41,030 bases of DNA from a virus, in IMG/VR virus record IMGVR_UViG_3300045790_000809, positions 1-41,030 of that record. One strand, 5' to 3'. The notes under the pieces were generated by a model. The model ran no database searches. It saw only the letters and a program-made list of their open reading frames with translations, and was not told where the DNA came from. The position numbers and the translations under genes are program-made. Positions 1 through 41,030 of this stretch are shown here, one piece after another (position 1 is the stretch's first letter; each line of letters starts with the position of its first letter).

Positions 1-2
1 GG

Positions 3-707
3 AGTCCTGTTTCAAGCGGTTACGGAACTATTACTGATCCAACAAATGGCGGAAATAGTACAGTTAAGGACAGCGGCAACAATACTATAATATACGGCAA
101 CGGCGGTGGAAAAGCCTATAACGCTAGAAGTGGCGGATTTGGTGGAACTTTTCAAACCAACAGCGATTATGGAACTACTAGAGGCGGTGGAAACGGCATG
201 GCTGGTGGTGGTGGCGGTGTTGCAACTGGTAATAACAGTGCTGGCGGCGGTGGCGGTGGCGCGGCAGGATACGATAATAGTGGTGATACTAGTAGTGGTG
301 GTGGCGGTAGAGGCGGTCAAGGCAGAGCACAACATGCCAGTACGAATAGCAACGGGGACTTAAAGAAAAACGGTCTTGCTGGACGCGGCGGTGGCGTAGA
401 GCTACACGGCAAAGGCACTACTGGTGGTACTGGTACAAGAAGCCCTTACTTAGTCACTTACAGTTACCCCTACACTGATTACACTGATGCAACGAACGGC
501 GGAGTAGGAAGTAATAGTAATGATGCAACTATATCAGTAGGCGGCGGTGGCGGCGGCGGCAATGGCGGCAGGATACGTTATCAAGATTACAATGCTAACA
601 ACAACAATCCGCCAAGCTATTATAAGTGGTTTGCCGTTGCTCAAGGGCCTGATAATGCACAAGATGGCGGAGTTAGAATTCAGTGGGGCGAAAGCGATTA
701 TCCGTAG
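3..707 (+). CDS. Glycine-rich tail fibre / adhesin protein, C-terminal part (5' end outside window)
   Basis: The reading frame is open from the first full codon at position 3 to TAG at 705-707, so the gene starts upstream; 234 residues are visible. The protein is dominated by glycine runs (for example near window positions 198-320 and 535-570) separated by polar, Asn/Ser/Thr-rich stretches, and it ends with GGVRIQWGESDYP. This ending and the Gly tracts are like the glycine-rich domain at the tip of many phage tail fibres, and poly-Gly stretches are also the hallmark of T4-like gp38 adhesins. A role in receptor recognition on the host surface is inferred. It lies directly upstream of other fibre-like genes. 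The low-complexity DNA makes exact homology hard to judge by eye. Confidence 0.7.
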   Translation, partial: SPVSSGYGTITDPTNGGNSTVKDSGNNTIIYGNGGGKAYNARSGGFGGTFQTNSDYGTTRGGGNGMAGGGGGVATGNNSAGGGGGGAAGYDNSGDTSSGGGGRGGQGRAQHASTNSNGDLKKNGLAGRGGGVELHGKGTTGGTGTRSPYLVTYSYPYTDYTDATNGGVGSNSNDATISVGGGGGGGNGGRIRYQDYNANNNNPPSYYKWFAVAQGPDNAQDGGVRIQWGESDYP

Positions 708-710
708 GCG

Positions 711-718
711 AATAAATA
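711..718 (+). promoter_or_regulatory. T4-type late promoter, AATAAATA
   Basis: AATAAATA matches the NATAAATA form of the T4-like late -10 element. It sits in the short gap before the 738 gene, with its last A exactly 20 nt before the ATG. The predicted RNA start near 724 leaves a 14-nt leader that contains the AAGGA ribosome-binding site at 727-730. The same 20-nt spacing recurs at 4629 and 14814. Confidence 0.6.
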
Positions 719-737
719 CTAGTATAAGGAAAATATA

Positions 738-1280
738 ATGACAATTCAAACAATCAACATAGGTGCTTTAGCTAATGACGGAACTGGAGATGATCTCAGA
801 GCCGCGTTTCTTAAAGTAAATGAAAACTTCGACGAGCTTGATTTACGCAACGATGAATCAACTACCGGTAGTAATGTAGGCTCAAGCGGAAGCAGTGTAT
901 TCAAACAAAAGACAGGATACGACTTAGAGTTCCGTAAGATTGTACAGGGTGATAGAATACATATTACAACTGATGGTGATTTAATAACAATAGCGGCAAA
1001 CTTAAATGGGCATACTATTGTTACTGACGGCGGTAGTATTGCAATAAATGATGGTACTTCATTTAAAATCTTCGGCGGTACAGGTATTAGTACTAGCGCA
1101 AATGGGGATTTAATTACAATTAATAATGATGCCGGAAGTGTAGACTTTGAAAACAATTTTGACTTTGGAGCAATATCGCAAGATGTATTAAGCCACAGAG
1201 ATTATTTACAATATGTAGTAGATATTGACTACGGAACTGTACTTGCTCCGATTGCTTCTACTAATCTTGGATCAATCTAA
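738..1280 (+). CDS. Small virion structural protein (fibre/baseplate-associated)
   Basis: A 180-residue protein with N-terminal TINIGALANDGTGDDLR followed by AFLKVNENFDEL (residues about 5-35). This NDGTGDDLRxAFxKVNxNF module is a familiar start of structural proteins in T4-like marine phages and probably serves as an attachment or folding domain. The rest is a beta-rich, repetitive Gly/Asp/Thr sequence of the kind seen in fibre shafts. AAGGA precedes the ATG and a late promoter lies at 711, which fits a virion gene. It is followed after 2 nt by the large Ig-repeat protein, suggesting joint assembly. Function beyond structural is not evident. Confidence 0.7.
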   Translation: MTIQTINIGALANDGTGDDLRAAFLKVNENFDELDLRNDESTTGSNVGSSGSSVFKQKTGYDLEFRKIVQGDRIHITTDGDLITIAANLNGHTIVTDGGSIAINDGTSFKIFGGTGISTSANGDLITINNDAGSVDFENNFDFGAISQDVLSHRDYLQYVVDIDYGTVLAPIASTNLGSI

Positions 1281-1282
1281 TC

Positions 1283-4200
1283 ATGAGCCATTGGACACAA
1301 CTCACCGGAACTAAGTTAACTACTTTGCAAGAAAGTATTACGACTATAGTTAACTTACCTCTTAATAGTGGATATACTATTATAACAAAATTAATATCAG
1401 GTAGCTTACCAGCGGGTATGCGTCTAAAAAATAACCAAATTGTTGGAACACCAACAGCAGTGCCACGTGCTACTACTAGTACGTTTGTTCTTAGAGCAAC
1501 TAATGCGGCTTTGCAAGTACAAGACAGAACGTTTACTATTGAAGTACAAGGAGCAGACGAACCTGAATGGGTAACTCCTGCAGGAAACTTGTCAGTAGGT
1601 GCAGAAAACAAACGTTACTTTGTACTAGACAACGAAATTATTAATTTCCAATTACAAGCAACAGATTTAGATTTACCAGCTGGACAAACATTAGAGTACT
1701 ACATTAATAAAGATGACGGAGAACTTCCTTCAGGTATTACTATGGATAGCAACGGTCTAATATCAGGTGTAGTTGATCCATTACTAGCACTAGACCTAGC
1801 GGCAAATAAAGGTGCATATGATACAAATAACTATGACGGATATGCATTTGATTTTACTAGTGTAAGTTCGTATTACTATAACGGAGAGTACTTTCCAAAC
1901 GCAGTATTTGCTCCACCAAAGAAACTTAACAGATTTTACCAATTTATTGTAAGTGCAAATGACGGCGACACTGTTGTTAAAAGATCCTTTACAATTTATG
2001 TAGTAGGCGACGACTTCTTAAGAGCAGACAACGTACTATTGCAAGTAGGCACTGGAGTGTTTAGTACAGACAACACATATCTTAGAACTCCTGTATGGTT
2101 AACAAACAGTGATATAGGATATAGACGAGCTAATAATTACGTTACAATATTTCTTGATGTACTAAAAAACAACTTACAACAAGGTAGTACACAGTTTGTA
2201 TTAAAAGCAACAAATCCAGATACTAGTGCAAGTACATTACCTCCAGGTATGACTTTAGATGTATCAACTGGGGAAGTTGCGGGACGCATACCTTACCAGC
2301 CGTCCGTAACTAAAGAATACAAATTTACAGTTACCGCTAATTTAATTGATGCGCAAGTTATACAGTCATCAAAAGATAAAACATTTACAGTAAAGATACT
2401 AGGACAAGTAGATTCAACTATTGCATTTACTACTAAGAAAGTATTAGGAACTATAGACGCAAACTTTACAAGTGTATTTAGAGTTGAAGCAACTAGTTCA
2501 GTTACAGATGCTCCGTTGCTTTATACTAAGACAGCAGGAAGATTGCCTTTTGGACTAGCGTTACAACTTGATGGTGAAATAACAGGTAAAGTGCAACAGT
2601 TTGGTACGTTAAGTCCGTTAGTCAGCGGATTAACAATATTTGATACCGGATCATTGTTGATTGACGGTGCTGATACTACAGTTGACAGAACATATACGTT
2701 TACTGTTGAAGCTAAAGATAGATTCGGGTACAGTGCAGTAACTAAAGAATTTACTATTAATATTTTAGATAAAAACGATTTGTTGTACAGTAACTTGTTT
2801 ATGAAACCGTTTATGAATGAAACTATAAGAGCATCTTATAGAGGATTAATAAGCAATCCAAATGTATTTCCATCAAACGTATTGTATCGACCAAACGATA
2901 CAGACTTTGGATTACAAAAAGATGTTAAGATATTAGCATACGCAGGATTAGAAACAAAATCGTTAGACACGTTCTTTGCAAGCAGTCAAAAGTATCACAA
3001 GAAAAGGCGTTATAAAGTAGGCACAGTTAAGACTGCGTTAGCAATAACTCCAGGAACAACTGATACAGTATACGAAGTTATCTATGCAGAAGTAATTGAC
3101 CCTTCAGAACCAATTAAAGGTAAAACCAAAAAAGACTTTACAATTAAAGGTGGCAACACTGTAACTGTAGATAGAGTAGGAGTTTTTGATGTAAACAATC
3201 GAGACTTTACTAACGATGGTATACCTGTAATGAAAGGTGGCGACGAAGTGTTTAATACAGACCCGTTATTATCTAGTAGCAGATATACACCGTATGATAG
3301 ATTCTTAGATGTGTATGGCATTAAACTAGTAGGAACTCCTGCTATAGGCGGTGCTAAAGCAAATACTAGCGAGTTTATAAGGAAAGTAGCAAAGACTGTA
3401 ACTTTACTATTAGATAGTACATACGGCGGCAATACTAACCCTACTACGCAAATGATAGCAGTTAACAACATGAAGTCAATGAAGACAGCACAAAAGATTG
3501 GTTGGGTAGGCGGAAGTGCTTACACTCCTAGTATGCTGTCTGATAATGCTGGTGACAGTTATCCAGGATTAACTAAGTTTCAATACAACTTTCAAAGTGT
3601 AGATCATATTTGGGAACAGCCAGGTGAGAGCCTTGTAGGCGATGATCAAGCAATTGAAGTACTAGAACACTTAATACACACTATTACTGTATACGGGTTG
3701 TCGGCTATACCTCAGCTTGCTCAAACTAATCAAACTAATGAGCTATACCTTGCAATGGTAGAAGCAATAGACAACAACAGATTTGATACTTCTGGATACA
3801 GTGGTACATTTCCAGGAACTGACCCAGAATTTAGAGCATTATTAATGCGTGAGTATCTTTGGTTGTTAGTATTAGGTGAATGGAATTATGTTACTGAGTT
3901 TGTAACAGGCGGAACACTAGCACCGGAATGGCATGATAATATGCGTACACCAGAAGGTATTGCAGCCGCTGGCAATAATCCATTAGGCCATGCATTGTAC
4001 ACAACTTACATCGAACCTATTCTTACAAAGCCTTCAACAACAAATTTAAGAGCAATATACAAAGACAATGCAGAAGGTGTATCAGGATACACACCAAACT
4101 ATATATCAACAGGTGCAGATGAAAGCAATTCACAGTATTACTTCCCAGGTAGTAAAACATATTTAGAAGTAGGCGATACAATAGTAAGTCAGGATAATAG

Positions 4201-4624
4201 TAGTATTTTAACAGTGCTTAGTGAAACTGATAGTCAAAACTTCAATCAAGGTGAAGCGAAAAACATTCCGTTAGCTGACAGTGATGCTATTAAAGTATCA
4301 GGCGGTGACGAAGTAAGACACATTGCTAACATTACTAACATGCGCGAAAGTTTAGAAGCTACTGGAGAAACAGCATACGGGTTTTTACCATTATGGATGC
4401 GTACTCCGCAAAGTGCAGGTACGCAAGAAGCAGGCTTTACATTAGCAATACCACTATGTTATTGTAAACCTGGAAAGAGTGCAGAAGTATTAACTAACAT
4501 TAAAAATAGTAACTTTAATTTTCAATCATTAGACGTAACTATCGATCGTTATGTTGTGGACAGTACTTCAGGTAATAGTGCAGAACAATATATCCTGTTC
4601 GCAAATTACGACTACAACGCATAA
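1283..4624 (+). CDS. Large structural protein with repeated Ig-like (He_PIG) modules
   Basis: A 1113-residue protein. The N-terminal half carries at least four copies of an LPxGhxh...G.IxGxP signature typical of putative Ig / cadherin-like (He_PIG) folds: about residues 41-58 (LPAGMRLKNNQIVGTPT), 150-170 (LPSGITMDSNGLISG), 315-335 (LPPGMTLDVSTGEVAG) and 415-435 (LPFGLALQLDGEITG). Each is followed by beta-rich segments such as YKFTVTAN and YTFTVEAKD. The C-terminal half is different, lacks these repeats and may be the assembly domain. No signal peptide or membrane segment is seen. Such modules occur on phage tails and capsids, where they bind cell-surface sugars weakly. Position between two fibre-like genes supports a tail-fibre or baseplate-appendage role. 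Confidence 0.7.
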   Translation: MSHWTQLTGTKLTTLQESITTIVNLPLNSGYTIITKLISGSLPAGMRLKNNQIVGTPTAVPRATTSTFVLRATNAALQVQDRTFTIEVQGADEPEWVTPAGNLSVGAENKRYFVLDNEIINFQLQATDLDLPAGQTLEYYINKDDGELPSGITMDSNGLISGVVDPLLALDLAANKGAYDTNNYDGYAFDFTSVSSYYYNGEYFPNAVFAPPKKLNRFYQFIVSANDGDTVVKRSFTIYVVGDDFLRADNVLLQVGTGVFSTDNTYLRTPVWLTNSDIGYRRANNYVTIFLDVLKNNLQQGSTQFVLKATNPDTSASTLPPGMTLDVSTGEVAGRIPYQPSVTKEYKFTVTANLIDAQVIQSSKDKTFTVKILGQVDSTIAFTTKKVLGTIDANFTSVFRVEATSSVTDAPLLYTKTAGRLPFGLALQLDGEITGKVQQFGTLSPLVSGLTIFDTGSLLIDGADTTVDRTYTFTVEAKDRFGYSAVTKEFTINILDKNDLLYSNLFMKPFMNETIRASYRGLISNPNVFPSNVLYRPNDTDFGLQKDVKILAYAGLETKSLDTFFASSQKYHKKRRYKVGTVKTALAITPGTTDTVYEVIYAEVIDPSEPIKGKTKKDFTIKGGNTVTVDRVGVFDVNNRDFTNDGIPVMKGGDEVFNTDPLLSSSRYTPYDRFLDVYGIKLVGTPAIGGAKANTSEFIRKVAKTVTLLLDSTYGGNTNPTTQMIAVNNMKSMKTAQKIGWVGGSAYTPSMLSDNAGDSYPGLTKFQYNFQSVDHIWEQPGESLVGDDQAIEVLEHLIHTITVYGLSAIPQLAQTNQTNELYLAMVEAIDNNRFDTSGYSGTFPGTDPEFRALLMREYLWLLVLGEWNYVTEFVTGGTLAPEWHDNMRTPEGIAAAGNNPLGHALYTTYIEPILTKPSTTNLRAIYKDNAEGVSGYTPNYISTGADESNSQYYFPGSKTYLEVGDTIVSQDNSSILTVLSETDSQNFNQGEAKNIPLADSDAIKVSGGDEVRHIANITNMRESLEATGETAYGFLPLWMRTPQSAGTQEAGFTLAIPLCYCKPGKSAEVLTNIKNSNFNFQSLDVTIDRYVVDSTSGNSAEQYILFANYDYNA

Positions 4625-4628
4625 CAAC

Positions 4629-4636
4629 GATAAATA
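4629..4636 (+). promoter_or_regulatory. T4-type late promoter, GATAAATA
   Basis: GATAAATA in the 31-nt gap after the 1113-residue gene, last A exactly 20 nt before the ATG at 4656. The leader would hold the GAGGAA ribosome-binding site. It matches the late element seen at 711, 11731, 14814 and 24346. Confidence 0.6.
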
Positions 4637-4655
4637 ACACAGTAGAGGAATTAAC

Positions 4656-5222
4656 ATGGCAAGTACAATTATATCAGCAACAATTGACGGGACTTATCCA
4701 GTAGCTGGACAAGACAATGATAGTCAAGGATTTAGAGATAATTTCACAATTATCAAAACAGGATTAGCAACTGCTACTTCTGAAATTACTACATTACAAA
4801 CAACTAGCGCAGTATTAAATGCCGCTAATACGTTTTCAGGTAATAATCAAATTAGCGCAAACGTACTTCAGCAAACTGAAGCATTTTATAATGGCGGTTC
4901 ACTAAGTGGCAACACTAACGTTAGTTTTTCAAATGGACATTATCAAGCCTTTACAATTGGCGCTGATGTTACATTAACACTAACTGACTTTCCAGCAAGT
5001 GGAAAACTTGCTAAAATGACCGTACACTTAATTGGCAGCGGTGGCGGACACGCTGTTACGTTTACTTCATTAGGTAGTACATTTAGAGTGCCAACAGGAT
5101 TTGCAAATCCAACTACAGTTGACAGTGCTACACAACCTTACATATTCGACTTTTGGACATACGATGCCGGTGCTAGTATATACGGCGAGTACAAAGGTCA
5201 ATTTATAACGAATATACTATAA
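4656..5222 (+). CDS. Small virion structural protein (fibre-like)
   Basis: A 188-residue protein whose N-terminus (ATIDGTYPVAGQDNDSQGFRDNF at about 8-30) is a recognised start of structural proteins in T4-like cyano- and pelagiphages. It is a variant of the attachment-like module at the start of the 738 gene (GFRDNF in place of DLRxAFxKVNxNF). A short Thr/Ser-rich linker with heptad-like spacing follows (about 35-55), then a beta-rich domain. No membrane segment is seen. A late promoter and GAGGAA site precede it. It abuts the next gene: TAA at 5220-5222, ATG at 5223. A short-fibre or fibre-tip role is inferred from context only. Confidence 0.65.
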   Translation: MASTIISATIDGTYPVAGQDNDSQGFRDNFTIIKTGLATATSEITTLQTTSAVLNAANTFSGNNQISANVLQQTEAFYNGGSLSGNTNVSFSNGHYQAFTIGADVTLTLTDFPASGKLAKMTVHLIGSGGGHAVTFTSLGSTFRVPTGFANPTTVDSATQPYIFDFWTYDAGASIYGEYKGQFITNIL

Positions 5223-5456
5223 ATGTTTAATCCGTTAGTACAAAGTTTTGAAGACATTACACTTCCTGAACTGGAGGATAAGATTAATGAATTACAACGT
5301 AAGTATTTTATGACATCTAATCCTCAAGTACACGAACAAATATCTTCATTGCTTGATATGTATATTGCGGAAGCACATGGCAGACGTGCAGTATCAATGC
5401 AAAAAGATATGGATAATTCACAATCAGGACTTGACAAACTCATCAATGTAAGTTAA
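5223..5456 (+). CDS. Conserved small phage protein, unknown function
   Basis: A 77-residue, predominantly helical, charged protein without signal peptide or membrane span. It begins immediately after the stop of the structural gene at 4656, so it is probably translated by coupling. The pattern LPELEDKINELQRKYF then QVHEQISSLLDMYIAEA suggests a two-helix hairpin or coiled coil. I do not recognise a catalytic motif. The next gene's sigma70-like promoter lies inside its 3' end, so this gene marks the end of the structural block. Confidence 0.6.
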   Translation: MFNPLVQSFEDITLPELEDKINELQRKYFMTSNPQVHEQISSLLDMYIAEAHGRRAVSMQKDMDNSQSGLDKLINVS

Positions 5457-5459
5457 AAT
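5431..5459 (+). promoter_or_regulatory. sigma70-like promoter TTGACA-N17-TAAAAT
   Basis: TTGACA at 5431-5436 and TAAAAT at 5454-5459 with a 17-nt spacer, inside the end of the 5223 gene. The predicted start seven bases after the -10 is 5466, exactly the A of the next ATG, so the transcript would be leaderless; no ribosome-binding site is visible before that ATG. Confidence 0.5.
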
Positions 5460-5465
5460 ATACTT

Positions 5466-5987
5466 ATGCTGATGAAAACAGACTCTCTAGGAATACCCCG
5501 ATTTACAAATAAAGACTTAGTTGATATGATCTATTCAGGTCATGTTGACAAGTGTCATGTTGTATTATGTGAACCTAGTGATGATATATCCAAGTTTAAT
5601 AAAGCTATGGAAGATCAAGGCAGACCTGCACTTACTCCATATATTCCACTAGATGTAGAACAAAAAGACTTTGACACAGCGTTACAGTCGGAATGGTTTA
5701 TGCCTGACGAATATAAAGAACTGGATGTAGTACGTTTTTTAAACAATAGAGAACTTACTTACGAACAAAGAGACCGTATTCGTGAAGAACTACACGCATT
5801 TACTGAGCGTGGTATGTTACCACTATTACGTTATATGTGCTATCTTGTAGACTTTATGCGCGAGAATGATATTGTTTGGGGAGTAGGTAGAGGTAGTAGT
5901 GTATCAAGTTATGTACTATATTTAATTGGGGTTCACAAAATTGATTCAATCCAGTATGACCTGGACTGGACCGAGTTCCTGAGATAA
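5466..5987 (+). CDS. DnaE-like (DNA polymerase III alpha) fragment protein without the catalytic palm
   Basis: A 173-residue protein. Its last 36 residues (VGRGSSVSSYVLYLIGVHKID then YDLDWTEFLR, about 139-173) match the region of bacterial DnaE that reads GPGRGSxxGSLVAYxLGITDIDPLxYxLLFERFLNPER. The gene stops precisely where DnaE would continue into its palm domain, so the Mg-binding aspartates (PDID) are absent; no continuation is visible after the stop. Residues 100-130 (EELHAFTERGMLPLLRYMCYLVDF) also resemble the helical segment before that motif. It therefore cannot polymerise DNA, and may instead bind DNA, the host polymerase or the clamp; that is inference. Length and clean ends argue for a stable domain rather than a decaying pseudogene. 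Confidence 0.6.
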   Translation: MLMKTDSLGIPRFTNKDLVDMIYSGHVDKCHVVLCEPSDDISKFNKAMEDQGRPALTPYIPLDVEQKDFDTALQSEWFMPDEYKELDVVRFLNNRELTYEQRDRIREELHAFTERGMLPLLRYMCYLVDFMRENDIVWGVGRGSSVSSYVLYLIGVHKIDSIQYDLDWTEFLR

Positions 5988-6012
5988 GTATTAATAGAGA
6001 AGGAGAGTAAAA

Positions 6013-6396
6013 ATGGTAATGAAACAAAAAGGTCAAAAGACCTATAGAAGTATGCAAGGCAAACAAGTTGACATGGATATGTTACGTCAACGTAACGAAT
6101 TAGCTGTTGCTGTTGGCAACGCTAGAGTAAATGCACGTGGTGACGAATTAGGTCCAGGTGGCAAAATTATTCGCAAAAAAGAAGAACTAGACAGGGATTA
6201 CTATACTGACAATCCAGCAAGTATGCCTGATGAACAAGCAACTGTAGAAACAGTAGCTACTGAAGCTGTTGCTGAAGTAGCACAAGTGCAAGCACCACGC
6301 ACAACACGTTCTAGAGCACAACAAAAAGTTGAGAAAGATTTGACCGATGATTGGGTTGAAGATGCAGACGGTAATTTTACACAAAAAGGCGAATAA
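6013..6396 (+). CDS. Conserved T4-like marine phage protein, unknown function
   Basis: A 127-residue hydrophilic protein. The N-terminal half (TYRSMQGKQVDMDMLRQRNEL, then NARVNARGDELGPGGKII) is strongly conserved in T4-like marine phages as I recall, always without assigned function. The C-terminal half is acidic, Ala/Thr/Glu-rich and probably disordered, with a basic patch RTTRSRAQQKVEK. A strong AGGAGAG ribosome-binding site lies 8 nt upstream. GATAAGTA at 5983-5990, overlapping the previous stop, is a possible variant late element. No membrane segment or catalytic motif is seen. Confidence 0.65.
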   Translation: MVMKQKGQKTYRSMQGKQVDMDMLRQRNELAVAVGNARVNARGDELGPGGKIIRKKEELDRDYYTDNPASMPDEQATVETVATEAVAEVAQVQAPRTTRSRAQQKVEKDLTDDWVEDADGNFTQKGE

Positions 6397-6401
6397 CTTA
6401 A

Positions 6402-6851
6402 ATGGCTACAAGTAACATTAAGACAATTAAAGGCAGACTAAGCCCAATTAAAGATAGAGTACTTGTTACTGATATGGATTTTGGTGAACAAAAGACTAAA
6501 GGTGGCATACTTATTGCTGGCGATGACGGCAATGTTAGAGGTGTATATCCGCGCTGGGGTAAGGTATTTGCAAAAGGTCCTGACAACAAAGACGAGTTTG
6601 CAGTTGGGCAATGGATATTAGTTGAGCACGGTCGCTGGACTAGAGGTCTTTCAATGCAAGACAATGACGACAGTGATGAATATGTAGTGCGTATGGTAGA
6701 AGCAGAAAGCATTTTAGCGTTTGCAGACGAAAAGCCAGACGACATTAGATACAGTGAAAATTCCGCTGGTGACTGGAACCCAGATACTATCGATCCCGGT
6801 GACTTTGTACAAACAGCATTAAATCAAAAAGCAGAGAGAAAAATTTACTAA
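6402..6851 (+). CDS. GroES-like co-chaperonin (functional counterpart of T4 gp31)
   Basis: A 149-residue protein with the GroES fold pattern: PIKDRVLVTDMDFGEQKTKGG at about 16-36, a mobile-loop segment GGILIAGDD that would contact GroEL, GKVFAKGPDN, VGQWILVEHGRW, and a C-terminal strand VVRMVEAESILAFAD, as in bacterial GroES (PLHDRV... GGIVL ... GEVLAVG ... VGDIVIF ... ESDILAI). It is longer than the 97-residue bacterial protein because of an insertion (about 41-50) and a 35-residue tail. It would cap host GroEL to fold phage proteins, as gp31 does for the T4 capsid protein. It overlaps the next gene by one base, so they are co-translated. DnaJ- and ClpA-like genes occur at 15938 and 16808. 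Confidence 0.8.
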   Translation: MATSNIKTIKGRLSPIKDRVLVTDMDFGEQKTKGGILIAGDDGNVRGVYPRWGKVFAKGPDNKDEFAVGQWILVEHGRWTRGLSMQDNDDSDEYVVRMVEAESILAFADEKPDDIRYSENSAGDWNPDTIDPGDFVQTALNQKAERKIY

Positions 6852-7210
6852 TGACTAATCCATTTAACGACGTAGACATGTTTGCAACAGCATGTGACCA
6901 ACCAGCAAGTGACGCAAACTATAAAATGTATCTTGGGTTAATTCAAGAAGAGTTTCAAGAACTACAAGATGCAGTTCATGTAAATGACAAAGTAGAACAA
7001 CTTGATGCACTAGTTGACATTTTAGTTGTTACTATGGGTGCAATACGTGCCGCAGGCTGGGACGGAGAAGCGGCTTGGAAAGAAGTAATGAATACTAACT
7101 TTGCAAAGATTGACCCTACAACCAGTAAAGTAATTAAGCGTGAAGACGGTAAAGTACTTAAACCAGTAGGTTGGAAAGCACCGCAACTATCGCAGTTCAT
7201 TGACAAGTAA
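6851..7210 (+). CDS. MazG-like nucleotide pyrophosphohydrolase
   Basis: A 119-residue, all-helical protein with the MazG/PRA-PH metal-binding pattern: E33-E34-x-x-E37 in IQEEFQELQDA and E49-x-x-D52 / D56 in VEQLDALVDILVV. These acidic residues bind Mg and orient a (d)NTP for cleavage to NMP and pyrophosphate. Single-domain MazG-like enzymes are common in T4-like marine phages, where roles in nucleotide-pool cleaning or ppGpp lowering have been proposed. The C-terminal part (VIKREDGKVLKPVGWKAP) is typical of the phage forms. Start ATG overlaps the GroES-like stop (TAATG). Confidence 0.75.
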   Translation: MTNPFNDVDMFATACDQPASDANYKMYLGLIQEEFQELQDAVHVNDKVEQLDALVDILVVTMGAIRAAGWDGEAAWKEVMNTNFAKIDPTTSKVIKREDGKVLKPVGWKAPQLSQFIDK

Positions 7211-7228
7211 ATAATTTAAAAAAACTAC

Positions 7229-7257
7229 TTGACTCCTTAGAGGTTATACGTTATAAT
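7229..7257 (+). promoter_or_regulatory. sigma70-like promoter TTGACT-N17-TATAAT
   Basis: TTGACT at 7229-7234 and TATAAT at 7252-7257 with a 17-nt spacer, in the gap before the dexA-like gene. The predicted RNA start near 7264 gives a short leader with the TAAGGAG ribosome-binding site. This is a close match to the host consensus, so early transcription by unmodified host polymerase is likely. Confidence 0.75.
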
Positions 7258-7279
7258 ATATGTATAGCAACTAAGGAGT
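7232..7279 (+). repeat. 9-bp inverted repeat spanning promoter and ribosome-binding site
   Basis: ACTCCTTAG (7232-7240, from the -35 into the spacer) is the exact reverse complement of CTAAGGAGT (7271-7279), which contains the AAGGAG ribosome-binding site of the next gene. The arms lie on either side of the -10. In RNA coming from upstream the two arms could pair and hide the ribosome-binding site; RNA from the local promoter lacks the left arm. At DNA level it could instead be an operator. Confidence 0.6.
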
Positions 7280-7285
7280 TTTATT

Positions 7286-7822
7286 TTGACCATACACGCA
7301 AGTATTGACCTCGAAACAATTGATACACAACCTAGTGCAACTGTACTAAGTTTAGGTGCTGTTAAGTTCAACCCGCTAGATGATTCAGAACCACATAGTG
7401 AAATGTACTTTAAAATTAACATTGACGAGCAAGACGCTTTGGGTCGTACAGCAAGTGACGACACAATTGCATGGTGGTCTAAACAAGATCCTGCTATTAT
7501 GGAAGAAGCTTTTGACCAAGAAGGTGCTATTAGCGTAGAAGAAGCATTAATACGTATTAGGAAATTTGTTGGTAGTGTAGACACACTATGGGGACAAGGT
7601 TATGGATTTGACTATACTATTATAGAAAACATGTTTCGAAGCAAAGAAATGCCAATTCCTTATAACTTTTGGCAAGTTAAGGATTCGCGTACATTATTTG
7701 GTTGTTGTGAAAGTGATCCCCGTAAGAAGATTCAAAACTCATTACACAATGCATTAGCAGATGCATACTATCAATCAAAAGCTATTCAAATAGCATATAA
7801 GGAACTAGGCATCAAACGATGA
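7286..7822 (+). CDS. dexA: DexA-like 3'-5' exonuclease (DEDDh family)
   Basis: A 178-residue protein with the DEDDh exonuclease residues: D8 and E10 in SIDLETID, D109 in GYGFDYTII, H154 and D159 in LHNALADAYYQ. The segment TIAWWSKQDP is characteristic of the T4 DexA / Rv2179c-like branch (T4 has TIEWWKNQSP). It should remove nucleotides from 3' ends of single-stranded nucleic acid using two metal ions. It starts with TTG at 7286, chosen because TAAGGAG (7272-7278) lies at ideal spacing and the DLET motif is at residue 8. It overlaps the following HAD gene by 4 nt (ATGA). Confidence 0.8.
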   Translation: MTIHASIDLETIDTQPSATVLSLGAVKFNPLDDSEPHSEMYFKINIDEQDALGRTASDDTIAWWSKQDPAIMEEAFDQEGAISVEEALIRIRKFVGSVDTLWGQGYGFDYTIIENMFRSKEMPIPYNFWQVKDSRTLFGCCESDPRKKIQNSLHNALADAYYQSKAIQIAYKELGIKR

Positions 7823-8388
7823 ATGAAAAATTAATTTTAACAGATATTGACGGAGTATTCCTTAGGTGGGATACTGCATTTACTAAGTGGATGTCATCTA
7901 AGAAATTTAAGGTTGCAGTACCAGATGTATATAGTCAAGCAGTTCGATACAACATTACAAAAGATCAAGCAGATAAACTAATCATCCAATTTAACGAAAG
8001 TGCTTGGATGGGCTACTTAACACCTATGGAAGGTGCAGTTGAGTACGCAACTAAGTTAAGGAAAGAAGGTTATCAATTTGCTGGCCTTACTTCTATGAGT
8101 ACTGATGAATATGCTGGCAAGGCAAGGAGCTCAAATTTGTTAGATCATTTTGGAACTGCATTTATAAGTTGCCAATGTATTGAAACAGGCGCAGACAAAG
8201 ACGAATACTTAAAACAGTGGGAACCCGGACATTGGTGGATTGAAGATAAGCCAGAAAATATAGTGGCTGGCATTAAAGCTGGTCATAAGTCTATTCTTAT
8301 TACGCACCCGTACAATAAAGACTTTGAGTATCCTGGACTTATTAGGGCAGACAGTTGGAAGGAGATATATGAAATTATCACAGGTTGA
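7819..8388 (+). CDS. HAD-superfamily phosphatase, 5'(3')-deoxyribonucleotidase-like
   Basis: A 189-residue HAD protein. Motif I is LTDIDGVFLRW with nucleophile D9 and acid/base D11; motif II is probably LTSMS near residues 89-93; motif IV is WWIEDKPENI near 140-149, typical of NT5C-type 5'-nucleotidases. Such an enzyme would remove the phosphate from (d)NMPs, a task that fits the neighbouring MazG-like and DexA-like genes in nucleotide turnover. It overlaps dexA by 4 nt (ATGA) and the next small gene by 20 nt. Substrate is not determined by sequence. A second HAD of this type occurs within the 22102 gene. Confidence 0.7.
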   Translation: MNEKLILTDIDGVFLRWDTAFTKWMSSKKFKVAVPDVYSQAVRYNITKDQADKLIIQFNESAWMGYLTPMEGAVEYATKLRKEGYQFAGLTSMSTDEYAGKARSSNLLDHFGTAFISCQCIETGADKDEYLKQWEPGHWWIEDKPENIVAGIKAGHKSILITHPYNKDFEYPGLIRADSWKEIYEIITG

Positions 8389-8518
8389 AGCCGAAGGTAC
8401 AAAGATTCAAAAGCTAGTAAAGCCTACTAAGCTAGAAGAGTCCTCGGACATAAAAGAACTAGTAAAGATTAGAAAATTACTAACTAAAATTGTAAAACTA
8501 CTAGAAGTTAAAACTTGA
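8369..8518 (+). CDS. Small basic phage protein, unknown function
   Basis: A 49-residue protein starting at ATG 8369, chosen because AAGGAG (8359-8364) stands just before it; it overlaps the end of the HAD gene by 20 nt in another frame. It is rich in Lys and Leu, with a C-terminal helix of the pattern IKELVKIRKLLTKIVKLL that looks amphipathic. No known motif. The TGA stop (8516-8518) is embedded in the -35 box of the next promoter. Confidence 0.5.
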   Translation: MKLSQVEAEGTKIQKLVKPTKLEESSDIKELVKIRKLLTKIVKLLEVKT

Positions 8519-8543
8519 CTTTAGGTTGGGTTTAATGTATAAT
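8515..8543 (+). promoter_or_regulatory. sigma70-like promoter TTGACT-N17-TATAAT
   Basis: TTGACT at 8515-8520 and TATAAT at 8538-8543, 17-nt spacer. The -35 overlaps the stop codon of the preceding small gene. A direct repeat AATGTATAA occurs twice around the -10 (8535-8552). AAGGAGA follows before the ATG at 8562. It would drive the small membrane protein, clamp loader and ferredoxin genes. Confidence 0.75.
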
Positions 8544-8561
8544 AATGTATAAGGAGACAGT

Positions 8562-8753
8562 ATGAAATTCCCTGAATATAAAAACACAGGCATTGGTACC
8601 GCAGGTGCTAGTGGCGTAGCACTAATGATACTTCATATTATGGGGCATCTAGTAGGATGGGCTTGGCCGTTGCTTTATATATTTTTAATACTAATGGGTA
8701 TTGGAAGTGAATACGGAAATAACACTAACAAACAAAAAGAGGCAAATAAGTGA
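8562..8753 (+). CDS. Small membrane protein, unknown function
   Basis: A 63-residue protein with a hydrophobic core at about residues 13-48 (VALMILHIMGHLVGWAW, then LLYIFLILMGIG) that could form one long or two short membrane helices, and a hydrophilic C-terminus. AAGGAGA lies 6 nt before the ATG and it is the first gene after a sigma70-like promoter, so it should be expressed early. Its stop overlaps the GTG start of the clamp-loader gene (GTGA). No family is recognised. Confidence 0.6.
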   Translation: MKFPEYKNTGIGTAGASGVALMILHIMGHLVGWAWPLLYIFLILMGIGSEYGNNTNKQKEANK

Positions 8754-9664
8754 AAGAATTATGGGTAGAAAAGTATCGTCCTAATACAGTATCAGGATAC
8801 GTGTTTCGTGATGACGCACAACGCAACCAAGTAAACACTTGGATTAAAGAAAAGACTATTCCGCATTTGTTGTTTAGTGGTAACGCAGGTATTGGTAAAA
8901 CTACACTTGCTAAGTTATTGTTTAACGAACTTGAAATACAAGACTTAGACATTTTAGAAATTAACGCAAGTCGTACTAACAGTGTAGACGATGTGCGTGA
9001 TAAGATTATTAACTTTGTACAAATGATTCCGTTTGGTGACTTTAAAGTTGTGCTACTTGACGAGGCTGATTATTTAAGCCCAAACGCACAAGCCGCGCTA
9101 CGTGGTGTAATGGAAGAGTATCACACAACTGCACGTTTTATTTTAACATGTAACTATCCTAATAGGATTATTCCTGCACTACACAGTCGTTGTCAAGGAT
9201 TTCACATTGCTAAAATTGATCAAACAGAGTTTACTGCACGAGTAGCTGAGATCCTTATTACTGAAGGTATTACGCCAGACTTAGACACGCTTGACACTTA
9301 TGTTAAAGCAACGTATCCTGACTTGCGCAAGTGTATTAACACTGTACAAATGAATAGCACAGACGGTAGTTTACTACGCCCAAATGAAGGCGACACAGGT
9401 GAAGCTGACTGGAAACTTGATATGGTTGAGCTATTTAAAGCAGGCAAAATTGCAGAAGCACGTAAGCTATTGTGCGGAGCAGTTCGACCTGAAGAAATGG
9501 AAGAGATCTATCGCTGGCTTTATGACAACATTGAACTGTTTGGTGATGACGCACAACAAGATACAGCAGTATTAACTATTAAACAAGGTCTAGTTGATCA
9601 TACATTGGTCGCAGATCCGGAGATTAATTTAGCGGCTACGCTAATTAGACTAGGACGTATATAA
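8750..9664 (+). CDS. 44: Clamp loader large subunit, T4 gp44 / RFC-small-subunit type AAA+ ATPase
   Basis: A 304-residue AAA+ protein. It begins with the RFC signature LWVEKYRPNTVSGYVF, carries Walker A GNAGIGKT (44-51), Walker B LLDEAD (102-107) and the SRC arginine-finger motif (147-149), and has the C-terminal helical collar. It loads the sliding clamp (gene at 32649) on primer-template DNA for the gp43 polymerase (26272). T4 gp44 has 319 residues. The start is GTG at 8750, overlapping the previous stop; it gives the exact expected N-terminus (MKELWVEKYRP). The small partner gp62 is not visible in this window. Confidence 0.92.
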   Translation: MKELWVEKYRPNTVSGYVFRDDAQRNQVNTWIKEKTIPHLLFSGNAGIGKTTLAKLLFNELEIQDLDILEINASRTNSVDDVRDKIINFVQMIPFGDFKVVLLDEADYLSPNAQAALRGVMEEYHTTARFILTCNYPNRIIPALHSRCQGFHIAKIDQTEFTARVAEILITEGITPDLDTLDTYVKATYPDLRKCINTVQMNSTDGSLLRPNEGDTGEADWKLDMVELFKAGKIAEARKLLCGAVRPEEMEEIYRWLYDNIELFGDDAQQDTAVLTIKQGLVDHTLVADPEINLAATLIRLGRI

Positions 9665-10030
9665 ATGACATACTTAGTAGTAGACAACTGCATTAAATGT
9701 AAACACATGGACTGTGTAGAAGTTTGTCCAGTAGATTGTTTTTACGAAGGCGAAAACATGCTTGTAATTAATCCAGACGAATGTATTGATTGCGGAGTGT
9801 GCGAGCCTGAATGCCCAGCAAATGCTATTGTTACTGACTCTTCACTTAGAGACCGGCCGGATGAATTAGCAAAGTGGATGGGCATTAATACTAAGTACTC
9901 TGAACAATGGCCTGTAATAACTACTGTTACTGAAAACAGACCTAGCGCGGAAGAACGCGAACAATGGGATGGTGTCCCTAATAAGTACGAAGATCACTTT
10001 TCAGAAACTGCAGGCAAAGGTGATGAATAA
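9665..10030 (+). CDS. fdxA: 7Fe ferredoxin, FdxA type ([3Fe-4S][4Fe-4S])
   Basis: A 121-residue ferredoxin that matches bacterial FdxA nearly end to end: [19 protein letters not shown] and [18 protein letters not shown]. By comparison with Azotobacter ferredoxin I, C9, C17 and C50 would bind the 3Fe cluster and C21, C40, C43 and C46 the 4Fe cluster; C12 and C25 correspond to the free cysteines. The C-terminal tail ([18 protein letters not shown]) is also the FdxA pattern. The product is a cytosolic, low-potential one-electron carrier. It follows gp44 directly (TAA then ATG) and precedes thyX. It looks intact and host-derived. Its partner is unknown; a radical SAM enzyme (QueE at the right edge) is one candidate. 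Confidence 0.9.
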
Positions 10031-10175
10031 AAGACGCAGTCTAGAAGAGTTAGATGATGTGATAGACGAAATACTTACTCAGGCTCCGACAGAGTGGTTT
10101 GAAGAAATTGACAAAATAATTAAGGAACGAAAAGATGACAACAAGATTAGTAAGCTACAGCAAAGCAACACCTGA
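10023..10175 (+). CDS. Small acidic protein, unknown function
   Basis: A 50-residue reading frame starting at ATG 10023 inside the end of the ferredoxin gene (8-nt overlap) and overlapping thyX by 41 nt. It is charged and helical ([27 protein letters not shown]). The composition looks protein-like rather than random, but the long overlap with thyX lowers confidence. It could help couple translation of ferredoxin and thyX. Confidence 0.45.
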
Positions 10176-10812
10176 GTTTGAAGCAGAAGGGTTAACAGAC
10201 GTACAAGAGCTAATTGCATTTTGTGCAAAAGTTAGTAACCCTACAGCACAAATTAATTCAGAAACAAGTGAACGTTTGATTAAGTATTTGATTAAACATC
10301 AACATTGGTCACCTTTAGAGATGGTTAATGCTACAATTGAAATTAACACAACACGCGACATTGCACATCAAATTGTGCGTCATCGTAGTTTTGCTTTCCA
10401 AGAGTTTAGTCAGCGGTATGCAGATCCTAAAGAAATGGGCGAAGTGTTTATTACCAGCGAAGCACGTTTACAAGACACTAAGAACAGACAGAACTCAATT
10501 GACGTTAACATGGCCGATGAAGGTATGGCTGAGCTAATTGTTAAATGGGAAGAAATGCAACAAGACGTTATCTACACAGCAGGTCGTGCATATGACTGGG
10601 CTATTAATAATGGCATTGCTAAAGAAGTAGCACGTAAAGTATTACCAGAAGGCCTTACTAAGACAAGGTTATATATGAATGGTACATTACGTAGTTGGGT
10701 ACACTACATCGAATTGCGTAGTGCAAATGGCACACAGAAAGAACATATGGATGTTGCTGTTGCATGTGCATCAGTAATAGCAGAAATCTTTCCGCTAATT
10801 AAAGAGTTGTAA
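10135..10812 (+). CDS. thyX: Flavin-dependent thymidylate synthase ThyX
   Basis: A 225-residue protein with the ThyX signature RHRSFAFQEFSQR (R82-H83-R84, seven residues, S92), plus HWSPLEM before it and the C-terminal block RLYMNGTLRSWVHYIELR. ThyX transfers a methylene group from methylene-tetrahydrofolate to dUMP using FAD and NADPH, making dTMP for phage DNA. Phages of T4-like marine groups often use ThyX instead of ThyA. Start at ATG 10135 has AAGGA upstream and gives the normal N-terminus. It ends just before the hairpin shared with the convergent phoH gene. Confidence 0.92.
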   Translation: MTTRLVSYSKATPEFEAEGLTDVQELIAFCAKVSNPTAQINSETSERLIKYLIKHQHWSPLEMVNATIEINTTRDIAHQIVRHRSFAFQEFSQRYADPKEMGEVFITSEARLQDTKNRQNSIDVNMADEGMAELIVKWEEMQQDVIYTAGRAYDWAINNGIAKEVARKVLPEGLTKTRLYMNGTLRSWVHYIELRSANGTQKEHMDVAVACASVIAEIFPLIKEL

Positions 10813-10818
10813 CAAAAC

Positions 10819-10852
10819 CCTGTGTACTACAATTTAACATGTAGTACACAGG
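10819..10852 (-). terminator. Hairpin terminator between convergent thyX and phoH
   Basis: Perfect 12-bp stem CCTGTGTACTAC (10819-10830) / GTAGTACACAGG (10841-10852) with a 10-nt loop. Read on the minus strand it is followed by GTTTTGTT, a T-rich tract, so it best fits an intrinsic terminator for phoH. On the plus strand no U-run follows, but the stem may still slow polymerase leaving thyX. Confidence 0.75.
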
Positions 10853-10860
10853 TGTACTAC

Positions 10861-11607
10861 CTACTCGTCGCCGTAAACTTCTAAGACTTCCTTAACAGCT
10901 TCGTGACGTTCGATATCTCCTCGTTCGAATTGGACTACATCCAAATGTTTAGATTCGCTGTTTCTTAACAGTCTAGTGAAATCTATCAATCCGTTATCTT
11001 CTCGTCTATCAGCTTGATTAAGATCGCCTGTAACAGCCATCATAGATCCTTCGCCTAAACGTGTTAATAACATTTTCATTTGGTTTGGGGTTGCATTTTG
11101 CATTTCATCTGCCAGTATAAAGCTCTGCTTAAAAGTTCTACCACGCATATATGCTAATGGTGAAATTTCAATTACGCCTTCACTAATCATACCTTCGATT
11201 TCTCGTGCGTTGAAGTATTCACGCAAAACGTCAAAGATCGGTCTTGTCCATGGAGCCATTTTTTCCTCCAAAGTACCAGGTAAATGACCTAAGTCTTCGT
11301 CCACTGATACAGCCGGTCTAGTCACAATAATCTTATCGACCTTTCCTTCTTTGAATAGTTTAACAGCAACCTGCACGGCCAACAGGGTTTTACCTGTTCC
11401 TGCCGGCCCTACGCCAAAGACTATATCTTTCTTAGGGTCTAACAGTGTAAGCACGTATTGCTCTTGATTTCTATTTCGGGGAAGTATTGCGACTTGTTTT
11501 TCTTTTTGAGTAAAGTTCTTCATCTCAACAACGTTGTTGTTGAAGTTGTTGTTGGACTGCTTTCGGCCATTTGATGACTTGTTAGCAGTTTTTCTTTTAG
11601 CGCCCAT
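10861..11607 (-). CDS. phoH: PhoH-like P-loop ATPase
   Basis: A 248-residue protein, the only minus-strand gene here. It shows the PhoH core: Walker A GPAGTGKT, IIVTRPAV, DLGHLPGTLEEKMAPW, AYMRGRTF, Walker B-like FILADEMQN and TGDLNQADR. The N-terminus (about 1-35) is Asn/Lys-rich and probably disordered. PhoH-like proteins are very widespread in marine phages; an RNA helicase/ATPase role has been suggested, but the phage function is not established. The start codon (complement of 11605-11607) has AGGAGG (complement of 11615-11620) at good spacing. A clear promoter is not visible in the 155-nt region upstream. It ends at the 12-bp hairpin terminator. Confidence 0.9.
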   Translation of the reverse strand: MGAKRKTANKSSNGRKQSNNNFNNNVVEMKNFTQKEKQVAILPRNRNQEQYVLTLLDPKKDIVFGVGPAGTGKTLLAVQVAVKLFKEGKVDKIIVTRPAVSVDEDLGHLPGTLEEKMAPWTRPIFDVLREYFNAREIEGMISEGVIEISPLAYMRGRTFKQSFILADEMQNATPNQMKMLLTRLGEGSMMAVTGDLNQADRREDNGLIDFTRLLRNSESKHLDVVQFERGDIERHEAVKEVLEVYGDE

Positions 11608-11730
11608 TAAGTGTCCTCCTGTGCGTTAATGGAGTAAGACAATTGTTGCTTTAAGTAGTAAAGCATTGCCTTACACTTTTACTTATCATCTGCGGACAAG
11701 AGAAAAAAGATATGTTAACTATTAGATCAT

Positions 11731-11738
11731 GATAAATA
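11731..11738 (+). promoter_or_regulatory. T4-type late promoter, GATAAATA
   Basis: GATAAATA in the divergent region between phoH and the 11764 gene; last A is 26 nt before the ATG, with ATAGGAAA as ribosome-binding site in the leader. The rest of this 155-nt region holds no further element I can name with confidence. Confidence 0.55.
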
Positions 11739-11763
11739 AGTATATAAGATAGGAAACTAAAAT

Positions 11764-12303
11764 ATGCAAGACGTTTATGATTTAGTAAGAAACATAGAAG
11801 GTGTCTACGGAAGCAACACTGCTTTCCAGGTACTAAAAGACTTTGAACGAGTAATCGACGAGTTGGATATCTATGTATATAAAAACTGGGAAGACGGCGA
11901 ACTTGCTGAAGGACCAGTTATCGATAGACATTGGATTACTTGTACATTTATGTGGCCTAAAGGTAAGATGCCTGACCCAATGGGCGGGAAGCGTTTAACC
12001 GATTACGACTGTAAAGTAAAGTACAAAGAAACATATGTAGTTGTACCACGTATAATACGTAAACCCGGCGATATGCGTCCTGGTACTAAAAAAGGTAAAC
12101 TTGATAAAAAGCCAATTTGGTTAGTAGAAATACAAATGCCAAAGTCGCTAGTTATGGACATTTATTCAGGCTACAAAGATATGGTAGATTTTGAAACGGA
12201 ACCAGCAGTTGATGCATCAGCACAAGCAGAAAGTGAAATGCAACCAGCAGATCAAGCAATGGCGGATGCTCCAGATGAAGTGGCCGCAGGGATGGCAGTA
12301 TAA
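11764..12303 (+). CDS. Conserved phage protein of late block, unknown function
   Basis: A 179-residue protein. Residues 1-140 look globular and aromatic-rich (VYKNWEDGELAEGPVIDRHW, CTFMWPKGKMPDP, YKETYVVVPRII); the last 35 residues are Ala/Glu/Asp/Met-rich and probably disordered. No catalytic motif, signal peptide or membrane span is recognised. It is preceded by a late promoter and overlaps the next gene by one base (TAATG), so the two probably function together in virion assembly or as structural parts. That role is inferred from promoter type only. Confidence 0.6.
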   Translation: MQDVYDLVRNIEGVYGSNTAFQVLKDFERVIDELDIYVYKNWEDGELAEGPVIDRHWITCTFMWPKGKMPDPMGGKRLTDYDCKVKYKETYVVVPRIIRKPGDMRPGTKKGKLDKKPIWLVEIQMPKSLVMDIYSGYKDMVDFETEPAVDASAQAESEMQPADQAMADAPDEVAAGMAV

Positions 12304-13019
12304 TGGGTTTACGCATAGGTGATTTACGTGACATGGTTTACAAGGTATTAGAAATTGATTCCTTTGCAAGTAAAATGGGCGATGACAAAGACGTTGTTAC
12401 ACTTAGTTTTAGTATAAGAGAGAAAGCGGCTGCCGAAGACTTAATGGGCTTTATTGAAAAAGGTTATGAGTTTGTATTAGATGCAGACATTACTCCAGGT
12501 GAACAATCCGACGGTACATATAAAGTGTTTGTTGAAATGGAACGTGGTAGAAAAATACACGATCAAATAATGGAAGTAATGGACGGTGTAGGCAAACTTG
12601 CTGACAGGAATGATTGGCGATTCCGTTATTATAAGAATTGGAAATCAACAAAGTTAACTCTAACAGGATTAGAAGAACTAGTACCTAACGATCCAGCGGC
12701 TTATGGCCAAGGCATAAGCGAAAGTAATTTAGACAATTACAAAAACTTCTTTAGTAGAGGGTTTGTAGACGATATTACTTTGTTAGAAAATACATTAACT
12801 ATAACTAAGAAATGGTGTGCTCCTGTACATTTTGAATTCCTTGCTTTTGGTGACACACAGCCATTAATAGAATCAATTAAAGATAAAATTAACGTAAACG
12901 ACTTTTCAGAAATCATATTCTTATGTAAGTACGTCGGTGACTATAATATTACAAAGTTTGGCGACAAACTAACATTTGAAAATTCCGGAAAGGCACTTCT
13001 ACTAAAACGTATAGTATAA
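12303..13019 (+). CDS. Conserved phage protein of late block, unknown function
   Basis: A 238-residue protein with mixed alpha/beta character. The first 70 residues contain IGDLRDMVYKVLEIDSF and YEFVLDADITPG; the C-terminal part includes an FEFLAFGDTQPL segment. I recognise no domain. There is no membrane segment. It is translationally coupled to the 11764 gene and shares its late promoter, and it precedes the endolysin. It may be a structural or assembly protein; the evidence is positional. Confidence 0.6.
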   Translation: MGLRIGDLRDMVYKVLEIDSFASKMGDDKDVVTLSFSIREKAAAEDLMGFIEKGYEFVLDADITPGEQSDGTYKVFVEMERGRKIHDQIMEVMDGVGKLADRNDWRFRYYKNWKSTKLTLTGLEELVPNDPAAYGQGISESNLDNYKNFFSRGFVDDITLLENTLTITKKWCAPVHFEFLAFGDTQPLIESIKDKINVNDFSEIIFLCKYVGDYNITKFGDKLTFENSGKALLLKRIV

Positions 13020-13031
13020 GTAACTGTAAGT

Positions 13032-13050
13032 CAGTGTAATGTGAACACTG
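13032..13050 (+). other. Small hairpin in the leader of the endolysin gene
   Basis: CAGTGT (13032-13037) pairs with ACACTG (13045-13050) around a 7-nt loop, in the 52-nt gap before the endolysin. There is no U-run, so it is not a typical intrinsic terminator. It may stabilise or separate mRNA segments, or be chance. Confidence 0.3.
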
Positions 13051-13071
13051 CCAAACATAGGAATATATCAC

Positions 13072-13920
13072 ATGGCAAAAGAACACTTTAAATTTAATTT
13101 CGAAGAGTGGATGGTTGAAGAACTTCTAGAAGGTAACAGCGATCACAAAGCATGGTATGAAGCAATGTGCGAAATACTTCCGTTATGGGAAGTAGACACA
13201 ATTGAGCGTGTTGCAGGATTCATTGCACAATGCGGACACGAGTCTAGACACTTTAACGTATTAACAGAAAACTTAAACTACAGTGCATCTGCATTAAATA
13301 AAATATTTGGAAAATACTTTGTACGAGCAGGAAGAGATCCGCAACCGTATCACAGACAACCAGAAAAAATTGCAAACATTATTTACGCTTCACGTATGGA
13401 CAACGGCGACACTAATAGCGGTGACGGTTGGAAGTTTCGCGGTGGTGGCATACTTCAGTTAACTGGGCGTTATAACTATACAGAGTTTGGTAAAGCAGTT
13501 GAGATGACACCGGAAGATGCAACAGATTACGTGCGTACTAAAAAAGGTGCGTTAGATAGTGCTTGCTGGTTTTGGGATACAAACAAGATTAACAAGTATT
13601 GCGACAATCAAGATATTGTTGGAATGACTAAGCGCATTAATGGCGGCACGATTGGATTAGAAGATCGTAAAAAGCATTACATACACGCTCTAGATGTATT
13701 AGGCGGCGACTATGAAGAACCAAAAGTCGATTATAATGTAACTGTACGTGTAGGATCACGTGGACCAGTTGTAGCGGAAGTACAAGAAAAACTTGGCCTA
13801 ACTGCTGATGGTATTTTTGGTCCAGGTACTGCACGAGCTGTTAAAAAATGGCAAAGCAAAAATGGATTAGGTGCTGACGGAATAGTAGGTCCTAAGACAT
13901 TGGGAAAATTACTAGGTTAG
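13072..13920 (+). CDS. Endolysin: GH19 chitinase-like lysozyme with peptidoglycan-binding domain
   Basis: A 282-residue protein. Residues 1-200 form a GH19-type glycosidase: FIAQCGHESRHF carries the probable catalytic E57, and GWKFRGGGILQLTGRYNY is the family's substrate-binding stretch. Residues about 225-282 form a PG_binding_1 domain (VRVGSRGPVVAEVQEKLG, DGIFGPGTARAVKKWQ, DGIVGPKTLGKLL). It should cut the glycan strands of peptidoglycan at lysis. The catalytic-first, binding-second order is the reverse of many Gram-negative phage endolysins that carry an N-terminal binding domain. No signal peptide is seen, so export would need a holin (candidate at 15489). Spanin-like genes follow directly. 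Confidence 0.85.
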   Translation: MAKEHFKFNFEEWMVEELLEGNSDHKAWYEAMCEILPLWEVDTIERVAGFIAQCGHESRHFNVLTENLNYSASALNKIFGKYFVRAGRDPQPYHRQPEKIANIIYASRMDNGDTNSGDGWKFRGGGILQLTGRYNYTEFGKAVEMTPEDATDYVRTKKGALDSACWFWDTNKINKYCDNQDIVGMTKRINGGTIGLEDRKKHYIHALDVLGGDYEEPKVDYNVTVRVGSRGPVVAEVQEKLGLTADGIFGPGTARAVKKWQSKNGLGADGIVGPKTLGKLLG

Positions 13921-13928
13921 GAACTAAA

Positions 13929-14393
13929 ATGGGATTAAAAATAGCAATAATATCGTTTGTAATAATGTCAACAATGGCCGGTGGGTTTTATTGGTACTAC
14001 AACGATACACAAGAACGTATGGCTATATTAATCCAAAATGAAGCAACTGCTAAGATAGCCGCACAGACTGCCGAAGCAACTAACCAAGCACTACTTAAAG
14101 ATATTAAGGCGGCTAACGAGTCAATTACTAAAGTTAATGCGAAGTTTGCTGACATTAGACAACAAAACACAGTGTTAGCAACAAAACTTCAAAAGCATGA
14201 TTTAGGTGTGTTAGCTTCGGCTAAGCCGGGCTTAGTAGAAAGAGTAGTAGACAGCGCAACTGGTAAAGCAGGGCGATGTTTTGAATTATTAAGTGGATCA
14301 CCACTAACTGACAATGAAAAGGAAGCGACGAATGCGAAACAGTTTAATAGCGAATGTCCTTGGCTGTGGCCTAGTAGTACTTCTTCTAAGTAG
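13929..14393 (+). CDS. i-spanin-like inner-membrane lysis protein
   Basis: A 154-residue protein with one N-terminal membrane helix (about 4-24, IAIISFVIMSTMAGGFYWYY) and a long periplasmic helical segment (30-95) rich in Ala/Gln/Lys, typical of Rz-type i-spanins. The C-terminal region contains two Cys (GRCFELL, NSECPWL). i-Spanins bridge to an outer-membrane o-spanin and fuse the two membranes at the end of lysis. The gene starts 8 nt after the endolysin and overlaps the lipoprotein gene at 14332 in another frame by 62 nt, the arrangement seen in Rz/Rz1 pairs. Confidence 0.65.
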   Translation: MGLKIAIISFVIMSTMAGGFYWYYNDTQERMAILIQNEATAKIAAQTAEATNQALLKDIKAANESITKVNAKFADIRQQNTVLATKLQKHDLGVLASAKPGLVERVVDSATGKAGRCFELLSGSPLTDNEKEATNAKQFNSECPWLWPSSTSSK

Positions 14394-14802
14394 CTGTACT
14401 TCAATGCCTCAAGTTTTAGAGGTAAGTGCAAAGCCAATAGATAAGCCAGTACTTGTATTACCAAAAGTAGATCAGCTTAACATGAAAGATGTTAAGTGGA
14501 TTGTTGTTACACCCGATAACTGGGAAGCCGCAGTTATTGAGTTAAAGAAAACAGGTAGACCTGTAGTACTGTTTGGATTAACTGATCAAGGATATGAAAA
14601 TTTAGGTTTAAACTTTAGTGACATTAGAGCACTAGTACAACAACAGCAAACTATTATTGCCGCGTATGAAGGTTATTACAACGCTTCGGAACAAGCACTT
14701 GATAGCGCAAATGATTCAATCGATGATATTAATTCAAAAGTAGATGCCGCAAACAAAACAAAGCCTGTTTCGGCTTGGGATAAGTTTAACCCCTTCAATT
14801 AA
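14332..14802 (+). CDS. o-spanin-like outer-membrane lipoprotein
   Basis: A 156-residue protein starting at ATG 14332; this start is chosen over 14314 because AAGGAAG (14317-14323) precedes it. Residues 1-21 form a signal peptide ending in the lipobox LSSC, with C22 as the lipidated cysteine, so it should be anchored in the outer membrane. The mature part is much larger than classical Rz1 and contains a globular segment (VTPDNWEAAVIELKKTGRPV, LTDQGYENLGLNFSDI) and a helix with QQQQTIIAAYEGYY that could pair with the i-spanin coiled coil. It overlaps the i-spanin gene out of frame, which supports the spanin assignment. Confidence 0.65.
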   Translation: MRNSLIANVLGCGLVVLLLSSCTSMPQVLEVSAKPIDKPVLVLPKVDQLNMKDVKWIVVTPDNWEAAVIELKKTGRPVVLFGLTDQGYENLGLNFSDIRALVQQQQTIIAAYEGYYNASEQALDSANDSIDDINSKVDAANKTKPVSAWDKFNPFN

Positions 14803-14813
14803 CGTAGATCATG

Positions 14814-14821
14814 CATAAATA
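14814..14821 (+). promoter_or_regulatory. T4-type late promoter, CATAAATA
   Basis: CATAAATA in the 38-nt gap before the 14841 gene, last A exactly 20 nt before the ATG. The leader carries TAGGAG. Same spacing as at 711 and 4629. Confidence 0.55.
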
Positions 14822-14840
14822 CATACAGTAGGAGAACTAT

Positions 14841-15089
14841 ATGGATTATCTTTGGATTTACACTAGTATTGCTGGCTCATTAATTGGTGCCGCGGTACTA
14901 TTCTATATTAAAGACACTAGACTTGGCCTTTGGGGCTATTCTAAGTTTGACCAAACATGTGATTGGTTACGAGACCGTTACGGTTGGACTTGGCTTAACC
15001 AAGATCCTGAAGCATGGAAAAAAGTACATCCAAAAATATCCGCAAAAATTATAGAACTTGAAGCACGTATAGTCGAGTTGGAGAAGTAG
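14841..15089 (+). CDS. Small membrane-anchored protein in lysis region
   Basis: An 82-residue protein with an N-terminal membrane helix (about 4-23, WIYTSIAGSLIGAAVLFYI), a Trp-rich middle (YGWTWLNQDPEAW) and a C-terminal charged helix (ISAKIIELEARIVELEK). TAGGAG precedes the ATG and a late promoter lies at 14814. It stands one base before the next membrane protein gene, so they are coupled. It could be part of the lysis cassette, for example a holin partner or antiholin; this is positional inference. Confidence 0.6.
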   Translation: MDYLWIYTSIAGSLIGAAVLFYIKDTRLGLWGYSKFDQTCDWLRDRYGWTWLNQDPEAWKKVHPKISAKIIELEARIVELEK

Positions 15090-15090
15090 T

Positions 15091-15489
15091 ATGGATACTG
15101 TTGGTATGGATTTTGCTGAAATGATTATGCCATTTGGCACAGCATTGCTTGCATTAGTTATTACACTAATGTTTAAAGATTATGCTACAGGAATTGCTAA
15201 AGGGTTAAAGTTCAGACTGAGTAGAGACTTCCAAGAAGGTGACAAAGTAATACTAGACGGAGAACGAGCGTTAATTGTTAAAATAGGAAACTCTGTTACA
15301 GTGTTTGGTATTACTAAAGAAGGCGGCTCATTAGACGGTGATTACTGTTGGAGATATGTGCCAAATGAGCGTATAGCTACTTTAAAATTAGAGAAGATTA
15401 TATTTGATACTACACCAATGTCTAATGGTAAACGTATTGATAAAAACAGTCAACTAATTGACGAACATATTAATGGGAATAATACATAA
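15091..15489 (+). CDS. Small membrane protein with an MscS-like beta domain
   Basis: A 132-residue protein with one membrane helix (about 11-30, MPFGTALLALVITLMFKDY) followed by a beta-rich cytosolic segment FQEGDKVILDGERALIVKIG and VTVFGI. That segment resembles the middle (beta) domain of MscS mechanosensitive channels, where a pore helix leads into a FxxGDxIxxxGxxGxVxxI strand pair. The protein is much shorter than MscS (about 286 residues) and lacks its first two helices and C-terminal vestibule. A pore-like role in lysis or in coping with osmotic stress is speculative. It overlaps the next gene by one base. Confidence 0.5.
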   Translation: MDTVGMDFAEMIMPFGTALLALVITLMFKDYATGIAKGLKFRLSRDFQEGDKVILDGERALIVKIGNSVTVFGITKEGGSLDGDYCWRYVPNERIATLKLEKIIFDTTPMSNGKRIDKNSQLIDEHINGNNT

Positions 15490-15920
15490 TGCCACGTAAA
15501 AAACTAGAAGATTTAGAACCAGTTGCTAAAGAAACTCCTAAACCTAGAAAGCGCATTGCGCCAACGCCTGTAGAAACAATTACTTACGAAGAAGATGATT
15601 ACGAAGCTGAAATTGTAACATCAAAAGAATCAACTACACGCAGAGTTAAATTGGACTTAGAAGTTGATACAAGTATTAAAGACTTAGGTCCTAATCCGTA
15701 TGCTAAACTTATTCACCTTGCTCATGCATTTGATCAGTGGAGAATTTTTCCACGTATTTTTATATCAGTTTATATTGTTTTACTGTACCAAGTTGTACAT
15801 TGGTATATGAATTTAGGCGTAGACGCAACTATGGAACAATCAGGGTTAGTTAGTGTTGTTGTTGGTGCTGGAGCCGCTTGGTTTGGTCTATATACCGGAT
15901 CTAGCAAAGGACGTAAATAA
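15489..15920 (+). CDS. Holin candidate (two membrane helices, cytosolic N-terminus)
   Basis: A 143-residue protein. Residues 1-75 are hydrophilic and charged; two membrane helices follow at about 91-110 (IFISVYIVLLYQVVHWYM) and 120-138 (GLVSVVVGAGAAWFGLYTG), with a short basic tail SSKGRK. This layout, with WYMNLG between helices and a GLYTGS end, is like holin-family proteins of marine T4-like phages. It would form membrane holes to release the endolysin. It is the last gene of the lysis block and is coupled to the MscS-like gene by TAATG. Confidence 0.6.
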   Translation: MPRKKLEDLEPVAKETPKPRKRIAPTPVETITYEEDDYEAEIVTSKESTTRRVKLDLEVDTSIKDLGPNPYAKLIHLAHAFDQWRIFPRIFISVYIVLLYQVVHWYMNLGVDATMEQSGLVSVVVGAGAAWFGLYTGSSKGRK

Positions 15921-15924
15921 GCTC

Positions 15925-15932
15925 GATAAGTA
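15925..15932 (+). promoter_or_regulatory. Possible variant late promoter, GATAAGTA
   Basis: GATAAGTA differs from GATAAATA by one base. Its last A is 6 nt before the ATG at 15938, the spacing at which a T4 late promoter would start transcription on the A of the start codon. No ribosome-binding site is visible. Weak candidate on its own; listed because two exact late elements (19698, 23077) show identical geometry. Confidence 0.3.
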
Positions 15933-15937
15933 CTAGT

Positions 15938-16741
15938 ATGGATTACTATAATATACTAGGCGTCAACAGAGGCGCAGATAACAACGAACTTAAACATGCA
16001 TATAAAAAAGCAAGTATGAAACATCATCCTGACAGGGGCGGTGATGCAGAGAAGTTCAAAGAAGTTAACGAAGCATACTCTACTTTAAAAGATCCCCAAA
16101 AACGCCAACAGTACGATAATCCACAAGCACAAGCACAGTTTAATACCCAAAATATGAATGGCAACTTTGGCGACATATTTGCTCAGTTTGGATTTAGACA
16201 ACAACAGCAACAACAGCGAAACCCAGACGTAACTATTGCTGTTGATATTACACTAGAAGAATGTGTAACTGGTAAACAAGTACTTGCGACATTTAGACTA
16301 CGAAACGGACGAGAAGAGACAGTCGACATTAATATTCCACCTGGTGCAATAAATGGAAATCAGGTTAGGTATCAAGGGCTTGGGGAAGAAATAATACCCG
16401 GACCTCGTGGTAACTTAATTGTACAAATACAAGTACAGCGACATTCTATGTTTGATCGCGATGGGCATAATTTAATTATGCGGCACAGGATTAGTGTAAT
16501 AGATTTGTTATTAGGATGTCAGGATGATATACCGACCATAGAAGGAACTAAAATTAGGTTAACAATACCGGCTGGTACAAAGCCTGGAGTAACGTTTAAT
16601 GTTACAGGTCATGGCTTGCCAGAAGTAAATACAAACAGACGGGGCAACATGTTTGTAACACTTGACGCATATACACCGTTACTTAACGACCCAGTTGACT
16701 TAATAAAATTAAAAGAGATCAAAGACAATTTACTAAAGTAA
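15938..16741 (+). CDS. DnaJ/CbpA-like Hsp40 co-chaperone
   Basis: A 267-residue protein with an N-terminal J-domain (1-60) including the HPD tripeptide at 30-32 (MKHHPDRGG) needed to activate Hsp70/DnaK. A short Gln-rich linker with QQQQQQ follows (about 75-95), then two DnaJ C-terminal substrate-binding domains (VDITLEECVTGKQ, IPPGAINGNQVRYQGLG, LTIPAGTKPG). There is no zinc-finger domain, so it is of the CbpA / class B type. It would recruit host DnaK to phage substrates. It lies just upstream of the ClpA-like gene, which has its own promoter. It looks complete and functional. Confidence 0.9.
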   Translation: MDYYNILGVNRGADNNELKHAYKKASMKHHPDRGGDAEKFKEVNEAYSTLKDPQKRQQYDNPQAQAQFNTQNMNGNFGDIFAQFGFRQQQQQQRNPDVTIAVDITLEECVTGKQVLATFRLRNGREETVDINIPPGAINGNQVRYQGLGEEIIPGPRGNLIVQIQVQRHSMFDRDGHNLIMRHRISVIDLLLGCQDDIPTIEGTKIRLTIPAGTKPGVTFNVTGHGLPEVNTNRRGNMFVTLDAYTPLLNDPVDLIKLKEIKDNLLK

Positions 16742-16744
16742 GTC

Positions 16745-16773
16745 TTGACTTATTAGCATATTGTTGTTATAAT
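16745..16773 (+). promoter_or_regulatory. sigma70-like promoter TTGACT-N17-TATAAT
   Basis: TTGACT 16745-16750 and TATAAT 16768-16773, 17-nt spacer, in the 66-nt gap before the ClpA-like gene. The leader of about 28 nt contains AAAGGTAAA as ribosome-binding site. Indicates early expression of the unfoldase. Confidence 0.75.
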
Positions 16774-16807
16774 AAACAGTACATTAAATTTAAAGGTAAA
16801 AGAAATA

Positions 16808-19048
16808 ATGGTAGAACCAAGCGAAGCATTACAAGCAGTTTTTGATAAGGCAGTGAAGGATGCTAAAAAATTACAACACGAATATGTAACAATTGAACAT
16901 TTATTATATGCGATGCTATGTGAGCAAGAGTTGGCAGCGGCACTTACTGGTTTTGGTGCAGACTTAGATTATGTAAAAACAAATCTAGAACACCATCTTA
17001 AGAATAACTGTGACGACCAGAAAATGGAAGTTACAAAATACAAGCCTAAGAAAACACAAACGGTAGAACGTGTATTAAACAGAGCATTTACACAAACACT
17101 ATTCAGCGGTAGAGCTAATATTGAACTAACTGACGTTATTCTTAGTGTGCTAAGTGAAAAGAAAAGTGTAGGTTGCTACTGGCTTGAAAAAGGTGGTGTA
17201 GACAAAGAAAAGTTTAACGAATTTATTAACGCTGATACAGATGAAGAGTTTGCAGACGAAAATGCAAGCCAAGCTGATCGTGCGCTACGTGCATTTACAA
17301 CTGATCTTAATAGTGAGGTTGAAGACAATAAAATTGATCCCGTCATTGGCCGAGCTGAAGAGCTTGATAGTATTGCACTATCGTTGGGCCGTCGACAGAA
17401 AAATAACGTATTGCTTGTTGGTGATCCGGGTGTTGGTAAAACTGCTATTGCAGAAGGACTTGCGTACAAGATTGTTAACAAAGAATGTCCTGAGTTTTTA
17501 CAAGAATATCGTGTATATAACTTAGACATTGGTGCTATGCTTGCTGGTAGTAAGTATCGTGGAGACTTTGAAGAACGTTTTAAATTAGTGCTTGCTGGCA
17601 TTAAGAAGAAAGGCAAGACTATCATATTCATCGACGAAGCACATATGATGAGCGGTGCTGGTGCGTCAGGTGGCGGTGGTAGCAATGACCTTGCTAACAT
17701 GCTCAAGCCTGTACTTTCTAAAGGTAACATTAAAGTTGTTGCTTCAACTACTTGGGAAGAATATCGTAAGTTCTTTGAGAAGGATCGTGCATTAATGCGT
17801 CGATTCCAGCGTGTAACAGTTGATGAGCCTAGTGCAGAAGTAACTAGTGATATCCTACATGGTATTAAGAAGTATTACGAAGAGTTTCATGATACTACTA
17901 TTACCGACGAAGCTATTGCAGAAGCAATCAAGCTAAGTGTTAAGTATCAGAATGACAAGAAGTTACCAGATAAAGCAATTGACTTAATTGACGTAGCATG
18001 TTCACGCTTTAACCTTAAAGAACACGAAGGTGAAAAAGTTATTGATGCGGCAAGTGTACAGTTTGAACTTGCTAAGATCATTAAAATGCCTGAAGAGCAA
18101 GTTGCTGAAAAAGAAACTGAAAACTTGATGAACCTTGAAGCTAATCTTAAGAAAGTTGTATACGGACAAGACGATGCTATTGAAGGCATTGTTGATAAGA
18201 TCCTTGTTAGTCAAGCAGGTCTTAAGCCTGATGATAAACCAATTGGTAGCTTTGTGTTTATGGGCCCAACTGGTACTGGTAAGACAGAAACAGCTAAACA
18301 ACTTGCTACGCAACTTGGGGTAAACTTAGTAAGGTTTGATATGAGTGAATATCAAGAGCGTCATAGTGTTGCTAAACTAATTGGTAGCCCTCCAGGTTAT
18401 GTAGGACACGAGGATAATGCAGGACAACTTATTGTTAAACTGCAAGAAAATCCTAACTGTGTGCTTCTGCTTGATGAGATTGAAAAAGCACATCCAGATG
18501 TATCACAAATCTTGTTGCAAGTTATGGACAATGGTAAGATCACAGGATCTAATGGTAAAGAAGCAGATGCACGTAACTGTGTACTAATTCTTACTACTAA
18601 CTTAGGTGCTCGTGACGCAGAAAAGAACACTATTGGCTTCAATGAAAGTGCAGAAAATGTACAAGACGATACTGCATTAAAAGCGTTCTTTGCTCCTGAG
18701 TTTAGAAATAGACTTGACGGTGTTATTACGTTTGGCAAGTTGACTAAAGAAGTAATGATGAAGATTGTTGGTAAGTTCCTTGTTGAACTTAAAGGAATGG
18801 TTAATAGTAAAAACATTAGCATTACAATTACTGACGAAGCACTTGACTACTTAGTTGACAAAGGCTTTGATGCTAAGATGGGTGCAAGACCATTACAGCG
18901 TGTTATTGATAAAGACATTAAACGTCCGCTATCAAGACAAATGTTATTCGGCGCTCTTAAGAACGGTGGCGCTGTATCTATTAGCATTAAAGACGGCGAG
19001 ATCGTTTTAGTGTCCGAAGTTAAAGAAGAAATAGTTGAGACAATTTGA
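16808..19048 (+). CDS. clpA: ClpA-like AAA+ unfoldase with ClpP-docking loop
   Basis: A 746-residue Clp/Hsp100 ATPase, close to the 758 of E. coli ClpA. Domains: Clp N-domain (about 1-140), first AAA module with Walker A GDPGVGKT (205-212) and FIDEAH, second AAA module with Walker A GPTGTGKT (486-493), GSPPGYVGHE pore loop and LLLDEIEKAHPD. The long coiled-coil M-domain of ClpB/ClpC is absent, which points to ClpA. The tripeptide I609-G610-F611 lies where ClpA has IGL and ClpX has IGF, the loop that docks on ClpP. The protein should unfold substrates and feed them to a ClpP protease; no clpP is seen here, so host ClpP is the likely partner. It has its own early promoter. All key residues appear intact. 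Confidence 0.9.
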   Translation: MVEPSEALQAVFDKAVKDAKKLQHEYVTIEHLLYAMLCEQELAAALTGFGADLDYVKTNLEHHLKNNCDDQKMEVTKYKPKKTQTVERVLNRAFTQTLFSGRANIELTDVILSVLSEKKSVGCYWLEKGGVDKEKFNEFINADTDEEFADENASQADRALRAFTTDLNSEVEDNKIDPVIGRAEELDSIALSLGRRQKNNVLLVGDPGVGKTAIAEGLAYKIVNKECPEFLQEYRVYNLDIGAMLAGSKYRGDFEERFKLVLAGIKKKGKTIIFIDEAHMMSGAGASGGGGSNDLANMLKPVLSKGNIKVVASTTWEEYRKFFEKDRALMRRFQRVTVDEPSAEVTSDILHGIKKYYEEFHDTTITDEAIAEAIKLSVKYQNDKKLPDKAIDLIDVACSRFNLKEHEGEKVIDAASVQFELAKIIKMPEEQVAEKETENLMNLEANLKKVVYGQDDAIEGIVDKILVSQAGLKPDDKPIGSFVFMGPTGTGKTETAKQLATQLGVNLVRFDMSEYQERHSVAKLIGSPPGYVGHEDNAGQLIVKLQENPNCVLLLDEIEKAHPDVSQILLQVMDNGKITGSNGKEADARNCVLILTTNLGARDAEKNTIGFNESAENVQDDTALKAFFAPEFRNRLDGVITFGKLTKEVMMKIVGKFLVELKGMVNSKNISITITDEALDYLVDKGFDAKMGARPLQRVIDKDIKRPLSRQMLFGALKNGGAVSISIKDGEIVLVSEVKEEIVETI

Positions 19049-19706
19049 GACAACTAAGTTATTTTACGATACGTACCTTTACAAAGTATCGATAACTTGT
19101 CCGATAGCGTCGATCTTTAGAGAGAAACAACTCTCTAAAGCTCGCGGCGTACTTGACGATTTCTACACACAATTAGATAACCGCGGATTTATTACTGATA
19201 AATGGGGCCAGCGAACTAAGACTATTAGTATATCTACGCTGATCCACGCATGTCATCTGTACAATGAGTTTTCAACTCAAAAACAAAGCAGTTATAAACT
19301 AAGAATTGAAAGTCCGACTATAGTAGTATACTCAAATGACCTTTATTGGATCGAACATCTAGTAAGTACAGTTGATCATGTTACAGAAATTTGGAAACCT
19401 GCTGACAGTAGTTCTGTACACTTACTAGAGCCTAATGTTATTATTAGCAACGGTCCAATTGAATTTGAATATAAAGTTACTGTTGGTACTGACGTAGATA
19501 GTTCGTTTGCAGGATGGGCTAGAAAGAATCCAGACAAAGTTAAAGCTGGAAGGGTATTTTTAAATTTAGTTGAAGCTAACAATTATGTTAACGGAATGTA
19601 CTTTTACTGTAGAGATATGAAAATATTACAGTTTGTTAATATCATAATCGGAGGCGCAATTAGGCGTGTCGATAAATTTATTAACAAGTCCGATATTGAT
19701 AAATAG
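19035..19706 (+). CDS. Conserved phage protein, unknown function
   Basis: A 223-residue protein that begins with TTG at 19035 and overlaps the end of the ClpA-like gene by 14 nt. It is mixed alpha/beta with a basic N-terminal region (IFREKQLSKARGVLDDFY) and aromatic C-terminal part (NGMYFYCRDMKILQF). I do not recognise a fold or catalytic motif. Being downstream of, and overlapping with, the unfoldase gene, it may be co-translated and could be an adaptor for it; this is speculative. No ribosome-binding site other than GAAGAA is visible. Confidence 0.5.
   Translation: MRQFETTKLFYDTYLYKVSITCPIASIFREKQLSKARGVLDDFYTQLDNRGFITDKWGQRTKTISISTLIHACHLYNEFSTQKQSSYKLRIESPTIVVYSNDLYWIEHLVSTVDHVTEIWKPADSSSVHLLEPNVIISNGPIEFEYKVTVGTDVDSSFAGWARKNPDKVKAGRVFLNLVEANNYVNGMYFYCRDMKILQFVNIIIGGAIRRVDKFINKSDIDK
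19698..19705 (+). promoter_or_regulatory. T4-type late promoter, GATAAATA, with ATG at +1
   Basis: GATAAATA covers the stop codon of the 19035 gene. Its last A is 6 nt before ATG 19711, so the expected late transcription start is the A of the ATG. No ribosome-binding site is present in the 5 nt between. The match could partly reflect the GAT-AAA-TAG coding end. Confidence 0.45.
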
Positions 19707-19710
19707 TTAT

Positions 19711-20049
19711 ATGGCAAACAGCGAAACAATATTAACGACAAACACACACCCAGGAGATAGTACAGTTGTCACTATTACTGGCTCAGCATTTAAAGGTGAT
19801 GGTTACTACGGACGTAGTGACGGCATTCATACTGTGCAATATGATTTAAATAGTTTTATAGGAACTATTAAGATGCAAGGCACATTAGCTACTACGCCCA
19901 CTGACAGCGATTATTTTGATATTATAAGTACTACGGAAACGAGTACTACGGGTGCATCAATATACAACTTTACTGGTAACTATGTTTGGGTTAGAACAGT
20001 AGTAACGTATACCAATGGTGCAGTAACAAGTATTAAATTAAATCATTAG
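19711..20049 (+). CDS. Small beta-rich probable structural protein
   Basis: A 112-residue protein rich in Thr, Ser, Gly and Tyr, with beta-strand patterns (TVVTITGSAF, YVWVRTVVTYTNGAVTSIKL). It has no Cys, no membrane segment and a composition like small head or tail decoration proteins of T4-like marine phages. The start at ATG 19711 is chosen because upstream codons overlap the preceding gene, and a late promoter element ends 6 nt before it. A structural role is inferred from composition and promoter type. Confidence 0.55.
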   Translation: MANSETILTTNTHPGDSTVVTITGSAFKGDGYYGRSDGIHTVQYDLNSFIGTIKMQGTLATTPTDSDYFDIISTTETSTTGASIYNFTGNYVWVRTVVTYTNGAVTSIKLNH

Positions 20050-20057
20050 GAATTATA

Positions 20058-20651
20058 ATGGAACATTTTGTAAACATAGTAATGGACAAAAAAGAAGGAC
20101 TGACAGAGTCGCTAGACGAGTCAATATTTCCTAACTCATTAGTATTTGAGTCAGTTGAAGGCGCAACTATATACCAGATTCCATTACAAAGAGAATTATC
20201 AGAAACTGAAGCAGACGAATATGCAGAGCGACTAACAGCCTACATGTTCTCCGAAGGATATGACGATTTTGATATCGAAGTATCAATGTCTAATGAAGAT
20301 GCTATTGATGAAGAAACGTTTGAAGACGATGATGAGTTTTATGCAGAGTACGGCACTATGTGGTACAATGAAGATGACGACATGGACGAAGCAGAATACC
20401 AAGGACGTAAAGTTAAACTAGGCAAGCCTATGCAAGGCGATGTTAAGAAGTTTAAAGTTTATGTTAAAGATCCCAAAACAGGTAATACTAAAAAAGTAAA
20501 CTTTGGACACGGCGGAAGCAGTGTTAAAGGTAAAGCTATGAGTATTAAAAAGAACAACCCAGCGGCAAGGCGCTCATTTAGAGCTAGACATAATTGTGAC
20601 AATCCAGGGCCACGTACTAAAGCACGTTACTGGTCATGCAGGAAATGGTAA
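20058..20651 (+). CDS. Conserved T4-like phage protein with basic Cys-containing C-terminal module
   Basis: A 197-residue protein. Residues 1-115 are acidic (FEDDDEFYAEYGTMWYNEDD near 88-107). The C-terminal 80 residues are basic and end in ARRSFRARHNCDNPGPRTKA then RYWSCRKW. This last module, with a conserved Cys-x-many-Cys and TKARYWSCRxW, recurs at the C-termini of proteins in T4-like cyanophages. The function is unknown; the acidic-then-basic layout suggests packing with DNA or scaffold. AGGAATT lies before the ATG. It is followed after one base by the 20653 gene. Confidence 0.6.
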   Translation: MEHFVNIVMDKKEGLTESLDESIFPNSLVFESVEGATIYQIPLQRELSETEADEYAERLTAYMFSEGYDDFDIEVSMSNEDAIDEETFEDDDEFYAEYGTMWYNEDDDMDEAEYQGRKVKLGKPMQGDVKKFKVYVKDPKTGNTKKVNFGHGGSSVKGKAMSIKKNNPAARRSFRARHNCDNPGPRTKARYWSCRKW

Positions 20652-20652
20652 T

Positions 20653-20997
20653 ATGAAAATTAATGAATTTAATAATGACTCTATAGACGAATTTCAGCCT
20701 AACTTTGACATAGTAGATGATGTATGTGTCTATATGCGTAACGATCCTATATTTTATCGTAAGCACTTTTTTCCAATGATAGATAAGATGTCTGCTGATT
20801 TTGCTAATAAGAAAAAGATTAACCCAAAAACAACATTGTTTCCTGTTGTAGAGAAAGCAATAAAAAGATACGTTGAAGTATACGAACTAGCTAGGACTGA
20901 TGCCGATGTCTTTACTGAAAAAGATAGAATGGCCATAGCAAAGAAGATTTATGCTGAAGAGATGCACGAAATTAAAAAAGGTACATACAACTCATGA
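20653..20997 (+). CDS. Conserved phage protein, unknown function
   Basis: A 114-residue helical protein. The start at ATG 20653 is chosen because AGGAAA lies 7 nt before it, and upstream codons overlap the previous gene. Segments FYRKHFFPMIDKMSADF and KDRMAIAKKIYAEEM suggest a compact helical bundle. It overlaps the nucleotidyltransferase gene by 4 nt (ATGA). I recognise no motif. It belongs to a run of coupled genes up to 23058. Confidence 0.6.
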   Translation: MKINEFNNDSIDEFQPNFDIVDDVCVYMRNDPIFYRKHFFPMIDKMSADFANKKKINPKTTLFPVVEKAIKRYVEVYELARTDADVFTEKDRMAIAKKIYAEEMHEIKKGTYNS

Positions 20998-21878
20998 GAC
21001 TAAGACAGTTATTTGAAGCACCTAGTAAGGTTGCTGTTGCCGCATTTGGTCGCATGAACCCGCCGACGATAGGACATAAGAAACTTACTGATGCAATGAT
21101 GTCCATGCCAGGTGACCATTTTGTATTTGTAAGTCATACACAAGATAAGAAAAAGAATCCATTAAGTTTTGAACAAAAAGTTAGATTTGCAAAGGCAAGT
21201 TTTGGCAGCCATGTTACAGTAGGCAATGAAGGTGTTAGAACTATTATTCAAATGATGCAGAAACTTGAAAGTTTAGGGTATACTGATATTGTATACATTG
21301 CAGGCTCTGATAGAGTAGAACAATTTGAAAAATTATTAAATGATTACAACGGCAAAGACTATACTTTTAACAGTATCAAGATTGTAAATGCAGGTCAACG
21401 TGATCCTGATGCAGATGGTGCTGAAGGTATGAGCGCAAGTAAAATGAGAGCGGCTGCACTTGAAGATAAGTTTGACTTATTTAAGCAAGGTGTAGCTAAT
21501 CAAAGCATTGCACAAGACATGTTTGATTCTATTAGAGATGCATTGGGCGTTACTGAACAAGAAGTAGGAGAAGGCAATCTTGTTTTAAATAAAGCATCAC
21601 TTGTTCCGCATATAAAAAATGTAATTATGGATTACTTAGACCAAGAAGACGATGTTGAGAAGTTATCTCGTATACTAAAAATGATGGTAGGTAAAGAAGT
21701 TCATGCTCACGGTAAACGTTACCGTATTGAAAGTGCAGACATTACTGAAGCATTTAATAATATTCAAACAGAAGTAGCAGGACCTAAAAAATGCTGGCCC
21801 AAGTTCAAAAAAGCTGGCACACAAGCTGGCACAGGTAAAAACAAAGGCAAGCGTGTAAACAAGTGCGTACCAAAATAA
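20994..21878 (+). CDS. Nucleotidyltransferase (cytidylyltransferase/NMNAT-like) with possible capsid-targeting N-terminus
   Basis: A 294-residue protein. Residues 12-160 form a HIGH-type nucleotidyltransferase: FGRMNPPTIGHKKL holds the (T/H)xGH motif, YIAGSDRVEQF is a central strand, and MSASKMRAAAL (near 147) stands where ISSTxxR lies in NMNAT/NadR-type enzymes. It could adenylylate NMN or a similar substrate; the substrate is not shown. The N-terminus MRLRQLFE followed by A fits the T4 capsid-targeting/protease pattern (L-x-E then A). The C-terminus is a Lys/Gly module with two Cys (KKCWPKFKK, NKCVPK) seen in other T4-like marine phage proteins. It overlaps both neighbours by a few bases. 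Confidence 0.7.
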   Translation: MRLRQLFEAPSKVAVAAFGRMNPPTIGHKKLTDAMMSMPGDHFVFVSHTQDKKKNPLSFEQKVRFAKASFGSHVTVGNEGVRTIIQMMQKLESLGYTDIVYIAGSDRVEQFEKLLNDYNGKDYTFNSIKIVNAGQRDPDADGAEGMSASKMRAAALEDKFDLFKQGVANQSIAQDMFDSIRDALGVTEQEVGEGNLVLNKASLVPHIKNVIMDYLDQEDDVEKLSRILKMMVGKEVHAHGKRYRIESADITEAFNNIQTEVAGPKKCWPKFKKAGTQAGTGKNKGKRVNKCVPK

Positions 21879-22105
21879 TGGATGAACTAGAGCGTATAAA
21901 GCAACTTGCAGGTGTAAACGAATATAAGGGTTACACCGAGTACACTCTAGAAAACATTAGTGACGCTGCCGCTAAAAATGTTAAACAAATGAAATCAAAA
22001 AACATTCGTCCAGGTGACAAAGAATGGTTTGAACTATGGTTCAGTCTACCTAAAATGACAGGCGAGAATATGCCTAACGGACTTAGAGGGCGCACACGTA
22101 AATGA
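21878..22105 (+). CDS. Small conserved phage protein
   Basis: A 75-residue protein starting at ATG 21878, overlapping the previous stop by one base (TAATG). N-terminal MDELERIKQLAGV is a short helix of the type seen at the start of several T4-like virion-associated proteins; the rest (IRPGDKEWFELWFSLPKMTG) is aromatic-rich. It ends with ATGA overlap to the next gene. Function unknown. Confidence 0.55.
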   Translation: MDELERIKQLAGVNEYKGYTEYTLENISDAAAKNVKQMKSKNIRPGDKEWFELWFSLPKMTGENMPNGLRGRTRK

Positions 22106-23058
22106 GGTTTTCTGAAATTAGAGAAGATGGCCGCATTGTAAAAGGTGTTAATACTACTGTTGATGTAGGTGTAAATCAGCTATCAATAGAAGCCGCTAAA
22201 TTAGGTTATGATGTAGATAAAGACGGCCGTCCGCCTACACTTAGTAAAAAAGTAAAAGGCAAAAGTACCAACGTATTGTTTAACTTAGGGCTTGCTGAAG
22301 CAACTAAATTAGAACTTCCGGACATTAATGTCGGTGATGAAGTGTTAGTTGGTAAGTTTAAAAATCGTAAAGCAGAAGTTAAAGGCTTTAGTAAAGACGA
22401 CAAAAATCAACCTGTATTAAAGACTACTAAAGGCGATCAAAAGCTATTCAAGCCACGCATTAGTAAGTTAATGGTTGACAATACCAACAAACATGTGTTA
22501 TACTATAAGCATATGTATGAAGCAATTAACAAATTAAATAAAACAACGGAAATATACGTCGATATGGACGGTGTTCTTGCTGACTTCTTTGGTGAGTGGG
22601 CTAAGTTAATGAACGTAGATCACTTTTCCGACATTCACAAACAACATGACATAGATGATGCACTCCAAAAAATCCGCGATACTGATGATTTTTGGTTACA
22701 GTTACCATTACTTCCAGAAGCAAAAAAACTATTGTCATTAATTAAAAAAGTTAAAGGCGAATACAATATTTGTACAAGTCCTTTAGCAGATGATCCAAAT
22801 TCAGAGCCACATAAGCGTGAATGGATTAAAAAGAATTTAGCATTTTTTCCACCTAAGAATATTTACATTACACACAACAAACCACAGTATGCTACTGCAC
22901 AAAACGGTTCAGCAAACATACTAATCGACGACTACGGTGTTAATATTAATGCCTGGGAAGCAGCCGGCGGCATTGGGTTCAAACATAAAGATCATAAGTT
23001 TGAACGTACTGCTAAAGATATCAAGCAACATATGGCAGACACAAACCCAGTATCTTAA
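22102..23058 (+). CDS. HAD-type 5'-nucleotidase fused to a phage-specific N-terminal domain
   Basis: A 318-residue two-part protein. Residues 1-140 are phage-specific and basic, with repeated short beta motifs (INVGDEVLVGKFKNRKAEVK). Residues about 148-318 are a HAD phosphatase of the NT5C/5'-nucleotidase kind: YVDMDGVLADFF (motif I, two Asp), ICTSPLADDP (motif II), IDDYGVNINAW (motif IV). The N-terminus MRFSEIRE then D is near the capsid-targeting pattern. The enzyme would dephosphorylate nucleotides or another small phosphate ester. A separate free-standing HAD lies at 7819. Fusion to a phage domain in a late-type cluster suggests packaging in the virion, which is inference. Confidence 0.7.
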   Translation: MRFSEIREDGRIVKGVNTTVDVGVNQLSIEAAKLGYDVDKDGRPPTLSKKVKGKSTNVLFNLGLAEATKLELPDINVGDEVLVGKFKNRKAEVKGFSKDDKNQPVLKTTKGDQKLFKPRISKLMVDNTNKHVLYYKHMYEAINKLNKTTEIYVDMDGVLADFFGEWAKLMNVDHFSDIHKQHDIDDALQKIRDTDDFWLQLPLLPEAKKLLSLIKKVKGEYNICTSPLADDPNSEPHKREWIKKNLAFFPPKNIYITHNKPQYATAQNGSANILIDDYGVNINAWEAAGGIGFKHKDHKFERTAKDIKQHMADTNPVS

Positions 23059-23076
23059 TACTACCGTAGCTAACAA

Positions 23077-23084
23077 AATAAATA
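23077..23084 (+). promoter_or_regulatory. T4-type late promoter, AATAAATA, with ATG at +1
   Basis: AATAAATA in the 31-nt gap, last A 6 nt before ATG 23090, so expected transcription starts on the A of the start codon. No ribosome-binding site lies between. Unlike 19698 this element is wholly intergenic, so coding constraint does not explain it. Confidence 0.5.
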
Positions 23085-23089
23085 TAGTT

Positions 23090-23656
23090 ATGATAGAACA
23101 TTTTCTCCTTCCAGATCTCATTGTAGACAAATACAGCCTCGAAAAAAGAGTATACGACCAGTATCACACCTGGGGTCATTTTGGCACCGGCCGTTTTAAG
23201 TTCTATACAGGTGACGCCGATAACGAAACATTAGATATAGTAGATTCCATATTTAAAGATGCTGATCAAATAATAAGCGCAGTTGCATATAACTTAGTCA
23301 ACCCGCATGGCATTATAGGCCCACATTCTGATTACGGTCGCGGATGTGCTATAAATATTCCTATATCTGGTGATTTTAAGAATTCTAGTTTAGATAGTTA
23401 TGAATATACACCTCCAGTAAAAGTAGCATCTCCTGCAGAACGCTTTAAAGATATTCCAGAAAGTCGATTTTATCCACATAGCGAACTTGAAGCTCAGCTT
23501 AACTATGAGGTTCCTATATGCTTTGATACAAGAGATCCGCACGGTGTTACTAACTCGTCGTCAGTTGCTAGATTTATATTAGGCGTAACATTTAACGAAG
23601 AATTTACAGTGAGCAGTTTAAACACTATGTATAAAAAAGGTCAGTTGCTAAAATGA
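23090..23656 (+). CDS. 2-oxoglutarate/Fe(II) oxygenase-like protein
   Basis: A 188-residue protein with the pattern of the double-stranded beta-helix oxygenases: H79-S-D81 in GPHSDYGRGCAINIPI, a distal H151 in DTRDPHGVTN and R161 (VARFILGVTF) in the position that binds 2-oxoglutarate. These would hold Fe(II) by HxD...H. Such enzymes hydroxylate proteins, nucleic acids or small molecules; the substrate here is unknown. The start is ATG 23090, which has no ribosome-binding site but a late promoter geometry that predicts a leaderless mRNA. A second, distinct oxygenase lies at 38471. It overlaps the next gene by 4 nt. Confidence 0.6.
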   Translation: MIEHFLLPDLIVDKYSLEKRVYDQYHTWGHFGTGRFKFYTGDADNETLDIVDSIFKDADQIISAVAYNLVNPHGIIGPHSDYGRGCAINIPISGDFKNSSLDSYEYTPPVKVASPAERFKDIPESRFYPHSELEAQLNYEVPICFDTRDPHGVTNSSSVARFILGVTFNEEFTVSSLNTMYKKGQLLK

Positions 23657-23934
23657 TAGTAGACATGACATATATACAAGACAGTGTGTACGAAAGCGGC
23701 CTTTGGGTCACATTAATGTGTCCACATTCGTACATATCCGAAACACAATTAGTTGTCTTAGATGATAAGTACATAAAGTACAAGCAAACAGGACTTTTAG
23801 ATGTGAATGATGACTACAAACATACATGTGATACCTGCGGACACGAATGTCATCGAGACAAAGAATGTCCTACATGCGCCAATGACGTATGTGGGTTTTG
23901 TAAATGTGACACATGCAAAGGAGAAGAGAAATGA
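23653..23934 (+). CDS. Cys-rich, zinc-ribbon-like small protein
   Basis: A 93-residue protein. The C-terminal third holds CDTCGHECHRDKECPTC and CGFCKCDTCKG, ten or so Cys in CxxC-type pairs with His, typical of structural zinc binding. The N-terminal part is aromatic and beta-like (LWVTLMCPHSYISE). It overlaps the oxygenase gene (ATGA) and the next Cys-rich gene by 4 nt. The function is unknown; adaptor or nucleic-acid binding is possible. Confidence 0.55.
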   Translation: MIVDMTYIQDSVYESGLWVTLMCPHSYISETQLVVLDDKYIKYKQTGLLDVNDDYKHTCDTCGHECHRDKECPTCANDVCGFCKCDTCKGEEK

Positions 23935-24350
23935 AGGCAAGTGAATTTATATATGTAAAAGAAGCAAAGGTAGAAATGTGCCCAGAAGCATGTTGCGGTA
24001 AGCCTATAACGGAATGTAAATGCGGACCAGATTGTAAACATTGTGACTGTTATGAAAAGAATAAAGTAGACGAAGGCAAAAGTCCACATAAAAAAGGTAC
24101 TGCAAAGTATAAGAAACATATGGCGGCTATGCATGCTGAAGCAGTCACTAACGAAGAAGCAACTGCTGGTGGAACTAATGCTGGAATGGTAGGTAGTATT
24201 TCAAGTGTAGTTGGTGCTAAACGTACTGTTGCAAAGACAGGAAAATACGGCGCACCAAAAGCACCACAAGCAACAAATGCAGACGGAACAGCTAAAAACG
24301 CACTAGACATGAAAAATAATGTCATGGGCGGCAAAACAATAAAAAGATAA
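23931..24350 (+). CDS. Cys-cluster protein with possible capsid-targeting N-terminus
   Basis: A 139-residue protein starting at ATG 23931 (AAAGGAGAAG upstream). Residues 1-11 MKASEFIYVKE followed by A resemble a T4 capsid-targeting peptide. Then comes a dense Cys cluster: CPEACCGKPITECKCG and CKHCDCYEKN (about 17-46), likely metal-binding. The remainder is Lys/Ala/Gly-rich and probably disordered, including KKGTAKYKKHMAAMHAE, a motif familiar from T4-like cyanophage proteins. A role inside the virion is inferred. Confidence 0.55.
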   Translation: MKASEFIYVKEAKVEMCPEACCGKPITECKCGPDCKHCDCYEKNKVDEGKSPHKKGTAKYKKHMAAMHAEAVTNEEATAGGTNAGMVGSISSVVGAKRTVAKTGKYGAPKAPQATNADGTAKNALDMKNNVMGGKTIKR

Positions 24351-24353
24351 ATA
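24346..24353 (+). promoter_or_regulatory. T4-type late promoter, GATAAATA
   Basis: GATAAATA overlaps the stop of the preceding gene; last A is 18 nt before ATG 24371, and the leader contains ACGGAG as ribosome-binding site. Confidence 0.5.
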
Positions 24354-24370
24354 CTTTGTAACGGAGTTTA

Positions 24371-24973
24371 ATGATGAGAAATAATGAAATAACTGAAGGT
24401 TTAGGCGAACTAGCTGACGGTATAGAACGTGATCATGAAGTACAGATGGCACGTGCCGAACTATATAAAATGGCAAAGTACACAGTACACTTGCATAAAA
24501 TGCTTTCGAACGTAAGTGAAGAAGAAGGCTTAGAAGGTTGGGTTCAATCTAAGATTACTAAAGCCGCTGACATGATTGGCAGTGTATATCATCATTTAGA
24601 TTATGAAACAAATGCTCCAGACGCAATGGCAGAAGGTAAAGAAAAAGAAACGGACGAAGGTAATGCATACAGCGGTGCAGTAGCTAAAGCTAAAATGAAT
24701 GGCAAGAAAAAAGGCGACAAAGTAAAAGGTCCTGATGGTGATGAAATCACACTAGAAGAAAAGACTCCAAAGAAAATGGACGTTACTGACGCTGATAAAA
24801 AAGCAAACTCGCCGGCTTATCAACAAATGAAAAAAGGTAATCCTCGCTACAACGACAAAACTACACGAAAACTTCCAGAACGCGGACAACGTGCTAAGAA
24901 AAGCAAAAAGTATACTTCAGAGTCATACAATGCAACGTTACAAGCAAACTTAGCCGCTCTAATAACCAAATAA
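24371..24973 (+). CDS. Late phage protein, possibly virion-internal
   Basis: A 200-residue hydrophilic protein, with two adjacent ATG codons at 24371 and 24374; either may start. The N-terminus MMRNNEITE followed by G fits the (I/L)-x-E then (A/G) cleavage pattern of T4-type prohead protease. Residues 30-85 are helical (ELYKMAKYTVHLHKMLSNV, then WVQSKITKAADMIGSVYHHL), and the rest is Lys/Glu-rich and disordered. No catalytic motif. A late promoter stands before it. It is the last gene of the late block before dsbA. Confidence 0.6.
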   Translation: MMRNNEITEGLGELADGIERDHEVQMARAELYKMAKYTVHLHKMLSNVSEEEGLEGWVQSKITKAADMIGSVYHHLDYETNAPDAMAEGKEKETDEGNAYSGAVAKAKMNGKKKGDKVKGPDGDEITLEEKTPKKMDVTDADKKANSPAYQQMKKGNPRYNDKTTRKLPERGQRAKKSKKYTSESYNATLQANLAALITK

Positions 24974-25001
24974 CAAAATACTCATAAATTAATAAAAACA
25001 C

Positions 25002-25030
25002 TTGACTTTTCGTTAAGTAGCTAGTATAAT
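25002..25030 (+). promoter_or_regulatory. sigma70-like promoter TTGACT-N17-TATAAT
   Basis: TTGACT 25002-25007 and TATAAT 25025-25030, 17-nt spacer, in the 89-nt gap before the dsbA-like gene. Predicted RNA start near 25037. Arms of a 10-bp inverted repeat lie in its spacer and leader. Confidence 0.75.
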
Positions 25031-25052
25031 AACATATACTTACTACTTAACG
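25011..25052 (+). repeat. 10-bp inverted repeat around the dsbA promoter -10
   Basis: CGTTAAGTAG (25011-25020) and CTACTTAACG (25043-25052) are exact reverse complements, 22 nt apart, with the TATAAT in the middle. The right arm runs into the CGGAG ribosome-binding site. In read-through RNA this stem could limit access to the start of the next gene; as DNA it could bind a repressor. It is the same layout as at 7232-7279. Confidence 0.6.
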
Positions 25053-25062
25053 GAGAAGCAAT

Positions 25063-25323
25063 ATGAGTGATCGTACCTATGGTGCAGAAGAAAAAGCAAA
25101 GCTAGAACGTCTTGTTAACGAAGGCATTACAGTACTGCAAGAGGTTGAAGACCTTCAAATGGGTTTGAAAGAAACTGTTAAGGCAGTTGCTGAAGAACTT
25201 GACATTAAACCAAGTTTAATCAACAAAGCAATTAAGATTGGCCAGAAAGGTGATTGGTCTCGTGTATATGACGAGTTTGATGATCTTGAAACACTTGTTA
25301 CTACAGTGGGCCGCGATAAATGA
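25063..25323 (+). CDS. dsbA: DsbA-like double-stranded DNA-binding protein
   Basis: An 86-residue helical protein that matches the DsbA family of T4-like phages: an N-terminal charged helix (EEKAKLERLVNEG), a middle LQEVEDLQMGLKETVKAVAEEL, and a C-terminal AIKIGQKGDW, DDLETLVTTVGR. T4 DsbA binds DNA at late promoters and aids late transcription. It is the first gene after a strong sigma70-like promoter, with CGGAGAAG before the ATG. It overlaps the following membrane protein gene by 4 nt (ATGA). Confidence 0.75.
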   Translation: MSDRTYGAEEKAKLERLVNEGITVLQEVEDLQMGLKETVKAVAEELDIKPSLINKAIKIGQKGDWSRVYDEFDDLETLVTTVGRDK

Positions 25324-25628
25324 TCCAAAAAGTTATCTCTTTCTATAGGAAGATTATAGCTTACTTTGGCGAAACATATCGATTATCTCCAGTCATATTT
25401 TATGCTGAAGCAATCGAACTTGTTTTGCTTGTAGGTGCAAGCATTGTCCTAACTGTGACAGTGCTTGACCCTGCTACACAGTGGTTTATTCCATTGTACT
25501 TAGTTGGAAGTCTATTTGGTCTTACAAGTGCAATACTACGCAGAGCAGGATTTGTTATATTACTATGTGGATGGTTTTCTATAATGAATACAATATCATT
25601 AGCAAGACTAATAATTGACGCACTATGA
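25320..25628 (+). CDS. Small multi-pass membrane protein, unknown function
   Basis: A 102-residue protein with three hydrophobic spans: about 26-47 (FYAEAIELVLLVGASIVLTV), 55-70 (FIPLYLVGSLFGLTSA) and 76-98 (GFVILLCGWFSIMNTISLA). The N-terminus is basic, which suggests it faces the cytosol. It is coupled to dsbA and to the following SGNH-like gene by ATGA overlaps, so it is expressed early. No family recognised; it could be a host-envelope modifier or superinfection-exclusion type protein, which is only a guess. Confidence 0.55.
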   Translation: MIQKVISFYRKIIAYFGETYRLSPVIFYAEAIELVLLVGASIVLTVTVLDPATQWFIPLYLVGSLFGLTSAILRRAGFVILLCGWFSIMNTISLARLIIDAL

Positions 25629-26194
25629 AGATCTTAGTAGCAGGTGATAGTTTTGCGGCAGAATGGCCCGGCGATGATGGCTGGGTCAAATTGCTTGCAC
25701 AATCGCACGAAGTTACTAACGTTGCACAAGCAGGGTGCGGTGAATACAAAATATTCAAACAAATACAAAAAGCAAACTTAGACGAGTACGACTGTGTTAT
25801 TGTAAGTCATACTAGTCCTAGTAGGGTGCATACACCTAATCATCCTTTACATAAACAAGGCTTACATAAAGACTGCGATCTATTGTGGAATGATATCGAT
25901 AGAACAACATTTTTTAATTCTAGTTTATCTGCGGCTAAAGGATACTTTCGGTATCACTATGACGATCAATACCAATGCGACATGTATGCATTAGTACGCC
26001 AACAAATTAATACACTATTAACAAATAAACAATACATTAGCATATCACATGTTGAAGTTGCTAGGTTATTTGTTGTTGAAGATACACATATTGACTTTAG
26101 TGAGTTTTGGGACGAACACCGCGGCATTCAAAATCACTATAGCACAACAGGCAATCAGAAGTTACACCAAATAATCATTGACAATGTTAAATAA
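25625..26194 (+). CDS. SGNH/GDSL-like hydrolase-type protein
   Basis: A 189-residue protein beginning MKILVAGDSFAAEWPG, in which GDSF with S9 is block I of SGNH hydrolases; AGCGEYKIF offers the block II Gly and VSHTSPSR stands near block III. Near the end, IQNHYSTTGNQKLH carries the likely catalytic His (D/NxxH type). The substrate could be an acyl or glycan ester. A second, longer relative occurs at 39642. The catalytic assignment is by pattern only, and block III lacks a clear Asn. Confidence 0.5.
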   Translation: MKILVAGDSFAAEWPGDDGWVKLLAQSHEVTNVAQAGCGEYKIFKQIQKANLDEYDCVIVSHTSPSRVHTPNHPLHKQGLHKDCDLLWNDIDRTTFFNSSLSAAKGYFRYHYDDQYQCDMYALVRQQINTLLTNKQYISISHVEVARLFVVEDTHIDFSEFWDEHRGIQNHYSTTGNQKLHQIIIDNVK

Positions 26195-26206
26195 GTTTGT
26201 TATAAT
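26178..26206 (+). promoter_or_regulatory. Consensus sigma70-like promoter TTGACA-N17-TATAAT
   Basis: TTGACA 26178-26183 and TATAAT 26201-26206, exact consensus hexamers with 17-nt spacer. Short palindromes sit on both elements: CATTG-A-CAATG at 26176-26186 and TGTTAT-AATA-ATAACA at 26198-26213. The predicted RNA start near 26213 gives a leader of about 59 nt before the polymerase gene. Confidence 0.8.
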
Positions 26207-26243
26207 AATAACATCACGCTGTATAATCGGCATGTAGACGGTA

Positions 26244-26267
26244 CGTTGGCCAGAAGCAACGAAGGAG
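26244..26267 (+). promoter_or_regulatory. Candidate gp43 translational operator hairpin
   Basis: CGTTG (26244-26248), loop GCCAGAAG (26249-26256), CAACG (26257-26261): a 5-bp stem with an 8-nt loop, immediately followed by the AAGGAG ribosome-binding site (26262-26267) and ATG at 26272. The T4 gene 43 operator, to which gp43 binds to repress its own translation, also has a 5-bp stem and 8-nt loop next to the ribosome-binding site. The loop sequence differs from T4's. Confidence 0.55.
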
Positions 26268-26271
26268 CATA

Positions 26272-28941
26272 ATGAGTTACGTAGACGCAATGATGGACCG
26301 CGATCAAGACATGATCCGGGTAGTAGAACGCAAAGACGGTAAGAGAACTTATCGCGAATATCAAGCAAAATATACATTTTATTATAAAGACCAACGGGGC
26401 AAGTACAAAAGCGTATACGGTGATCCATTAAGTCGCATTGTGTGTAAGAGCACAAAAGACTTCCGCAAAGAAGTTGCTATTAACAGAGACAAGACACTGT
26501 TTGAAAGTGACATTAATCCTATTTTCCAGTGTTTAAGTGAAAACTATCTTAACCAAGAAGCTCCAAAACTAAACATTGCTTTCTTCGACATTGAAACTGA
26601 CTTTGATCCAGAGCGAGGCTTTGCTGATCCGAGTGATCCGTTTATGCCTATTACAAGTATTAGTGTATATTTACAGTGGCTCGACACTATGATATGTATT
26701 GCTGTTCCTCCTAAGACACTTACTATGGAACAAGCAAGGGCAGAACTTGAAGGCATAGACAATGTAATGTTGTTTGAAAAAGAAGGTGACATGATTGACA
26801 CGTTCTTAACGTTAATTGAAGACAGTGACGTACTTAGTGGATGGAACAGTGAAGGATATGATATTCCGTACACTGTAAACCGTACTAAGCGTGTACTAAG
26901 CAAAGATGACACACGTAGATTCTGCTTGTGGGGCCAATTACCTAAAGAACGCGAGTATGAAAAGTTTGGTAAGACTAGTAAGACGTTTGATTTAGTTGGG
27001 CGTGTACACTTAGACAGTTTAAACTTGTATCGTAAGTACACATACGAAGAGCGTCACACATATCGACTGGATGCAATTGGTGAGATTGAAGTAGGTGAGA
27101 ACAAGACGCAGTACGAAGGTACACTTGACGCACTTTACAACAACGACTTCCGCAAGTTTATTGAATATAACATTCAGGATACTGCACTACTTGACAAACT
27201 AGACAAGAAGCTACGCTTTATTGATTTAAGCAACGAACTAGCACACGCTAATACTGTTATGCTTCAAACTACAATGGGTGCAGTAGCAGTTACAGAACAA
27301 GCTATTGTTAACGAAGCACATCACAGAGGATTGCAAGTTCCTAATCGTAAAAAGCGTGATGAAGATGCTACACAGGCAGCTGGTGCGTATGTTGCGTATC
27401 CAAAGAAAGGCTTACACAAGTGGGTAGCTTCAATGGATTTGAATTCACTGTATCCTTCAGTGATTCGTGCATTAAACATGGCGCCAGAAACTGTTATTGG
27501 ACAAATACGTCCAGAGATTAGTGATGATCGTGTACACACTGACATGTTCTTAAAGAAGAAGAGCTTTGCTGGCAGTTGGGAAGGACGCTTTAGTACAGAA
27601 GAATACGAAGCAGTTATGGAGCAACGTAAGGACATTGCACTTAATGTTGATTTCGAAACAGGTGAGACTGTAGTAATGAGCGGTGCTGAAATGCACAAGC
27701 TAATATTTGACAGTAACCGGCCTTGGGTACTTAGTGCTAATGGTACTATCTTTACTACAGAATTTGAAGGTGTTATTCCAGGTATCCTAAAGCGTTGGTA
27801 CAGTGAACGTAAAGAGCTACAATCAAAGCTAAAGAAGGCACAGGCCGCCGGTAATGCTGTTGAAATTGAGTATTGGGACAAGCGACAGTTGGTTAAGAAG
27901 ATTAACTTGAACAGTTTGTATGGTGCTATTCTTAATCCAGGATGTAGATTCTTTGACAAGCGCATCGGACAGAGTACTACACTTACAGGACGCACAATTG
28001 TTAAGCACATGAGTGCAGAAGTTAACAAAGTTATTACAGGTACATACGATCATGTTGGTGAAGCAATGATTTATGGTGATACTGACTCTTGTTACTTTAG
28101 TGCATATCCAACATTAAAGGAAGACATTGATTCTGGTAAGATTCCTTGGAGCAAGGACAATGTAATTACACTTTACGACCAAGTTTGTGAAGCGGCTAAT
28201 ACTACATTTCCAGAGATGATGGCTACATCATTCCATTGTCCAAAGAGTCGTAGTGATGTTATTGCGGCAGCAAGAGAGATTGTTGCAGAAAGTGGTCTAT
28301 ATATTACTAAGAAGCGTTATGCGGCACTAGTATATGACATTGAAGGTTATAGAACAGACACAGACGGTAAACAAGGTAAAGTAAAAGCAATGGGCTTAGA
28401 CTTGCGTAGGTCAGATACACCTGTGTTTATGCAAGAGTTCCTAAGCGAGCTATTACTTATGGTACTTACTGATAAGCCGCGTACTGATGTACTTGAGCGT
28501 ATTACAGAGTTTCGTCAACAGTTCCATGAGCGCCCGGGTTGGGAGAAAGGTTCACCTAAACGTGCAAACAAAGTTGGACACTATCGCCGCTTAGAAGAGA
28601 AGCAAGGTAAAGCTAACATGCCCGGACACGTTCGAGCAAGTATTAACTGGAATACACTACGTCGAATGAACGGCGACAAGTATTCTGAAGAAGTTGTAGA
28701 CGGTATGAAAGTTATTGTTTGCAAACTAAAACCTAATCCATTAGGATATACAAGCGTAGCGTATCCAACAGACGTAATGCGGTTGCCAGAATGGTTTAAA
28801 GAACTTCCGTTTGACGATGCGGCTATGGCAGAAACTATTATTGATAATAAACTAGATAACTTGATTGGTGTGCTAGACTATCCATTAGAGGATACTAAGC
28901 GACACAACACGTTTACTAGCTTGTTTGATTTTGGAGAGTAA
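26272..28941 (+). CDS. 43: DNA polymerase, family B, T4 gp43 type
   Basis: An 889-residue replicative polymerase (T4 gp43 has 898). The exonuclease domain holds FFDIETDF (D106, E108) and the Exo III region YNIQDTALLDKL; polymerase motif A is MDLNSLYPSVIRALN (D389), motif B KKINLNSLYGAILNPG, motif C YGDTDS (D603, D605), followed by KKRYAALVYD. The C-terminal LFDFGE resembles the clamp-binding tail of T4-type polymerases, matching the sliding clamp at 32649. It should carry both 5'-3' synthesis and 3'-5' proofreading. It is first in its own transcription unit, with a consensus promoter and operator-like hairpin upstream. Confidence 0.97.
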   Translation: MSYVDAMMDRDQDMIRVVERKDGKRTYREYQAKYTFYYKDQRGKYKSVYGDPLSRIVCKSTKDFRKEVAINRDKTLFESDINPIFQCLSENYLNQEAPKLNIAFFDIETDFDPERGFADPSDPFMPITSISVYLQWLDTMICIAVPPKTLTMEQARAELEGIDNVMLFEKEGDMIDTFLTLIEDSDVLSGWNSEGYDIPYTVNRTKRVLSKDDTRRFCLWGQLPKEREYEKFGKTSKTFDLVGRVHLDSLNLYRKYTYEERHTYRLDAIGEIEVGENKTQYEGTLDALYNNDFRKFIEYNIQDTALLDKLDKKLRFIDLSNELAHANTVMLQTTMGAVAVTEQAIVNEAHHRGLQVPNRKKRDEDATQAAGAYVAYPKKGLHKWVASMDLNSLYPSVIRALNMAPETVIGQIRPEISDDRVHTDMFLKKKSFAGSWEGRFSTEEYEAVMEQRKDIALNVDFETGETVVMSGAEMHKLIFDSNRPWVLSANGTIFTTEFEGVIPGILKRWYSERKELQSKLKKAQAAGNAVEIEYWDKRQLVKKINLNSLYGAILNPGCRFFDKRIGQSTTLTGRTIVKHMSAEVNKVITGTYDHVGEAMIYGDTDSCYFSAYPTLKEDIDSGKIPWSKDNVITLYDQVCEAANTTFPEMMATSFHCPKSRSDVIAAAREIVAESGLYITKKRYAALVYDIEGYRTDTDGKQGKVKAMGLDLRRSDTPVFMQEFLSELLLMVLTDKPRTDVLERITEFRQQFHERPGWEKGSPKRANKVGHYRRLEEKQGKANMPGHVRASINWNTLRRMNGDKYSEEVVDGMKVIVCKLKPNPLGYTSVAYPTDVMRLPEWFKELPFDDAAMAETIIDNKLDNLIGVLDYPLEDTKRHNTFTSLFDFGE

Positions 28942-28942
28942 T

Positions 28943-29140
28943 ATGTATTGGGGGACAGGAGTAGCAGAATCTAATACACAATGCGATACCTGTCGCATAG
29001 CAGTAAGCACCGACGGTATTGAAGTAGACGCTAGTACAGGTAACATAGCACTTGAAGCAGGTATAGTAGTAGGAATACTTATCTTAGTAAGTGTAATGTA
29101 CATTGGAAAAAAGTGGATAGATAAGAAATTTAAGGACTAA
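28943..29140 (+). CDS. Small single-pass membrane protein
   Basis: A 65-residue protein starting at ATG 28943, one base after the polymerase stop and preceded by GGAGAG. The N-terminal 38 residues are polar with a CDTC pair (about 14-17), followed by one membrane helix (about 39-58, LEAGIVVGILILVSVMYIG) and a Lys-rich tail KKWIDKKF. This suggests N-out, C-in topology with a possible disulfide or metal site outside. Function unknown. Confidence 0.55.
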   Translation: MYWGTGVAESNTQCDTCRIAVSTDGIEVDASTGNIALEAGIVVGILILVSVMYIGKKWIDKKFKD

Positions 29141-29141
29141 T

Positions 29142-29258
29142 ATGAAAATAAAAATAGAAGTAGAAATTGACACTGAGAGTGAACAAGACCTAAATACTAT
29201 TGAAGAAATTGTTGAGAAGTTGCAAGATTTAGCAGAAATATTTCATACAACTGATTGA
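29142..29258 (+). CDS. Very small acidic protein, 38 residues
   Basis: ATG 29142 with TAAGGA upstream opens a 38-residue frame ending TGA 29256-29258. It alternates charged and hydrophobic residues (MKIKIEVEIDTESEQ) then forms a helix (TIEEIVEKLQDLAEIF), a beta-alpha layout. Close spacing to the previous gene and a good ribosome-binding site favour a real gene. Its stop is embedded in the next promoter's -35. Confidence 0.5.
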   Translation: MKIKIEVEIDTESEQDLNTIEEIVEKLQDLAEIFHTTD

Positions 29259-29283
29259 CAAAAACCTAAATATATAGTATAAT
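29255..29283 (+). promoter_or_regulatory. sigma70-like promoter TTGACA-N17-TATAAT
   Basis: TTGACA 29255-29260 and TATAAT 29278-29283, 17-nt spacer, exact consensus. The leader has ACGGAGAA before ATG 29309. It would drive the cupin-cytidylyltransferase-metK-sugar gene set. Confidence 0.8.
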
Positions 29284-29308
29284 GTAATGTGTAAGACGGA
29301 GAACTTGT

Positions 29309-29641
29309 ATGCGAGTAACTATTAATGATATTGGTGGAACAGTTGCAAAAGAAGACGAACGGTATGTTGTTAAAGATAACCCACTTCTTAACAACCTAGT
29401 AGTAAGTAGCACACGACTGCAACCACGCAAAGCAACATCAGGACACAGTCATCCAGGCCAAGAAGAAGTATATTACTTTATTGAAGGTATTGGTAAAATG
29501 GAACTTGGTAACGATACAATTAAAGTACAACCAGGAGATGTTGTACTAATTGAAGATGGAGTATTCCATCGTGTACATGCAGGCATGTACGAAGAAATGT
29601 ATTTTGTATGTGTGTTTGATGGTAAGAGGAATCACAAATGA
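29309..29641 (+). CDS. Cupin-domain protein
   Basis: A 110-residue single-domain cupin. Motif 1 is SGHSHPGQEEVYYFIEGIG with H46, H48 and E52/E53; motif 2 is PGDVVLIEDGVFHRV with H87. These residues bind a metal in cupins such as sugar epimerases, isomerases and dioxygenases. Adjacent genes handle nucleotide-activated sugars (cytidylyltransferase-like, phosphomannomutase-like, NDP-sugar dehydrogenase-like), so a sugar isomerase or binding role is plausible. It overlaps the next gene by 4 nt. Confidence 0.75.
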   Translation: MRVTINDIGGTVAKEDERYVVKDNPLLNNLVVSSTRLQPRKATSGHSHPGQEEVYYFIEGIGKMELGNDTIKVQPGDVVLIEDGVFHRVHAGMYEEMYFVCVFDGKRNHK

Positions 29642-30042
29642 AAGTAGGATTTACAGCATCTACGTTTGATTTACTTCACGCAGGCCATGTACTAATGTTA
29701 CGTGAAGCAAAGGAACAGTGCGATCATTTAATTGTGGGGTTACAAGTTGACCCTACTGTAGATAGGAAAGAAAAGAACGCTCCTATACAAACTATTGTCG
29801 AACGTTACGCACAACTTAAAGCAGTTGGGTATGTTGATGAAATTATCCCGTACGGTACAGAACATGACTTGGAAGATATTTTAGAAATGTATCCAATTGA
29901 TGTACGAATACTAGGCGAAGAATATAGAGACAAGGACTTTACAGGTAAAGATATATGTCATAAGCGTTCAATTAAACTGCACTTTAATAAACGCGATCAC
30001 CGTTTTAGTACAAGTGATCTTAGAAGGAGAATAAATGAATAA
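29638..30042 (+). CDS. Cytidylyltransferase-like enzyme, TagD/GCT type
   Basis: A 134-residue nucleotidyltransferase of the size of glycerol-3-phosphate cytidylyltransferase (about 130). It carries FDLLHAGHVLML with the HxGH motif (H14-H17) and RFSTSDLRRR (122-131) in the place of RTxGISTT. It would join a nucleotide (CMP or AMP) to a phosphorylated alcohol or sugar with release of pyrophosphate. Candidate substrates are glycerol-3-P, ethanolamine-P or a heptose-1-P. It is coupled to the cupin upstream (ATGA) and overlaps metK by 8 nt. Confidence 0.75.
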   Translation: MKVGFTASTFDLLHAGHVLMLREAKEQCDHLIVGLQVDPTVDRKEKNAPIQTIVERYAQLKAVGYVDEIIPYGTEHDLEDILEMYPIDVRILGEEYRDKDFTGKDICHKRSIKLHFNKRDHRFSTSDLRRRINE

Positions 30043-31126
30043 TCATATTTTTACAAGCGAATCAGTAAGTGACGGACACCCAGATAAGGTAGCAGATCAA
30101 ATATCTGATGCGCTTGTTGATGCTGGATTAGCCGCTGGCGATACAACAACACGAGTAGCAGTTGAAACACTAGTAACTACCAACATGGTTACACTTGCAG
30201 GCGAAGTTAAGAACTTTAATGTAACTAGAGCAGCCGTAGAACACATTGTACGCAACAAAGTTAAAGAGATTGGCTACGAACAAGAAGGGTTTCATTGGAA
30301 TAAGTTAAAAGTCTATAATGAAATACATGAACAGAGTGCAGACATTGCACTAGGTACAGACGACTTTGGTGCAGGTGATCAAGGACTTATGTTTGGTTAT
30401 GCTTGCAATCATACACCAAGTATGATGCCTGCGCCTATTCATTACAGTCACAAGATACTAGAAAATTTAAAAACAAAGCGCGGAAATGTATTAGGACCTG
30501 ATGCTAAATCACAAGTAAGTGTAGAGTACAATGGTGCAAGACGTGAAGGTGTTATCAAACGCATTGATCAAATTGTAGTTAGTACACAACACACAGAAGG
30601 CTGTATAGAAGAAGCAAGACATTTGTGTAAACTTGCGGCAATGGAAGAACTAGGAGACTTAATTGATAGCGATACTGTATGGCATCTTAATCCTACTGGC
30701 AATTTTGTTATTGGTGGTCCTGATGGTGACACCGGACTTACTGGGAGAAAGATTATTGTCGATACTTATGGGGGGTTTGCTCCTCATGGGGGCGGTGCTT
30801 TTAGTGGCAAAGATCCTACTAAAGTAGATCGTAGTGCGGCTTATATGGCAAGATGGCTTGCTAAGAACGTAGTAGCAGATGAAATGGCAGACTGGTGTAA
30901 TATACAACTAAGCTATGCTATTGGAGTTAAGCAACCTACTAGCATTTACGTTGATTCAAACGGACACAATCGCAGTATTGAAAGTTTTATTCGTAACGAG
31001 ATAGATTTAAGTCCAAAAGGAATCATTGACAGATTTGATTTATTCAACTATAATAGTTATAGCAACAATTGTACTTACGGACACTTTGGTGATAAAAACG
31101 TTCCTTGGGAACAAGTAGGGTGGTAA
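30035..31126 (+). CDS. metK: S-adenosylmethionine synthetase MetK
   Basis: A 363-residue enzyme, slightly shorter than the bacterial 384, apparently complete. It begins FTSESVSDGHPDKVADQISD (H15, D17, K18 bind ATP/Mg), has FGAGDQGLMFGYA, GPDAKSQVSV, STQHTEG, INPTG-like LNPTGNFVIGGPDGD, TGRKIIVDTYGG, and GGGAFSGKDPTKVDRSAAY with the phosphate-binding Lys and Asp residues. It ends YGHFGDKNVPWEQ. It makes SAM from methionine and ATP. SAM could feed methyltransferases or a radical SAM enzyme (QueE candidate at the right edge). The start overlaps the cytidylyltransferase gene by 8 nt with AAGGAG upstream. Confidence 0.95.
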   Translation: MNNHIFTSESVSDGHPDKVADQISDALVDAGLAAGDTTTRVAVETLVTTNMVTLAGEVKNFNVTRAAVEHIVRNKVKEIGYEQEGFHWNKLKVYNEIHEQSADIALGTDDFGAGDQGLMFGYACNHTPSMMPAPIHYSHKILENLKTKRGNVLGPDAKSQVSVEYNGARREGVIKRIDQIVVSTQHTEGCIEEARHLCKLAAMEELGDLIDSDTVWHLNPTGNFVIGGPDGDTGLTGRKIIVDTYGGFAPHGGGAFSGKDPTKVDRSAAYMARWLAKNVVADEMADWCNIQLSYAIGVKQPTSIYVDSNGHNRSIESFIRNEIDLSPKGIIDRFDLFNYNSYSNNCTYGHFGDKNVPWEQVGW

Positions 31127-31836
31127 TGAGTAAAAATATATTTATATTTGATGTAGATGGCACACTAACCCCTAGTCGCGGACGAATGAACAAACACTTT
31201 GCTGTATGGTTCAGTCATTTCTGCGACAAGCATACAGTACATTTAGTTACAGGAAGTGACCGGCCAAAGACAATTGAACAAATAGGTGAATACATATACT
31301 TTAAATGTAAAAGTGTTTACCAATGTAGCGGTAATGAAGTTTGGTCTGAAGGTCGTATAACTGGTTCAAGCGAATGGACATTACCGCATGATGCACACGA
31401 ATGGTTAAGTGTAAAACTTACTGAGAGTAATTTTGGCATACGCACTGGTAACCATTTTGAACACCGTACTGGCATGGTTAACTTTAGTATTGTAGGACGC
31501 AATGCTGATAGACAACAACGTGCCGCATATGTAATTTCTGAACAACAAATAAGCGAGCGTGAAATTATAGCAACACAATTTAATTTATTATTTCCTAACT
31601 TACAAGCAACAGTAGGCGGAGAAACTGGCATTGATATTGCACCGCGTGGGTCTGATAAAAGTCAAATATTGCGAGATTTTAATGAAAGTGACTCTATACA
31701 TTTTTATGGTGATGCAATGCATGATAACGGCAATGATTATCCTTTAGCACATTCATTATTAAAAATGCAACTAGGATTTTCTCACCCAGTTACTGGATGG
31801 CAAGATACTTGGGAACAACTAAAGGAGATTACATGA
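31126..31836 (+). CDS. Phosphomannomutase-like HAD protein
   Basis: A 236-residue HAD (type IIB) protein starting at ATG 31126, overlapping the metK stop (TAATG). It matches eukaryotic-type phosphomannomutase: FDVDGTLTPSRGRM with D9 and D11, HLVTGSDRPKTIEQIG, YQCSGNEVW (PMM: ENG), and FYGDAMHDNGNDYPLA (PMM: FGDKTxxGGNDxEI). It would interconvert hexose-6-phosphate and hexose-1-phosphate, or act as a sugar phosphatase. Cupin, nucleotidyltransferase and sugar dehydrogenase neighbours support a nucleotide-sugar route. It overlaps the next gene by 4 nt (ATGA). Confidence 0.7.
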   Translation: MSKNIFIFDVDGTLTPSRGRMNKHFAVWFSHFCDKHTVHLVTGSDRPKTIEQIGEYIYFKCKSVYQCSGNEVWSEGRITGSSEWTLPHDAHEWLSVKLTESNFGIRTGNHFEHRTGMVNFSIVGRNADRQQRAAYVISEQQISEREIIATQFNLLFPNLQATVGGETGIDIAPRGSDKSQILRDFNESDSIHFYGDAMHDNGNDYPLAHSLLKMQLGFSHPVTGWQDTWEQLKEIT

Positions 31837-32612
31837 GAATAGTAGTAACTGGTTACGGGTTTGTTGGTCAAGCGTTCGAACGAGCAGTACGCGATACAAA
31901 CGAAGTTAGTATCAATGACCCCGATAAAGGTTATTATTCTGATCATCACGATTACAAATATGCAAATGCTCTTGTAGTTTGTGTTAGTACTCCACAAAAC
32001 GAAAATGGTTCATGTAATATGAACAACGTGTACAATGTAATTGAAAAAGCTCCAGACATTCCTATTCTAATAAAAAGTACTATTAGCTTAGAAGGATGGC
32101 AGATGCTAAAAGATACATTTCCTAATAAACAAATGTGTTTCAGTCCAGAATTTTTACGTGCAGAAACTGCTAACGAAGATTTTAGGAATATGAAGTATAC
32201 TATAATAGCTGGTGAACAAAAAGATACAGAGTTTTGGAATACTTGGTTTAAATCACAAGTATGTTGGTCTAACTTAGAGATCCACAACTGTACAGTGCCA
32301 GAAGCAATTACAATTAAGTACGCAGAGAACAGTTTTCTTGCACTTAAAGTAAGTTTCTTTAATCAACTATCTGACTTTTGCGAGTTAGCTAATTTAGACT
32401 TTGAAACTGTGCGCAGACTACTATGCACAGATCAACGAATAAATGACGACCATAGTATGGTTACAGAAGAAAGAGGTTGGGGCGGTCATTGCTTTCCCAA
32501 GGATACATCTGCTTTCCTAAAAACAGCAGAGCAGTACGGTTACGACCTAAATATACTACGAAGCGCAGTAGAATATAATAAAACAATTAGAAAAACTGTT
32601 GACAATCAATAG
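31833..32612 (+). CDS. UDP-glucose/GDP-mannose dehydrogenase-like protein lacking C-terminal domain
   Basis: A 259-residue protein starting at ATG 31833 (AAGGAGATT upstream). The N-terminus has the NAD-binding GYGFVG (7-12); the middle has FSPEFLRAETA and AITIKYAENSFLALKVSFFNQ with the conserved Lys and Asn; GWGGHCFPKDT (about 215-225) holds the catalytic Cys C220. Full-length family members have about 400 residues; the C-terminal UDP-binding domain is missing here, yet the catalytic residues are intact and the stop is clean. It may oxidise an NDP-sugar with relaxed nucleotide binding or act on another substrate. It ends just inside the gp45 promoter. Confidence 0.75.
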   Translation: MRIVVTGYGFVGQAFERAVRDTNEVSINDPDKGYYSDHHDYKYANALVVCVSTPQNENGSCNMNNVYNVIEKAPDIPILIKSTISLEGWQMLKDTFPNKQMCFSPEFLRAETANEDFRNMKYTIIAGEQKDTEFWNTWFKSQVCWSNLEIHNCTVPEAITIKYAENSFLALKVSFFNQLSDFCELANLDFETVRRLLCTDQRINDDHSMVTEERGWGGHCFPKDTSAFLKTAEQYGYDLNILRSAVEYNKTIRKTVDNQ

Positions 32613-32627
32613 TTTCCCTGTTATACT
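32599..32627 (+). promoter_or_regulatory. sigma70-like promoter TTGACA-N17-TATACT
   Basis: TTGACA 32599-32604 and TATACT 32622-32627, 17-nt spacer. The -35 overlaps the end of the dehydrogenase gene. Drives the sliding clamp and probably the transglycosylase downstream. Confidence 0.7.
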
Positions 32628-32648
32628 ATAAAGAGAATGGAGATATAC

Positions 32649-33380
32649 ATGAAAGACATATTACAAGACGTAGTAGCACATACACACTCACTAGGCTTTC
32701 TTAGTCTAGTAAAAGTTACAAGCGAGAGTGACACAACAACAATCGAAAGTATGGCAGAAGATAGGAGTGTTATCTTATCTGCAACTACACATTCGCCTGT
32801 TGGTGAGTTTGAAGGCACGTTTGGCATGCCTAACTTAGATAAGCTGGCATTGCACTTAAAGAATCCAGAGTATCAGAAAGGTGCTAAACTTGAGGTAGTT
32901 AAAGCAGAACGTAACGGTGAAACTATTCCGACACACATTCACTTTGAAAATGCATCAGGTGACTTTGAAAACGATTATCGCTTTATGAACAAAGCAATTA
33001 TTGACGAGAAGTTGAAGACTGTTAAGTTTAAAGGTGCGGCATGGAATGTTACGTTCCAACCTAGCATGGCAGCTATTGCACGTATGAAGTTGCAAAGTGC
33101 GGCACACTCAGAAGAGCCTACATTTAATGTAAAAACTGACAACGAAGACCTAGTGTTTAGTTTTGGTGATGCAAGTACACACGCAGGTAATTTTGTATTC
33201 CAGCCACAAGTTGGCGGAACACTAACACATACATGGAGTTGGCCTGTAGCACAAGTACAAAGTGTACTTAACTTGAGTGGCGATATTACTATGAGCATTA
33301 GTGACCAAGGTGCAATGAAGATCTGTGTAGACAGTGGCTTAGGCACATACGACTACATCCTTCCAGCACAGAGCAAGTAA
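32649..33380 (+). CDS. 45: Sliding clamp, T4 gp45 type
   Basis: A 243-residue beta-rich protein of the size of T4 gp45 (228). Start ATG 32649 is chosen over 32637 because GGAGAT lies within the 12 nt between them as ribosome-binding site. Clamp features include MPNLDKLALHLKNPEY (subdomain linker region), repeated beta strands such as LVFSFGDA and TMSISDQGAMKI, and a C-terminus ending DYILPAQSK. It should form a trimeric ring that tethers gp43 and, in T4, also activates late transcription through gp33/gp55. It lies two bases before the transglycosylase gene. Confidence 0.8.
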   Translation: MKDILQDVVAHTHSLGFLSLVKVTSESDTTTIESMAEDRSVILSATTHSPVGEFEGTFGMPNLDKLALHLKNPEYQKGAKLEVVKAERNGETIPTHIHFENASGDFENDYRFMNKAIIDEKLKTVKFKGAAWNVTFQPSMAAIARMKLQSAAHSEEPTFNVKTDNEDLVFSFGDASTHAGNFVFQPQVGGTLTHTWSWPVAQVQSVLNLSGDITMSISDQGAMKICVDSGLGTYDYILPAQSK

Positions 33381-33382
33381 AC

Positions 33383-35011
33383 ATGAATAAAGACCTAACA
33401 GAAGCACAAGAAGATTACGCACACTTTTTACCCGCACTAAGTGGCTTTTACGCAACCTATGTAGGTAAGCAACGTTATCCTGATCCTGTTAAAGGTCTTT
33501 ATGTTGACGATGCACGTATGCCTAACAACTTTGCAAACGGTATGGAAAGTCTTAACTATCTCAATGAAAAAGAAGGAGCGTTCACATACAAGTGGACGCT
33601 TTACTCTGCAGGACATGCTGAATTAGACACTAATAAGTTTAGTCCTAAAGAAGATATGATCCGTAATAGAGATAGAGAAAACACCTGGGCACTTGGTGAC
33701 TCAGGTGGTTTCCAAATTGGTAAAGGTGTTTGGGAAGGTGACTGGAAAGATCCTAATTGTCCTAAAGCACAAAAGAAGCGCGATGGTGTTTTACGTTGGA
33801 TGGATGCATACATGGACTATGGTATGATACTTGATATTCCAGCGTGGGTTGCACGTTCACCTGCAGGTGCAAAAGCTACAGGCATTAGCACATATCAAGA
33901 AGCAGTAGTAGCAACACGCATTAATAATGACTATTGGATGAAGCACAGAACAGGTGCTTGTAAGTTCCTTAATGTATTGCAAGGCGAGAATCATGCTGAC
34001 GCAGAAGATTGGTATCAACAGATGAAAGATTACTGTGATCCAGTTAAGTATCCTGACAATCACTTTAATGGTTGGTCAATGGGTGGACAGAACATGTGCG
34101 ATGTGCATTTGGTTCTTAAACGCATTGTTGCATTGCACTATGACGGACTACTACAAAGCGGTATACACGATGTAATGCACTTCTTAGGCACAAGTAAACT
34201 AGAGTGGGCCTGCTTGCTAACAGACGTACAACGGGCTATACGCAAGTACTACAACCCTACTATGATGCTTACATTTGATTGTGCAAGTCCGTTCTTAGCT
34301 ACTGCTAATGGACAGATTTACATTCAGAACGAAACACCTGATAGAGGTAAGTGGACTTACCGAATGGTGCCTAGTGTAGACGAACTGAAGTATGCAAGTG
34401 ATACACGTGGTTTTAAAGATGCAGTATTACAAGACGGTATATTTAAGAACTTTGAGGATAGTCCACTAACTGACGGATTGCTTATTAACGATGTATGTAC
34501 ATACGCTGTTGGTGATACTAACAAGATTGGTACTATTAAAGTACTTAAAGGTGATGTTGACTTAGACAAAGCAGGTAATCCTTTGCTAGACGCAGATGGT
34601 AACACAACTGTACGTGGCAGGGACTCAACAAGCTGGGATAGCTTTAGTTATGCTATACAGATGGGTCATAACGTATGGAGTCATATTAATGCTGTACAAG
34701 AAGCTAATAGACAGTACGATGCCGGTGTTATACCTAAAATGCTTGTAGATGAAAAGTTTGATCGTATTCTATTTAGAGATGTTGTTGAAGAGATTTTCTC
34801 AAAGACAACACAAGAAGAATCCATGGATGTTATTGATAGTTATTCAAAGTTTTGGATGTCTATCCCAGGTACACGTGGTGCAATTGGTAAGAAGACTGTA
34901 AACAGTTCTACTTACTTTGGTGCATTGTTTGATGTAGAGGAGCCTGATGATAATGTCGAAGAAACTTTAGATGAAACTAAATTGGAGGTACTCGAAGGTG
35001 GAGAACTATAG
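33383..35011 (+). CDS. TGT/DpdA-like transglycosylase (candidate 7-deazaguanine DNA modification enzyme)
   Basis: A 542-residue protein with the signatures of tRNA-guanine transglycosylases in order: GDSGGFQIGKG (D106), LDIPAW (D151), LNVLQGEN (about 196-203), WSMGGQN (231-237), HFLGTSKLEW (266-) and LTFDCASPF (D299, the nucleophile region; TGT has FDCVxPTR). TGT enzymes swap guanine for a 7-deazaguanine; the phage relative DpdA does this in DNA. The protein is longer than TGT (about 375), and the usual C-terminal CxCxxC zinc site is not seen, which argues against an ordinary tRNA enzyme. A QueD-like gene follows at 35792 and a probable queE starts at 40993. The next gene overlaps by 14 nt. 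Confidence 0.75.
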   Translation: MNKDLTEAQEDYAHFLPALSGFYATYVGKQRYPDPVKGLYVDDARMPNNFANGMESLNYLNEKEGAFTYKWTLYSAGHAELDTNKFSPKEDMIRNRDRENTWALGDSGGFQIGKGVWEGDWKDPNCPKAQKKRDGVLRWMDAYMDYGMILDIPAWVARSPAGAKATGISTYQEAVVATRINNDYWMKHRTGACKFLNVLQGENHADAEDWYQQMKDYCDPVKYPDNHFNGWSMGGQNMCDVHLVLKRIVALHYDGLLQSGIHDVMHFLGTSKLEWACLLTDVQRAIRKYYNPTMMLTFDCASPFLATANGQIYIQNETPDRGKWTYRMVPSVDELKYASDTRGFKDAVLQDGIFKNFEDSPLTDGLLINDVCTYAVGDTNKIGTIKVLKGDVDLDKAGNPLLDADGNTTVRGRDSTSWDSFSYAIQMGHNVWSHINAVQEANRQYDAGVIPKMLVDEKFDRILFRDVVEEIFSKTTQEESMDVIDSYSKFWMSIPGTRGAIGKKTVNSSTYFGALFDVEEPDDNVEETLDETKLEVLEGGEL

Positions 35012-35207
35012 CGAAGCACATGACGTAATTATTGCACACTTACAAGAGCTGTATATTAGACATCGTGCATTAGATACCGAAGCAACTGAACTACATGAAA
35101 ATTTTGCATCTGATCAACAAGTTAATAGAGTAAAAACTCAGAAGCTATGGATTAAAGATGAAATCCATAGATATGAAACTGAATTAAAGGCATTAGGAAA
35201 ATTATGA
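34998..35207 (+). CDS. Small helical protein, unknown function
   Basis: A 69-residue protein. GTG 34998 is chosen as start because GGAGG (34984-34988) lies 9 nt before it; an ATG at 34971 in the same frame lacks such a site and would overlap the upstream gene by 41 nt. The sequence is charged and helical, with SEAHDVIIAHLQELYIRHRAL and KDEIHRYETELKAL, likely coiled coil. It overlaps the transglycosylase by 14 nt and the next gene by 4 nt, so it may be a partner of one of them. Confidence 0.55.
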   Translation: MENYSEAHDVIIAHLQELYIRHRALDTEATELHENFASDQQVNRVKTQKLWIKDEIHRYETELKALGKL

Positions 35208-35725
35208 AAAGAACATACGACACAGGCGAAGCAAAGGACATTGTCTTCTTTACAGGCGTAGAAGTTGAAAAGACTCCTGCATTTGGAATGAAGACATTGT
35301 TTGTTACTGGTGTGCAAGATTACTATGCGATTAGGCAAAAATACATTAGTGAAGAATGTACACATATCTTCTTTGGTGCTAATCACAGTTACAATCCAGT
35401 TAACTATGAAGACTTTAATCAATGGGATGCATTGATTACTCTTTTCTTAAAAGACGACATTTTATGTAGCTTAGATATTCCAAGCACAATTGACCTAGAA
35501 TCGTTCTTAGACGGCGGGCTTACTGAATACAATAACTTTATTCCGCAAATTCGTGTAGTTATTCCTTACATTAAACAGTGGGGATACAATGCAATGGTTA
35601 AAATTGACGACAAAGGGTTTAACGCATCTAATCCAGGCGTTTGGTGCCATAGCTTACATGATTTAATGGACCGTGATAAATTTACGGATTGGAGCAAATA
35701 CGGACTTGACAAAGTCCTAAAGTGA
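35204..35725 (+). CDS. Conserved T4-like marine phage protein, unknown function
   Basis: A 173-residue protein whose start MKRTYDTGEAKDIVFFTGVE and segments FGMKTLFVTGVQD, THIFFGANHSYNP and NASNPGVWCHSLHDLM are, from memory, highly conserved among T4-like cyano- and related phages, where it has no settled function. It alternates beta strands and helices and has no membrane segment. It sits between the transglycosylase and the QueD-like gene, so a link to base modification should be considered. The next promoter lies within its last codons. Confidence 0.55.
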   Translation: MKRTYDTGEAKDIVFFTGVEVEKTPAFGMKTLFVTGVQDYYAIRQKYISEECTHIFFGANHSYNPVNYEDFNQWDALITLFLKDDILCSLDIPSTIDLESFLDGGLTEYNNFIPQIRVVIPYIKQWGYNAMVKIDDKGFNASNPGVWCHSLHDLMDRDKFTDWSKYGLDKVLK

Positions 35726-35734
35726 AAGTATACT
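35706..35734 (+). promoter_or_regulatory. sigma70-like promoter TTGACA-N17-TATACT
   Basis: TTGACA 35706-35711 and TATACT 35729-35734, 17-nt spacer, inside the end of the 35204 gene. A hairpin GGACTT-GACA-AAGTCC (35702-35717) covers the -35. Seven bases after the -10 is 35741, the A of an in-frame ATG upstream of the SD-led start at 35792. Confidence 0.65.
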
Positions 35735-35791
35735 AGTAATATGCAAGAACGTTATTATGACTACATGTTACGTAGAATGAAGGAAAACAGA

Positions 35792-36175
35792 ATGACACAA
35801 CCAGCAAGTAAAAGTATTTGGGTTACCTTTCAAAAAGAAGGTGTACATATGTACCCGGGTGCAGACACTGACCCTAAACTAGCAACAGGTGGGTGGGATG
35901 ATGTATCATTCCTAGGTGTTCCGCATCGCCACATGTTCCATTTTAAAATTCGCATTGAAGTGTTTCACGATGATCGCGATATTGAATTCATTCAGTTTAA
36001 ACGCTGGATTGAACGGTTGTATGCACAAGATGTAATACAACTAAACCACAAGTCATGCGAGATGATTGCAGATGACTTGTACGAAGAAATTTCCGCAAAG
36101 TACCCAAGCCGCTTTGTAGAGATTGATGTCGCCGAAGATGGCGAAAATGGCTGTTCAAATTACTACCCTGCATAA
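35792..36175 (+). CDS. QueD-like (6-carboxytetrahydropterin synthase fold) protein
   Basis: A 127-residue protein from ATG 35792 (AAGGA at 35780-35784); an in-frame ATG at 35741 would add 17 residues and coincides with a leaderless +1. Residues 44-57 read PHRHMFHFKIRIEV, placing H45 and H47 (with H50) as in the zinc HxH motif of QueD/6-pyruvoyl-tetrahydropterin synthase (HGHxYxxxV). Later, CEMIADDLYEEISAKYP stands for the PTxExIAxxI helix, and VAEDGENG for the C-terminal Glu strand. The catalytic Cys and the LDH..LN motif are not obvious (LNHKSC is the nearest), so it may have lost or altered activity. Neighbouring TGT/DpdA-like and queE genes support the reading. Confidence 0.5.
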   Translation: MTQPASKSIWVTFQKEGVHMYPGADTDPKLATGGWDDVSFLGVPHRHMFHFKIRIEVFHDDRDIEFIQFKRWIERLYAQDVIQLNHKSCEMIADDLYEEISAKYPSRFVEIDVAEDGENGCSNYYPA

Positions 36176-36210
36176 GGGTGGTGAGTCAAACCAAACCCAG
36201 CTCAAAGCTG
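36176..36210 (+). other. Two tandem hairpins in an intergenic leader
   Basis: GGGTGGT (36176-36182) can pair with ACC-AA-ACCC (36190-36198) with a two-base bulge and 7-nt loop; CAGCT (36198-36202) pairs with AGCTG (36206-36210) around a 3-nt loop. Together they fill most of the 55-nt gap before ATG 36231, whose site AAGGAA is at 36217-36222. No U-run follows. Could be an RNA control element; unidentified. Confidence 0.35.
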
Positions 36211-36230
36211 TTAATAAGGAAATCTAAAAG

Positions 36231-36428
36231 ATGGGAATCGAATATAATCGGAATGCGTACAATAAAGTGTTCAACGATTTAGATAAGTTTCGTGACTACT
36301 GCCGTTTTGAAGGTAAAGTCTTTAATGAAAAAGATATGTATAATGATAAGGCACCAGTATGGATTGCCTATAATAAGTATCAAGGATGGGTCCGTGCAAT
36401 GGCCCGGAAGAACGCAAGGAGCAACTAA
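36231..36428 (+). CDS. Small conserved phage protein, unknown function
   Basis: A 65-residue basic, aromatic protein (YNRNAYNKVFNDLDKFRDYC, VWIAYNKYQGWVRAMARKNA). AAGGAAA precedes the ATG. The stop overlaps the glycosyltransferase ATG by one base (TAATG), so both are made together. No motif known to me. It has a single Cys and no membrane segment. Confidence 0.55.
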   Translation: MGIEYNRNAYNKVFNDLDKFRDYCRFEGKVFNEKDMYNDKAPVWIAYNKYQGWVRAMARKNARSN

Positions 36429-37486
36429 TGACTATTCATATTGTAGATATCGAAGCTGTTGATACACGTTACACTGCACAGTGGAAGGAGTATCTTCCTA
36501 AACAATTACGACATGCTACAAATGAAAAAGTTAATGTTATTAGTGGTGGAGAGACTCCTCAGGCAACTACGCCTGGGGCGTTTCTTAACTTTGGTGGTAC
36601 TAACGTATACAAAAGTAAACAACTAGAAACTATCGGCGAGATGTTCTGTAATGGACAAGTCAAAGACGGGGACTATTTCTTATACACAGACGCTTGGAAC
36701 CCTACTGTTATACAATTAAAGTATATGGCAGAGTTACTAAACGTCGACATTACTATTGGTGGCTTATGGCATGCTGGTAGTTATGATCCGCAAGACTTTT
36801 TAGGCAGACTTATAGGCGATAAGCCTTGGGTACGTCACGCTGAAATGTCAATGTATGAATGTTATGATGACAACTTCTTTGCAAGTGAATTCCATATTGA
36901 TTTATTTACAGATACAATGATGGATAGTTATAATGTTGATATGGATAAAGCAATTAGAGTCGGATGGCCTATGGAGTATCTTAAGGATAGCCTAACGCAA
37001 TATAAAGGCATGGAGAAGCGAGACTTAATCTTGTTCCCACATCGTGTTGCTCCTGAGAAGCAAGTTGAGATCTTTAGAGATCTAGCACAACTGCTTCCAC
37101 AATATGACTTTGTTGTTTGTCAAGATCAAGAACTTACAAAGAACGAATATCACAACTTGCTAGGCGAAGCTAAGATGGTGTTTAGTGCTAACTTACAAGA
37201 AACACTTGGCATTAGTTGGTATGAAGGTGCATTAGTAGATGCTATTCCTATGATACCTGATAGACTAAGCTACAGTGAAATGGGGTTAGACGTATTTAAA
37301 TACCCAAGTGAGTGGACTGAGGACTATGACGCATACTTGCATAATAGAGACAAAGTAGTTGCACAAATTGTAGAGTACATGGAAAACTACGATGACTTCC
37401 TTCCTAATATTAATAAACAAGTTACTAAACTTAACAAAGAGTTTTTTAGCGGTAAACAGTTATACGAGGCAATTAACGGTGAATAA
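36428..37486 (+). CDS. Glycosyltransferase, GT-B fold (group 1/GT4-like)
   Basis: A 352-residue protein starting at ATG 36428 (overlap TAATG). The C-terminal half carries the GT-B pattern: LILFPHRVAPEKQVEIFRDL, DFVVCQDQELTKNEYH, then SANLQETLGISWYEGA and LVDAIPMIPDRLSY, equivalent to the ExxGxxxxEAxxxGxPVI motif that binds the nucleotide-sugar. The N-terminal half binds the acceptor (LYTDAWNPTVIQLKYMAELL). It could glycosylate modified DNA bases, as T4 glucosyltransferases do, or cell-surface or virion targets. It lies within the 7-deazaguanine-type gene neighbourhood and downstream of NDP-sugar genes. Confidence 0.7.
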   Translation: MTIHIVDIEAVDTRYTAQWKEYLPKQLRHATNEKVNVISGGETPQATTPGAFLNFGGTNVYKSKQLETIGEMFCNGQVKDGDYFLYTDAWNPTVIQLKYMAELLNVDITIGGLWHAGSYDPQDFLGRLIGDKPWVRHAEMSMYECYDDNFFASEFHIDLFTDTMMDSYNVDMDKAIRVGWPMEYLKDSLTQYKGMEKRDLILFPHRVAPEKQVEIFRDLAQLLPQYDFVVCQDQELTKNEYHNLLGEAKMVFSANLQETLGISWYEGALVDAIPMIPDRLSYSEMGLDVFKYPSEWTEDYDAYLHNRDKVVAQIVEYMENYDDFLPNINKQVTKLNKEFFSGKQLYEAINGE

Positions 37487-37808
37487 TCAAATAGAATATC
37501 AATACGAATTAGATCTAACTGGCGGCACGAATACAGATACTATTACTATTGATCTTAGTAACTATCCAAGTACTAGTACTAGTACAATAGATACTACTTT
37601 TAGTAACTATACAATAACAGGTACTAACGGTAGTCCAATAACAATTAATAGTGATATTAATATTGTTACAGGTCCCGAAGCATATCTTAAAGTAACTGAA
37701 ATAGAAGAAATGTGCAACGATTATCCTGCACTAAATATCGCGTATAGCACTTTTAAATCGATGTACGACTTAGTATTACAAGACTATAAAGGTAAAAAAA
37801 ATGTTTAA
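37479..37808 (+). CDS. Conserved T4-like marine phage protein, unknown function
   Basis: A 109-residue protein. GTG 37479 is chosen because GAGG (37466-37469) precedes it and it overlaps the glycosyltransferase stop by 8 nt. The first 70 residues are Thr/Ser-rich beta (TDTITIDLSNYPSTSTST), and the C-terminal 40 are helical: ALNIAYSTFKSMYDLVLQDY, a motif I recall from many T4-like cyanophage proteins (ending DYKGK). Function unknown, possibly structural. The 3' end overlaps the small lipoprotein gene by 8 nt. Confidence 0.55.
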   Translation: MNNQIEYQYELDLTGGTNTDTITIDLSNYPSTSTSTIDTTFSNYTITGTNGSPITINSDINIVTGPEAYLKVTEIEEMCNDYPALNIAYSTFKSMYDLVLQDYKGKKNV

Positions 37809-37953
37809 TATTAGTTTTATACTTGTACTATTATTGCTTACTGGGTGTTCAACAACAGCGGCAATAGTAGATGTAACTGCAACAACTGCAATATATGCAG
37901 GCAAGACAGTTGTAAACACCGTAGACTTAATAACCCCTGATATAATTAACTAA
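37801..37953 (+). CDS. 50-residue lipoprotein
   Basis: ATG 37801 opens a 50-residue frame ending TAA 37951-37953. The first 15 residues form a short signal peptide (MFNISFILVLLLLTG) with lipobox LTGC, C16 as the lipidated residue. The mature part is only 34 residues and Thr/Ala/Val-rich. It resembles phage-encoded small outer-membrane lipoproteins used in superinfection exclusion or as o-spanins, but no i-spanin partner lies nearby. AAAGG lies upstream within the preceding gene. Confidence 0.6.
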   Translation: MFNISFILVLLLLTGCSTTAAIVDVTATTAIYAGKTVVNTVDLITPDIIN

Positions 37954-37962
37954 GGACTAACT

Positions 37963-38481
37963 ATGATTAAGAAACATTATTACAACTGGACTGACATTGA
38001 ACGCATGTGCGTAAGCATTGTTAATCAAATGTACACTGACAACTGGCGTCCTGATTACATTGTAGGACTTACACGCGGCGGCAATGTACCTGCTACTATT
38101 ATTAGTAACATGACTGGCATTCGTTGTGAAACACTTAAAGTAAGTTTGCGTGACGATGAACAAGGTCCCGAAAGTAATCTTTGGATGGGCGAAGATGCAT
38201 TTGGTTATGAAAAACAACCAAAGAACATCCTTATTGTAGATGATATCAACGATACTGGTGCAACCTTTAACTGGATTAAGGAAGACTGGCCAACAGGCTG
38301 TATGCCAATGGAGCATGATCGATGGAATGCAGTATGGGGTAACAACGTTCGCTTTGCTACACTAACAGACAATAGTGCAAGTAATGCCGAAGTTCCAGTT
38401 AGTTATACTTGCCACGAAATTAACAAAGCAGAAGAAGATGTATGGCTTGTTTATCCTTGGGAGAATGTAAGTGAGTATTAA
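37963..38481 (+). CDS. Phosphoribosyltransferase-domain protein
   Basis: A 172-residue protein with the type I PRTase signature ILIVDDINDTGAT (89-101), the PRPP-binding loop, and YIVGLTRGGNVPATII (33-48), the loop that precedes it in hypoxanthine/xanthine-type enzymes. It could salvage a purine base or 7-deazapurine by joining it to PRPP. The closeness to the TGT/DpdA-like and QueD-like genes makes a deazapurine substrate worth testing, but this is inference. AAGGAC precedes the ATG. It overlaps the next gene by 11 nt. Confidence 0.75.
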   Translation: MIKKHYYNWTDIERMCVSIVNQMYTDNWRPDYIVGLTRGGNVPATIISNMTGIRCETLKVSLRDDEQGPESNLWMGEDAFGYEKQPKNILIVDDINDTGATFNWIKEDWPTGCMPMEHDRWNAVWGNNVRFATLTDNSASNAEVPVSYTCHEINKAEEDVWLVYPWENVSEY

Positions 38482-39082
38482 ATTGGATAGAATGGATTTA
38501 TTTCCAGTGCCAGTATTTGGTGGAGAGTTTGGTGGTGCTGAAGAACTAAGAAAAGCACTGCTTCCTGAATTAAAGGCTATCGAAAGTAATGACACTAATC
38601 CTAGAGGATATAGTGCGAATGGATATACTAACTATAATCCAACTGGCGAAATTATTGATAACCCAATGTTAGTTGACTTACGTGAGTTTATTGTAGAATC
38701 AGTAATCCAAGCAAATAATACAATTGGCTTAAAGAACAATGTAATTTTTTCCGGAAGTTGGTTTAGTATTAATAGAATGTACAGTACACATCTACCGCAT
38801 AATCACATTCCAAGTACTTGGAGCGGTGTGTACTATGTACAAGCAACTGATGAAGATGCTCCACTTACATTCATTGACAAGAATAAAGAGTGCAGTTGGC
38901 CCTGGGCAAACAATAAAGAAATGACGGTATACTCTACTCCGCATTTTAGTATTACACCCAAGACCGGACGTTTAATTATATTTCCGGCATACTTAACACA
39001 CATGGTAGATGAACAAAAAGTAGATGCAGAACGTATTGCAATTAGCTTTAACATGTCTTCATTGGAGAATACAAATGACTAA
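38471..39082 (+). CDS. Putative 2OG-Fe(II) oxygenase
   Basis: A 203-residue protein with a GTG start at 38471 (GGGAGA upstream). It begins IKLDRMDLFPVPVFGG, and has HLPHNHIPSTWSGVYYV (H110, H112), then GRLIIFPAYLTHMV (H177) and RIAISFNM. This is the arrangement of the putative 2OG-Fe(II) oxygenase family common in T4-like marine phages, with HxH/D and distal His for iron and Arg for 2-oxoglutarate. The substrate is unknown; DNA base, protein or metabolite are possible. It overlaps the HIT-like gene by 8 nt. Confidence 0.75.
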   Translation: MSIKLDRMDLFPVPVFGGEFGGAEELRKALLPELKAIESNDTNPRGYSANGYTNYNPTGEIIDNPMLVDLREFIVESVIQANNTIGLKNNVIFSGSWFSINRMYSTHLPHNHIPSTWSGVYYVQATDEDAPLTFIDKNKECSWPWANNKEMTVYSTPHFSITPKTGRLIIFPAYLTHMVDEQKVDAERIAISFNMSSLENTND

Positions 39083-39446
39083 ACCTTGGACCGATGTACT
39101 AATTGAAACAAAGGACTACACAGTTTACAAAGACGGCTTTCCGGTAACAGAAGGTCATGTGTTGTTTGTTCCTAGAGAAGAAAACTGGAAAGGGCTAACT
39201 AAGTGTATGGAAGCCGCATACAAATGGGGCCATGACTGGATGACACGCGGATACTGTGATGCATTTAACATTGGACAAAATGTAGGCGAAGCCGCTGGTC
39301 AAACTGTAATGTATCCACATATTCATTTAATACCTCGTCGTAATGGCGATATGGAAGATCCTCGTGGCGGGGTAAGACACGTCATACCAAGCAAAGGCAA
39401 TTATCGTAAAGATGACGCAGAGCCTCAAAAAGGAAAAGGACTATGA
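39075..39446 (+). CDS. HIT-family nucleotide hydrolase with variant His triad
   Basis: A 123-residue protein starting at ATG 39075 (GGAGAATA upstream). The HIT motif reads QTVMYPHIHLIPRR: family members have HxHxH, here Y80-P-H82-I-H84, so the first His is replaced by Tyr while the catalytic middle His (H82) and the last His remain. The following DPRGGVRHVIPSKGNY is typical of Ap4A-type and related hydrolases. It would cleave dinucleoside polyphosphates or AMP conjugates. The start overlaps the oxygenase gene; it overlaps the next gene by 4 nt. Confidence 0.75.
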   Translation: MTKPWTDVLIETKDYTVYKDGFPVTEGHVLFVPREENWKGLTKCMEAAYKWGHDWMTRGYCDAFNIGQNVGEAAGQTVMYPHIHLIPRRNGDMEDPRGGVRHVIPSKGNYRKDDAEPQKGKGL

Positions 39447-39649
39447 ACTTGAAAGAACAATTAGTAAAAGCGGCACGTATGCATGCCGAAGGAGAGCTTG
39501 AAAGAGCAAAGACTAACATTATGGTGTATATGAATAATGCAACTGGTATCGGAGAGCATAGCGATATTGTCGAAGCCATTCAAGAAGAACTTGACAAAAT
39601 GGCTCATGCAGAAGATCGTATTGAAATGTTGGTGAAATATTTTGGGTAG
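39443..39649 (+). CDS. Conserved small helical phage protein
   Basis: A 68-residue helical protein. The pattern MNLKEQLVKAARMHAEGEL, VYMNNATGIGEHSDIVEAIQ and EELDKMAHAEDRIEMLVKYF matches a small protein conserved across T4-like cyanophages, function unknown. It overlaps the HIT-like gene by 4 nt (ATGA) and the next gene by 8 nt, so its expression is coupled. Confidence 0.65.
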   Translation: MNLKEQLVKAARMHAEGELERAKTNIMVYMNNATGIGEHSDIVEAIQEELDKMAHAEDRIEMLVKYFG

Positions 39650-40463
39650 GACACTTTTTATAGGTGATAGCCATACATGCGGATACGATACTATTCCAGG
39701 AAAAACTGGGCCTGACAGTTATAAAGTATGGCAAGACAATAACTATGCTGAAATTTACGGGGAAGTACACAACAAGAATGTTATAGTGTATGCTATGCCC
39801 GGAAGTAATAACCGATCTTATTCAGACTGGTTAGGTAGTATGTTTAAAAAGTATGACGATATTGACGAAGTAATTGTGTTGCTAAGTAGTCTTAATAGAT
39901 TTATGTTAGCGCACAATGAAAAGTTATTATCTGATACAGTGCCAATTGATCAGTTTACTACACAACAAGGACAATCTGATAATGGACTAAGTCATAGATA
40001 CTTAGATTCCATTATTTCAGGCGACTACTTTCAGTTGTACCAAAAGCCAATTGACGAAGACTATAATAAGTTTCCTGGTATTGCATTTAGTTATGAAAGC
40101 GGATTAACAGAGCCTAATATACGAGAATCTACGTATATGGAAATTAAAACGTTCTTTGAACTTAACACACACTTAGAACAACGTGACTTTTTTAAAGACG
40201 TGTACACATGGGATAACATGTGTGCAGATCGAAACATACCAATTTACTTGTTTAAAATGCGAGACAGGGTGCAATTTCCAAAAGAGATTGACTTTTACGG
40301 CAAACTAAAAGCAACTACAATGAGCGATGTAAGTGTAGAAACGTTCTTTAGGAATAAACATATTGATCACACTGCGTACTATACTAGTGATCAAGAACAT
40401 TATACTAAACAGTATCATTCATTAATTGCAACAAAATTTTTAAAACACTTAACAAGGACCTAA
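39642..40463 (+). CDS. SGNH/GDSL-like protein (second copy of fold)
   Basis: A 273-residue protein with TTG start at 39642, chosen because it puts LFIGDSHTCG (GDSH, S10) at the N-terminus; a GGTGA site precedes it. YAMPGSNNRSYSDWL offers the block II Gly and Asn; VLLSSLNRFM may be block III. Near the end, SDQEHYTKQYHSLIA holds the His likely to be catalytic (DxxHY). It differs from the 25625 gene in length and sequence but shares the fold signature. The substrate may be an acylated or glycosylated cell-surface component. Confidence 0.5.
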   Translation: MGRTLFIGDSHTCGYDTIPGKTGPDSYKVWQDNNYAEIYGEVHNKNVIVYAMPGSNNRSYSDWLGSMFKKYDDIDEVIVLLSSLNRFMLAHNEKLLSDTVPIDQFTTQQGQSDNGLSHRYLDSIISGDYFQLYQKPIDEDYNKFPGIAFSYESGLTEPNIRESTYMEIKTFFELNTHLEQRDFFKDVYTWDNMCADRNIPIYLFKMRDRVQFPKEIDFYGKLKATTMSDVSVETFFRNKHIDHTAYYTSDQEHYTKQYHSLIATKFLKHLTRT

Positions 40464-40468
40464 ATAAC

Positions 40469-40942
40469 GTGGAACAACATGCTAAGTTAGATAAGTGGAT
40501 TAAAAACTGGGCCGATGAAATTGATGCAAATAAAAAATGTCCTTACGCTAAACCTACTGTTAATAGCAACAAACTAAAAACAGTTATGTTAGATAGTATT
40601 AACGTTTACGAGTTTTGGGCAACTATACACAAAGAAGCAGATAAGTTTGACGATGCACACGATGTCGTTATAGTTGCTATGGAAGCTGACGAAAATGTAA
40701 TGAATATACAACAATTACAAGGCGGATGTTATAGTATTAATGCCGGTCACAACAGTAGAAATACTGATTTATGGTGCTTAAACCTTCACAATCAGTTCTA
40801 TTTTATGGTACTACTGCAACGGTTATCGGCTCTAGATGATGCTAGTAGAGCATTCGAAAAGAAAGATTACTATGATGATCATGAAGTTTTTGCTATAAAA
40901 GACATCTTAAATAGAAGAGCATTAAGAGAAAATTTAAGTTGA
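40469..40942 (+). CDS. Conserved phage protein, unknown function
   Basis: A 157-residue protein starting at GTG 40469 with AAGGA upstream. The N-terminal half has WIKNWADEIDANKKCPYAK, in which CPYA recalls redox- or metal-linked families, but I cannot assign one. The centre alternates strands (DVVIVAMEADENVM) and an aromatic segment LHNQFYFMVLLQRL. No membrane span. It ends within the -35 of the next promoter. Confidence 0.5.
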   Translation: MEQHAKLDKWIKNWADEIDANKKCPYAKPTVNSNKLKTVMLDSINVYEFWATIHKEADKFDDAHDVVIVAMEADENVMNIQQLQGGCYSINAGHNSRNTDLWCLNLHNQFYFMVLLQRLSALDDASRAFEKKDYYDDHEVFAIKDILNRRALRENLS

Positions 40943-40967
40943 CAATAACCTAAATAGAATGTATAAT
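40939..40967 (+). promoter_or_regulatory. sigma70-like promoter TTGACA-N17-TATAAT
   Basis: TTGACA 40939-40944 and TATAAT 40962-40967, 17-nt spacer, exact consensus, before the gene that begins at 40993. The leader holds TAAGGAAC as ribosome-binding site. Confidence 0.75.
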
Positions 40968-40992
40968 TAATTAACAATCATAAGGAACAACT

Positions 40993-41030
40993 ATGAAACT
41001 AAGATATTCAGAAGCATTCTATAGTGTACA
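40993..41030 (+). CDS. Start of a probable QueE-like radical SAM enzyme (3' end outside window)
   Basis: Only 12 residues are visible: MKLRYSEAFYSV, followed by CA. QueE (7-carboxy-7-deazaguanine synthase) begins with a pattern like xxxSEIFYSIQGEG, so the fit is good and the next codon CA(A/G) would give the Gln of QGEG. The gene has its own consensus promoter. Together with the QueD-like (35792) and TGT/DpdA-like (33383) genes this points to a 7-deazaguanine pathway. With so few residues the call stays tentative. Confidence 0.45.
   Translation, partial: MKLRYSEAFYSV

Follow-up and report, generated by a model that had tools for sequence, protein, structure and literature searches.

A conserved gene set of a marine phage very probably makes a 7-deazaguanine and places it in the phage's own DNA. 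The set lies in a 41-kb window (the whole stretch of viral DNA analyzed, 41,030 nucleotides) and differs from known versions of such systems in that the nitrile-making step is missing, while genes for a protein resembling QueD and for a sugar transferase are added. We consider it likely that the whole locus serves to modify DNA with a 7-deazaguanine, as a module in which a paralogue of QueD replaces QueC and a DpdA-like enzyme exchanges the base. The base is predicted to be a preQ0-independent 7-deazaguanine in a carboxy, decarboxylated, or glycosylated form. A first-pass annotation of the window had already proposed 7-deazaguanine DNA modification; that reading holds overall, but its QueD assignment, its preQ0 pathway, and the role it gave to an oxygenase are corrected here.

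A Conserved Gene Set Surrounds the Transglycosylase Gene

All of the features named in the first-pass annotation were present among the open reading frames of the window. Relatives of its 542-aa transglycosylase are encoded on at least 600 contigs in IMG/VR, and all 25 of the loci that reach 9.5 kb beyond the transglycosylase gene (the long loci) contain a gene for a 173-aa protein, a QueD-paralogue gene, a glycosyltransferase gene, a phosphoribosyltransferase gene, and queE. This number of contigs and the sharing of genes by every long locus place the features of the module beyond chance. folE was found in 24 of the long loci. The window genes from 32637 onward that are described below are all on the + strand.

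Two small proteins are constant members of the long loci (25/25 in each case): a 78-aa DUF465-domain protein (34971–35207; PF04325, E = 1.9e-9) and the 173-aa protein (35204–35725). The 173-aa family gave no meaningful match to the PDB, and among 50,697 phage records it was confined to PA5oct-like phages and ACP17, both of which have 7-deazaguanine genes. A HIT-domain protein (39072–39446; PF01230, E = 7.8e-11) is a frequent neighbor (20/25). Two candidate members were rejected: the 2OG-Fe(II) oxygenase (203 aa, 38471–39082; PF13759, E = 2.4e-19) is sporadic, occurring in only one other locus (L007), and QueF was absent from 16 records.

Cultured phages carry related loci. Pseudomonas phages PA5oct and Paride have a nearly identical module order and no QueC; in PA5oct the order clamp-like gene, transglycosylase, glycosyltransferase, QueD paralogue, phosphoribosyltransferase, queE, exonuclease is kept. 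Their transglycosylase is 33% identical to the one described here, their 173-aa gene is located in another part of the genome, and queE is the sole module gene named in their record as a 7-deazaguanine gene. In Vibrio phage 2.275.O, a relative of the transglycosylase gene is followed by queF, yhhQ, queC, folE, and queE. When the proteins of PA5oct and 2.275.O were themselves used to scan viral sequences, no additional matches emerged.

The Gene at the Window's Edge Is a queE with a Split Cysteine Motif

The reading frame that begins at 40993 is cut by the end of the window (40993–41030), so that only 12 residues, which read MKLRYSEAFYSV, lie inside it. The suggestion that this is the start of queE (7-carboxy-7-deazaguanine synthase) was borne out, because in locus L007, where the gene order is identical, the corresponding gene continues as a 298-aa QueE containing QGEG; in the relatives generally, MKLRYSEAFYSV runs on into QGEG. 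The QueE proteins of the relatives contain both QGEG and GGEP and match TIGR03365, TIGR03963, or TIGR04322 with best E values of 4e-10 to 3e-17 per protein, below the curated cut-offs. The standard CxxxCxxC cluster motif, against which the gene was to be checked, is missing to the letter because an insertion displaces the third cysteine. The HMM matches break at this point, but the QueE profiles match on either side of it. Of 31 sequences, 30 have their iron-sulfur cysteines spaced as CxxxC-x(38-50)-C, and the remaining one is truncated. Neither folE nor canonical queD is present in the 41-kb window; folE, which had been expected to accompany the locus, was found in 14 of the 16 related records searched.

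A Glycosyltransferase and a Phosphoribosyltransferase Are Constant Members

Three accessory enzymes had been suggested to act further on the base. Whereas the oxygenase recurs only in L007, the other two are present in all 25 long loci. The phosphoribosyltransferase (172 aa, 37963–38481; PF00156, E = 2.2e-9) is of the xanthine/guanine type and matches the NCBIfam xanthine phosphoribosyltransferase model at 2.5e-13, under that model's cut-off; in BUCT-ZZ01, its gene adjoins queE. The other enzyme is a glycosyltransferase of the GT-B fold (GT4-type, 352 aa, 36428–37486). PF00534 (Glycos_transf_1) was matched by 4 of 19 members of its family (best 8e-12), and the window member alone gave no match.

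A glycosylated 7-deazaguanine may be the end product in the DNA, a specific further step that is compatible with the main explanation and that we entertain tentatively. The constancy of the GT-B gene points in this direction, as do its homologues, which adjoin DpdA2 or the QueD paralogue in ACP17, X1, and BUCT-ZZ01 and are also found in Phosso and PA5oct. In Xanthomonas phage PhiXhv-16, a distant homologue lies two genes after a QueC-domain reading frame, with a sugar-deacetylase-like gene between them. On the other hand, no glycosyltransferase gene is found beside the D3-type DpdA, and the sugar genes upstream of the module (29309–32612) could serve another purpose, such as the synthesis of cell-surface glycans.

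A QueD Paralogue Almost Excludes QueC

The gene at 35741–36175 encodes a 144-aa protein whose conserved part begins near 35777; the start previously placed at 35792 is a later internal one, but the reported HxH block is present (as HRHxFHF). An AlphaFold2 model (pLDDT 81) has the element order bbaabb, and Foldseek returned PTPS/QueD proteins as the top matches (probability 1.00), with a TM score of about 0.62 to E. coli QueD. In addition to this T-fold, the family shares with QueD (6-carboxytetrahydropterin synthase) three invariant histidines (His24, His50, and His52) that match the zinc ligands, and a C-terminal Glu region.

The protein has the QueD fold, yet it is not QueD. The position of the catalytic cysteine (CxxxHxH) is occupied by an invariant leucine (Leu46), the profile alignment shows a gap in place of the Asp-His block, and a separate canonical QueD is encoded alongside the paralogue in three relatives, in the isolate carriers, and in MAG contigs L132–L134. 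PF01242 (QueD) does not match the window protein. QueC was detected above the cut-off in 1 of 11 phages that carry the paralogue and in 10 of 10 7-deazaguanine phages that do not (Fisher p = 3e-5, for lineages that are not fully independent). As the paralogue almost excludes QueC, it probably acts on 7-carboxy-7-deazaguanine (CDG) in QueC's stead, and we regard it as a candidate CDG-processing enzyme. No feature of its sequence indicates a decarboxylation step.

The first-pass annotation had taken the 144-aa protein for the phage's QueD and the pathway for one leading to preQ0. If the protein were a working QueD, preQ0 could be made by a host QueC, which is common in hosts, or by a PP-loop protein that occurs in about half of the relatives and that, although divergent, has a zinc tail like that of QueC and could act as QueC, and the DNA base would be dPreQ0 or dADG. 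The fold and the three zinc-type histidines would fit this scheme, but the missing catalytic residues, the coexisting canonical QueD, and the much more frequent absence of QueC in carriers than in noncarriers make it improbable. Canonical QueC and QueF are absent from the relatives. The PP-loop protein was ruled out as a linked QueC; it is encoded away from the locus and is missing from most isolate carriers, among which only X1 gave a match, a weak one.

The Transglycosylase Belongs to a DpdA2-Related Subfamily

The first-pass annotation had identified a TGT/DpdA-type transglycosylase at 33383–35011, and our comparisons agree. Judged by its sequence, the 542-aa product is probably a divergent DNA-type transglycosylase, a DpdA in the broad sense, and would represent a new DpdA2-related subfamily. 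Pfam, PHROGs, NCBIfam, and PADLOC place it in no family, and PDB sequence profiles gave no match. The motifs DSGGFQ (residues 106–111), LDIPAW, LQGE, SMGG, HFLG, and FDCASPF (298–304) are invariant in the family (45 relatives were aligned for DSGGFQ and FDCASPF), as are the TGT catalytic residues D106, D151, Q200-G201, G234-G235, and D299.

The family profile aligned with DpdA2 in register across every TGT catalytic motif (hhalign, E = 6.7e-7). The link is made by profile-profile comparison only, since the profile gave a best E of 0.089 against the DpdA2 sequence of phage nt-1. In a profile comparison with E. coli Tgt alone, FDCVMPTRNARNG was aligned to FDCASPFLATANG (E = 0.0024); when DpdA2 was added to the profile, E improved to 3.1e-6. 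Within the catalytic region, E. coli Tgt is in register with the family over the C-terminal half. DpdA1 of phage 9g showed no detectable similarity (hhalign, E = 0.22). Campylobacter phage NCTC12673 was dropped as a DpdA3 reference, as a search of it found neither queE nor a match to the 542-aa family. The AlphaFold model was poor (pLDDT 58.5); its top five Foldseek matches in the PDB were TGTs, but these matches were weak (probabilities 0.2–0.5).

Directly upstream is the gene for a 247-aa sliding-clamp-like protein (32637–33380; phrog_12062), which is present in 76 of 81 loci and adjoins the transglycosylase gene in PA5oct and 2.275.O as well. The Phosso homologue is annotated as a DNA polymerase III sliding clamp; because the family matches no PDB profile, the clamp identity rests on annotation. 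In the long loci and in 2.275.O, the transglycosylase is encoded together with 7-deazaguanine synthesis genes.

The 542-aa protein falls within the TGT superfamily, and tRNA queuosine synthesis also uses FolE and QueE, so the enzyme might instead modify tRNA in a queuosine-type pathway and aid translation. We consider this very unlikely: the tRNA-enzyme zinc site (CxCxxC...H) is absent from the invariant residues, PF01702 (TGT) finds no match in the window or in 17 related records, DpdA2 is the closest relative and DpdA2 phage nt-1 has modified DNA, the gene is linked to that of the clamp-like protein, and a search of the window found no tRNA genes. The PF01702 model likewise misses the DpdA phages 9g and nt-1.

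The base might also enter DNA as a modified dGTP, made by the constant phosphoribosyltransferase and used by a polymerase, while the transglycosylase-like protein has another role; a dGTP route was once put forward for Campylobacter phages (PMC6884629). Here such entry is scarcely probable, given that the transglycosylase motifs are fully conserved, that the conserved neighbors in this clade included no recognized nucleotide kinase, and that in nine GTDB contigs the QueD paralogue always adjoins one of three DpdA types, which fits postreplicative exchange.

Discussion

We propose that FolE, a canonical QueD, and QueE would convert GTP to CDG, with FolE coming from the host or from a gene elsewhere in the phage and QueD likewise encoded elsewhere. 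The zinc-type QueD paralogue would then work on CDG instead of QueC and would most likely remove or alter its carboxyl group, and the base would therefore not be preQ0. The DpdA-like transglycosylase would exchange guanine in the phage DNA for the modified base, and by analogy with TGT, Asp299 would be its nucleophile and Asp106 would lie in the base pocket. The phosphoribosyltransferase may convert the guanine set free in this exchange back to GMP, and the base, installed or free, is the probable substrate of the GT-B enzyme. The expected gain is resistance to host restriction enzymes. The complete picture, in which phage DNA carries a glycosylated, preQ0-independent 7-deazaguanine made by FolE, QueD, QueE, and the QueC-replacing paralogue and processed by a new clamp-tied DpdA subfamily and a GT-B enzyme, is offered as a possibility of less than even likelihood.

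DpdL is reportedly predicted to be a 7-carboxy-7-deazaguanine decarboxylase. Conversion of CDG to 7-deazaguanine without QueC, as proposed for DpdL, agrees with the exclusion of QueC by the paralogue; relative to that description, the phage described here additionally has glycosyltransferase and phosphoribosyltransferase genes.

Vibrio phage nt-1 shares the order of transglycosylase motifs, FolE, and a split-motif QueE, but the 542-aa protein is longer than its DpdA2 (roughly 20% identical across 188 aligned columns), and nt-1 has QueC and ArcS and no QueD paralogue, whereas the present clade has no canonical QueC. The DNA of nt-1 carries dPreQ0, dADG, and dG+ (PMC6884629). This speaks for the proposal, although the modified bases make up only about 0.1% of guanines in nt-1. 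Phage 2.275.O has the same transglycosylase family, clamp-like neighbor, FolE, and split-motif QueE; unlike the present phage, it lacks the QueD paralogue and uses QueC, QueF, and YhhQ, and it therefore probably makes preQ1-type bases. We found no chemical measurement for any phage that belongs to the transglycosylase family.

These results name a 7-deazaguanine module that is widespread in marine phages and has mostly gone unannotated. The module also occurs in jumbo phages of P. aeruginosa that are in culture, PA5oct and Paride among them, and its chemistry is thus open to direct mass spectrometry. Sugar-bearing bases in phage DNA have so far mostly been pyrimidines. The module offers candidates for a QueC-replacing enzyme, a new transglycosylase subfamily, a split-cluster radical-SAM enzyme, and possibly a glycosylated purine in DNA.

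Identity and Distribution of the Transglycosylase

The ORF at 33383-35011 was confirmed in the window, and its 542-residue product received no family name from the standard libraries (Pfam, PHROG, NCBIfam, and PADLOC). An IMG/VR scan returned at least 600 relatives (every listed candidate was a relative). Of 50,697 records of isolated phages, 13 encode a member of the family: one each from Sinorhizobium phage Phosso and Vibrio phage 2.275.O, and eleven from PA5oct-like Pseudomonas phages. A profile built from 81 family members matched one of DpdA2 (nt-1, ACP17, BUCT-ZZ01, and X1) across 188 columns (E=6.7e-7), with pairing of DSGGFQ/DSGGLQ, LDIP/FDEIP, a QG turn, a GG segment, HFLG/HxLG, and FDCASP/YDSTTH. 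E. coli Tgt alone matched the family profile at E=0.0024, in exact register at the nucleophile (FDCASPFLATANGQIY vs FDCVMPTRNARNGHLF), and at E=3.1e-6 when DpdA2 was added to the profile. The catalytic-motif residues are invariant across 45 aligned sequences, among which the tRNA-type zinc motif was not found. The AlphaFold model of the protein was poor (pLDDT 58.5) and the TGTs that Foldseek placed at ranks 1-5 had low probability, so the fold evidence counts for little here.

The most telling evidence of function comes from gene linkage in 2.275.O, in which genes for QueF, YhhQ, QueC, FolE, and QueE lie within 8 kb after the transglycosylase homologue. This linkage, the DpdA2 match, and the invariant motifs bear out the TGT/DpdA class proposed in the first-pass annotation, and we assign the protein, on sequence comparison, as a predicted DpdA-type enzyme. 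A clamp-like gene adjoins the transglycosylase gene in 76 of the 81 loci, which suggests that the enzyme may act on replicating DNA; the relatives, the similarity to DpdA, and the gene neighborhood likewise point to DNA as the predicted target.

Elsewhere in the window, a 173-aa ORF at 5466-5987 resembles, by eye, part of the palm of DnaE polymerase (GVGRGSSVSSYVLYLIGV), although the phage has a polymerase of family B. Phosso has a short gene annotated as DnaE-like close to its transglycosylase gene.

A Split Cysteine Motif in QueE

The reading frame that opens at 40993 with MKLRYSEAFYSV had been read as the start of queE. Related locus L007, which shares the gene order of the window (including the oxygenase, 273-aa, and 157-aa genes), runs on into a 298-aa QueE, and QueE profiles matched relatives of the edge gene with best E values of 4e-10 to 3e-17 per protein; the edge gene is queE. 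The cluster motif of these proteins is split by an insertion of 38–50 residues between cysteines 2 and 3 (CxxxC-x(38–50)-C); they include the QueE that opens at 40993-41030 in the window and those of two further loci (L014:17569-18462 and L094:12001-12876). A similar split occurs in nt-1, KVP40, PA5oct, 2.275.O, X1, Moby, GR11A, Pori-4, and NCTB, and is common to many T4-like or jumbo phages; the spacing is normal in 9g, ACP17, Phosso, and MA9V-3. CxxxC-x(about 40–50)-C is not known as the spacing of a radical-SAM motif. The split-motif QueE is probably active, because nt-1, which has one, contains 7-deazaguanines in its DNA (PMC6884629), to which host QueE could contribute. The window also carries a complete S-adenosylmethionine synthetase gene (30035-31126, all three Pfam domains), which is unusual in a phage and could feed the SAM-using QueE.

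A QueD Paralogue and the Predicted Base

The ORF at 35741-36175 was also confirmed. Structure prediction supported a QueD fold for its 144-residue product: the model (pLDDT 81) has the T-fold order bbaabb, and a PDB search placed QueD/PTPS on top with probability 1.00. Its family profile matches that of phage QueD (E=3.6e-5) and has three invariant histidines matching the zinc ligands, with an invariant leucine in place of the catalytic cysteine and a deletion of the Asp-His segment. The protein is thus a QueD paralogue. It cannot simply be the phage's QueD, as first proposed, because canonical QueD co-occurs with it in three relatives (G001, G007, and G010), in 8/8 of the initially tested carriers among isolates (with a weak match in Ahp1), and in the adjacent region of three MAG contigs. 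Longer proteins of Vibrio phage Bakedbeans and Chryseobacterium phage MA9V-3 carry the paralogue as their C-terminal domain (L116:5215-6366 and L118:5398-6279).

QueC matched above the cut-off in only one of 11 paralogue carriers (a partial match in Vibrio phage D479) but in 10/10 tested 7-deazaguanine phages lacking the paralogue (Fisher's exact test, p=3e-5, which overstates the certainty because several of the phages are related). The non-carriers were drawn from queE and GT-B glycosyltransferase match lists and from known DpdA phages, irrespective of QueC; Campylobacter phage NCTC12673 was excluded for lack of a queE match. Among 16 related records searched, FolE was present in 14 and QueF in none.

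Most simply, the paralogue would convert 7-carboxy-7-deazaguanine (CDG), the product of QueE, to something other than preQ0, and the preQ0-type base implied in the first-pass annotation is probably wrong. The predicted reaction is most likely decarboxylation of CDG to 7-deazaguanine. Cui et al. are said to have predicted, in NAR in 2023, a CDG-decarboxylating enzyme, DpdL. A QueC-like route may operate instead: about half of the large relatives encode, at unlinked positions, PP-loop proteins of divergent sequence whose zinc tail resembles that of QueC (TRSCE...CxxCxxCKER; loci L108-L115).

Other Genes of the Module

All 25 long loci (each extending at least 9.5 kb past the transglycosylase gene start) contain the 173-aa gene, the paralogue, a DUF465 gene, the glycosyltransferase, the phosphoribosyltransferase, and queE, and 24 contain folE. 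Neither folE nor canonical queD lies within the 41,030-base window, and folE is absent from the stretch of L007 examined. The 173-aa family (35204-35725) has a conserved KIDDxxFxxxNPGVW block but no family match, and it also occurs in PA5oct-like phages and ACP17. The oxygenase (38471-39082) was found in only one other locus. The phosphoribosyltransferase (37963-38481) may recycle guanine freed by base exchange.

Nine genome-collection contigs show the same module arrangement, in which the DpdA is of one of three types; the glycosyltransferase (36428-37486) is present with the window-type DpdA and DpdA2 and absent with the third. It is rare in phage isolates (19 of 50,697 records), all in lineages with 7-deazaguanine genes. 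In Xanthomonas phage PhiXhv-16 (L122:1789-5023), a QueC-domain ORF (annotated as glucosamine-phosphate aminotransferase) is followed by a sugar-deacetylase-like gene and then, two genes on from the ORF, by a distant homologue of the glycosyltransferase, an arrangement that hints at a sugar-modified 7-deazaguanine. This neighborhood and the distribution of the glycosyltransferase make glycosylation of the base, as putative acceptor, a serious possibility. The region upstream of the module (29309-32612) has genes for a cupin, a PMM-type phosphatase, and proteins resembling a cytidylyltransferase and a UDP-sugar dehydrogenase, which might provide sugar nucleotides for the glycosyltransferase. The module is testable in existing laboratory phages.
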